Shown: one piece after another, positions 1 to 40,886 of the stretch
How the letters are laid out: the number at the start of each line of letters is the position of its first letter
How positions within the stretch are numbered: the first letter of the stretch is position 1
Origin: Alphaproteobacteria bacterium
GTDB taxonomy: Bacteria; Pseudomonadota; Alphaproteobacteria; Ferrovibrionales; Ferrovibrionaceae
Length of the DNA: 40,886 bases
Assembly: GCA_026126215.1 (NCBI GenBank)
Contig: JAHCJQ010000020.1
Location: forward strand, 1-40,886
Direction of reading: 5' to 3'
Position numbers and translations under genes: made by a program
The notes under the pieces: model-generated
Seen by the model: the letters and a program-made list of their open reading frames with translations, nothing else
What the model was told of the DNA's origin: nothing
Databases searched by the model: none

Positions 1-1062
1 CAGTTCCGGCCGGGTGCGCGCAAAGGCGCCGACGACGCCGGCACCGATAGTGAGCAGCCCGCGCCGCCCGAAAAGATACGCAGCCGCCAGAGCGATCTTG
101 CCGAATGGACTTGCCAGCTTCTCGTTCAGGCTGCCGGGCCGGGCCATGCGATAGAGGCTGCGGATCTGATAATGGTCCTGCAGGTTTCCACCCACGCCGG
201 GCAGGTCGCGGCGTACTTCGATGCCCATCTCGCGCAGATGTTCGCCCGGGCCGATGCCCGAGAGCATGAGAAGCTGCGGCGAATTGATGGCGCCGCCGCA
301 GAGCACGATCTCGCCGCGCACCCGCGCCTGGGCGCGCGAGCCATCGCCCATGCGCCAGACGAGCCCGCGGGCGCGGGCGCCCTCGAGCAGCAGCCGCTCG
401 ACATGCGCGCCTGTCACGACACGAAGATTGTCGCGCTCGCGAGCCGGCGCGAGGAAGGCGCTGGCCGCCGAGCTGCGCCGGCCATTGCGGATGGTGAGCT
501 GGAAATAGCCGACGCCCTCCTGGCTTTCGCCGTTGAAGTCCGGATTGCGTGGCAGGCCGGCCTGCATCGAGGCCGCGATATAGGCCTCCATCACCGCGCC
601 GCGCCAGCGCGGATCCTCGACGCCGAGCGGGCCGCTGCCGCCATGCCACTCGTCGGCGCCACGGGCATTGCCCTCGGACAGGCGGAAATAGGGCAACAGG
701 TCGGCGTAGCTCCAGCCCTCGCAGCCCTGCTGGCGCCAGAGATCGAAGTCGGCCGGCACGCCGCGGACATAGACGTGACCGTTGATCGAGGACGAGCCAC
801 CCAGCACCTTGCCGCGCGGCCAATAGATACGCCGGCCGCCCAGATGAGGCTCCGGGTCGGTCTCGTATTTCCAGTTCACCTTCGGGTCGAGAAAGGTCTT
901 GCCGTAGCCGATCGGCAGGTGAATCCAGGGACTGCGGTCGGGCGGGCCCGCCTCGAGCAGCAGGACACGGTGGCGGCCGCCTTCGCTGAGGCGGGCGGCA
1001 AGCGGGCAGCCGGCCGAGCCGGCACCGACGACCGCAAAATCGTACTCACCTCCTTCGTGCAC
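1..1062 (-). CDS. GMC-family FAD oxidoreductase (choline/alcohol dehydrogenase-like), 3' part cut by window edge
   Basis: Translating the minus strand from a GTG at 1062 gives about 354 residues of a glucose-methanol-choline oxidoreductase. The dinucleotide-binding motif GAGSAG lies at residues 13-18 after the beta strand EYDFAVV. It is followed by LLLEAGP, the flavin-loop signature WPRGKVLGGSSSING, and the second GMC signature GAINSPQLLMLSGIGP. The family is normally about 530 residues, so the C-terminal third, with the catalytic His pair, lies outside the window. These enzymes oxidise alcohols to aldehydes with FAD in the cytoplasm; the substrate cannot be read from this portion. I chose the GTG because a G-rich Shine-Dalgarno stretch (GGGGAGGGGGG) sits just upstream and the N-terminus then has normal family length. 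The gene is divergent from ilvD across 182 bp. Confidence 0.9.
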   Translation of the reverse strand, partial: MHEGGEYDFAVVGAGSAGCPLAARLSEGGRHRVLLLEAGPPDRSPWIHLPIGYGKTFLDPKVNWKYETDPEPHLGGRRIYWPRGKVLGGSSSINGHVYVRGVPADFDLWRQQGCEGWSYADLLPYFRLSEGNARGADEWHGGSGPLGVEDPRWRGAVMEAYIAASMQAGLPRNPDFNGESQEGVGYFQLTIRNGRRSSAASAFLAPARERDNLRVVTGAHVERLLLEGARARGLVWRMGDGSRAQARVRGEIVLCGGAINSPQLLMLSGIGPGEHLREMGIEVRRDLPGVGGNLQDHYQIRSLYRMARPGSLNEKLASPFGKIALAAAYLFGRRGLLTIGAGVVGAFARTRPEL

Positions 1063-1244
1063 ACCCCCCTCCCCCGACCGGCCCGGACCCAGCTCCAGAA
1101 TGACACGGCCGGCTGTAAAGAAGCCATGCGTCCGGCGGTCCGTCCGGGCCATCGTAACGCAGGGATCGCCGGCTTTACTGACGGCGCCGGGGAGGCTACA
1201 GAGGACGTCCGGCCGAGACAGGATCGAGCACAAGGGAACAGATC

Positions 1245-3098
1245 ATGCCGAAATACCGCTCCCGTACCACCACCCATGGCCGCAACATGGCCGGCGCGCG
1301 CGGCCTGTGGCGGGCCACCGGCATGAAAGAGGAGGATTTCGGCAAGCCGATCATCGCCGTGGTCAATTCCTTTACGCAGTTCGTGCCGGGCCACGTGCAT
1401 CTCAAGGATCTCGGCCAACTGGTCGCCCGCGAGATCGAAAAGGCCGGCGGCGTCGCCAAGGAGTTCAACACCATCGCCGTGGATGACGGCATCGCCATGG
1501 GCCATGACGGCATGCTCTACAGCCTGCCCTCGCGCGAGATCATCGCCGACAGCGTCGAGTATATGGTGAATGCCCATTGCGCGGACGCCATGGTCTGCAT
1601 TTCGAACTGCGACAAGATCACGCCCGGCATGCTGATGGCGACCTTGCGCCTCAACATCCCGACCGTGTTCGTCTCCGGCGGGCCGATGGAGGCCGGCAAG
1701 GTGCTGCTGAAGGGCAAGGAGCATGCACTCGACCTGGTCGATGCCATGGTCGCCGCCGCCGACACGAAGATGACGGACGAGGAAGTGCAGACCATCGAGC
1801 GTTCCGCCTGTCCGACCTGCGGTTCCTGCTCGGGCATGTTCACCGCGAACTCGATGAACTGCCTGGTGGAGGCGCTCGGCCTGGCGCTGCCCGGCAACGG
1901 TTCGGTGCTCGCCACGCATGCCGACCGCAGGAAGCTCTTCCTCGAGGCGGGGCATGTCATCGTCGACATCACGCGCCGCCATTACGAACAGGACGATGCG
2001 AGCGTCCTGCCGCGCTCCATCGCCTCGTTCGCCGCCTTCCGCAACGCCATGACGCTCGACATCGCCATGGGCGGCTCGACCAACACCGTGCTGCATCTGC
2101 TCGCCGCCGCCAACGAGGCCGAACTCGATTTCAATATGAGCCACATCGACGAGCTTTCGCGGCGCGTGCCGGTCCTCTGCAAGGTGGCGCCGTCGGTGCC
2201 CGATATCCACATGGAGGACGTGCACCGCGCCGGCGGCATCATGGCGATCCTGGGCGAACTCGAGCGTGGCGGCCTGATCGACGCGAGCCTGCCGAGCGTG
2301 CATAGCGCGAGCCTCGCCAGCGCGCTCGAACGCTGGGACGTGCGGCGGACGAAAAGCGAATCCGTCCGCCAGTTCTATATGGCTGCACCCGGCGGCGTGC
2401 CCACCATCGAGGCCTTCAGCCAGTCGCGCCGCTACGATAGCCTCGATCTCGACCGCGAGAAGGGCTGCATCCGCAGCATCGAACACGCCTTCAGCAGGGA
2501 TGGCGGCCTCGCGGTGCTCAAGGGCAACATCGCGCTGGATGGCTGCATCGTGAAGACCGCGGGCGTTGATTCCTCGATCCTGGTCTTTGCCGGCCCGGCG
2601 CGGGTCTTCGAGAGCCAGGACGCGGCGGTCGAAGGCATCCTGTTCGGCGGCGTGAAGGAAGGCGACGTGGTGGTGATCCGCTATGAGGGACCCAAGGGCG
2701 GCCCAGGCATGCAGGAGATGCTCTATCCGACCAGCTATCTCAAGTCGAAGGGTTTGGGCAAGGCCTGCGCGCTGATCACCGATGGCCGCTTCTCCGGCGG
2801 CACCTCCGGCCTCTCCATCGGCCATGTCTCGCCGGAGGCGGCCGAAGGCGGTCTGATCGCCCTGGTCGAGAACGGCGACCGTATCGAGATCGACATCCCG
2901 GCACGCACCATCCGCCTTGCCGTCCCCGATGACGAGCTTGCGCGCCGCCGGCAGGCGATGGAGGCGCGTGGCGCCGCAGCCTGGGCACCGTCCGACCGGC
3001 GCCGGAAGGTCTCGCACGCGCTGCAGGCCTATGCCGCCCTCACCACCAGCGCCGCGCGCGGTGCCGTGCGCGATGTGAGCCAGCTCCGCCGCCGCTGA
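1245..3098 (+). CDS. ilvD: Dihydroxy-acid dehydratase IlvD
   Basis: IlvD dehydrates 2,3-dihydroxy-isovalerate and 2,3-dihydroxy-3-methylvalerate to the 2-oxo acids that precede valine, leucine and isoleucine. The protein is 617 residues, close to the E. coli enzyme in length, and starts with the same MPKYRS-type N-terminus. Iron-sulfur cluster ligands are visible as Cys122 in [12 protein letters not shown] and Cys195 in [11 protein letters not shown]. The C-terminal signature [17 protein letters not shown] is intact. The position near residue 49 reads FVPGHVH as in E. coli, not the Cys-containing form of the plant-type [2Fe-2S] enzymes, so this is the E. coli-type lineage. The ATG has AAGGGA upstream. 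The gene stands alone, divergent from the GMC gene and convergent with the AidB-like gene (18 bp gap). Confidence 0.97.
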
Positions 3099-3116
3099 TT
3101 GGGCTGCGCGGCACAG

Positions 3117-4769
3117 TCAGATCGCCGGCACCGCCCGCCGGGCGAGACGCATCACGTCCGTGCCCCGGGCCAGATCGCCGAAATGGCCAGACCAGCGGCC
3201 GGCGAGACGGCTGGCGATGAAAGCGTCCGCCACCTCTTCCGGCGCATGGCGAAGCAGGAGGGAAGAGGCCGCGAGAAGGGCCAGTCGCTCGACAAGCAGG
3301 CGCGCCCGCCCCTCATCGCGAACCAGTTCGGGAAGCTCGCTCTCCAGCTCCCGCAAGGCGGCATCGAACCGCCGGTCGGCGGCACTGGCGCGGCGGAGCT
3401 CGTCGAGCAGGGCGGGCAGGCAAGCCGGCTCTCGCGAGATCGAACGCAGCACGTCGAGGCAGATGACATTGCCCGTCCCCTCCCAGATGCCGTTGAGCGG
3501 CGCCTCGCGATAGAGGCGCGCCATGCTGTGATCCTCGATGAAGCCGTTGCCGCCATGGCATTCGAGCGCCTCGACCACAAGCACCGGAGCGCGCTTGCAG
3601 ATCCAGTATTTCGCAATCGGCGCGCCGATGCGCCCGAGCAGGCGCTCAGCCTCGTCCTCGCCCTCGCGATCGAGCGCGGCGACGAAGCGGAAGGCGAGCC
3701 AGGTCGCCGCCTCCACCTCAAGTTCCATGTCGGCAATGACATTGGTCATGATCGGCTGGTCGATCAGGGAGCGCTGGAAGGCGCGGCGATGGGCGACGTG
3801 ATGGCCTGCCTGGGCTAGCGCCTGACGCATCAGGCCGGCGGAACCCACGGCGAAGTCGAGCCGCGTGTAATGATTCATCTCGAGCCCGGTGCGGATGCCC
3901 CGTCCCGGCTCGCCGATCAGGTGAGCGACGGCGCCGCGAAACTCCACCTCGGAGGACGCGTTCGAGCGGTTGCCGCATTTGTCCTTGAGGCGTTGGATCT
4001 GCAGCCGGTTGCGCGAGCCATCCGGCAGCCAGCCGGGCACCGCGAAGCAGGAAACGCCCTCCCCGGTCCGCGCCAGGGTGAGGAAAAGGTCGGAATGGGG
4101 CACGGAAAAGAACCATTTGTGCCCGACCAGCGACCATGTGCCGTCGGCATTGCGGCTTGCCGTGGTCTGGGTCTGGCGCAGGTCCGAGCCGCCCTGCTTC
4201 TCGGTCATGGCCATGCCGACGGTGGCGCCGGACTTGTCCTGTGGGCGGATCTGGCGCGCATCGTAGCGGGCGGAGGTGACGAGCGAACCCCATTCCGCCC
4301 AGCGCGCCGGATCGCGGCGCAGCACCGGAATGGCCGAGTAGGTCATGCCGATCGGACAGCAGATACCATTCTCTCCCTGATTCCAGAGATAGGAGAGCGC
4401 GCCGCGCGCCACCTGTGCGCCCGGGCAAGGCTCGACCCAGCACAGCGCATGGGTGCGCTGGCCGATGGCGAGCGTCATGAGTTCGTGCCAGGCCGGATGG
4501 AACTCGATCCGGTCGACACGGTTGCCGAAGCGGTCGTGGCTGCGCAGTTCCGGCCCGTGACGGTTGGCCTGCCGCGCCAGATCCTGCACCCGCGCCGAGC
4601 CGACCGTACGACCGCATTCCTCCAGATGCGCCCGCGCCCAGCCGGCGCCGAAAGCTTCGGTCAGCGGCCCCAGGACCGGATCGCTGCCGAAGGCGTCGTA
4701 GCCGGCGAGCGGCGGCGGCTGGTTCAGCACCTCGTGGGTGGCGTAAGCATGCATGTCCGGCTCGCTCAT
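3117..4769 (-). CDS. AidB-like acyl-CoA dehydrogenase family flavoprotein
   Basis: A 550-residue acyl-CoA dehydrogenase homologue of the AidB type, a size typical of that subfamily and larger than the roughly 380-400 residues of beta-oxidation dehydrogenases. The flavin/substrate signature MTEKQGGSDLR is at residues 188-198. The C-terminal block ECHGGNGFIEDH (403-414) and LYREAPLNGIWEGTGN (419-434) matches AidB and keeps the catalytic Glu at 430. E. coli AidB is induced by alkylating agents and binds DNA and FAD; in many bacteria such paralogues are simply annotated as acyl-CoA dehydrogenases and their substrate is unknown. The chosen ATG follows GGAGGACAAGGGAG. An upstream in-frame ATG at 4829 would add 20 basic residues not typical of the family. 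It is divergent from the MesD-like gene with 155 bp between starts. Confidence 0.9.
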   Translation of the reverse strand: MSEPDMHAYATHEVLNQPPPLAGYDAFGSDPVLGPLTEAFGAGWARAHLEECGRTVGSARVQDLARQANRHGPELRSHDRFGNRVDRIEFHPAWHELMTLAIGQRTHALCWVEPCPGAQVARGALSYLWNQGENGICCPIGMTYSAIPVLRRDPARWAEWGSLVTSARYDARQIRPQDKSGATVGMAMTEKQGGSDLRQTQTTASRNADGTWSLVGHKWFFSVPHSDLFLTLARTGEGVSCFAVPGWLPDGSRNRLQIQRLKDKCGNRSNASSEVEFRGAVAHLIGEPGRGIRTGLEMNHYTRLDFAVGSAGLMRQALAQAGHHVAHRRAFQRSLIDQPIMTNVIADMELEVEAATWLAFRFVAALDREGEDEAERLLGRIGAPIAKYWICKRAPVLVVEALECHGGNGFIEDHSMARLYREAPLNGIWEGTGNVICLDVLRSISREPACLPALLDELRRASAADRRFDAALRELESELPELVRDEGRARLLVERLALLAASSLLLRHAPEEVADAFIASRLAGRWSGHFGDLARGTDVMRLARRAVPAI

Positions 4770-4869
4770 CTCCCTTGTCCTCCGCAGCTTGCCGCCGCGC
4801 ATGATCACGCCGCCCGTCGCGCGCCGCAAGGCCCGCGGCGCGGACGGTGCGATACTGTCGCGGCTGCAT

Positions 4870-4875
4870 TATAGT
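4870..4875 (+). promoter_or_regulatory. Possible -10 element for the MesD-like gene
   Basis: TATAGT lies in the 155-bp divergent region between the AidB-like gene and the MesD-like gene, 49 bases before the latter's ATG. No convincing -35 hexamer is found 16-18 bases upstream, so this is only a weak candidate. Confidence 0.2.
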
Positions 4876-4924
4876 GCGGCGCGACGGGCGGCGGATCGCG
4901 GCGCCATTCATCCGAGGACATCGC

Positions 4925-5965
4925 ATGACATCCGGACCTCTCTTTCCCACTACCATCGCCGGCAGCCTGCCCAAGCCGTTCTGGCTCGCCGAGCCGGAGA
5001 AGCTGTGGGGTGCGTGGCGGCATGAAGGGGCGGCGCTCGATACGGCCAAGCAGGATGCGGCGCTGCTGTGGCTCAAGGAACAGGAGGATGCGGGCATTGA
5101 CATCGTCACCGACGGCGAGCAGTTCCGCATCCATTTCGTGCACGGGTTCCTCGAACATGTGGAGGGCATCGACTGGAACCGCAAGACGAAGATGGGCATC
5201 CGCGACAACCGCTATGTGGTCGAGGTGCCGACGGTCACCGGCCCGCTGTCGCGCCGCCGCGCGGTCCATGCCGCGGAGGCCCGCTTCATGCGCGCGCATA
5301 CACACCATGGGCTGAAATTCACGCTCCCCGGGCCAATGACGATCTGCGACACCATCGCCGATGCCCATTACGGCCGGCGCGCCGACATGGCGATGGCCTT
5401 CGCCGAGATCCTGAACGAGGAAGCGCGCGAGCTCGAAGCGCAAGGGGTCGATGTCATCCAGTTCGACGAGCCTGCCTTCAATGTCTTCATGCGCGATGTG
5501 AAGGACTGGGGCATCGCGGCGCTCGAGCGCGCCGCCGAGGGACTGAACTGCCGGACGGCGGTCCATATCTGCTATGGCTACGGCATCGAGGCCAATCTCA
5601 AGTGGAAGGAGACCCTGGGATCGGAATGGCGGCAGTACGAGGAGACTTTCCCGGCCATCAATGCGAGCCGCATCCAGCAGGTGTCTCTTGAATGCGCCGG
5701 CTCGCATGTGCCTATCTCGCTGATCTCGCTCTTGCCGGACAAGGAAATACTGGTCGGCGCCATCGACGTCGCCACGCGCCGGGTGGAGACGCCGGAACAG
5801 GTGGCAGATACGATCCGCACCGCGCTGCGCCACGCCGACGCCGCCCGCATCCAACCCTGCACCAATTGCGGCATGGCACCCCTGCCGCGCGAGGTGGCGC
5901 GCGGCAAGCTCGCTGCCCTCGGCGCTGGCGCGGCCCTCGTGCGCGCGGAGGTGAAGTCGCGCTGA
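4925..5965 (+). CDS. MetE C-terminal-domain-type methyltransferase, MesD-like (folate-independent methionine synthase family)
   Basis: A 346-residue single-domain protein equivalent to the catalytic C-terminal half of cobalamin-independent methionine synthase. Zinc ligands of that fold are visible as His214 and Cys216 (AVHICYGYG), Glu256 (SLECAGS) and Cys315 (CTNCGMAPL); FDEPAFN at 180-186 is the conserved homocysteine-binding strand. The opening PTTIAGSLPKP, the block WRQYEETFP and the end CTNCGMAPLPREVARGKL resemble the short methionine synthases called MesD, which I recall from Acinetobacter and relatives. MesD is reported to need a partner, MesX (DUF1852), and oxygen; no MesX lies within this window. 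ATG 4925 is preferred over an upstream in-frame ATG at 4847 because the family begins close to this point. Alternative: another MetE-like methyltransferase with a different thiol acceptor. Confidence 0.8.
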   Translation: MTSGPLFPTTIAGSLPKPFWLAEPEKLWGAWRHEGAALDTAKQDAALLWLKEQEDAGIDIVTDGEQFRIHFVHGFLEHVEGIDWNRKTKMGIRDNRYVVEVPTVTGPLSRRRAVHAAEARFMRAHTHHGLKFTLPGPMTICDTIADAHYGRRADMAMAFAEILNEEARELEAQGVDVIQFDEPAFNVFMRDVKDWGIAALERAAEGLNCRTAVHICYGYGIEANLKWKETLGSEWRQYEETFPAINASRIQQVSLECAGSHVPISLISLLPDKEILVGAIDVATRRVETPEQVADTIRTALRHADAARIQPCTNCGMAPLPREVARGKLAALGAGAALVRAEVKSR

Positions 5966-5974
5966 GCCGACGGA

Positions 5975-6802
5975 TCAAGGCTTCGCTTCGGCCACCAGGA
6001 TGAGACGCAGCGCCTCCTGCATCGCGGCGACGAAGTCCGGCCGGTTGAACAGGTCGTTATGGTCGGCCCCCGCGATCACGCGGTCGAGTACGGGATTGGA
6101 GATCGCCGCGCGCAGCGCCGCAGTCCGCGGTGGCCGGATGATCGAATCGCGCTCTGCGGCGATCAGGGCGACCGGAGTCGCGAGACCGCGCAGGCTGGCA
6201 GCACTTTCCATCGGATGGCGGAAGAGCTGACGCACCGGCAGCCACCAATAGTGGTCCTGCGCCACCAGGGCAAGGGAATCAAACGGACTGACCAGGATCA
6301 GTCCGGCAAGGCGCCGTTCCGCGGCGAGATGCGCGGCGACGCCCGAGCCGAGGCTGATGCCGACGGCGACCGGCAGGCGCCCGGGAAATCGTCGCGCCAG
6401 GAAATCGTGGATCACCAGCGCATCGGCGAGCAACGCCGAGGCGGAGGGGCGTCCCTCGCTCGGCCCGTAGCCGCGATAGTGAAAGGTCGCGATCTCCGCC
6501 TGCGGGTAGAGGCCGCGCAGATAGATCGCCATGTTGTCGGCGTTCCAGGCGTTGCCGCCGAAGCCGATCAGGAGTGGCGGCGGACCCTCGGCCATGGGCT
6601 GCATGGGTGGCAGATGCAGTCCGGTCAGCCGCTCTCCGCCGTCGACTGTCACGCCGAGCCGCTGAGCGCCGGAGGGCAGCGGCGCCACGGCGCCGCCACC
6701 CATCCAGGCCGGAAAGAGCAGCCAGCCCTGTGCCAGGTAGATGGCCAGAAGCAGGGCCATGTAGCCGGCAAGCAGGGCGAGCCCGAGCTTGAGCAGCCAC
6801 AT
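5975..6802 (-). CDS. Membrane-anchored alpha/beta hydrolase
   Basis: A 275-residue alpha/beta hydrolase with an N-terminal hydrophobic segment (about residues 4-30) that should act as an inner-membrane anchor or uncleaved signal. The catalytic triad is readable: Ser150 in the nucleophile elbow GISLGS, Asp219 in AAERDSII, and His248 in GADHNDLF. The oxyanion-hole region is LLIGFGGNAWN (77-87), and HYRGYGPSEGRPS (108-120) is the usual loop of BEM46/ABHD13-like serine hydrolases, which are esterases or thioesterases of unknown substrate. It ends 9 bp from the stop of the convergent MesD-like gene, so the two are not co-transcribed. There is a 62-bp gap between its start and the stop of the methyltransferase gene that lies upstream on the same strand. 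Confidence 0.88.
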   Translation of the reverse strand: MWLLKLGLALLAGYMALLLAIYLAQGWLLFPAWMGGGAVAPLPSGAQRLGVTVDGGERLTGLHLPPMQPMAEGPPPLLIGFGGNAWNADNMAIYLRGLYPQAEIATFHYRGYGPSEGRPSASALLADALVIHDFLARRFPGRLPVAVGISLGSGVAAHLAAERRLAGLILVSPFDSLALVAQDHYWWLPVRQLFRHPMESAASLRGLATPVALIAAERDSIIRPPRTAALRAAISNPVLDRVIAGADHNDLFNRPDFVAAMQEALRLILVAEAKP

Positions 6803-6864
6803 TGGCCTTCTCCTGCCAGGATCCCCGGCGATCCTAGAACGGTTTGCCGGGGATTGGCAGCCTG

Positions 6865-7953
6865 TCAGGCCTTGTGCGAGACGAACCAGACATTCATCGG
6901 ATCGTGCGGCAGGACATGGCGGGTTACGCTTGCATGGCCAGCCTCACGCAACATGCGCTCCGCCGTCTCCCAGCCCCACATGGTGCCGAGACCCTCACCG
7001 CCCTGGCCCAGGGAAACCGGCGTGCAGTGCAGGCAGGAGATGGCGTAGAGCAGCGGCGCCATGGGGAATTCCATGTTCGCCTCGAGCCGGGCGGAACCGC
7101 CGATATCCTGCATCAGATGGATGCCGCCCGGCCGCAATGCGCGATGCAGGCGGCGCAGGAAATCGGCCGGGTGCTTCTGGTCGTGCACCGCATCGAACGA
7201 CGTGATGAGATCGAACGCCGCTTCCGCCGTGAAGTCCGTCATGTCGCAGACCTCGAAACGGACATTGCCGAGCTCGCGCACCGCCGCTTCCCTTGTCGCA
7301 TCCTCGACCGCATCGGCGCAGAGATCCAGGCCGAGAAAGCGGCTCAGCGGATATTTCCGCGCCATGGCGAGCAGCGCCCGGCCCCGGCCGCAACCGGCGT
7401 CCAGCACGTCGATGCCGGCGGCGAGCCGTTCGGGCAAGTCCCCGGCCAGCGGCAGGATCGCCGTGTCGAGTTGCTCGACCACCGTCTGGTCGCTGTCCTC
7501 CGCCATCAGCCGGTGGAAGTCGGGATAATCGGCATAGGCGGCGCCCTCCCCGCTCGCAAAGCAGGGCAGGATGCGTTCCTGCACCTGCCCCATCAGCGCG
7601 ACATGTTGCGCATAGACGGCAAGATTGCCGAGCGGCGCGCCCCTCGTCAGGCTGGCCGCATGTTCGGGCGGCAGGTGATAGCGCCTTCCCGCCGGATCGT
7701 AGGTGACGACGCCACCCGTCACCATGACCGCCAGCCATTCGCGCACATAGCGTTCGGCAAGGCCGCTGGCGGCAGCGATCTCCACGCTGGTCGAGGGCGC
7801 GCGGCCGGCCATCGTGTCGAACAGGCCGGTGCGGTGTCCGATCGATGTCATGACCGCGACCGCGCCCGAACTGATGAAGTCCGACATGCGGCCGGCGAAG
7901 GCGAGCGCCCTGTCATGATCGAAGCCGGTAGCGGAAAGCTGCTGGAATGTCAT
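6865..7953 (-). CDS. SAM-dependent methyltransferase with N-terminal winged-helix domain (Rv2258c-like)
   Basis: A 362-residue protein. Residues about 25-110 form a winged-helix dimerisation domain (SVEIAAASGLAERYVREWL, then a wing with VTYDPAGRRYHL), as in O-methyltransferases and the Mycobacterium Rv2258c family. Residues about 175-300 form a Rossmann-type methyltransferase with motif I DAGCGRGRALL, an acidic strand end LGLDLC, and FDLITSFDAVHD as the motif IV region. The substrate is unknown. The ATG at 7953 has GGGAGACAGAG upstream; the longer in-frame extension to 8217 is antisense to the AraC gene and Arg/Pro-rich, so I dropped it. The gene is divergent from an AraC-type regulator with 113 bp between starts, so the regulator may control it. 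Confidence 0.88.
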   Translation of the reverse strand: MTFQQLSATGFDHDRALAFAGRMSDFISSGAVAVMTSIGHRTGLFDTMAGRAPSTSVEIAAASGLAERYVREWLAVMVTGGVVTYDPAGRRYHLPPEHAASLTRGAPLGNLAVYAQHVALMGQVQERILPCFASGEGAAYADYPDFHRLMAEDSDQTVVEQLDTAILPLAGDLPERLAAGIDVLDAGCGRGRALLAMARKYPLSRFLGLDLCADAVEDATREAAVRELGNVRFEVCDMTDFTAEAAFDLITSFDAVHDQKHPADFLRRLHRALRPGGIHLMQDIGGSARLEANMEFPMAPLLYAISCLHCTPVSLGQGGEGLGTMWGWETAERMLREAGHASVTRHVLPHDPMNVWFVSHKA

Positions 7954-8041
7954 TCTCTGTCTCCCGTTCCTGCCATGTTTCGCGGCGGGCGGATAATTCC
8001 CGGGACCGGGCGCGCGAGGGAGTGGCGGAATGGACAGCAAC

Positions 8042-8058
8042 GGGCCATTTGGGCCATT
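8042..8058. promoter_or_regulatory. Direct repeat, possible AraC-regulator half-sites
   Basis: GGGCCATT occurs twice, at 8042-8049 and 8051-8058, with a 9-base period. It lies just before the AraC-type regulator start (8067) and inside the 113-bp divergent region with the methyltransferase gene. AraC proteins bind direct repeats, but the usual period is about two helical turns, so a 9-base period fits imperfectly. Chance repetition in GC-rich DNA is possible. Confidence 0.3.
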
Positions 8059-8066
8059 CTCGCCCG

Positions 8067-9164
8067 ATGAGCGCCAAATACCGGGGGCAAGCGCTGCAGG
8101 TCGGCCTGCTTGCCTTGCCAGAATCGACACCGGCCGCGCTGCACGGCCTCTACGAGGTGCTGTCCTCGGTCGGCGTCGCCTGGCCCGGCCTGACCGGCGA
8201 GCCCTCCGATGTCGCACCCGTAGCGGTCCGCATCGTCGCGGCGCGGGCGATCCCCTTCCGCAGCCCGGCCGGCCCGCCGATCACGCCGGAAGCCCGGCTC
8301 GAGCAGGCGATGGATTGCGACATCGTCATCGTCACGGACCTCGCCCTCGACACGAGTGCCGATCCGCGCGGACGCTGGACGGAAGAGGCCCGATGGCTCA
8401 CTGCCATGAACGAGCGGGGCGCTGTCATCTGCTCGGTCTGCACCGGCTCGATCCTGCTGGCGGAAGCAGGACTGCTCGACGGGCAGGAGGCGACGACGCA
8501 CTGGAGCGCCACGGAGTTGTTCCGGCGGTGCTATCCATCGGTGCGGCTGCGGCCGGAGCGTATTCTCTCCCCGGCCGGTCCAGAGGCTTCCATCGTCACA
8601 GGCGGTGGTGCGTCGTCCTGGGAAGACCTGGCGCTCTACCTGATCGCGCGCTTTCGTGGCGAGCGGGAGGCGATCCGCGCCGCCAAGGTTTTTTTGATCG
8701 GCGATCGGGGCGCCGGGCAATTGCCATACGCCGCCATGGCCCGCCCCGCCCGCCATGGCGACGGCGTGATCGCGCGTGCCCAGGCATGGATCGCCGAACA
8801 CTACGCAGAGAGCCGCCCGGTGGCGCGCATGATCGCCCAGTCCGGCCTGCCGGCGCGCAGCTTCACGCGCCGCTTCAAGGCCGCGACCGGCTATAGCCCC
8901 GTCGCCTATATCCAGGCGCTGCGTATCGAGGAGGCCAAGCAGCTGCTCGAGACCGGCGATCTGCCGACCGAGCTGGTGGCGTTGGAAGTGGGTTACGAGG
9001 ATGCTGCCTCCTTCCGCCGGCTGTTCAGGCAGCGGGCTGGCATGACGCCGGCGCGCTACCGTCAGCAGTTCCAGTCGGTCGGAAAGCTGCGCCGGCCGGA
9101 GGAGGCCGGCGCGGCCGAGGTCAGCCGAAAGCCACCTGGGCGATCGGCGGCAGGTGGGCACTGA
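8067..9164 (+). CDS. GlxA-type transcriptional regulator (DJ-1/PfpI domain plus AraC HTH)
   Basis: A 365-residue two-domain regulator. The N-terminal half (about residues 10-190) is a class I glutamine-amidotransferase-like DJ-1/PfpI fold, with VICSVCTGSILLAEAGLL as the nucleophile-elbow region and ATTHW after it. The C-terminal 100 residues hold two AraC helix-turn-helix motifs: VARMIAQSGLPARSFTRRFKA, then the second helix pair ending GYEDAASFRRLFRQRAGMTPARYR. Such regulators usually control catabolism of nitrogen compounds such as betaines or amino acids, and the amidotransferase-like domain binds the effector rather than catalysing. I chose the ATG at 8067, which gives the family-typical N-terminus; an in-frame GTG at 8022 is possible. 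The last 44 bases overlap the 3' end of the convergent beta-propeller gene. Confidence 0.92.
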   Translation: MSAKYRGQALQVGLLALPESTPAALHGLYEVLSSVGVAWPGLTGEPSDVAPVAVRIVAARAIPFRSPAGPPITPEARLEQAMDCDIVIVTDLALDTSADPRGRWTEEARWLTAMNERGAVICSVCTGSILLAEAGLLDGQEATTHWSATELFRRCYPSVRLRPERILSPAGPEASIVTGGGASSWEDLALYLIARFRGEREAIRAAKVFLIGDRGAGQLPYAAMARPARHGDGVIARAQAWIAEHYAESRPVARMIAQSGLPARSFTRRFKAATGYSPVAYIQALRIEEAKQLLETGDLPTELVALEVGYEDAASFRRLFRQRAGMTPARYRQQFQSVGKLRRPEEAGAAEVSRKPPGRSAAGGH

Positions 9165-10203
9165 CCAGGGTCCAGCGCTCGCCCCCATCCCTGCCGACCC
9201 AGAGATTGCCGGTGGTCGAGCCCATGGCAAGGCGCGCGCCCGTGCCATCCACATCGAGCGCGTGGCGGTAGATCAGATCGTAGCTCGCCCCGCCGGGCAG
9301 GCCGGTGGAAAGTGCCTGGAAACTGCGCCCCCCGTCTCTGGTGCGGTTGACCACCAGCCTTCCATCCACCGGAATGCGGCACTCGTCCTTGACCGCGGGA
9401 ACGAACCAGGCGGTCTCCGGATCGGCGGGATGGGCCGCCACGGCGAAGCCGAAGGCGGAGGGCGCCACCGGCGCGATTTCGGTAAAGGTCTCCGCGCCAT
9501 CGGTCGAAAGGAAGATCCCGTTATGGTGCTGGCACCAGACGATGTCCGGCGCGGCGCGGCAGGATGCGAGCCTGTGGACGTCTTGCGATGCCGGGTCGTT
9601 GGCCAGCGCCGGCGGCACGTACTCCGCGCGCAGCCCCCGACCCGCGAGGCGCCAGTTCGCGCCGGCATCGGTGCTTATCCAGATGCCGCCGGTGGAGACG
9701 GCGATGGTGAGCCGCGCCGCGTCACGCGGATCGACCAGGATCGTATGAATGCCGGGATGATCGTAGCCCCCGCCCGACCAGTTCGCGCGCTCCGGCATGT
9801 TCCACAGGCTCTCCACAAGCGACCATGTCTCGCCGCCATCGCTGCTCTGGAACAGCGCACCCGGCAAGGTCCCGCACCAGAGAACGCCCCTTCTATCCGC
9901 TCCGCCCGGCACCAGAGTCCAGATCATGTCGACGCCGGGGAGATCAGCCGCGCCGCCGGCGCCGGCGGGCAGGGTGGGGGCCTGGAGTTCGGTCCAGGTC
10001 TCCCCGCCATCCTCCGAACGGTGGAGCTTGACCCCGAAATGGCCAAGGCGCAGCGCTGCATAAAGACGTCCGTCGCGGGGATCGGCAAGCAGCGCGCTGA
10101 CCGGCTCACCGGGAAAGGCGGGCGCTCCGGCGCGCCATTCGCCGCCTGAGAAGCGAAAGCGGAAAAGACCCTTACGGCTCGCCACCAGCAGCCTGTCGCT
10201 CAT
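9121..10203 (-). CDS. Six-Asp-box beta-propeller protein (BNR/sortilin-like, sialidase-like fold)
   Basis: A 360-residue protein without signal peptide or membrane segment, so cytoplasmic as it stands. Six Asp-box (BNR) motifs of the form SxDxGxxW mark the blades of a beta-propeller: residues 63-70, 120-127, 177-184, 233-240, 288-295 and 338-345. It opens with RLLVASRKGLFRF, typical of a family often annotated as exo-alpha-sialidase or WD40/YVTN/BNR-like protein. The sialidase Arg triad is not evident, so glycosidase activity is doubtful; a scaffold or binding role is more likely. Its ATG immediately follows the TGA of the MoaD-like gene (TGAATG), and its ribosome-binding site lies inside that gene, so translation is coupled. 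The 3' end overlaps the convergent AraC gene by 44 nt. Confidence 0.88.
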   Translation of the reverse strand: MSDRLLVASRKGLFRFRFSGGEWRAGAPAFPGEPVSALLADPRDGRLYAALRLGHFGVKLHRSEDGGETWTELQAPTLPAGAGGAADLPGVDMIWTLVPGGADRRGVLWCGTLPGALFQSSDGGETWSLVESLWNMPERANWSGGGYDHPGIHTILVDPRDAARLTIAVSTGGIWISTDAGANWRLAGRGLRAEYVPPALANDPASQDVHRLASCRAAPDIVWCQHHNGIFLSTDGAETFTEIAPVAPSAFGFAVAAHPADPETAWFVPAVKDECRIPVDGRLVVNRTRDGGRSFQALSTGLPGGASYDLIYRHALDVDGTGARLAMGSTTGNLWVGRDGGERWTLVSAHLPPIAQVAFG

Positions 10204-10476
10204 TCACCAGCCTCCGGAAAGCGCTTGAAAGACGAAGATCTCGTCCTCGCCGGCGAGCGCATCGGCAAGGCCGCCGCGATCGGCAATCATGCGGTCATTG
10301 ACATAGATGCTGACATGCCGGCGCAGCCGGCCATGCTCGTCCAGCAGATAGGAGCGGAGCCGTGGGTTCTCCGCGAAGACCGTCTCCAGCGCCTCGCGCA
10401 CCGTGCCGGCCTGCACTTCGCGCGGCGGACTCGATACATGGCGCTGCAGGTTTGCGGTGAAGCTGATGCGCGGCAT
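10204..10476 (-). CDS. MoaD/ThiS-family ubiquitin-like protein ending in Gly-Gly-Trp
   Basis: A 90-residue beta-grasp protein: N-terminal strand MPRISFTANLQRHV, the helix TVREALETVFAENP, RRHVSIYVNDRMI, and a C-terminus ALSGGW. MoaD, ThiS and CysO carry sulfur as a thiocarboxylate on a terminal Gly-Gly, so the di-glycine here suggests a sulfur carrier or protein-modifier ancestry. The extra Trp would have to be removed before adenylation; no JAMM-type protease or E1-like (MoeB/ThiF) gene is visible in the window. The gene is directly upstream of, and translationally coupled to, the beta-propeller gene, which points to joint function. The ATG at 10476 lacks a strong Shine-Dalgarno but gives the family-typical N-terminus; the longer in-frame extension to 10875 is antisense to the hydrolase remnant. 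Confidence 0.88.
   Translation of the reverse strand: MPRISFTANLQRHVSSPPREVQAGTVREALETVFAENPRLRSYLLDEHGRLRRHVSIYVNDRMIADRGGLADALAGEDEIFVFQALSGGW
10211..10215 (-). promoter_or_regulatory. Ribosome-binding site formed by the Gly-Gly codons of the MoaD-like gene
   Basis: GGAGG, 7 nt before the beta-propeller ATG, is made by the GGA GGC codons for the C-terminal Gly-Gly of the MoaD-like protein. The following TGG TGA supplies exactly the spacer. This decides the beta-propeller start and implies coupled translation. Confidence 0.75.
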
Positions 10477-10515
10477 TCGCTGGCCCGGATACAAACGCTG
10501 CGTGAATACCGTTCG

Positions 10516-10956
10516 ATGATGCAGCCTTTTGGCATTGGCCTGCAAGGCCCTGGCCCTGGCTTCGCCGCGATGCAGGAGAGCGGCGCGGCCGCCGCAGCCG
10601 CACGGCTGATCGACGGATCGGCGCAGCGGCCGGGATACTGCCGCAACCTCGCCCCGGCTCGGCGGCGCATCGTGACGGAGAATGCCCACACGATGCCCCT
10701 GCTGCTTGCCCAAACTCCGCCGCCGCCGGTCAGCCCCGCCGATCTTGCCGGGTTGCGGCTTCCCGTCTGCCCGGCACGTGGCGCGGATACCCGGCCACTC
10801 TTCGCCCAGGTGGCGGAGGCGGCAGCCACCTGGATTCTGGGCGCGCGCCGGCTCGACATTCCATCGAGCGGCCATCTTTGGCCCGAGGAAGAGCCCGACG
10901 CCCTCTGCGATCTGGTGGAAGGCTGGCTCGGGAGTCCGGACGGGACGGCCCTATGA
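10516..10956 (+). pseudogene. C-terminal remnant of an alpha/beta hydrolase
   Basis: The plus-strand frame ending in TGA at 10954-10956 encodes a typical alpha/beta-hydrolase C-terminus: NAHTMPLLLAQTPPPP, ADLAGLRLPVC (the strand before the catalytic acid), then RRLDIPSSGHLWPEEEPDAL, where His of SGH is the catalytic His position. From the first in-frame ATG (10516) only 146 residues are possible, against about 260-280 for the family, and no nucleophile elbow (GxSxG) is present. Upstream this frame runs antisense through the MoaD-like gene and shows nothing hydrolase-like. I therefore read it as a 5'-deleted hydrolase that has not been disrupted by stops in this part. This remnant is all I see in the 474 bases between the MoaD-like gene and the M20 hydrolase gene. 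Confidence 0.6.
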
Positions 10957-12204
10957 GGGCAGGCCATCCCATGCCAGCCGGGCGAGCGCGCCGGCCAGCA
11001 CCTCGGCGCCTGCCTGCAGGTCCTCGGGGCGGGTGAATTCCGCCTCGTTGTGGCTGATTCCGCCGGCCGAGGGAACGAACAGCATGGCGCTCGGCAGTAT
11101 CGCGGCGAGCGGTACGGCATCGTGCCCGGCAATGGTGTGCATGCGCATGCTGGCCAGGCCGCGCGCGCCGGCCTCCTGCTCGATCACGCGCGCAAGCCGC
11201 GCATCGAAGCGCCCCGGTGCCCGGTCCACGGTCCGCTGCACGGCGAGGCGGATGCCATCGCCTTCGAGCGCGCGCGCCCGGCCCTCGAATCGGGCGCAGG
11301 CCCGGGCAAGCATCGATGCCTCGACGGCCCGGAACTCGACGAACATGCGCGCCGTCGCCGCCACCACATTGGTCGAGTTCGGCGTCACGTCGATGCGCCC
11401 GACCGAGGAGAGCAGCGCACCGCCGGTTTCGTCGGAGAGTTCGCGCACGAACAGAACCAGTGCCGCCGCCGGCAGCAGCGCATCGCGCCGCTCGCGCATG
11501 GGCGTCGGCCCGGTATGCGCCGCGCGACCCTGGCAGGTCACCTCGTACTTGACAGTGCCCCAGTTGCCTTCGACGACGCCGATCGCCTTCCCCTCTTTCT
11601 CCAGGTGCGGGCCCTGTTCGATATGCGCCTCGAGATAGGCAAGCGGCCGTGCCGGCGCCTCGTCGGCCCCGGCATAGCCGATGGCGGCAAGCGCCGCGCC
11701 GAGCGTGACCCCTGCGGCATCGGTCGCGGCAAGGGCGGCGACGGGATCCAGCCGGCCAGCATAGACATTGCTGCCAAGCGTGCTGGGCGCGAAGCGGGCA
11801 CCTTCCTCGTTGGTCCAGTTGACCACGGCCAGGTTGCAGCGTGGCGGCCGGTCGGCGCGCCCAGCCTTTGCCGCGACGGCGAAGGCCGCGACGGCGGCCG
11901 CGACCACGCCGTAGGCGCCGTCGTAGCGGCCGCCATGGGGCTGGCTGTCGAGATGGGAGCCGGCAAGGACGATCGGCGCATCCGGCCCGGCCAGATCCAG
12001 CAGCCCGAACATGTTGCCGACCCGGTCGACGAGCACCCGACAGCCATGCGCCACGAGCAGCCTCTTCAGCCAGTCGCGCGCCGCGCCATCCTCCGGCGAT
12101 GCGCAGAGACGGTTCAGTCCGCCGCCGGGCGTTGCGCCGAACGCCGATACTTCCGCAATCAGGCGGTCCAGAAGTTTCCTGTCGATGGCTGGGTCGGGCT
12201 GCAT
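10951..12204 (-). CDS. M20-family amidohydrolase (N-carbamoyl-L-amino-acid hydrolase / allantoate amidohydrolase type)
   Basis: A 417-residue zinc-dependent hydrolase of the AmaB/HyuC/AllC group, which cleaves N-carbamoyl amino acids, beta-ureidopropionate or allantoate. Metal ligands are visible: His84 in AGSHLDSQPHGG, Asp95 in GRYDGAYG, Glu133-Glu134 in TNEEGARF, His194 in EAHIEQGP, and a late His in AGGISHNEAEF. The dimerisation-domain signature AAHTGPTPMRERRDA is also present. The ATG is preceded by GGAAGGGAATT. It lies 29 bp after the second transporter ATPase gene on the same strand and is the last gene of the peptide-type ABC operon, so it probably hydrolyses the imported compound or its product. 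The exact substrate cannot be told from sequence alone. Confidence 0.92.
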   Translation of the reverse strand: MQPDPAIDRKLLDRLIAEVSAFGATPGGGLNRLCASPEDGAARDWLKRLLVAHGCRVLVDRVGNMFGLLDLAGPDAPIVLAGSHLDSQPHGGRYDGAYGVVAAAVAAFAVAAKAGRADRPPRCNLAVVNWTNEEGARFAPSTLGSNVYAGRLDPVAALAATDAAGVTLGAALAAIGYAGADEAPARPLAYLEAHIEQGPHLEKEGKAIGVVEGNWGTVKYEVTCQGRAAHTGPTPMRERRDALLPAAALVLFVRELSDETGGALLSSVGRIDVTPNSTNVVAATARMFVEFRAVEASMLARACARFEGRARALEGDGIRLAVQRTVDRAPGRFDARLARVIEQEAGARGLASMRMHTIAGHDAVPLAAILPSAMLFVPSAGGISHNEAEFTRPEDLQAGAEVLAGALARLAWDGLPS

Positions 12205-12233
12205 AATTCCCTTCCGGGGTGGCGGGGGCTGGA

Positions 12234-13265
12234 TCAGGCGGACGTTTCGGGCGGGAAGCCCGGCTCGCCGGCGAAGTGACAGCGGACAAGCCGGTCTTCC
12301 ACCGCGCGGAGTTGCGGCGCCTCGCGGGCGCAGCGATCCTGACGGTACGGGCAGCGGGTATGGAACCGGCAGCCGGCAGGCGGTTCGATCGGGCTTGGCA
12401 CGTCGCCGGCGAGGATGATGCGTTTCCTGGCGGCGGCGGCCTGCGGATCGGCGACGGGCGCGGCGGAGAAAAGCGCCTGCGAATAGGGATGCAGCACGCG
12501 CCGGCGCGCTGCCCTGGTCTCCGCCAGTTCGACGATCTGGCCGAGATACATCACCGCCACCCGGTCGGAGATGTGCTTCACCAGCGAGAGATCGTGCGAG
12601 ATGAAAATGTAGGCGATGCCGAACTGGCGCTGCAGGCGTTTCAGAAGGTTGATGACCTGTGCCTGGATCGAGACATCGAGCGCCGAGACCGGCTCGTCGC
12701 AGACGATCACCTCGGGCTGCATGGCAAGTGCGCGAGCGATGGCGACGCGCTGACGCTGGCCACCGGAAAGCTCGTGCGGGTAGCGGTCCATGAACTCCGG
12801 GCCGAGACCGACGGTCTCGAGCAGCGATGCCACGCGGCCCCGGCGCTCGCCACGGGCGACCAGCCCGTGCAGGCGCATCGGATCGCCGATCAGGCTGGCA
12901 ATCGACCAACGCGGATTGAGGCTGGCGTAAGGGTCCTGGAAGACGATCTGCAATGCCCGGCGCAGCTCCCTGAGCGGCCGGCCGGCAAGGACAGTGATGT
13001 CGGCGCCTTTCAACAGGATATGGCCCGAGGTCGGCTGCTCCAGGCGGATGATGCAGCGCGCGAGCGTCGACTTGCCGCAACCCGATTCACCGACCACCGC
13101 CAGCGTCTCGCCGCGCGCCACCGAGAGGGACACGCCATCGAGGGCATGCACCATCTGCGAGGGGGAGAAGAGGCCACCCCTGATCGGATAGTGCTTTACC
13201 AGCTCGCGCACTTCGAGGATCGGCGCGCCACCAGCGGAAGCTACCTGCGGGGTGCCATCAGCCAT
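12234..13265 (-). CDS. Peptide/nickel-type ABC transporter ATP-binding protein (DppF/OppF class)
   Basis: A 343-residue ATPase that powers import through the neighbouring DppB/C-type permeases at the cytoplasmic membrane. The Walker A motif GESGCGKST follows ETLAVV, the Q-loop is VFQDPYASLNP, the ABC signature LSGGQRQRVAIARAL, and Walker B VIVCDEPVSALD. The C-terminal oligopeptide-transporter extension PPAGCRFHTRCPYRQDRC has the Cys residues typical of DppF/OppF proteins. Its start overlaps the end of the DppD-class gene by 8 nt, so translation is likely coupled. It sits fifth among the six transporter and hydrolase genes that run from the solute-binding protein to the carbamoylase-type M20 hydrolase. 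Confidence 0.95.
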   Translation of the reverse strand: MADGTPQVASAGGAPILEVRELVKHYPIRGGLFSPSQMVHALDGVSLSVARGETLAVVGESGCGKSTLARCIIRLEQPTSGHILLKGADITVLAGRPLRELRRALQIVFQDPYASLNPRWSIASLIGDPMRLHGLVARGERRGRVASLLETVGLGPEFMDRYPHELSGGQRQRVAIARALAMQPEVIVCDEPVSALDVSIQAQVINLLKRLQRQFGIAYIFISHDLSLVKHISDRVAVMYLGQIVELAETRAARRRVLHPYSQALFSAAPVADPQAAAARKRIILAGDVPSPIEPPAGCRFHTRCPYRQDRCAREAPQLRAVEDRLVRCHFAGEPGFPPETSA

Positions 13266-14241
13266 GGCCGCGCCCCTCGGCGAGGAAACAGCGCACCTGG
13301 CGACCCGGCGCCACGTCTTTCAGTTCCGGCATGGCGCCACGGCAGAGCGGAATCGCCTCGGCGCAGCGTGGCGCGAAACTGCAGCCCGACGGCATCTCGA
13401 AAGGCGAGGGGACGGTGCCCGGTATTTCGCGCAGGAGATCGCCGTCTGCCTCCTCCCACTTGGCCGCGCCGAGCAGCCCCCGCGTATAGGGATGGCGGGG
13501 ATCGGCAAAAATCTCGCCGACCGTTCCCTCCTCCACCTTGCGGCCGGCATACATGACCACCACGCGGTTCGCCGTCTCCGCCACGATGCCAAGATCATGG
13601 GTGATGAGAAGAACCGCCATGCCAAGTTTCTCTTTCAGGCCATGGATGAGGTCCAGCACCTGCGCCTGCACCGTGACATCGAGGGCGGTGGTCGGTTCGT
13701 CGGCGATCAGCAGGCGCGGCCGGCAGGCAAGCGCCATGGCGATCATGACACGCTGGCGCATGCCGCCGGAGAGGTTATGCGGATACTGCCGCGCGCGTTC
13801 CTCGGGCGCCGGCACGCCCACGAGGCGCAGCAGTTCAACTACTTCGGCCAGGATTTCCGATTTCGACAGGCCGAGATGCAGGCGCAGCACCTCGCCGATC
13901 TGGCGCTCGATCGTGTAGACCGGGTTCAGCGCCATCATCGGGTCCTGGAAGATCATGGCCATCTCGCGGCCGCGCACGCCGCGCAGGTCCGCTTCGGACA
14001 GGGCCATCAGGTCGCGCCCGGAAAGCAGGACGGCACCGGACGAGATGCGCCCGGGCGGATTGGGGATCAGCCGCAGGAGCGCCATCGCCGCCGTGCTCTT
14101 GCCCGATCCGGATTCGCCGACCAAGGCGAGCGTCTCGCCCTCGCCTATGGAAAAGGAAAGGTCACGCACGGCATGGACCGTGCCGAGCGTGCTTTCGAAC
14201 TCGACCGAGAGCGAGCGGACATCGAGGACAGGCGCGCTCAT
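13258..14241 (-). CDS. Peptide/nickel-type ABC transporter ATP-binding protein (DppD/OppD class)
   Basis: A 327-residue ATPase, partner of the DppF-class protein in a heterodimeric motor. It has Walker A GESGSGKST, Q-loop IFQDPMMALNPV, signature LSGGMRQRVMIAMAL (the Gly-Met-Arg variant typical of DppD/OppD), Walker B LLIADEPTTALD, and switch His in LLITHDLG. The C-terminal extension is PSGCSFAPRCAEAIPLC. The ATG at 14241 overlaps the stop of the DppC-class permease gene by 4 nt (ATGA). The long in-frame extension upstream is antisense-like, Arg-rich and not part of the protein. Confidence 0.95.
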   Translation of the reverse strand: MSAPVLDVRSLSVEFESTLGTVHAVRDLSFSIGEGETLALVGESGSGKSTAAMALLRLIPNPPGRISSGAVLLSGRDLMALSEADLRGVRGREMAMIFQDPMMALNPVYTIERQIGEVLRLHLGLSKSEILAEVVELLRLVGVPAPEERARQYPHNLSGGMRQRVMIAMALACRPRLLIADEPTTALDVTVQAQVLDLIHGLKEKLGMAVLLITHDLGIVAETANRVVVMYAGRKVEEGTVGEIFADPRHPYTRGLLGAAKWEEADGDLLREIPGTVPSPFEMPSGCSFAPRCAEAIPLCRGAMPELKDVAPGRQVRCFLAEGRGHG

Positions 14242-15074
14242 CGTTTCCGGAGCCTTGGATTGAGCGCATCGTTCAGCCCCTCGCCCACGAGGTTGATGGC
14301 AAGCACCGTGAGCAGGATCATCACCCCCGGAATCGCCGCCATCCACCAGGCGGTGCGCAGCACCGTACGCGCCACGCCAATCATGTAGCCCCAGGAGACC
14401 AGGTTCGGATCGCCAAGGCCGAGGAAGGAGAGGCCCGATTCGGTGAGGATCGCCGTCGCCACCATCAGCGAGGAGACAACGATGATGGGCGGCAGCGCGT
14501 TCGGCATGATCTGCAGCAGTATGATCTCCCAGTCCGGCATGCCGATGGCGCGGCAGCCCTGCACATACTCGCGGTCGCGATGGGCGATGAACTCGCCGCG
14601 GGCAAGGCGCGCTACCGACGGCCAGGAGACGACGGCTATGGCGACAGTCACGGTAACGACGCTTGGCTGGAAGATCGCAACCAGCACCACGGCGAGCACG
14701 AAGGAGGGGATGCAGAGAAAGAACTCCGTGGTGCGCATCAGGAGATCGTCGATGCGCCCGCCGTAGTATCCGGCGACCGCGCCGAGGGCGACGCCGATGA
14801 TGGTGGCGGACAGGCTGGCCAGGACGCCGATCAGCAGGGAGACGCGGCCGCCGTTGAGAATGCCGGCGAGGATATCGCGTCCGGCCACGTCGGTGCCGAG
14901 GGGAAAGCGGTCGAAGGGCAGCGAGAAGGGCCGACCCACCATGTCGAACGGATCGGTCGGGTAGAGGATTGGTCCGAGAAGCGCCAGCGCGAGAATGACG
15001 GCGAGTGCCAGGGCACCGGCGACCGCGCCCCGGTTCCGGCGATAGCGAAGCCAGAAGGTCGTCAGCCGTCTCAT
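14238..15074 (-). CDS. Peptide/nickel-type ABC transporter permease (DppC class)
   Basis: A 278-residue inner-membrane protein with about six hydrophobic segments. The N-terminal cytoplasmic stretch is followed by a first membrane helix (about 17-37). The DppC/OppC-type sequence RFPLGTDVAGRDILAGIL precedes the transport core. The EAA-loop region that contacts the ATPases reads EYVQGCRAIGMPDWEIIL. It overlaps both neighbours by 4 nt (ATGA), as expected for subunits made in fixed ratio. Confidence 0.95.
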   Translation of the reverse strand: MRRLTTFWLRYRRNRGAVAGALALAVILALALLGPILYPTDPFDMVGRPFSLPFDRFPLGTDVAGRDILAGILNGGRVSLLIGVLASLSATIIGVALGAVAGYYGGRIDDLLMRTTEFFLCIPSFVLAVVLVAIFQPSVVTVTVAIAVVSWPSVARLARGEFIAHRDREYVQGCRAIGMPDWEIILLQIMPNALPPIIVVSSLMVATAILTESGLSFLGLGDPNLVSWGYMIGVARTVLRTAWWMAAIPGVMILLTVLAINLVGEGLNDALNPRLRKR

Positions 15075-16051
15075 CTATGCACGATCCTCGGATCGAGCAG
15101 GCCATAGACGAGGTCGACCACAAGGTTGGCAATCACGACGACGACGGAGGAGATGAAGAGGATGCCCAGCAGCAGGTTGAGGTCCCGCTGCAAGAGCGCA
15201 TCGAACACGAGCCGGCCGAGTCCGGGCCAGCCGAATACGGTTTCAACCAGCACCGATCCCCCCAGAAGGTGCCCGATCTGGACGCCAGCCAGCGTCACCA
15301 CCGGCAGCAGGGCATTACGCATGGCATGGGTCCAGGCAATGACACCTTCCGAGAGGCCCTTGGCGCGGGCGGTCACGATGAAGTCGAGACCGTAGACTTC
15401 CAGCATCGAGGCGCGCATCAGCCGGGTGTAGATGGCCACATAGAAGAGGCCGAGCGTGGTCGCGGGCAGGATCAGATGCCATGTCACGTCCAGAACATGT
15501 GCAAGGCCTTCATGCCCGGCGCCGATTTGCATCATGCCGCCGGAGGGCAGGATGTCGAGCTTGATGGAGAAGAGCACGATCAGCATCAGCCCGAGCCAGA
15601 AGGCCGGCGTGGCATAGACCAGCAGCGCCGCGACCGAGATCAGGTTGTCGGCTAGCCTCCCCTGGCGGCGCGCCGCGGCGATGCCGATGCAGATGCCGAC
15701 GATCACGGCAAGCAGGATGGCGCTCACCATCAGGATGAGCGTTGCCGGCAGACGGTCGACGATGAGGTCGATGACTGGCGTCTGTTGCAGGTGCGACATG
15801 CCGAGATCGAGGGTAAGAAGCTTACCCATATAGATGAGGAACTGCTGGTAGAGCGGGCGGTCGAGCCCAAATTCGCGGCGAAGCTGTTCGGTGAACTCCA
15901 CTGTCGCATGGCCCATCTGCCCGGCCAGAATGTCAGCCGCGTCGCCGGGCGCCAGGCGCAGCAGCAGGAAGTTGAAGGCGGCGATGGCCAGGACCACCGG
16001 GACCACCTGCAGCAGCCTGCGCAACACGAACTGGAACGTGGCCTTCTTCAT
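15071..16051 (-). CDS. Peptide/nickel-type ABC transporter permease (DppB class)
   Basis: A 326-residue inner-membrane permease with the DppB N-terminus FVLRRLLQVVPVVLAI, a conserved periplasmic region (REFGLDRPLYQQFLIY), and the EAA loop DFIVTARAKGLSEGVIAWTHAMRNALLP. The family-typical ETVFGWPGLGRLVFDALLQ is intact. It pairs with the DppC-class protein to form the transport channel. It starts 82 bp after the solute-binding protein gene, a gap that contains a strong hairpin, and ends in a 4-nt overlap with the next permease gene. Confidence 0.95.
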   Translation of the reverse strand: MKKATFQFVLRRLLQVVPVVLAIAAFNFLLLRLAPGDAADILAGQMGHATVEFTEQLRREFGLDRPLYQQFLIYMGKLLTLDLGMSHLQQTPVIDLIVDRLPATLILMVSAILLAVIVGICIGIAAARRQGRLADNLISVAALLVYATPAFWLGLMLIVLFSIKLDILPSGGMMQIGAGHEGLAHVLDVTWHLILPATTLGLFYVAIYTRLMRASMLEVYGLDFIVTARAKGLSEGVIAWTHAMRNALLPVVTLAGVQIGHLLGGSVLVETVFGWPGLGRLVFDALLQRDLNLLLGILFISSVVVVIANLVVDLVYGLLDPRIVHR

Positions 16052-16080
16052 GATGCGGGCGCCACCCCTAGGCGCCGGCG

Positions 16081-16113
16081 CCCCGCCGGCCGGATTTTCT
16101 CCGGACGGCGGGG
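16081..16113. terminator. Intercistronic hairpin between solute-binding protein and permease genes
   Basis: The arms at 16081-16093 and 16101-16113 are 13 bp long with one mismatch, around a 7-base loop (ATTTTCT). No T-run follows in the direction of transcription, so this is less likely a full terminator than a partial attenuator or 3'-end stabiliser. Such a hairpin would keep the solute-binding protein mRNA more abundant than the permease mRNA. Confidence 0.55.
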
Positions 16114-16133
16114 CTTCGCGCGCTCGCGAACGC

Positions 16134-17735
16134 TTACTGGATCCACACCGAATCCCAGTTTGTGTACATCGAGATGCCGTTGGTGATCAGGCCCTGGACA
16201 CGCTTGTTCCAGATATGGGTGTAGCCGATCTCGATCAGGAAGATGACGGGCAGGTCGTTGCGCAGGATCGCCTGCACTTCGTCCCAGATCTTCTTGCGCT
16301 CCGGCCCGTCCTGCATGCCGGCCGCCTTCAGCAGAAGTTCGTCCAGTCGCGGGTTTCTGTAGTCCATCGAGTTGCTGAAGGACGCACCCTTGCGGATGTT
16401 GCTCGAGATGAAGGCGCGCTGCACGCCAATGGTGGGATCGGAATAGTTGTGCGTGAAGTTGCTGGTGAAGTGATAGTCCCAGTCTGTATAGATGCGCTTG
16501 AGCCAGCCGCCCATGTCGAGGCTCTGCGTTTCCACCTGGATGCCGATCTTGCCCAGTTCCTGGCGGATGTATTCGGCCTGGCGCACCCATTCCTCGCCAT
16601 AGGGTAGGAAGTTCTGCGTCAGCTTGAAGCGCACACCGCCGGCCCCGCGTGGATAGCCGGCTTCGTCGAGCATCTGCGCGGCTTTCTGCGGGTTGTATTC
16701 GAACTTCGGCAGGCTGGCGTCGAAATGGTTCGGGTTGCCGCTGACGATGGGTCCACGCGCCGGCTTGCCGTTGCCATACCAGATGACATCCACCAGCTTG
16801 TCGCGATCGATCGCCATGCTGATCGCCTGACGCACCTTCACGTCGGAAAGCGGCTTGTCGCGAAGGTTGACCTCGAGCCACATGATGGGGCCAAGTCCCT
16901 CGCTGCCTTCCTCAGATGCGACGAGATGCGGCAGCTTGCTCAGCCGCTGCATTTCGGCCGGCGGCAGGGCGGAAGTCGGCGCGAGATCGACCTCGCCCTT
17001 CTCCACCGCGATGGCGCGCGCGGCGCCGTCGGGCATCACGCGCAAGACTACCTGGTCGAGATAGGGCTTTCCCGGCTTCCAGTAATCGGCATTGCGTTCG
17101 AGGATGATATGACTGCCCTTGCGCCATTCCTTGAGTTTGAACGGGCCGGTGCCGACCGGCTCCTGCATGATGCGCGCCTGGCGGACCTTCTTCTCGGCGA
17201 TCTCCTGTTCGGAGAAGGCGTGTTTCGGCATCATCGGCGTTTCGCTCGGCTGAAAGGCCCTGAGCAGGTAGGGGATCGGCGCCTTGAGCCGGAATACGAC
17301 CGTCTGGGCGTCGGGCGTTTCGATGGCCTCCACGTTGCCGAAGTACGTGCGGCCGCGGGAATGGTAGTTCAGTGCGATCTGCTCGATGCTGAATTTCACG
17401 TCCTCGCTGGTGAAGGGCTTGCCGTCATGCCATTTCACCCCGGCGCGCAGCTTGAACGTATAGGTCAGGTTGTCCGGCGACACGGTCCAGGATTCGGCAA
17501 GGCCCGGCCTCGGCGTCAGGCCGGCCCCCTCGTACTCGAGCAGGCTTTCGTAGATCTTGGTCGAGATCAGCGCCACCGGCACCGCCGTGGTGGCAATGGT
17601 CGAAAGTGCCGTGGGTTCCGGATGGTAGGTATAGGTGAGGGTGCCACCCTTCTTGGGCTGCGCCAGGGCACTGCCCGCCGTCACGCCCGCCAGTAGCGCC
17701 GCCATGGCGAGACTGAGGATTCCCGTGCTTCGCAT
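16134..17735 (-). CDS. Peptide/nickel-type ABC transporter solute-binding protein (SBP family 5)
   Basis: A 533-residue periplasmic binding protein of the DppA/OppA family. A Sec signal peptide covers about residues 1-25, with a hydrophobic core and a cleavage site after SALA. Family features include GGTLTYTYHPEP, the WHDGKPFTSEDVKFSIE block, GTGPFKLKEW and VRQAISMAIDRDKL. The family binds peptides, but also opines, nickel chelates and modified amino acids; the ligand cannot be read from sequence. The ATG has a strong AAGGAGG upstream. It follows the M20 deacylase gene after 66 bp on the same strand and precedes the four other transporter genes. Confidence 0.94.
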   Translation of the reverse strand: MRSTGILSLAMAALLAGVTAGSALAQPKKGGTLTYTYHPEPTALSTIATTAVPVALISTKIYESLLEYEGAGLTPRPGLAESWTVSPDNLTYTFKLRAGVKWHDGKPFTSEDVKFSIEQIALNYHSRGRTYFGNVEAIETPDAQTVVFRLKAPIPYLLRAFQPSETPMMPKHAFSEQEIAEKKVRQARIMQEPVGTGPFKLKEWRKGSHIILERNADYWKPGKPYLDQVVLRVMPDGAARAIAVEKGEVDLAPTSALPPAEMQRLSKLPHLVASEEGSEGLGPIMWLEVNLRDKPLSDVKVRQAISMAIDRDKLVDVIWYGNGKPARGPIVSGNPNHFDASLPKFEYNPQKAAQMLDEAGYPRGAGGVRFKLTQNFLPYGEEWVRQAEYIRQELGKIGIQVETQSLDMGGWLKRIYTDWDYHFTSNFTHNYSDPTIGVQRAFISSNIRKGASFSNSMDYRNPRLDELLLKAAGMQDGPERKKIWDEVQAILRNDLPVIFLIEIGYTHIWNKRVQGLITNGISMYTNWDSVWIQ

Positions 17736-17801
17736 GTGTCTGCCTCCTTATGCCCGTCGGTTGCTATCGATTTTCTCTCGCCCCGGCGCGCCGGGGCGCT
17801 T

Positions 17802-19184
17802 TCAGCTCGCCTCCGTTTCCTGGTTGCACCAGGCCCAGATGAAGTCGATCAGATGCGCGATGCAGTCGAGATACTCACGGAGGTCGATATGTTCGTCGGG
17901 CTTGTGCGCCTGCGCGATCGTGCCCGGGCCGAATATGATCGATGGAATGCCGCCCTGATTCACCAGGTGGCGGAGGTCGCAGCAGAATGGGCCGGGCCGC
18001 ACGCTACCGTGGCCGCCGCGCGCCTGCAGCACCTCACACATATGCATCGCGAGTGGTATTTGCGGGCTCTGACGCGTGCTGTCGTCATGATGCAGAAACT
18101 CAAGCTGCGCCGGGTTCTCGCTCAGGAACGGATCGGCGGCGTTCGCTTTGCGCAGCGCCTGGCGGAAATCCTTCATCACGTCGACGACATCGCCCACCAT
18201 CGGCGCGAAGTAGGCGCCGCCGCGCAATGTCACCTCGCCCGCCGTCACCGTTTCATAGTGGCCGCCGACGATCTTGCCCATCACCAGTGAGAAGGGCGAG
18301 CGGCCGGCTTCCATCGGATCATCGCCTGCCTTCTCGTTGTAGCGGCGTTCGAGATCGATCAGCGCCCCGATCACGGCCGGCAGCTTTTCGATGGCGCTGA
18401 CGCCCTCCTGCCGGCCATCGGTCCAGCGCGCGCCCGGGGAACGGGCGCGGCCGGGCACGCGTACCTGCCAGTAGAGACCCCCGGGATGGCTGACCGATAC
18501 GGTGTTGTTCGTTGGCTCCAGCACGATCGCTGCATCGGCGCGGAACCCGCGTCGCACCAGATCCAGCGTGCCATTGCCCGCATGTTCCTCGTTGACGACG
18601 CTCTGGAAGATGACGTCGCCGCGCAGCCGAGCGCCGGCACGGCGCAGATAGCTCATGGCCATCAATGCCGCCATCAGGCCGCCCTTCATGTCCGAGGTGC
18701 CCCGGCCATACATCAGTCCGTCGACGATCTTCGCGCCGAAGGGATCGTGCGTCCATTCGCCTGCGGGCTCGATCGTCACCGTGTCGATATGGCCATTGAG
18801 AATGAGCGAGCGGCCACCGCCGCTGCCACGGAAGATGCCGACGACGTTCGGCCGGTCGCGATAGTTGAGAACCCTCTCCAGTCCGCTTGCCCGTAGCGCC
18901 TCATAGCTCGGCAGTTCCGCGTAGGGAAGGATCAGGTCGTGCTGCCAGTGCGTCGGATACTGCGCAACCTGCGGAAAACGCTCGAACAACCTGGCCACGT
19001 CCGGTTCCGCCACCACGGTCTCGGCGCCGAGTGTTTTCAGGCGGGCGACGATTTCCGCCTGCGCCCGTCCTTCCTCGCCGGTGAGGCTCGGCACGCGCAC
19101 CAGACTGGCGAGCGCCGCCACGCTCTCCTCCTGTCCCCGGGCAGCGAGCGTCAGCGCCTCCTCGCGCGGCGTGCGTTGCAGCAT
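17802..19184 (-). CDS. M20-family metallo-deacylase/peptidase (ArgE/DapE/ACY1-like)
   Basis: A 460-residue zinc hydrolase of the acetylornithine-deacetylase/succinyl-diaminopimelate-desuccinylase type. Catalytic and metal residues visible: His132 and Asp134 in LNGHIDTV, bridging Asp165 in GRGTSDMKGG, catalytic Glu199 and metal-binding Glu200 in VNEEHAGNGT, Glu223 in VLEPT, and a late His in AQAHKPDEH. The family removes acyl groups from amino acids or cleaves dipeptides in the cytoplasm. I prefer the ATG at 19184, which has AGGGGG upstream; an in-frame GTG at 19241 would add 19 Arg-rich residues. It is the first gene of the peptide-type ABC operon and is divergent from the LysR gene, so it likely acts on the imported substrate. 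Confidence 0.9.
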   Translation of the reverse strand: MLQRTPREEALTLAARGQEESVAALASLVRVPSLTGEEGRAQAEIVARLKTLGAETVVAEPDVARLFERFPQVAQYPTHWQHDLILPYAELPSYEALRASGLERVLNYRDRPNVVGIFRGSGGGRSLILNGHIDTVTIEPAGEWTHDPFGAKIVDGLMYGRGTSDMKGGLMAALMAMSYLRRAGARLRGDVIFQSVVNEEHAGNGTLDLVRRGFRADAAIVLEPTNNTVSVSHPGGLYWQVRVPGRARSPGARWTDGRQEGVSAIEKLPAVIGALIDLERRYNEKAGDDPMEAGRSPFSLVMGKIVGGHYETVTAGEVTLRGGAYFAPMVGDVVDVMKDFRQALRKANAADPFLSENPAQLEFLHHDDSTRQSPQIPLAMHMCEVLQARGGHGSVRPGPFCCDLRHLVNQGGIPSIIFGPGTIAQAHKPDEHIDLREYLDCIAHLIDFIWAWCNQETEAS

Positions 19185-19272
19185 AACGGTCAGCCCCCTG
19201 GTCGCCGTCCGCCGCTGCCGGCGGAACCGGTGTGTAGTCACGATAGGACCGCGCCCGACATTGAGGCAAATT

Positions 19273-19290
19273 AATATTTATCTGTATATT
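19273..19290. promoter_or_regulatory. AT-rich palindrome, candidate LysR operator
   Basis: AATAT, 8 bases, ATATT forms a perfect interrupted inverted repeat in a rare AT-rich island between the divergent M20 and LysR starts. LysR regulators bind T-N11-A type interrupted palindromes in exactly such divergent regions. A possible -10 for lysR, TATACT, follows at 19304-19309 without a good -35. Confidence 0.45.
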
Positions 19291-19350
19291 CCGTGGCGGA
19301 TTTTATACTTCGACCGATGGTGGGCGCCGTGCCGGCGCCGGGAGCGTAAG

Positions 19351-20253
19351 ATGAACTTCACGCAGCTTCGCGCTTTCGACATGGTCGCGCGGGAAGGGAG
19401 CTTCACCCGCGCTGCCCAGCAGCTCGGCGTAACGCAGCCCGCCCTCACCATCCAGGTGAAGGCGCTGGAGGAGACCTACGGCGTCAAGCTGCTCGACCGC
19501 GCCGGTCGCGGAGTGTCGCTGACCGAGGCGGGCACTTCGCTGTTCGACGTCACGCGCCGGCTTTTCGCACTCGAGGAAGAGGCGCAGGAGCTGCTCGCCG
19601 CATCGCGCGAACTCCGGCGCGGCCATCTCCGCGTCGCCGCTGATGGGCCGCATATCGTCATGGGGATGTTCGCGCAGTTCCGCCGGCGCTTTCCCGAGGT
19701 GCGGCTGATGGTGACCTTGGGCAACACCGCCTATGTTCGCCAGCAGCTTCTGGAACGGCGGGTGGATGTGGGAATACTGCCGGTGACGGAGGAGGACGAG
19801 ACTTTCGTCCGCGTGCCGCTCTGGCGCCATACGCCGGTGCTGATCGTACCCCTGCGCCATCCCTGGGCTCGGCGCAAGTCCGTTCGCATCGCCGATCTCG
19901 ACGGCCAGCCCATGCTGATGCGCGAGGAAGGCTCGAATACCCAGCGCGCGCTGGAAGCCGCGTTGCGCCGCGCCGGCGCGCGACCGCGGGTGGTGCTGGA
20001 GCTCGGCAGCCGGGAGGCGGTACTGGGCGCGGTGGCCGCCGGCCTTGGCTTCGGCGTGGTCTGGAAGGTCGAGGCGACGGGCGACGGGCGCTTCCGCGCA
20101 CTCGACATCCGCGATCCTGCCATGCGGAGCTTCGATCACGTCGCCTGCCTCAGAAGCGAGCGTAACCGGCGTGTCGTGCGCGCGATGATGGACATGGCCA
20201 AGACCATTCACCGGGCCGGGACCGTGCTCCATGCCGGCACGATGACGGGCTGA
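19351..20253 (+). CDS. LysR-family transcriptional regulator
   Basis: A 300-residue LysR regulator. The N-terminal winged HTH is clear: MNFTQLRAFDMVAREGSF, RAAQQLGVTQPALTIQVKALEE as the recognition region, then KLLDRAGRGVSLTEAG. The rest is a periplasmic-binding-protein-like effector domain (about residues 90-295), in which GSREAVLGAVAAGLGFGVV is the typical second-lobe motif. The ATG has GGAGCG upstream. Divergent orientation to the M20 deacylase/ABC operon, with an AT-rich palindrome between, suggests it controls that operon with a substrate-derived effector. It may instead control the aminotransferase gene 84 bp downstream, whose closest known relatives act in phosphonate metabolism. Confidence 0.93.
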   Translation: MNFTQLRAFDMVAREGSFTRAAQQLGVTQPALTIQVKALEETYGVKLLDRAGRGVSLTEAGTSLFDVTRRLFALEEEAQELLAASRELRRGHLRVAADGPHIVMGMFAQFRRRFPEVRLMVTLGNTAYVRQQLLERRVDVGILPVTEEDETFVRVPLWRHTPVLIVPLRHPWARRKSVRIADLDGQPMLMREEGSNTQRALEAALRRAGARPRVVLELGSREAVLGAVAAGLGFGVVWKVEATGDGRFRALDIRDPAMRSFDHVACLRSERNRRVVRAMMDMAKTIHRAGTVLHAGTMTG

Positions 20254-20337
20254 GCGCGCCGGGCCCGCCTTCCCGTTGCCCCGGACCGTGTTGCTCCTCT
20301 ACCATCCGCACGCGCGAGCGGAAACCGGGGGCATGGC

Positions 20338-21738
20338 ATGAAGAGCGTCGCGGCGGGACCCGCCCAGTCGGAAGGCGAGATCAATACCTCGGCGCGGCGG
20401 CGCGCCTGGGCGGAGCGTAATTTGGGTGATGCCTCGCGCCGGGCCCTGGCGGAGGACCAGCGCTATTTCCTGCGCCAGTCGGTCTCTACGCCCTGCCTTT
20501 CGGTGGTGACGCGCGCGGAGGGTGCCTATATCGAGGATGCGGAGGGTCGCCGCTATCTCGATTTCCACGGCAACAACGTCCACCATATCGGCTACGGCCA
20601 TCCGCGCCTCAAGGAGGCCATTGCACGCCAGATGGACGAGTTGCCTTTCGCGCCGCGCCGCTTCGCCTGCGCGCCGGCGACGGCACTGGCAGCCAAGCTG
20701 ACTGAGATATCGCCCGGCGATCTCTCCAAGGTCCTGTTCACCACCGGCGGTTCGGACGCAGTCGAGGTGGCGCTCAAGATCGCGCGCGCCGCGACCGGGC
20801 GGCACAAAACCATATCGTTCTGGGACTCCTTCCATGGTGCCGGGTTTGGTGCCGCCTCGGTCGGCGGCGAGCAGCTTTTCCGCTCGCATGTCATCGGGCC
20901 GCTGCTCTCCGGCGCTGAGCACGTGGCGCCCTTCGCCTGCTATCGCTGCCCATATGGCTATCCGGAGAAGGACGGCCAGCCGCTGCTCGATCTCTGCCGC
21001 ATGACCTGCGCCAGCTTCGTGCGCTACGTGCTTGAGAAGGAGGGGGATGTGGCGGCGGTGATCGCGGAACCGGCGCGTGCCGTTCCGTATATCCCGCCGC
21101 CCGGCTTCTGGGCTGAGGTGCGCGCGGCCTGTGATGCCCATGGCGCCCTTTTGATCTTCGATGAGATTCCGACCGGCCTCGGCAAGACCGGGCGCATGTT
21201 CGCCTGCGACCATGACGGCGTCGTTCCCGACATTCTCGTCATGGGCAAGGCGCTGGGCGGCGGCATTCTGCCACTCGCCGCCGTGCTGGCACGTCCCGAA
21301 CTCGATGTCGCGGGCGACTATGCCTTCGGCCATTATACGCACGAGAAGAACCCGGTCTCCGCGCGCGCCGGCCTAACCACCATCCAGATCATCGAGGAAG
21401 AGGGTCTGGTGGAGAATGCCGCCCTAGTCGGCGCCCATGCGCTTGCCCGCCTCGAGGAGCTGAAAGCACGCTTTCCGGTCATTGGCGATGTGCGTGGGCG
21501 CGGCTTCCTGGTCGGTGTCGAACTGGTGCGCGAGCGTGGTTCGAAGGAACCGGCGAACGACCTGGCGGAGGAGGTTCTCTACCGTGCCCTCGATCGGGGT
21601 CTGTCATTCAAGACCACGTTCGGCAACACCCTGACCCTGACGCCCCCGCTCATCACCACCCGCGCGCAGATGGACTTCGCCATCGACGTCATTGCCGCGA
21701 GCCTGGCCGATGCGATCGATGCGGTTGGCAATGGGTGA
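20338..21738 (+). CDS. Class III PLP-dependent aminotransferase family protein (aminotransferase or ammonia/phospho-lyase)
   Basis: A 466-residue fold-type I enzyme. Schiff-base Lys304 is in DILVMGKALGGG, the cofactor Asp275 in LLIFDEIPTG, and phosphate-binding residues in TTGGSDAVE (135-143). A Cys-rich insertion (Cys201, Cys204, Cys220, Cys224) resembles that of the AGXT2-like/ethanolamine-phosphate phospholyase branch. The stretch around LDFHGNNVHHIGYGHP is reminiscent of PbfA, the (R)-1-hydroxy-2-aminoethylphosphonate ammonia-lyase, but I recall this only loosely and see no other phosphonate gene nearby. Ordinary omega-aminotransferase activity, giving an aldehyde or keto acid, is the alternative. 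The gene overlaps the following dehydrogenase gene by 8 nt, which suggests linked steps. Confidence 0.85.
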   Translation: MKSVAAGPAQSEGEINTSARRRAWAERNLGDASRRALAEDQRYFLRQSVSTPCLSVVTRAEGAYIEDAEGRRYLDFHGNNVHHIGYGHPRLKEAIARQMDELPFAPRRFACAPATALAAKLTEISPGDLSKVLFTTGGSDAVEVALKIARAATGRHKTISFWDSFHGAGFGAASVGGEQLFRSHVIGPLLSGAEHVAPFACYRCPYGYPEKDGQPLLDLCRMTCASFVRYVLEKEGDVAAVIAEPARAVPYIPPPGFWAEVRAACDAHGALLIFDEIPTGLGKTGRMFACDHDGVVPDILVMGKALGGGILPLAAVLARPELDVAGDYAFGHYTHEKNPVSARAGLTTIQIIEEEGLVENAALVGAHALARLEELKARFPVIGDVRGRGFLVGVELVRERGSKEPANDLAEEVLYRALDRGLSFKTTFGNTLTLTPPLITTRAQMDFAIDVIAASLADAIDAVGNG

Positions 21739-22756
21739 GCGGCTGCGCATCGTCCGCACCGATCGCGAGCTGGAATGCCCGATCGTCGACGCCCATTTTC
21801 GCGCCATGGGCGCCGAACTCGTGCTGCTGCCTGATGGCGTGCCGCGCGGCGAGTTGATCGAGGCGGCGCGCGAGGCCGCTCTGCTGCTGATGTGCTATAC
21901 GTCGATCGACCGGGCGGTGATCGAGGCCGCTGGGCGCCTCAAGGGAATCGTCAAGTATGGCGTCGGCATCGACGCCATCGATGTCGACGCCGCGATCGAC
22001 GGCGGCGTGCCTGTAGTCAATATCCCCGAGTATGCCGAGCAGACCGTGGCGGAGGCGGCGTTCGCCATGATGATCGCGCTCTCCCGCCGGCTTCTGCCCA
22101 TGGATAGGGCGATGCGTCGGGAGGGCTGGCTGTGGCCGGTTTCGCGCTGGCTCGGCAACGATATTGCCGGCAAGACGGTCGGCCTGATCGGCGTCGGACG
22201 GATCGGCCGCGCGATGGCGCGCATGGCCGGCGCGGGCTTCGGGGCGCGGGTGATCGGTTACGATCCGCATCTGCCAGGTGAGACGATGCGCCGTCATGGC
22301 ATCGAGCCCTGCACGGATCTCCGCGCGCTGATGGCGACCAGCGATTTCGTCTCCCTGCATTGCGTGCTGAACGAGGAAACCCGAGGGATCGTAGGAGCGG
22401 CGGAGATCGCCGCGATGCGCCCCGATGCCTGCCTGATCAATGTCTCGCGCGGGGCCCTGGTCGACGAGATGGCCCTGCTCGCGGCATTGCGCGAAGGCCG
22501 CATCCGGGGCGCCGCTCTCGATGTCTTCGCAAAAGAGCCGCTGGCGCTGCAGGGGCATCCGCTGAGCGCACTCTTTGGCATGGAGAATGTCATTCTGATG
22601 CCCCATCTCGCCTTCTACACCGAAGAGGCGATGGAGCGTCTGGAACGGGAAACGCTGGAACGCTGTCGGGAGCTTCTGTCGGGCGGGCCGGTCCTGGTCA
22701 AGTCCCATGATCCGCGGCTTCGCCGCCAGCGTAAGGGCGTGCGCTTCGCCGACTGA
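21731..22756 (+). CDS. D-2-hydroxyacid dehydrogenase (phosphoglycerate dehydrogenase-like)
   Basis: A 341-residue NAD(P)-dependent D-isomer-specific 2-hydroxyacid dehydrogenase. The nucleotide-binding GVGRIG is at residues 154-159, with an Asp at the end of beta2 (Asp178 in IGYDPH) suggesting NAD. Catalytic residues are Arg240 (NVSRGALVD), Glu269 (FAKEPL) and His292 (MPHLAFYT). The family interconverts 2-keto and D-2-hydroxy acids, for example in serine synthesis or glyoxylate/hydroxypyruvate reduction. There is no ACT or regulatory domain, so it is not a full-length long-form SerA. The ATG at 21731 overlaps the aminotransferase stop by 8 nt, so the keto-acid product of that enzyme, if any, may be its substrate. 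Confidence 0.9.
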   Translation: MGERLRIVRTDRELECPIVDAHFRAMGAELVLLPDGVPRGELIEAAREAALLLMCYTSIDRAVIEAAGRLKGIVKYGVGIDAIDVDAAIDGGVPVVNIPEYAEQTVAEAAFAMMIALSRRLLPMDRAMRREGWLWPVSRWLGNDIAGKTVGLIGVGRIGRAMARMAGAGFGARVIGYDPHLPGETMRRHGIEPCTDLRALMATSDFVSLHCVLNEETRGIVGAAEIAAMRPDACLINVSRGALVDEMALLAALREGRIRGAALDVFAKEPLALQGHPLSALFGMENVILMPHLAFYTEEAMERLERETLERCRELLSGGPVLVKSHDPRLRRQRKGVRFAD

Positions 22757-22816
22757 CGCGCCGGCAAGCTTGCGCGCTTCCTTGCGCAGGCTCCATCGCG
22801 GCCGCATCATGGCACG

Positions 22817-25800
22817 ATGTTGCGATGGACCAGGTTGCTGCTGTTCGTCCTGCCGCTGCTGGCGATGATCGCCGATGCGGCCGCCCAGGCGCCGGAAGCT
22901 GCATCGCCTGCCGCACAGGCGGAGCGGGCGCGGAGGCTCAATGCGGACGCCACCGCCCTGCAGCGGCAGGGCCGCCTGGCGGAGGCGGAGGCGATGTTCC
23001 GCGAGGCGCTAGCGCTGCGCGAGCGGCTCCAGCCGGAGGGCGGTGCGGAGCTGGCCGAAAGCCTGAACAATCTCGGCCTGCTGCTGCGCCTGCGAGGACA
23101 GGCCGACGCGGCGCGCCTCCTGCTCGAGCGAGCGCTTTCGCTGCGCCGCGCGGCCTTTGGCGAAGATCATCCTGCCGTCGCCGTGACGCTCAACAATCTC
23201 GCCATTGCCCGGCACGAGCTAGGCGAGCCGGGCGCGGCACTGGCGCTGCATGAGCGCGCGCTTGCCATCCGCAGCGCGGCCTTCGGTCCCGATCATCCCG
23301 CCGTCGCGCAGAGCCTCAACAACATCGCCTACATCCATCGCAGCGAGGATCGCCAGAACGCCGCCGAGCCGCTCTACCGGCGTGCGCTCGACATCTGGTC
23401 GCGGCACGACCCGGACAGCCTCGATACTGCCGACGGGCTGGACAATCTGGCGACCCTGCTGCAGGACCAGGGGCGTTACTCCGAGGCGCGGCCGATGTTC
23501 GAGCGGGCGCTTGCCATCCGCGAACAGTTGCTTGGAGAGAAGCACGGCCTCGTCGCGCGGAGCCGCAACAATCTCGCGCATGTCTATCGTCATCTCGGCC
23601 TGCACAGGCTGGCGGAGCCGCTGCACCGCTCATCCCTTCGCCTGGGCGAGGAACTCTTCGGGGCCGACAGCCTTGCCGTCGCGGTGGCTTATAACAATCT
23701 CGGCCTCGTGCTTCAGGATCAGGGTCGCCTGATCGAGGCGGAGGCCGCACAGCAGCAGGCGCTGCTGATCCGCGAGCGGCGCAGCGGTCCGGAGAGCGCC
23801 GATGTGGCGCAAAGCCTCAACAACCTTGCCTTCCTGCTGCGCCTGCAAGGCAGGGCGGACCAGGCCGAAGTGCTGTTCCGGCGCGCACTCGCCATCCGCG
23901 AACGCATCTTTGGCGCAAACCATCGCGAGGTCGCCAACAGCCTGCACAACCTGGCGGAGGTCCTGCATGAGAAAGGCGACCAGGCGCGGGCACGCGCGCT
24001 CTACGCGCGGGCGCTTGCCATGCGGGAGGCAATCCTAGGGCCAGCCCACCCTTCCGTCGCCACGACCCTGAACAACCTCGCCATCGTCCTGCGGGCCGAA
24101 GGCGACCTGGCCGAGGCAGAGGCACACTACCAGCGCGCCCTCGAGATCAATCGTGCTTCACTCGGTGCCCTGCATCCGGAGACCGCGACGAACCTCGCCA
24201 ACATCGCCGACCTCCTGCGCGCCCAGGCGCGCCTGCCGGAGGCCCTGACGCTGTTCGGCGAAGCGCTCTTCGTCCGCGAACAGGGACTGGGCAGCGGCCA
24301 TCCCGAGGTCGCACGAATACACGACGCATTGGCGGAGACGCATCTGCGAATGGGTCGGCCCGATCTTGCGCTCGCACAGGCGCGCCGCGCGGTCACGATC
24401 CTCGCGACACGCACCGAACTGCTGCTCGCCGATCGCGGGATGGGAGCGGAAGCGGAATGGCGTTCCCGGCGGCATTACTTTCACCGCCTGCTTTCGCTTC
24501 TTTGGCAGGAGGCGGCGAAGGCCGGCAGGCTTGCCACCAGTGACCTGATGGACGAGGCATTCCGCGCGGCGCAGCTTGCCGGCAGCCTTGAAGTGGCGGG
24601 CGCGGTAGCCAGCATGAGCGCGCGGCTTGCCGACGGCAGTAGCGAACTATCGGAGCGCCTGCGCACCGTCCAGGACCTGCGCGAGCGCCGGCGGCTGCTG
24701 GATCGCGACCTGTTCGAAACCGCAGCGAGCGGCGCCGCCAATGCCGGCACGCGGCGCGGCCGGCTGCTCGAGGAGCTGCGCTCGATCGATGCGGATCTGC
24801 GCGCGACGACCACCTCGCTGGCGCTGGATTTTCCCGGGGCGGGCGAGGCAGCCGCGCTCAGGCCGCGCGGGATCGCCGAGATCGTAGCCCGTCTGGCGCC
24901 TGATGAAGTCCTGCTTATGTGGAGCAGCGGCCGGGACGAGACCTTTCTGTTCGCGGTCTCGGTGGAGCGTTCGCACTGGTGGCGGATCGATGCGGGGCGA
25001 GAGCGGATCGCGGGCTTGGTGCAGGCACTGCGCTCCACGCTCGAGCCGTTCCCCGGCATGCTCGCGAGCGATGTCCGCCCCTTCGACCTTGTCGCCGCGC
25101 ACCAACTTTATCGCCTGCTGTTTGGCCAGGCGGAGACATTCCTCGCGCCGGCACGGCGGTTGCTGACGGTGAGCGATGGCGCGCTGCAGTCGCTGCCCCT
25201 CGCCGTACTTGTTCGCTCGATGCCCGCTTCAGGTCAGGACCATGAGGCCGCCGATTGGCTTGTTCGCCACTTCGCCCTGACCACGCTTCCTTCGGCTTCG
25301 TCCCTGGTCTCGCTCCGCGATGTCCAGCCGCGTCGGGAGACTGGCGGGCCGTTCGTGGGTTTCGGTGACCCGCTTTTCTCCGGCGGACCGGGCGATCTGC
25401 GCGGCGTCACGCCGAGCCTGCTTTGGCGTGGCGGAAGCGTCGATCTCGCGGCCATTCGCGACTTTCCGCGCCTGCCGGAGACAGAGCGCGAGCTGCTGGC
25501 CCAGGCCGCCGCCACAGGGACTGGCGAGCGACGCATTTTCCTGCGTGGCGAGGCGACCGAGCGGCGGGCACGCAGCGGCGTCCTGTCGGATGCGCGGATC
25601 GTGAGCTTCGCCACGCACGGCCTGGTAGCCGGCGAGATCCGGGGTCTTGGCGAACCGGCGCTGGTCCTGACACCACCACCCGCAGCGAGTCCGGAGGATG
25701 ACGGCCTGCTCACCATGTCGGAAGTGGCCGAGTTGCGCCTCGATGCCGACTGGGTCGTTCTCAGCGCCTGCAATACGGCCGCACCGGCGATCGAAGAAGG

Positions 25801-26086
25801 TGCGGAGGGTCTGTCGGGACTGGCGCGCGCCTTCTTCCATGCCGGCGCGCGCGCGCTGCTCGTCTCGCACTGGCAGGTGCTCTCGCAGGCCGCGGTCCAT
25901 CTTACCACCGGCACGTTCGAGGCGCTGGCGAGCGAGCCGGGTATCGGCCGAGCCGAGGCGCTGCGGCGCTCCATGCTGCGGCTGATCGATGGCAGGACCG
26001 GCGACAGGAACCAGGCGCCGGACATGTCCCACCCGCTCTTCTGGGCGCCCTTCATCCTGGTCGGCGAAGGCGGCCCCGGCCGTTGA
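22817..26086 (+). CDS. Exported TPR-CHAT protein (caspase-like protease domain)
   Basis: A 1089-residue protein. Residues 1-24 form a signal peptide (hydrophobic core LLLFVLPLLAMIA, then DAAAQ). About 12 kinesin-light-chain-like TPR units of roughly 42 residues follow (about 30-520), each with a repeat core such as SLNNLGLLLRLRGQ or TLNNLAIVLRAEG. A helical linker leads to a CHAT domain in about the last 350 residues. The caspase-like dyad is intact: His934 in SFATHGLV and Cys985 in LSACNTA, with EGLSGLARAFFHAGARALLVSHW after it. CHAT proteins are Cys proteases; TPR-CHAT forms include the CRISPR-linked craspase, but no CRISPR gene is here and the signal peptide points to the periplasm. The gene is monocistronic; its stop abuts that of the convergent thiolase-like gene with no gap. 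Confidence 0.92.
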   Translation: MLRWTRLLLFVLPLLAMIADAAAQAPEAASPAAQAERARRLNADATALQRQGRLAEAEAMFREALALRERLQPEGGAELAESLNNLGLLLRLRGQADAARLLLERALSLRRAAFGEDHPAVAVTLNNLAIARHELGEPGAALALHERALAIRSAAFGPDHPAVAQSLNNIAYIHRSEDRQNAAEPLYRRALDIWSRHDPDSLDTADGLDNLATLLQDQGRYSEARPMFERALAIREQLLGEKHGLVARSRNNLAHVYRHLGLHRLAEPLHRSSLRLGEELFGADSLAVAVAYNNLGLVLQDQGRLIEAEAAQQQALLIRERRSGPESADVAQSLNNLAFLLRLQGRADQAEVLFRRALAIRERIFGANHREVANSLHNLAEVLHEKGDQARARALYARALAMREAILGPAHPSVATTLNNLAIVLRAEGDLAEAEAHYQRALEINRASLGALHPETATNLANIADLLRAQARLPEALTLFGEALFVREQGLGSGHPEVARIHDALAETHLRMGRPDLALAQARRAVTILATRTELLLADRGMGAEAEWRSRRHYFHRLLSLLWQEAAKAGRLATSDLMDEAFRAAQLAGSLEVAGAVASMSARLADGSSELSERLRTVQDLRERRRLLDRDLFETAASGAANAGTRRGRLLEELRSIDADLRATTTSLALDFPGAGEAAALRPRGIAEIVARLAPDEVLLMWSSGRDETFLFAVSVERSHWWRIDAGRERIAGLVQALRSTLEPFPGMLASDVRPFDLVAAHQLYRLLFGQAETFLAPARRLLTVSDGALQSLPLAVLVRSMPASGQDHEAADWLVRHFALTTLPSASSLVSLRDVQPRRETGGPFVGFGDPLFSGGPGDLRGVTPSLLWRGGSVDLAAIRDFPRLPETERELLAQAAATGTGERRIFLRGEATERRARSGVLSDARIVSFATHGLVAGEIRGLGEPALVLTPPPAASPEDDGLLTMSEVAELRLDADWVVLSACNTAAPAIEEGAEGLSGLARAFFHAGARALLVSHWQVLSQAAVHLTTGTFEALASEPGIGRAEALRRSMLRLIDGRTGDRNQAPDMSHPLFWAPFILVGEGGPGR

Positions 26087-27619
26087 TCAGGCGAAGGCGA
26101 ACAGGTTGCGTCCCTCGCCGCGCCGTACATGGCCGGTGCGACCGAGCCAGTCCACCTGCTGCATGTCCGCGGGCACTGGCTCGCCATCGTCGAGATTGGC
26201 GAGGAAGCGGCGCCCGCTCGCCTCTTCCCGACCGACGATGATCGCCAGCGCCGGCCCGCTGGTGGCATGCATGACGGCATAGCTCTCGATGCGCGCCGCA
26301 CCACTGGGCTCCTGCGTGAAAGGCGCCTTCGGCCCGCCATCGAGTTCCGCCTGCAATCCGCCGCTGTCATAGTCCGGCCGGTGTTCGGGCGGCGAGGTTG
26401 AATAGATGCCGAAGGCATGCTTGGTCAGGTAATAGCCGTTGGCGCTCACCAGCCCGAACCTGCCGGGCGCCGCACGCAACCTGCGCATCGTCTCGGCGAT
26501 GCTGTGGGTCACATAGTTGTTCCCCGGCCCACCGAAACAGGGCAGCCCCCCGGTCACCGTCAGCCCGCGCGCATCGTCCTCGGCAAGCCCCGCCTCGGCG
26601 CAGGCCACCTCGATGGCGGACGGGAAACAGCTATAGAGATCGAGATAGGCCATGTCCTGCGATCGGCGGCCGGCCATGGCCATGGCATGGGAGAGGCCGG
26701 CGCGGATCGCCGGCGAACGATGCAGTTCGGGACGGTCGAGAAGCGACCAATGGTCGTGGCAATCGGCGCAGCCATGCAGATGGACCCAGCGCGCGGACGG
26801 AATGCCGAGGGATCGGGCGAGCCCTGCCGACATCATCACCAGCGCGGCCGCCTGATCAACATAGGCATTGGAGGTCATCAGGCGCGGGTAGGGATAGCCG
26901 ATCCAGCGGTTGCCGCCATCGATGCGGGCCAGACGCGCCGCGGACAGCAGCTCGCGCCGCGTCGCCAGTGGATTGGCCGCCGCTACCGATGAGAGCCGCG
27001 CCATCAGCGCCGCCATCGCGGCGAGATGCGCTTCCGGGCTCGCGCCGCGTGCCGCGCGGATCGCGGTCTCGATAAGGGGATAGAAGGCGATGGCGGCCGA
27101 AAGCCCGTGTGCCTCCTCGTGTGCGTTGTAGCCCGGCCTTGGATCGCCGATCAGTTCCGGCGCGCCGCCTGGATCCTCCCGCCAATCGGCGGCGAGCCCT
27201 GCCCGTTCCAGCCCGCGCTGGGTGCGCAGCGCCTCGCCGCCGGCGATCAGCACCGAGCGTATTTCCCCGCGCGCAATGGACACAGCGAAGCGGTTGACCA
27301 GGGATTGCGGCATGTTGCCGCCCGACCAGGTATAGAAAAGCCGCGATGGCCGCAGGCCAAGCCGCCGCGCCAGGCTGGCTGGCGGATTGGCCGAGCTTCC
27401 GAAGCCGGAGCGGAAGCGATGGGAGGTTTCGGCGAACAGGCGCACCACCGCCACTGCTTCGATCGCCGCCCCGACCGCGCCGGATCCCGTATCGGCCAGC
27501 GCCGCACGGCCGGCTTCCGCCATCAAGTCGTAGGGCGAGCGCGCCGCCTCCACCGGCGTTTTCTGGTCGGTGATATCTCCGCAGCCGACCAGAACCGGCG
27601 TCGTGTCCGAAACGCTCAT
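26087..27619 (-). CDS. SCP2-thiolase-like protein type 1 (TLP1-like) lacking the nucleophilic Cys
   Basis: A 510-residue thiolase-fold protein, about 110 residues longer than biosynthetic thiolases. The extra C-terminal part resembles the additional domain of thiolase-like protein type 1 described from Mycobacterium. At the place where thiolases have the acyl-accepting Cys, it reads WSGGNMPQSLVNRF, with no Cys. GGLPCFGGPGNNY replaces the usual GGxxxxGHPxGxTG near the second active-site Cys. So ordinary thiolytic cleavage is doubtful; a CoA-ester binding, lyase or condensation role is possible. It overlaps the acyl-CoA dehydrogenase stop by 4 nt (ATGA), so the two proteins are made together, probably for the same CoA-ester pathway. 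Confidence 0.85.
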   Translation of the reverse strand: MSVSDTTPVLVGCGDITDQKTPVEAARSPYDLMAEAGRAALADTGSGAVGAAIEAVAVVRLFAETSHRFRSGFGSSANPPASLARRLGLRPSRLFYTWSGGNMPQSLVNRFAVSIARGEIRSVLIAGGEALRTQRGLERAGLAADWREDPGGAPELIGDPRPGYNAHEEAHGLSAAIAFYPLIETAIRAARGASPEAHLAAMAALMARLSSVAAANPLATRRELLSAARLARIDGGNRWIGYPYPRLMTSNAYVDQAAALVMMSAGLARSLGIPSARWVHLHGCADCHDHWSLLDRPELHRSPAIRAGLSHAMAMAGRRSQDMAYLDLYSCFPSAIEVACAEAGLAEDDARGLTVTGGLPCFGGPGNNYVTHSIAETMRRLRAAPGRFGLVSANGYYLTKHAFGIYSTSPPEHRPDYDSGGLQAELDGGPKAPFTQEPSGAARIESYAVMHATSGPALAIIVGREEASGRRFLANLDDGEPVPADMQQVDWLGRTGHVRRGEGRNLFAFA

Positions 27620-28833
27620 GCCCTGCCCGCTTCACGCAGATAGCCGTCGCGGGTCTGCGGCAGCTTGCGATTGAGCAGGCGGGAAGCCACCACGGTGCGC
27701 AGGATCTGCGCCGTGCCGCCGCCAATGGTGAACATGCGCGCATCGCGCACCATGCGCTCGAGAGGATTGTTGCGCGAATACCCGGCGGCCCCGAAGACCT
27801 GCAACGCGTCGTTGGTGGTCTTCACCGCCATCTCGGACGCAAAGATCTTCGCCTGGGCGGCAAGCTTGACGTCGGGAAAGGGCGAGGCCCCGTCCGCCCC
27901 GGCGCTCATTGCCGCCTTGTAGATCAGCGCCTGCGCGGCGGCAATCGAGGTTTCCATGTCCACCAGCATCCACTGGATGCCCTGGAATTCGCAGATGGGA
28001 CGGCCGAACTGTTCGCGGCGCTGGGCATAGTCGAGCGCGTGTTCGTAGGCGCCGGTGGCGATCCCGAGCGCGATGGTCGCCGCGCCGAGCCGCTGCGAGT
28101 TGTAGGCTTCCATGAGTTCGGCGAAGCCCCGGGCGAAACCGCCCGGCGGCAGCACCAGCGCATCATCACCCACGGCCATATCGGTCATGATCACTTCCGC
28201 TTCGGGAATCGCGCGCAGTCCCATGGTCGGCTCGCGCCGGCCGATCGCGAGGCCCGGCGTTTCGTCGCGCACGGCAAGGAAGCCGGCGATGCCAAGCTCC
28301 CTGCCATCCGTGTCGTGGGCGCGGGCAAAAATCAGGTGCAGCCGGGAGACGCCGGCGCCGGTGATCCAGTGCTTGCGCCCGTTCAGCACCCAGCCATTGC
28401 CGCGCCGCTCGGCGCGCGTCGTCAACTCGTTCGCCGCGCTGCCCGCACCCGGCTCGGTGATGCAGATCGCCGGCTTGTCGGCATGGGCGAGGATATAGTC
28501 TGCGCCAAGGCGCTTCTGCTCGGCGGTGCCATACTGCATGACGGCGGAGATCGCGCCCATATTCGATTCGACGACGATGCGCGCCGTGACCCCGCATACG
28601 CGCGCGATCTGTTCGATGACCAGCACCACGTCGAAATAGGAACGACCCTGGCCACCCAGTTCGCGCGGAATGGTCATGCCCATGAGGCCATGCTGATTGA
28701 GCAGGCGGGCGGATTCCCAGGGATATTGCTCCGACCGGTCGATTTCGGCCGCCAGCGGCGCGAAGACCTCTTCCGCCAGCCGGCGCGCCTTTGCCTGCAG
28801 CGCGCGCTGTTCCGCCGTGAGGTTCCAGCTCAT
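27616..28833 (-). CDS. Acyl-CoA dehydrogenase family protein with substituted catalytic base
   Basis: A 405-residue flavoprotein of normal acyl-CoA dehydrogenase length. Signatures are present: AICITEPGAGSAANELTTRA, RKHWITGAG, RREQFGRPICEFQGIQWMLVDM, and the C-terminal GAAGYSRNNPLERMVRDARMFTI. The catalytic Glu of medium-chain-type enzymes (xYEGT) is replaced: IGGGTAQ, with Gly372 at that position. At the alternative helix-G position used by isovaleryl- and long-chain enzymes, the sequence AYNSQRLG has Gln248. The base must therefore lie elsewhere, or the protein works as a reductase or on an unusual substrate. It lies between the MFS gene (105 bp upstream) and the thiolase-like gene (4-nt overlap). 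Confidence 0.9.
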   Translation of the reverse strand: MSWNLTAEQRALQAKARRLAEEVFAPLAAEIDRSEQYPWESARLLNQHGLMGMTIPRELGGQGRSYFDVVLVIEQIARVCGVTARIVVESNMGAISAVMQYGTAEQKRLGADYILAHADKPAICITEPGAGSAANELTTRAERRGNGWVLNGRKHWITGAGVSRLHLIFARAHDTDGRELGIAGFLAVRDETPGLAIGRREPTMGLRAIPEAEVIMTDMAVGDDALVLPPGGFARGFAELMEAYNSQRLGAATIALGIATGAYEHALDYAQRREQFGRPICEFQGIQWMLVDMETSIAAAQALIYKAAMSAGADGASPFPDVKLAAQAKIFASEMAVKTTNDALQVFGAAGYSRNNPLERMVRDARMFTIGGGTAQILRTVVASRLLNRKLPQTRDGYLREAGRA

Positions 28834-28938
28834 GCCTCGTCTCCGTCGTTTATGCTGATCGCGGGATATAAGGAGCGCCCGAGGATAGTGGTGTCAGGCG
28901 CCGGTTGCCAGAGATCGCGCACGACGGGTCGCGCCGCC

Positions 28939-30144
28939 CTATCGGCGCCCGCCCGCGATGCGTACCGCTTCCGGCCGCAGGCGCAGGCGCCACATGGCCA
29001 GCGCGCCCAGGAAGGGGCCGATTGCCAGTACCGAGAAGGCATATCGCCAGGTCAGAAGTTCGATCGCCAGTGGCATGAGCTGGATGGTTGCCACGGTGAG
29101 CAGAAAGCCGAGACAGGTCTGCAGCGTAAGCATGGAGCCGGTCAGCCGCGCCGGAGCCAGTTCGGCGATTGCGGCGGAGAATTGCGCGGAATCGGCGATT
29201 ACGGTAATGCCCCACAGGATCGCGACGAGCAGGAGGGCGGCAACGCCGAGTTCGGCAACGGGACCGATGATGAGCGCACAGGAGCCGCTGATCGCCATGG
29301 CCCAGATGGTGACCAGCGTCCGCCCGACCCGGTCCGCCAGCAGCCCCGCCAGCACTGCGCCGATGGCGCCGCTCGCCATCACGAGAAAGGTGCTGGCGGC
29401 AGCGAGACTGGTGGCGGCGGCCGGATCGCCCTCGCGACCGAGGGCGAAGGCTAGGAAGGCGCCGATCCAGGCCCACATCGCATAGAGTTCCCACATGTGG
29501 CCGAGATAACCGGCATTGGCGAGCAGGATCGGTCGCTGGCGCAGCAGAAGGAACGCCTCGTCCGGCCGGAAAGCGCTCGCCGTCTGATGGCGCGGGCCGA
29601 GGCTGGCCAGCATGATGCCGGCAGCGGCGAGCAACGCCGAGAGCGAGGCGCCGGCAATGGCGGACTGCCAGGCCAGTCCGCCGAGAAAATTGAAGAGATG
29701 CGGCAGTGCTGATCCAAGGGTCAGGGCACCGACCAGCCCGCCGATCAGCAGGCCCATATTTCGCTCCGCCCAACCCGCCGCCAGCTTCATCCCCACGGGA
29801 TAGACCCCGGCCAGCGCCATCCCGGTGAGAAAACGCAGAAAGAGGCTCGGCCGGTCGCCAATCTCCGTCAGGAGGATCGCGGCATTGGCGAGCGCGCCGG
29901 CAACGGCACAAGCGGCAAAAAAGCGACGGGGATCGTAGCGGTCGGCAAGGCCGAGGATCGCGCTCAACAGGGTGCCGGCAACGAAACCAAGCTGGACGGC
30001 GGTCGTCAGCAGCGAGGCCGCGCGCGCCTCCAACCGGCCGCTTTCGATCAGGCCCGGAACGGCGGCCGAGGCGGAGAACCAGAGTGCGAGGCCCGCCACC
30101 TGGCAAGAGGCGATCAGAGCCAGCGAGCCTGCCCGCCCGGTCAC
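28939..30144 (-). CDS. MFS transporter
   Basis: A 401-residue protein with about 12 hydrophobic segments in two sets of six. MFS motif A is seen in the second half as GLLADRVGRTLV; the corresponding loop in the first half is LADRYDPRRFF. The start is taken as a GTG at 30144, with GGGGAG upstream; an in-frame ATG at 30189 would add 15 residues without hydrophobic character. A much longer open frame continues upstream but is antisense to the lyase gene. The direction of transport and the substrate are unknown. It heads a minus-strand group with the acyl-CoA dehydrogenase and thiolase-like genes, which suggests uptake of an organic acid degraded through CoA esters. It is divergent from the lyase/methyltransferase pair. 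Confidence 0.88.
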   Translation of the reverse strand: MTGRAGSLALIASCQVAGLALWFSASAAVPGLIESGRLEARAASLLTTAVQLGFVAGTLLSAILGLADRYDPRRFFAACAVAGALANAAILLTEIGDRPSLFLRFLTGMALAGVYPVGMKLAAGWAERNMGLLIGGLVGALTLGSALPHLFNFLGGLAWQSAIAGASLSALLAAAGIMLASLGPRHQTASAFRPDEAFLLLRQRPILLANAGYLGHMWELYAMWAWIGAFLAFALGREGDPAAATSLAAASTFLVMASGAIGAVLAGLLADRVGRTLVTIWAMAISGSCALIIGPVAELGVAALLLVAILWGITVIADSAQFSAAIAELAPARLTGSMLTLQTCLGFLLTVATIQLMPLAIELLTWRYAFSVLAIGPFLGALAMWRLRLRPEAVRIAGGRR

Positions 30145-30279
30145 GCCGACACACTCCCCGTTGCGCCAGGCCACATTTCCCGCCCTCATCAGCCAGCAGC
30201 CGCGCCATGCTAGCGGCAACTGCCGGGATTTGCATCGGCCCGCCAGCCGGCGCACAATCGCTCGACAAACGGGGGATAC

Positions 30280-31167
30280 ATGCGCAAGACCACGCTGCTG
30301 AAGAATCTCATCCACGCGCCCGAGCTTCTGGTGATGCCCGGTGCCTACGACCCGCTTTCCGCGCGGATCATCGAGGAGGCGGGTTTCGCCGCCATCCAGT
30401 GTTCCGGCTATGGCATATCGGTCAGTCGACTCGGCCTGCCGGACTACAGTTTTCTGTCGCTCACCGACATGGTGGGCGCGAGCAAGTGCATCGCCGATGC
30501 GGTCGGCCTGCCGGTCATGGCCGACGGCGATACCGGCTTCGGCAACGCGGTCAATGCCTGGTACGCGGTACGCGCCTTCGAGGATGCAGGGCTTGCCGGC
30601 GTCAATATCGAGGACCAGGTCATGCCCAAGCGCTGCGGGCATCTGGATGGCAAGGCCATCGTGCCGATCGACGAGGCGGTGGCGAAGGTACGTGCCTGCG
30701 CCGGGGCCCGGAAGGATGCGGATTTCGTCATCAACGCCCGCACCGATGCGCTTGCCATCGGCGGGATCGAGGAGGTGATCCGCCGTGGCAACGCCTACAT
30801 GGAAGCAGGGGCAACCATGATCTTCATCGACGGCATGACCGACCGCGCGCTGGCGCGCCAGGCCGTGCGGGGCATCCGCGGGCCGGTTGCCATCAACGTG
30901 GTCGAGGGCGGCAAGTCGCCCGAGCGGTTCACATTCGCCGAGATGCAGGAGATGGGCATCGCCCGGGTCAGCCTGCCGGGCAGCCTGATCCTCGGCGCGA
31001 TCCAGGGCATGCGCGATGCGCTGGCCGCGGTCAAGGCGAACGGCTATGCCGGCGGCCCTGGCGGTCCGAAGGCGGCCTTCGGCGATCTGCGCCAGCTTGC
31101 CGGCTTCGATCAGGTCTTTGCGCTGGAGAAGACCTATCTCGGCGGATTGCGTTCGGCGGCCGACTGA
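30280..31167 (+). CDS. Isocitrate lyase/PEP mutase superfamily enzyme (PrpB-like carbon-carbon lyase)
   Basis: A 295-residue TIM-barrel enzyme of the isocitrate lyase/PEP phosphonomutase family. Mg-binding Asp82 and Asp84 are in MADGDTGFGN, Glu111-Asp112 in VNIEDQ, and the lyase loop KRCGH is at 117-121 with catalytic Cys119. The Cys-containing loop fits a lyase such as 2-methylisocitrate or dimethylmalate/oxaloacetate-type cleavage rather than a phosphonomutase, but the substrate is not determined and no prpC/prpD genes are near. The ATG has GGGGG six bases upstream. Its stop overlaps the start of the MetE-like gene by one base (TGATG), so the two are translationally coupled and likely serve consecutive steps. 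Confidence 0.9.
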   Translation: MRKTTLLKNLIHAPELLVMPGAYDPLSARIIEEAGFAAIQCSGYGISVSRLGLPDYSFLSLTDMVGASKCIADAVGLPVMADGDTGFGNAVNAWYAVRAFEDAGLAGVNIEDQVMPKRCGHLDGKAIVPIDEAVAKVRACAGARKDADFVINARTDALAIGGIEEVIRRGNAYMEAGATMIFIDGMTDRALARQAVRGIRGPVAINVVEGGKSPERFTFAEMQEMGIARVSLPGSLILGAIQGMRDALAAVKANGYAGGPGGPKAAFGDLRQLAGFDQVFALEKTYLGGLRSAAD

Positions 31168-32336
31168 TGCGGCGGAGCGACGAGCGGATTCTGACCAGCC
31201 ATGTGGGCAGCCTGCCGCGCAACCCGGTCCTGACGGAGCTGCTGATACGCGAGGAGGCGGGCGAGCCGATCGAGGCAGAGGCATTGCATCGGGAGGGAGC
31301 GGCTGCCGTCCGTCATGTTCTGGCGCGCCAGGTCGAAGCCGGCATCGACGTGGTTAATGACGGCGAGCAGCCGCGCGTCGGCTTTCAGACCTATGTCGCC
31401 CGGCGCATGAAGGGGTTCGGCGGCGAATCGAACCGGCCGCGCGCGCCCGATTATCGGGAGTTTCCAGCTTTCGCAGCGCAAACCCTCCGCCGCTTTCCGC
31501 GCCGCGCCCGGATCGTCAACGCGCCGCAGGCGCAGGCGGAGATCGTCTATGATGACCTGTCGGAGGCCGAGCGCGAGATCCGCATCTTCGATGATGCGCT
31601 GGCCGGGCTCGCGCAGCCGCCGGTCGAGGCATTCATGACGGCGGCCTCGCCCGGCATCATCGCGACGACCCTGCTCAATGCCCATTACGACAGCCACGAA
31701 GCCTATGTCTTCGCGCTTGCCCGTCAAATGCGCAAGGAGTACGAGCTCATCGCGCGGCGATACGTGCTGCAGATTGACGCGCCGGACCTCGCCATGGAAC
31801 GGGCCGTGCTCTTCCAGAACCTCTCCGACGCGCAGTTCCTCGCCATCGCGGAAATGCATGTGGCGGCCCTCAACGAGGCGCTGTCCGGCATCCCGCGGGA
31901 GCGGATCCGGCTCCATTGCTGCTGGGGCAACTGGGAAGGCCCGCACCTGCACGACATACCGATGCGCGAGGTGCTGCCCGTGCTGTTCCAGGCCCGTGTC
32001 GGGGCGCTCAGTCTGGAATTCGCCAATCCGCGCCACCAGCACGAGTATGCGGCGCTGAAAGCCGCGCGGCTGCCGGACCACATGCTGCTCCTGCCAGGCG
32101 TGATCGACAGCACGACCAATTTCGTCGAGCATCCCGACGTGGTCGCCAATCGCATCTGCGAGGCCGTGGCGGCGGTGGGCGAGCGCAGTCGCGTCATCGC
32201 CTCCGCCGATTGCGGCTTTGGCACATTCGCCGGCAGCGAATATGTGGCCGAGGACGTGGTCTGGGCAAAGCTCCAGGCCTGCCGGCAGGGCGCGGACATC
32301 GCCAGCGGCCGGCTCTGGGGGCCCGTCCGCTCCTGA
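31167..32336 (+). CDS. MetE/epoxyalkane:CoM transferase-like zinc methyl- or alkyltransferase
   Basis: A 389-residue protein of the cobalamin-independent methionine synthase C-terminal-domain superfamily, distinct from the MesD-like protein near the window start. Zinc ligands fit His250 and Cys252 (RLHCCWGN), Glu284 (SLEFANP) and Cys349 (SADCGFGTFAG). The N-terminus ILTSHVGSLPRNPVL and the NDGEQPRVGFQTYV strand are those of the subgroup commonly annotated as methionine synthase II or epoxyalkane:coenzyme M transferase-like. These enzymes activate a thiol on zinc and transfer an alkyl group to or from it. True methionine synthesis is unlikely: DAPDLAM (205-211) replaces the usual DEP-containing strand. 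It is coupled to the lyase gene (TGATG). Confidence 0.85.
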   Translation: MRRSDERILTSHVGSLPRNPVLTELLIREEAGEPIEAEALHREGAAAVRHVLARQVEAGIDVVNDGEQPRVGFQTYVARRMKGFGGESNRPRAPDYREFPAFAAQTLRRFPRRARIVNAPQAQAEIVYDDLSEAEREIRIFDDALAGLAQPPVEAFMTAASPGIIATTLLNAHYDSHEAYVFALARQMRKEYELIARRYVLQIDAPDLAMERAVLFQNLSDAQFLAIAEMHVAALNEALSGIPRERIRLHCCWGNWEGPHLHDIPMREVLPVLFQARVGALSLEFANPRHQHEYAALKAARLPDHMLLLPGVIDSTTNFVEHPDVVANRICEAVAAVGERSRVIASADCGFGTFAGSEYVAEDVVWAKLQACRQGADIASGRLWGPVRS

Positions 32337-32357
32337 ACCCGGCGCGCCTGCGTCCGG

Positions 32358-33440
32358 TCAGGAACCGGCGATCAGATGCATGTCGTCGGCACGCCAGCCG
32401 ACGCTGATGGTCCCACCCTCCCGGACATCGCCCGATTCCATGCCCGCGATACGCACACGCAGCGGAATCCGGCCGGATTGGCCCATGACCAGCAGGCTGT
32501 CGCCGTAATTGACCGTGCCCTCCACCCGCATCTGGACGGTGGCGACCAGGTCCGGTCTCGGCTCCGTACCGATCAGGCGCAGCCGCTCGGGCCGGATCAG
32601 GACATGTACCGGACCGGCCGGGGCGCCGGCGCCGAGCTTGCTCGCCTCGCAGACAGGGCCGATCCCGTCGATGGAGAGCTTGCCATTGGCGCCGGCCTCG
32701 ATGCGTCCCTGCAGGAAGTTGCTGTCGCCGATGAACTCGCCCACGAACCGGGTCAGTGGCCGGCCATAGACTTCGAGCGGTGGCGCCACCTGTTCGAGCC
32801 GGCCATGATTGAAGACCGCGACGCGGTCGGACATGGTCATGGCCTCGGTCTGGTCATGGGTGACGTAGACCATGGTGATGCCGACCTCCCGGTGGATGCG
32901 CTTGAGCTCGACTTGCATCTGCTCGCGCAGGTTCTTGTCGAGTGCGCCGAGCGGCTCGTCGAGCAGTAGCACGTCTGGCCGGAAGACCAGCCCGCGCGCC
33001 AGGGCGACGCGTTGCTGCTGGCCACCGGAGAGTTCACGGGGATGGCGTTCGGAAAAGCGGGACAGACCGACGAGCTCCAGAGCCTCGGCTACCCTGCGGC
33101 CGATATCGGCACGCGGCGCGCCGCGCATGCGCAGCGGGAACGCGACATTTTTCGCCACCGTCATGTGCGGAAACAGCGCGTAGTTCTGGAACACCATGCC
33201 GATGTTGCGCTGGTATGGCTTTTGGGCCGTCAGGTCCTTGCCGTCGAGGTCGATCGTTCCTCTCGTCGGGTCCTCGAAACCGGCAATCATCATCAGGGTC
33301 GTGGTCTTGCCGGATCCGCTCGGACCCAGGAAAGTTATGAACTCGCCCTTGGCGATGTCGATGCTGATGTCGTCGACGGCATTGCTGATGCCGTCGTACG
33401 ACTTCACGATGTTTCGCAGGCGCAGATAGCTGTCCGACAC
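32358..33440 (-). CDS. Polyamine/opine-type ABC transporter ATP-binding protein (PotA class)
   Basis: A 360-residue importer ATPase. Walker A is LGPSGSGKTTT, Q-loop VFQNYALFPHMTV, signature LSGGQQQRVALARGL, Walker B VLLLDEPLGALD and switch VTHDQTEAM. A C-terminal TOBE domain (about residues 275-358) is typical of the PotA/FbpC class. The start is GTG with CAGGGA upstream, three bases after the stop of the enoyl-CoA hydratase gene. It must pair with the two permeases encoded further upstream in the same operon, but an acyl-CoA ligase and a hydratase are placed between, which is unusual for this transporter class. It converges on the MetE-like gene with 21 bp between stops. Confidence 0.93.
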   Translation of the reverse strand: MSDSYLRLRNIVKSYDGISNAVDDISIDIAKGEFITFLGPSGSGKTTTLMMIAGFEDPTRGTIDLDGKDLTAQKPYQRNIGMVFQNYALFPHMTVAKNVAFPLRMRGAPRADIGRRVAEALELVGLSRFSERHPRELSGGQQQRVALARGLVFRPDVLLLDEPLGALDKNLREQMQVELKRIHREVGITMVYVTHDQTEAMTMSDRVAVFNHGRLEQVAPPLEVYGRPLTRFVGEFIGDSNFLQGRIEAGANGKLSIDGIGPVCEASKLGAGAPAGPVHVLIRPERLRLIGTEPRPDLVATVQMRVEGTVNYGDSLLVMGQSGRIPLRVRIAGMESGDVREGGTISVGWRADDMHLIAGS

Positions 33441-33443
33441 GTT

Positions 33444-34256
33444 CTATTCCCTGAACTGGGCCGCGCGCCACTTGAGAGCGGCGCCCAGGCCATCTTTCTT
33501 CTTGATCTCGTCGAACTTCGTCCCGACCTCGGTCTTGGCCGCGTAGAGTGGGGCAACGATGTCGAGGCCGACATTCATGGCATTCCGGAAGCCCGCCGCG
33601 TCGGCGCCGCGATTGATCGAGAGCTTGGCCGCATAGAGTGCCTCCGGCGAGATGAGAGCCAGACGCTTGGCGAACTTCATGGTGGCGGCACGCAATTCGG
33701 CGACCGGGACCACCTTGTTCACCATGCCGAGACGCAGCGCTTCCTGCGCGTCGATGCTGTCGCCGAGATAGAGCAGCTCGCGCGCCTTCTTGAAGCCGAT
33801 GATCCAGGGCATCACGATGCCAGGCCCGACATCGGAGAAGCGCACCTCCGGCTCGCCGAAGGTCGCATCATCCGCGGCGATGGTGATGTCGCACAGCATG
33901 GCGAGTTCGCAGCCCCCGCCCAGCGCATGGCCCTGGACCGAGGCGACCACCGGCTTGCGCATGTCGTAGGGCAGCATCTCCATGGCCATGCTCGCCCGCA
34001 GGTGCTCATGCCATTTCAGCGCGTCGTGCTTCCAGGATTCCTTGGAAGGGTCGCCACCGATATCGTAGCCGACACAGAAGCTGCGGCCCTCGGCGCGGAG
34101 CACGACGACCGAGGTTGCGGGGTCGCCATCCGCCTTTGTCAGCGCCGCCACGAGCTGCTCGCGCAGGTCGCGGCTGATGGCATTGAGCTTCGCCGGCCGG
34201 TTCAGCGTGACGATGCTGACCTTCTCGTCGACCTCGTAATTGACAAGCGTTTCCAT
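33444..34256 (-). CDS. Enoyl-CoA hydratase/isomerase family protein (crotonase fold)
   Basis: A 270-residue crotonase-family protein. The oxyanion-hole and catalytic region reads SVQGHALGGGCELAMLCD, with the first catalytic Glu in GCEL, and FGEPEVRF supplies the second Glu of PE, as in true hydratases. The first oxyanion loop is SFCVGYDIGG. Substrates could be enoyl-CoAs or aryl-enoyl-CoAs; hydratase/lyase action as in ferulate degradation is possible but not shown. I prefer ATG 34256, which leaves AAGGGG at workable distance. The alternative GTG 34268 overlaps the ligase stop by 4 nt but has its GG stretch directly adjacent. It lies between the acyl-CoA ligase and the transporter ATPase genes. 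Confidence 0.88.
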   Translation of the reverse strand: METLVNYEVDEKVSIVTLNRPAKLNAISRDLREQLVAALTKADGDPATSVVVLRAEGRSFCVGYDIGGDPSKESWKHDALKWHEHLRASMAMEMLPYDMRKPVVASVQGHALGGGCELAMLCDITIAADDATFGEPEVRFSDVGPGIVMPWIIGFKKARELLYLGDSIDAQEALRLGMVNKVVPVAELRAATMKFAKRLALISPEALYAAKLSINRGADAAGFRNAMNVGLDIVAPLYAAKTEVGTKFDEIKKKDGLGAALKWRAAQFRE

Positions 34257-34264
34257 GCTCGAAC

Positions 34265-36388
34265 TCACCCCTTGGCTGATTTTGCGGGCACGATCAGGGC
34301 ATCGACGACGACGCAGCCCCGACCCTGAGGAAGGACCATGATGGGATTGAGGTCCATTTCGACGATATTCGCCCGGTCCGCATGGGCAAAGTCGGCGAGC
34401 GCGTAGAGACAGCGCGCAAGGCTTTCCACGTCGGCTGGTGGCGCACCGCGAATGCCACGCAGCATCGCGGCGCCGCGAATTTCGCCGATCATCGCCTCGG
34501 CATCGCCCTGGCGTAGCGGCAGCATCCGCAGCGCGAAGTCGCGCATCACCTCGATGGCGATGCCGCCGAGACCGAAGGCAAGGACCGGGCCGAAGTCCGG
34601 ATCGCGGCTTACGCCGGCAAAGACTTCGATGCCGCCCTTGACCATCTGTTGCACGACAATGCCCGCAATGGCCGGCCGGCCGCCGGGCATGGCGGCAAGC
34701 CGCCCGTCGATCAGGCGCCAGGCGGCGTCCAGTGCCGCCTCATCCGCGATGCCGACGATCACCAGGCCATGCTCGGACTTGTGCGCAATCTCGTCCGAGG
34801 CGACCTTCATGACAACAGGGTATCCGATGGTCCGCGCGGCGGCGCGGGCCTCATCCAGGCCGCGCACCAGTTCCTCGCGCGTGACGGGAATGCCGTGCTG
34901 GGCGAGAAGGCGCTTGGCATCGTACTCGTTGATCGTCTTGCGGGCACTGTGGCCGAGCAGGGAGAGCACACCAGCGCCGTGCTGCATGGCGGCCGGACGG
35001 AGCGGGGCCCGAGGCTGCAGGTATCGGGCGATGCGATCCACCGCACCCAGCCCCTGGCGCACGCCACCGATGGTGACGATGCCCTGCTCGCGCAGAAAGT
35101 CGACCTGTACGCGGTTCATCAGGCCCGGACGGGTATTGAGCAGGTAGTGCGGTCGCTCGCTCTGCCGGGCGGAGTCTGCCAGCAGCTTGACATAGTCGAG
35201 CGCGCGCTCGGGCCGGCCCATGGGCTGGTCGTCGCAACTGTCGCTGCAGAAAGCGATGACGTCGAGATCGGGCGTCTCGCGCAGAACCTTGAAAGCATGT
35301 GGCATGTTGGTGGCATAGTCGCCGTTGCCCCAGGCATCGAGAGGGTTTCCATCCCCGGTGATCGGCCCGATGACGCGCTCGGCCTCCATGCGCGAGGCTT
35401 CGGGTAGCGGTGGCAGGTCAAGGCCACAGGAGGAGCCGACATCGAGCGCGAGTTCCGCCTGGCCGCCGGATGCGGTGATCAGCGAAAGCCGGCGACCGGT
35501 CGGCCAGCGCGTGCCCTGGCAGACAGCCAGCACTTCCGTCAACTCGTCCATATCGTCGACTTCGATGGCGCGATGGGCGCGCAGGACTTCGGAGAAGACG
35601 CGCGATTCGCCGGCCAAGCCGCCGGTGTGGCTGGTGATGGCGTGGCGCGTGCGCTCCGTCCGGCCGACCTTGAGCACCACGACCGGCTTGCCGCGATCGG
35701 CCGCCCGGTCCAGAGCGGCGATGAAGCGCTCCGGTTCCCGTACCGACTCAGTGAAGAGGGCGATCACCTTGGTGACGTCGTCCTCGATCAGCGCTTCCAT
35801 GTATTCCGCGGTGTTTATCAGCGCTTCGTTGCCGGAAGAGATCACGTGGCTGAAGCCGAAGCGGCGGAGGTCGGTCAACATGCCGATGCAGATCGAGCCG
35901 CTCTGCGAGATCAGTCCGACATTGCCGGACAGACCCTTGGGATCGCGCAGCTCCTGCATATAGACGGAACTGCGCGTCACGGGGTTGAGGATACCCATGC
36001 AGTTCGGGCCGTTCAGCTTGATTCCCGTCTCACGGCAGATGCCAACGATCTCCGACTGGAGTTTCGCGCCCTCTTCTCCACGTTCGGCGAAGCCGCCATC
36101 GAAGATGACAGCCGCCCGCGCGCCTCTGGCTGCCATGGGACGGAAATTCTCGAGGATGCGCGTGTAATTGACGCAGAAGGCCACCACGTCGGGCGGCTCC
36201 GGCAGGGCTTCTAGTCCGGGATAGCATTTATGCCCCAGAAGCTCCGGGTACTTCGGATTGATCGGGTAGATCCGCCCCTGGTAACCCAGTCGCTCGGCCG
36301 AGACCATGAGCTGGCGTCCCGGCGAAGGTCTGTCCGATGCCCCGAGGATTGCAATGGACTTTGGATTGAGCAGGGCATCAAGGGACAT
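34265..36388 (-). CDS. ADP-forming acyl-CoA ligase (acetate--CoA ligase family; CoA-binding, Succ_CoA_lig and ATP-grasp domains)
   Basis: A 707-residue fused alpha-beta NDP-forming acyl-CoA synthetase. The N-terminal CoA-binding Rossmann domain starts MSLDALLNPKSIAILGASD. The ligase domain carries the phospho-His motif SHTGGLAG in RHAITSHTGGLAGESR. The C-terminal ATP-grasp domain shows GYPVVMKVASDEIAHKSEHG and ends in the EMDLNPIMV strand. These proteins make acyl-CoA, ADP and phosphate from a carboxylate; relatives include archaeal acetyl-CoA synthetases and the feruloyl-CoA synthetase FerA of Sphingobium. The substrate is unknown. The ATG lies within the 3' end of the permease gene (11-nt overlap), so it is part of the transporter operon. 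Confidence 0.92.
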   Translation of the reverse strand: MSLDALLNPKSIAILGASDRPSPGRQLMVSAERLGYQGRIYPINPKYPELLGHKCYPGLEALPEPPDVVAFCVNYTRILENFRPMAARGARAAVIFDGGFAERGEEGAKLQSEIVGICRETGIKLNGPNCMGILNPVTRSSVYMQELRDPKGLSGNVGLISQSGSICIGMLTDLRRFGFSHVISSGNEALINTAEYMEALIEDDVTKVIALFTESVREPERFIAALDRAADRGKPVVVLKVGRTERTRHAITSHTGGLAGESRVFSEVLRAHRAIEVDDMDELTEVLAVCQGTRWPTGRRLSLITASGGQAELALDVGSSCGLDLPPLPEASRMEAERVIGPITGDGNPLDAWGNGDYATNMPHAFKVLRETPDLDVIAFCSDSCDDQPMGRPERALDYVKLLADSARQSERPHYLLNTRPGLMNRVQVDFLREQGIVTIGGVRQGLGAVDRIARYLQPRAPLRPAAMQHGAGVLSLLGHSARKTINEYDAKRLLAQHGIPVTREELVRGLDEARAAARTIGYPVVMKVASDEIAHKSEHGLVIVGIADEAALDAAWRLIDGRLAAMPGGRPAIAGIVVQQMVKGGIEVFAGVSRDPDFGPVLAFGLGGIAIEVMRDFALRMLPLRQGDAEAMIGEIRGAAMLRGIRGAPPADVESLARCLYALADFAHADRANIVEMDLNPIMVLPQGRGCVVVDALIVPAKSAKG

Positions 36389-37145
36389 TTTTGGGCTTTC
36401 TGCGGAAGACGACCGAGGTGACGACACCGATCAGCACGGCGCCGATCAGGAGGGACGAAACGACGGCGATGATCGGATCGGATTCGAGGCGGATGCTCTC
36501 GTACATCTTCTTGGGCAGCGTCGCCGCATCACGCCCGGAGATAAAGATGGCGACCACTGCCTCGTTGAAGGAGGCGAGAAACGAAAACAGCGCGCCGACC
36601 ATCATGCCAGGTCGCAGGACCGGGAGCGTCACATAGAAGAAGGTGCGCAACGGCCCGGCGCCGGCGCTCATGGCGGCACGTTCGAGGTTCCGGTCGAACC
36701 CCTTGATGGTGGCACAAACCACGAGAAAGGCGATCGGTACCGCAAGGACGCCGTGAGCCAGGATCACGCCCGGCAGCGTGCCGTTGAGCCGCGCCATGCT
36801 GAAGTAGCCGTAATAGGCCAGCGCAGCCACGACATGCGGCACGATCAGCGGCGACATCATCAGCAGATTGAAGAACGATTTGCCGCGGAAGCGATGCCGC
36901 ACGTAGCCGAATGAAGCCGGCACGACCAGCACCATGGTCACGGCCATGCTCAAGATGGCAATGACGAAGCTATTCACGGTCGGCTGCAGCCAGTCGTAGG
37001 AAGTGAAATAGGCCTGATAGTAGCCGAGCGAGTAGCCGGGCGGTGGAAACTGGAAGGAGATCGCCGTGCTGAAGGACATCGGGATGATGATCAGGATCGG
37101 CGAGATCAGGAAGATTGCGACGAGGATCGCGAGCGCCATGACCAT
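36378..37145 (-). CDS. Polyamine/opine-type ABC transporter permease (PotC class)
   Basis: A 255-residue inner-membrane permease with about six hydrophobic segments. The periplasmic loop SFPPPGYSLGYYQAYF-like region (FQFPPPGYSLGYYQ) and the EAA loop ERAAMSAGAGPLRTFFYVTLPVLRP-type contact region are typical of PotC/PotI. It ends RRKPKNVP. The ATG has GGAGG eight bases upstream. It follows the PotB-class gene after 16 bp, and its stop overlaps the acyl-CoA ligase start by 11 nt. Confidence 0.93.
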   Translation of the reverse strand: MVMALAILVAIFLISPILIIIPMSFSTAISFQFPPPGYSLGYYQAYFTSYDWLQPTVNSFVIAILSMAVTMVLVVPASFGYVRHRFRGKSFFNLLMMSPLIVPHVVAALAYYGYFSMARLNGTLPGVILAHGVLAVPIAFLVVCATIKGFDRNLERAAMSAGAGPLRTFFYVTLPVLRPGMMVGALFSFLASFNEAVVAIFISGRDAATLPKKMYESIRLESDPIIAVVSSLLIGAVLIGVVTSVVFRRKPKNVP

Positions 37146-37161
37146 GATTGTCGCCTCCGCC

Positions 37162-38046
37162 TCAGCCCCACAGCCTGTCGAGGCCGACGAAGCGGTTGTA
37201 TATCGCCAGCACGATGGAGGTGGCGACCAGCAGCACCACCGCGATCGCCGAGGCGAAACCCCAGGCGAGCAGTTCCTCGATCTGCTGGTTGACGAGCTGG
37301 GAAATCATCATGTCCTTCGGCGTGCCGAGCAGGATTGGCGTCACGAAGAAGCCGAGGCAGATGGTGAACACCAGGATGCTGCCATTCACCACGCCGGGCA
37401 GGCTGAGCGGCAGGAAGACCGCGCGGAACGCCGCGTTCGGCCGGGCGCCCAGGCTTGCCGCGGCCCGCAGCAGGTTCGGGTCGATCTTCTTCATCACGCT
37501 GTAGAGCGCCAGGACCATGTAGGGCAGCAGGATGTGCGTCATGCCAAGGGTCGAGGCAAAACTCGTGAACAGGAGCTGCGGCGGCGCGCCGAAGCCAAGG
37601 CCCTGCCAGACCGCCGCGACTGGCCCCTTGTTGCCGAGGATGACCAGCCACGCATATGTCCGGACGATGAAGCCGGTCCAGAAGCAGACGGCGACGCAGA
37701 TCAGCAATGTCAACGATATCCAGTCGTTGCGCCGCGATATCACGTAGGCAAGGGGATAGGCGAGCAGCAGGCAGATCACCGTCACCGTGAGCGACGTGGC
37801 AAAGGTATTGAAGAGGATGCGGGTATAGAGAGGCACGGCGAAAATGCGCTGATAATGCGCCAGCGACACCTGCGGATCGGTGAAGCTGAGCAGGAGCACA
37901 TAGCCGATCGGCAGCACGAAAAGCAGAACCAGCGCGGCGGTCGCCGGCATCAGAAGAAGCCAGGGGACCGCGCCAGCGCCCGGGCCCTGCGGTACTGCCG
38001 CAGGGCCCGTCGCCGTTGCCGGAGCTGCGGTTACGACGCCAGCCAT
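37162..38046 (-). CDS. Polyamine/opine-type ABC transporter permease (PotB class)
   Basis: A 294-residue inner-membrane permease with an Ala/Pro-rich cytoplasmic N-terminus and about six membrane segments from residue 29 on. FWTGFIVRTYAWLVILGNKGPV is the conserved second segment of PotB proteins, and RAAASLGARPNAAFRAVFLPLSLPG is the EAA loop that docks on the PotA-class ATPase. The ATG at 38046 overlaps the end of the preceding solute-binding protein gene by 16 nt; the longer in-frame extension is antisense-like and excluded. It forms the channel with the PotC-class protein. Confidence 0.93.
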   Translation of the reverse strand: MAGVVTAAPATATGPAAVPQGPGAGAVPWLLLMPATAALVLLFVLPIGYVLLLSFTDPQVSLAHYQRIFAVPLYTRILFNTFATSLTVTVICLLLAYPLAYVISRRNDWISLTLLICVAVCFWTGFIVRTYAWLVILGNKGPVAAVWQGLGFGAPPQLLFTSFASTLGMTHILLPYMVLALYSVMKKIDPNLLRAAASLGARPNAAFRAVFLPLSLPGVVNGSILVFTICLGFFVTPILLGTPKDMMISQLVNQQIEELLAWGFASAIAVVLLVATSIVLAIYNRFVGLDRLWG

Positions 38047-39104
38047 TGCGAGAAGCGCTCCTGGATCAATGCGAGGTTGGCCGCTTCCCACTCGATATTC
38101 GAGGGCGCGATCTGCTTGTAATTCTCCTCGTAGGTCGGGAGCTGCTTCGCGACCTCCGGCTTGATGTGCTTGAACGCTTCCGGATTGGTCGGACCATAGT
38201 AGAGGCGGTTCGAGAAATCCGCCTGCGGCTTGGCCTGCACCGCGAACTGTATGAACTCCCAGGCCGCTTTGCGGTTCGGCGCGCCCTTGGCCACTCCCCA
38301 CATGGTGGTGGAAACCGTGGCGCCGTTCCAGACCAGCTCCACGGGAACCCCCTGCCCGGCCAGTTCCGAGGCACGCGCGTTCCACATGGCCATCATGTCG
38401 ACTTCGCCGTCGCGGATGAGCTGCTGGGACTGATTGCCCTGCGTCCACCAGACCTTGATGTGCGGCTTGATCTCGGTGAGCTTGCGCAGCGCCCGGTCGA
38501 CATCGAGCGGATAGAGCTTGTCCTTAGGCACGCCATCGGCAAGCAGCGCGAAGATTACCGTGCGCAGCGAGTTGTTATAGAGCGAGCGGTTGCCGGGGAA
38601 CTTCTTCACGTCCCAGAAATCCGCCCATGATTTTGGGCCGCCATTCGGGAACTTGTCCTTGCGATAGACGAGGTTGGTCCCGAGCGCGCAGTAAGCAATG
38701 CCATTGGCGAAGACCGCGTTCGGGAACAAGGCGTCCTTGTTGACTACGGTCCAGTCGATCGGCTCGACCAGACCCTCACGCTCCGCGCGCAGCCACTCCG
38801 CCTGGTTGATGGCGGTGATGTCCCATTCGTAACTGCCGGTCTGTACCTGCGCCTTGAGCTTGGCATAGGAGACTGGCGCGACCGTGCGCACGCGGATGCC
38901 GGTTGCCTCGGTGAACGGCTTGAAAAACGCGGCTTCCTCCGCCGCCGTCCAGCTTCCGCCCCAGGTATTGACATAGATCGTGCGGGTCTGCGCGATTGTC
39001 CGTTCGGTCACGATCAGCGGGCCGATACCGGCGGCGGCAACGAGGCCACCGCCGAGTTTAAGCACCTGACGGCGACTCCGCCCTGATTTTCCTGATGTCT
39101 TCAT
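38031..39104 (-). CDS. Polyamine/opine-type solute-binding protein with Tat-like signal, paralogue 1
   Basis: A 357-residue periplasmic binding protein of the spermidine/putrescine-like group. The N-terminus SRRQVLKLGGGLVAAAG is a twin-arginine signal with cleavage expected near TIAQ, so it is probably exported folded. The mature start RTIYVNTWGGSWTAAEE and the core LVYRKDKFPNGGPKSWADFW are shared with the neighbouring paralogue. Divergence is greatest around residues 90-145, from TAINQAEWLRAE to the CALGTN strand, which in this fold lines the ligand cleft. It lies 66 bp after the paralogue and overlaps the PotB-class permease gene by 16 nt, so it is the gene tied most tightly to the permeases. 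Confidence 0.93.
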   Translation of the reverse strand: MKTSGKSGRSRRQVLKLGGGLVAAAGIGPLIVTERTIAQTRTIYVNTWGGSWTAAEEAAFFKPFTEATGIRVRTVAPVSYAKLKAQVQTGSYEWDITAINQAEWLRAEREGLVEPIDWTVVNKDALFPNAVFANGIAYCALGTNLVYRKDKFPNGGPKSWADFWDVKKFPGNRSLYNNSLRTVIFALLADGVPKDKLYPLDVDRALRKLTEIKPHIKVWWTQGNQSQQLIRDGEVDMMAMWNARASELAGQGVPVELVWNGATVSTTMWGVAKGAPNRKAAWEFIQFAVQAKPQADFSNRLYYGPTNPEAFKHIKPEVAKQLPTYEENYKQIAPSNIEWEAANLALIQERFSQWLAS

Positions 39105-39170
39105 CTCCCACCTTCCCCTGTCGTTTGTTGTTCAACAGCCTTCACGGGCGAGACCGGCGTTCCCGCCGGA

Positions 39171-40229
39171 TCAGCTCGCCAGCCACTGTGCGAAACGCTC
39201 GCGGATCTGGCCGAGGCGCGGAGCAAGCCACTCCGCGTCCGGCTGGTAGGCGACCTTGACCCGGTCGGGGCGTGAAGGCATCTTCGCCGCCACTTCCGGG
39301 CTGATGTAGTCGAAGGCCTTCGGGTTCGCCGGCCCATAGGGCAGGATCGAGCAGAAGGCAGCTTCCTGCTGCGGCTGGGAAGCGAACTTCAGGTATTCCC
39401 AGGCCAGCTTGGCGCGCGGCGTCCCCTTGGCAACGAAACGGAAGCTTGTGTAGTTCTCGGCCCCGTTCCAAACGATTTCAAGCGGCGCGCCACGGTCGAT
39501 CAGTTCCTGCGCGCGGGCATTCCACATGGCGATCATGTCGACCTCGCCATCCTGGATAAGCTGCTGCGACTGCGCGCCCTGTGTCCACCAGACCTTGATG
39601 TGCGGCTTGATCTCGTTCAGCTTCTTGAAGGCCCGGTCGAGATCGAGCGGGTAAAGCTTGTCGGCCGGCACGCCATCTGCGAGCAGCGCGAAGGCGAGCG
39701 TGGTGAAGGAACGGTCGTAGAGGCAGCGATTGCCCGGGAATTTCTTCACGTCCCAGAAGTCAGCCCATGACTGTGGCCCGCCATTCGGGAACTTGTCCTT
39801 GCGGTAGACGAGGACGGTACTAAGCACCACCGAGGCGACGCCGAACTGGTTGATGTTCTGCGGCGGATACTGGGTACGGTCGATGATGGAATGGTCGATC
39901 GGCTCCAGCAGTCCCTCATGCATTGCCTGGCTAAACTCGACGATGCCGAGTCCCGAAACGTCCCACTCATATTGGCCGGACTGCACCTGCGCCTTGAGCT
40001 TGGCGAAGGAGACCGGCGCCACCGTTCGCACGCGAATTCCGGTTTTTGCGGTGAAGGGCTTGAAATAGGCCGCCTCTTCTGCCGCGGTCCAGCTTCCGCC
40101 CCAGGTATTGACGTAGACGGTTCGCTCCTGGGCGCCGGCGGCGCGAATGATCGAAGGAGCGAGCGCGAGTGTTGCGGCGGTCGCACCCGCGCCGTGGATG
40201 AGCTTGCGCCTGGTAATGGTCCTGGTCAT
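39171..40229 (-). CDS. Polyamine/opine-type solute-binding protein with Tat-like signal, paralogue 2
   Basis: A 352-residue periplasmic binding protein, a tandem paralogue of the next gene with long identical stretches (VNTWGGSWTAAEEAA, VKKFPGNR, IKPHIKVWWTQG). The signal TITRRKLIHGAGATAATLAL is twin-arginine-like with cleavage near AGAQ. The segment SGLGIVEFSQAMHEG and what follows to about residue 140 differs strongly from paralogue 1, suggesting another ligand or affinity for the same transporter. The ATG has GGGAGGAATC upstream. It begins 89 bp after the reductase gene on the same strand and is followed by paralogue 1 after 66 bp, so it opens the transport operon or continues one that starts outside the window. 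Confidence 0.93.
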   Translation of the reverse strand: MTRTITRRKLIHGAGATAATLALAPSIIRAAGAQERTVYVNTWGGSWTAAEEAAYFKPFTAKTGIRVRTVAPVSFAKLKAQVQSGQYEWDVSGLGIVEFSQAMHEGLLEPIDHSIIDRTQYPPQNINQFGVASVVLSTVLVYRKDKFPNGGPQSWADFWDVKKFPGNRCLYDRSFTTLAFALLADGVPADKLYPLDLDRAFKKLNEIKPHIKVWWTQGAQSQQLIQDGEVDMIAMWNARAQELIDRGAPLEIVWNGAENYTSFRFVAKGTPRAKLAWEYLKFASQPQQEAAFCSILPYGPANPKAFDYISPEVAAKMPSRPDRVKVAYQPDAEWLAPRLGQIRERFAQWLAS

Positions 40230-40318
40230 TGCGATTCCTCCCGTTGCCTATCTCGGACGCGGCGGATCTGTCGCCAGCCTTCCGCCCGCCAGTTCCACGC
40301 CGGCGATGTGCCCGGCGC

Positions 40319-40886
40319 TCAGGCTTTGCGTCCCTCTCCCGGCTTCAGGGCATTCACGAGAACCGCCATGTTGCCGGAGGGATGCTTGTTGTCATGCATG
40401 AGCTGGTGCGCCTCGCCCAGTTCATCGAAGGGGAAAGTCCTGGACAGGCATGGATCGATCCGCCCGGCCGCTACCAGCTTGGTAACCTCGAGCGCCTGCT
40501 CGTCGTTCGAGAGATGACTGCCCTGAAGCCGCTTCTGGCGCATCCAGTGATAGCGCAGGTCCATGGTGATGTTGTAGCCCGTGGTCCCGGCGCAGATGAC
40601 GATCATGCCGCCGGTCGCGCAGACAAACCCCGATGTCGGCAGCGTCGTCTCGCCAGGATGTTCGAAGACGATGCGCGGGCTTACCTTCTCGCCGACCGCA
40701 TCCCAGATCGCCTTGCCGAAGGCGCGCGCGCCCTTGGCCCAGTTGCCATAAGCGGTGGCGTCGTTGGTATCGGGCATCTTGCCCCAGTGATTGAAATCGT
40801 TGCGATTGATCACGCCGACCGCGCCGTGATCGAGACAGAACTGCCGTTTCGATTCGTCGGAGACGACGGCGACCGGACGCCCGCCC
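40319..40886 (-). CDS. Crotonyl-CoA carboxylase/reductase-like MDR enzyme, C-terminal part only
   Basis: The frame runs to the window edge and encodes the last 188 residues of a medium-chain dehydrogenase/reductase of the Ccr/enoyl-CoA carboxylase-reductase type (about 430 residues when whole). It begins [17 protein letters not shown], the end of the Rossmann nucleotide-binding unit, followed by [15 protein letters not shown] and the family-specific insertion [39 protein letters not shown] and [11 protein letters not shown] match Ccr; the His of GSH is at the CO2-contact position described for this family. The other CO2-binding residues lie outside, so carboxylating versus purely reducing activity cannot be decided. 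Same strand and 89 bp ahead of the transport operon. Confidence 0.85.

Follow-up and report, generated by a model that had tools for sequence, protein, structure and literature searches.

Gene organization of the locus

The window, i.e. the whole stretch of 40,886 nt that was analysed, comes from an uncultured alphaproteobacterium and contains a row of genes that all lie on its minus strand according to the ORF coordinates (Table 1). In order of transcription, they encode the C-terminal half of a CCR-type enoyl-CoA reductase, two periplasmic binding proteins (SBP1 and SBP2), permeases B and C, an acyl-CoA ligase (ACD), a crotonase-fold enzyme (ECH) and the transporter ATPase. ORF positions, together with Pfam and NCBIfam matches, bear out the gene order, coordinates and family assignments of the initial annotation. 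That description of seven genes omitted an eighth at the window edge, the CCR paralogue, which is probably the first gene of the operon, as well as a GntR/FCD regulator divergent to it.

Table 1. Minus-strand genes of the transporter and ligase locus, in order of transcription
Gene product	Position	Strand	Matches and features
CCR-type enoyl-CoA reductase, C-terminal 188 aa (partial)	40319..40885	-	TIGR01751 7.5e-73
SBP1, periplasmic binding protein, GABA/opine-receptor branch of Pot class	39171..40229	-	SBP_bac_8; PDB relatives 4i1d, iGABASnFR, 4eq7; pocket residues
SBP2, SBP1 paralogue, about 60% identical	38031..39104	-	SBP_bac_8; D228 replaced by T
Permease B, PotB/PotH-like	37162..38046	-	BPD_transp_1; best NCBIfam model PotB
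Permease C, PotC/PotI-like	36378..37145	-	BPD_transp_1; best permease model PotC
ACD, ADP(NDP)-forming acyl-CoA ligase, groups with DddX	34265..36388	-	CoA_binding_2, Succ_CoA_lig and ATP-grasp_5 (Pfam)
ECH, crotonase-fold enoyl-CoA hydratase/dehydratase	33444..34268	-	ECH_1 6.5e-49
ABC transporter ATPase, PotA-like	32358..33440	-	ABC_tran/TOBE_2; TIGR01187 potA 360 bits

The seven complete genes, from SBP1 to the ATPase, form a single operon. SBP2 and permease B overlap by 16 nt (at the permease B ATG) and ACD and ECH by 4 nt, and both the 11-nt overlap of permease C with ACD and the 3-nt gap between ECH and the ATPase are as initially reported. Wider gaps separate permease B from permease C (16 nt), SBP1 from SBP2 (66 nt) and CCR from SBP1 (89 nt). 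Co-regulation of these genes is probable. A promoter scan (0 promoters versus 1.3 expected) and a terminator scan (3 terminator-like sites versus 4.9 expected) were uninformative. The neighbouring PrpB-like and MetE-like genes were rejected as members of the unit, as they lie on the plus strand and are kept, among the compared loci, only in the sister genome L008.

The transporter is a Pot-class ABC importer, in which a PotA-type ATPase that passes the potA cut-off (355.6 bits), PotB/PotC-type permeases and SBP_bac_8 proteins are encoded together. ACD is an ADP-forming acyl-CoA ligase with CoA-binding, succinyl-CoA-ligase-like and ATP-grasp domains and the phospho-histidine.

Conservation and genomic context

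Related loci were gathered with the ACD ligase as query. Their distribution is patchy, with a close ACD relative in only 8 of the 385 sampled genomes of the class, and every relative with an identity of 47% or higher belongs to an uncultured or unnamed lineage. In six lineages, ACD is located between the permease and ATPase genes. Five of them (L008, L011, L017, L013 and L113) have the same gene order, at 54–97% ACD identity and with ECH after ACD; the sixth, L009 from Rokubacteria, combines transporter genes with ACD but has no adjacent ECH. In the window and in each of the six lineages, the ATG of ACD lies 11 nt inside the end of permease C. Thus, the interleaving of enzyme and transporter genes first seen in the window recurs elsewhere, and the arrangement is real and old. 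All seven complete genes, including ACD and ECH, are under strong purifying selection, with dN/dS values of 0.009–0.057 between the window and the sister genome L008. A chance insertion of ACD and ECH was also considered, and was rejected on conserved order, the 11-nt overlap and selection.

The CCR paralogue precedes the binding proteins in L008, L011 and L017, and no CCR adjoins the operon in L013 and L113. Tandem binding proteins number three in L011 and four in L017. Other loci differ more strongly: L010 has the row GntR-ACD-ECH-CCR without any transporter, an aminotransferase lies upstream of ACD-ECH in L014 and L015, and in L012 ACD is followed by a NitT/TauT-type ABC transporter. These varied neighbours suggest a core of ACD and ECH that CCR often joins and that can be combined with different types of transporter. 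Linkage of CCR to the transporter operon in three lineages, together with the L010 trio, makes ACD, ECH and CCR look like parts of one pathway, but neither ECH, absent beside the L009 ACD, nor CCR, absent in L013 and L113, appears to be strictly required.

Binding proteins and their predicted ligand

SBP1 and SBP2 strongly resemble 4i1d (236 bits), the GABA sensor protein Pf622, Atu4243, and the agropine and mannopine receptors, whereas their match to the PotD model is weak (51 bits versus a cut-off of 582). In the GABA complex, the binding site consists of W9, T13, F100, Y102, W202, R205, D228 and Y264, where D228 binds the amino group. A pocket alignment with confirmed numbering, covering the operon binding proteins, was used for comparison. 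W9, W202, R205 and Y264 are kept in every operon protein aligned, and D228 is replaced in all of them by S, T or G (S in SBP1). Further changes in the pocket are T13 to W, F100 to C, V or I, and L at position 102.

The pair of residues typical of GABA receptors (Arg205 and Asp228, corresponding to Arg203 and Asp226 in Atu4243) is therefore only half preserved, the Arg being kept and the Asp lost. With D228, T13 and positions 100 and 102 replaced, GABA is not the expected ligand. The features of polyamine-specific PotD/PotF proteins are lacking as well, similarity being weak and the equivalent of Asp228 neutral; on binding-protein family and pocket residues, a polyamine ligand was rejected. From its charge and position, R205 probably contacts the carboxylate of the ligand, as the work on Atu4243 reportedly describes for its Arg, and the ligand would be a carboxylate without a primary amine at the place of D228. 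The retained Arg205, Trp9, Trp202 and Tyr264, with Ser, Thr or Gly instead of Asp228, thus favour the earlier proposal of a carboxylate rather than a polyamine ligand. As a novelty such a ligand is not supported, because carboxylates are already known to be bound in the Pot class by the GABA receptors Atu4243, PA0222 and Pf622, and by RPA4648.

Ligase, crotonase and enoyl-CoA reductase

The closest solved relatives of ACD are 4-hydroxybutyrate-CoA ligase, 3-hydroxypropionate-CoA ligase and DddX, the ATP-dependent DMSP lyase of the ACD superfamily. In the tree, a node with support 0.92 unites the ACD clade with DddX and three further sequences that carry the Trp, and a Variovorax ligase comes next (0.99). 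Tyr181 and Trp391 of DddX, rare elsewhere in the superfamily, are kept in nearly all of the clade. Among the four DddX residues compared, Trp391, Tyr181 and phospho-His292 are conserved and the catalytic base Glu432 is found in no clade member; Asp208 of DddX is likewise not conserved. Loss of Glu432 means that DMSP lyase activity is not expected, although a pocket similar to that of DddX still is. An identity of ACD as a DMSP lyase, considered as a candidate, is weakened accordingly.

In ECH, both catalytic glutamates (in the motifs GGGCE and FGEPE, equivalent to rat Glu144 and Glu164) are present in the eight orthologues inspected, so that the enzyme could catalyse either hydration or dehydration.

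The reductase gene is split between contigs, with its C-terminal half at the end of the window contig and its N-terminal half at the end of contig C170. The two halves are 98–99% identical to residues 1–224 and 226–413 of the L008 CCR. A GntR/FCD regulator is divergent to CCR in L008, L011 and contig C170. In the CO2 site of CCR, Glu171 and His365 hold a bridging water. The operon CCR keeps the equivalents of Asn81, Tyr170 (Phe/Tyr) and His365, but Glu171 is replaced by Gln in four lineages (L008, L010, L011 and, from a partial reading, L017). Thus, one of the four residues expected of a carboxylating CCR (Asn81, Phe/Tyr170, Glu171 and His365) is missing. The canonical CCR of the same genome, encoded beside ethylmalonyl-CoA mutase (ecm) on contig C181, keeps the Glu. 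It is plausible from these residues that the operon paralogue acts as a plain reductase. The exchange of Glu for Gln is in itself a mild change.

Proposed pathway and alternative substrates

Collectively, the genes are best explained as a single catabolic operon for import of a monocarboxylate, its activation to a CoA ester, β-hydration or -dehydration, and NADPH-dependent reduction of the enoyl-CoA (probability about 0.62). The acid would be captured at the conserved Arg/Trp site of the two paralogous binding proteins and imported in an ATP-driven step by the PotBC/PotA-type transporter. The DddX-clade ligase would then make the acyl-CoA through its phospho-histidine, and the crotonase would add or remove water at C2–C3 of the ester. 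The 2-enoyl-CoA would be reduced by the CCR paralogue with NADPH as the donor; as Gln replaces Glu171 in the CO2 site of this enzyme, carboxylation would probably be minor or absent. The product may enter central metabolism by the propionyl/methylmalonyl-CoA or the ethylmalonyl-CoA route, for which the genome encodes mutases and carboxyltransferases. As ligand, the leading guess is a short acid, either 3-hydroxy or 2-enoic, of the kind represented by 3-hydroxypropionate/acrylate or 3-hydroxybutyrate/crotonate. Reaction order, direction and substrate are proposed here from gene identities, layout, conservation, and pocket and active-site residues, which are established at the level of sequence.

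Import followed by trapping as a CoA ester, as initially suggested, is still the simplest reading. The accompanying suggestion that the ester is hydrated is weaker, since it gives a direction, which cannot be read from sequence. An enoyl-CoA reductase in the operon makes dehydration to the enoyl-CoA at least as likely as hydration.

An unlikely alternative is a positively charged carboxylate as substrate, namely DMSP, carnitine, γ-butyrobetaine or a related betaine, handled by an AcuH/AcuI-like or CaiD/CaiA-like logic. Arg205 would hold the carboxylate and the Trp residues the onium group, the ligase would form the CoA ester, and the enoyl-CoA, once released or formed by dehydration, would go on to ECH and CCR. 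ACD, which groups with DddX, indeed keeps Y181 and W391, the latter being the cation-π residue for DMSP; the nearest characterized binding proteins bind GABA; and with Asp228 lost and a Trp gained at position 13, the pocket would be suited to a quaternary amine. In genome G051, an ACD homologue (47% identity) lies next to a CaiD-like crotonase and a pair of acyl-CoA dehydrogenases. Against this, the DddX base is conserved nowhere in the clade, and no aromatic cage is gained on balance, since positions 100 and 102, aromatic in GABA receptors, are now Cys/Val/Ile and Leu. Moreover, several loci apparently come from soil and freshwater assemblies, and neither a demethylase nor a DMS gene was seen in the operons.

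Quite improbable, too, is a hydroxycinnamate or other aromatic acid, for which ACD would resemble the ADP-forming feruloyl-CoA synthetases and ECH a hydratase/lyase. An importer beside a CoA ligase and a crotonase follows the known coumarate logic, and the COG0687 binding protein RPA4648 bound p-coumarate. In genome G077, at least five binding proteins of the branch are encoded near Rieske dioxygenases, LLM monooxygenases, a UbiD-like decarboxylase or a CoA ligase; this proximity to aromatic-degradation genes makes an aromatic acid possible and counts against the preferred reading. The model for p-hydroxycinnamoyl-CoA hydratase/lyase (HCHL), however, is not among the best 25 models listed for ECH, no aldehyde dehydrogenase was recognized in the operon or the conserved neighbourhoods, and a CCR/AcuI-type enoyl-CoA reductase would be without a role in the hydratase/lyase route.

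An ordinary importer of polyamines or GABA-type amino compounds, with ACD and ECH as chance passengers, is very improbable, because, although the best models at annotation level are PotA/B/C/D, the PotD match is far poorer than that to 4i1d, none of the operon binding proteins retains the amine-binding Asp, and the insertion with its 11-nt overlap is kept down to about 54% ACD identity at a dN/dS of about 0.05.

Returning to the monocarboxylate operon, a more speculative proposal is that it represents an undescribed catabolic route, in which a DddX-clade ligase, a crotonase and a CCR paralogue devoid of Glu171 are translationally coupled with a Pot-class importer. The binding proteins may then have exchanged an amino-carboxylate ligand for a carboxylate without the amine (or with an onium group), and CCR may have been recruited as a plain enoyl-CoA reductase for the imported acid.

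Relation to known systems

Carboxylate ligands of Pot-class binding proteins are already known, as are ABC importers encoded beside a CoA ligase and a crotonase or hydratase. As far as the literature was searched, what is new is that these genes occur in combination and are translationally coupled within the transporter operon; no described operon of this gene composition was found in a search that took in few subscription papers. The finding matters for annotation. Such transporters are labelled spermidine/putrescine in genomes, while synteny and pocket residues point to one branch that serves carboxylate catabolism. A testable re-annotation rule for many ‘PotD’ genes could be that Arg205 is kept, Asp228 is lost and a CoA ligase lies inside the operon. 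The natural exchange of Glu171 for Gln in the CCR paralogue is useful, too, for learning which residues make the family carboxylate or only reduce.

The binding proteins belong to the same branch as the GABA receptors Atu4243, Pf622 and PA0222, with which they have Trp9, Trp202, Arg205 and Tyr264 in common; they differ in Asp228 (Ser, Thr or Gly), Thr13 (Trp) and the aromatic residues at 100 and 102 (small or aliphatic). RPA4648, annotated as a COG0687 ‘polyamine’ binding protein, is likened to them by class alone, as a Pot-class protein for which a non-amine carboxylate ligand has been demonstrated by experiment. DddX groups with the window ligase clade and has the phospho-His, Tyr181 and Trp391 in common with it, but its Glu432 and Asp208 are not kept there, and the transporter linked to it in Psychrobacter is a BCCT carrier instead of an ABC importer of the present type. 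With the canonical CCR that the genome also encodes for the ethylmalonyl-CoA pathway, the operon reductase shares 53% identity and the Asn81 and His365 equivalents; it differs by the Gln and by not lying beside ethylmalonyl-CoA mutase, the canonical ccr-ecm pair being elsewhere in the genome.

At the level of gene organization, the CouPSTU-CouB-CouA system of Rhodopseudomonas palustris also combines a carboxylate ABC importer with an adjoining CoA ligase and crotonase-fold hydratase. There, however, the binding protein is of the LivK class and encoded on the strand opposite the transporter operon, regulation is by the MarR-type CouR, and no enoyl-CoA reductase is named in the cluster. Plasmid 4 of Variovorax sp. 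SRS16 carries an enoyl-CoA reductase, an ADP-forming ligase and a crotonase followed by an ABC importer. In this case, the importer is of the TauBCA (taurine/sulfonate) class and lies after the enzymes, the ligase is 36% identical to ACD, and the reductase is not CCR-type but the acrylyl-CoA reductase AcuI, which passes its curated cut-off. Finally, Caballeronia grimmiae and Bosea vaviloviae have a row of a crotonase, a binding protein of the present family, an ATPase, a fused permease and an AMP-forming CoA ligase. With Glu at position 228 and crotonases without the first Glu, their substrates probably differ. That ligases of two unrelated folds and transporters of two classes have converged on such operons strengthens the reading that an acid is imported and made into a CoA ester.

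Related receptor and ligase genes outside the operon

Receptors of the operon branch occur in genome G077 as at least five orphan genes, each on a different contig (loci L140–L144), which share 57–65% identity with SBP2 and have no permease genes beside them. The set possibly represents an expansion of orphan receptors. Several adjoin genes for Rieske dioxygenase subunits, LLM monooxygenases, a UbiD-like decarboxylase or a CoA ligase. The same genome carries a second ADP-forming acyl-CoA ligase (ACD) of the operon-ligase clade, directly followed by a gene of the FlK (fluoroacetyl-CoA-specific thioesterase) family.

In the host genome itself (G000), a second binding protein of the branch (63% identity to SBP2) is found ∼9 kb upstream of the operon, beyond the contig break. 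It lies close to a second ACD, an LLM monooxygenase and a PaaK-like ligase, and this cluster adjoins an IclR regulator. A binding protein of the same family also belongs to another conserved operon (L115, L116, L118 and L120), ordered IclR, two hypothetical proteins, membrane dipeptidase, binding protein, two permeases and ATPase, and hosted by Bosea, Aminobacter, Microvirga and Neorhizobium plasmids.

In both L013 and L113, the ATPase gene is followed by genes for an acyl-CoA dehydrogenase and for a distant second ACD. At L011, the ACD reading frame is broken into two overlapping frames, as in genome G104; the break is due to a frameshift or else to a mistake in the assembly.

Other genes in the window

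Three further features of the window are listed with the coordinates of the loci; the PrpB/MetE-like pair is convergent with the operon.

Coordinates of additional features
Feature	Location	Strand	Remarks
TPR/CHAT protein	window 22817-26086	+	1089 aa; tetratricopeptide repeats and C-terminal CHAT (caspase-like) domain
PrpB/PEP-mutase-like and MetE-like tandem pair	window 30280-32336	+	
Additional MetE-like gene	window 4847-5965	+	
Second receptor/ACD cluster (L106)	G000 C170:16000-27563		
ACD and FlK-family genes	L110:950-3482		
Split ACD	L011:8001-10099
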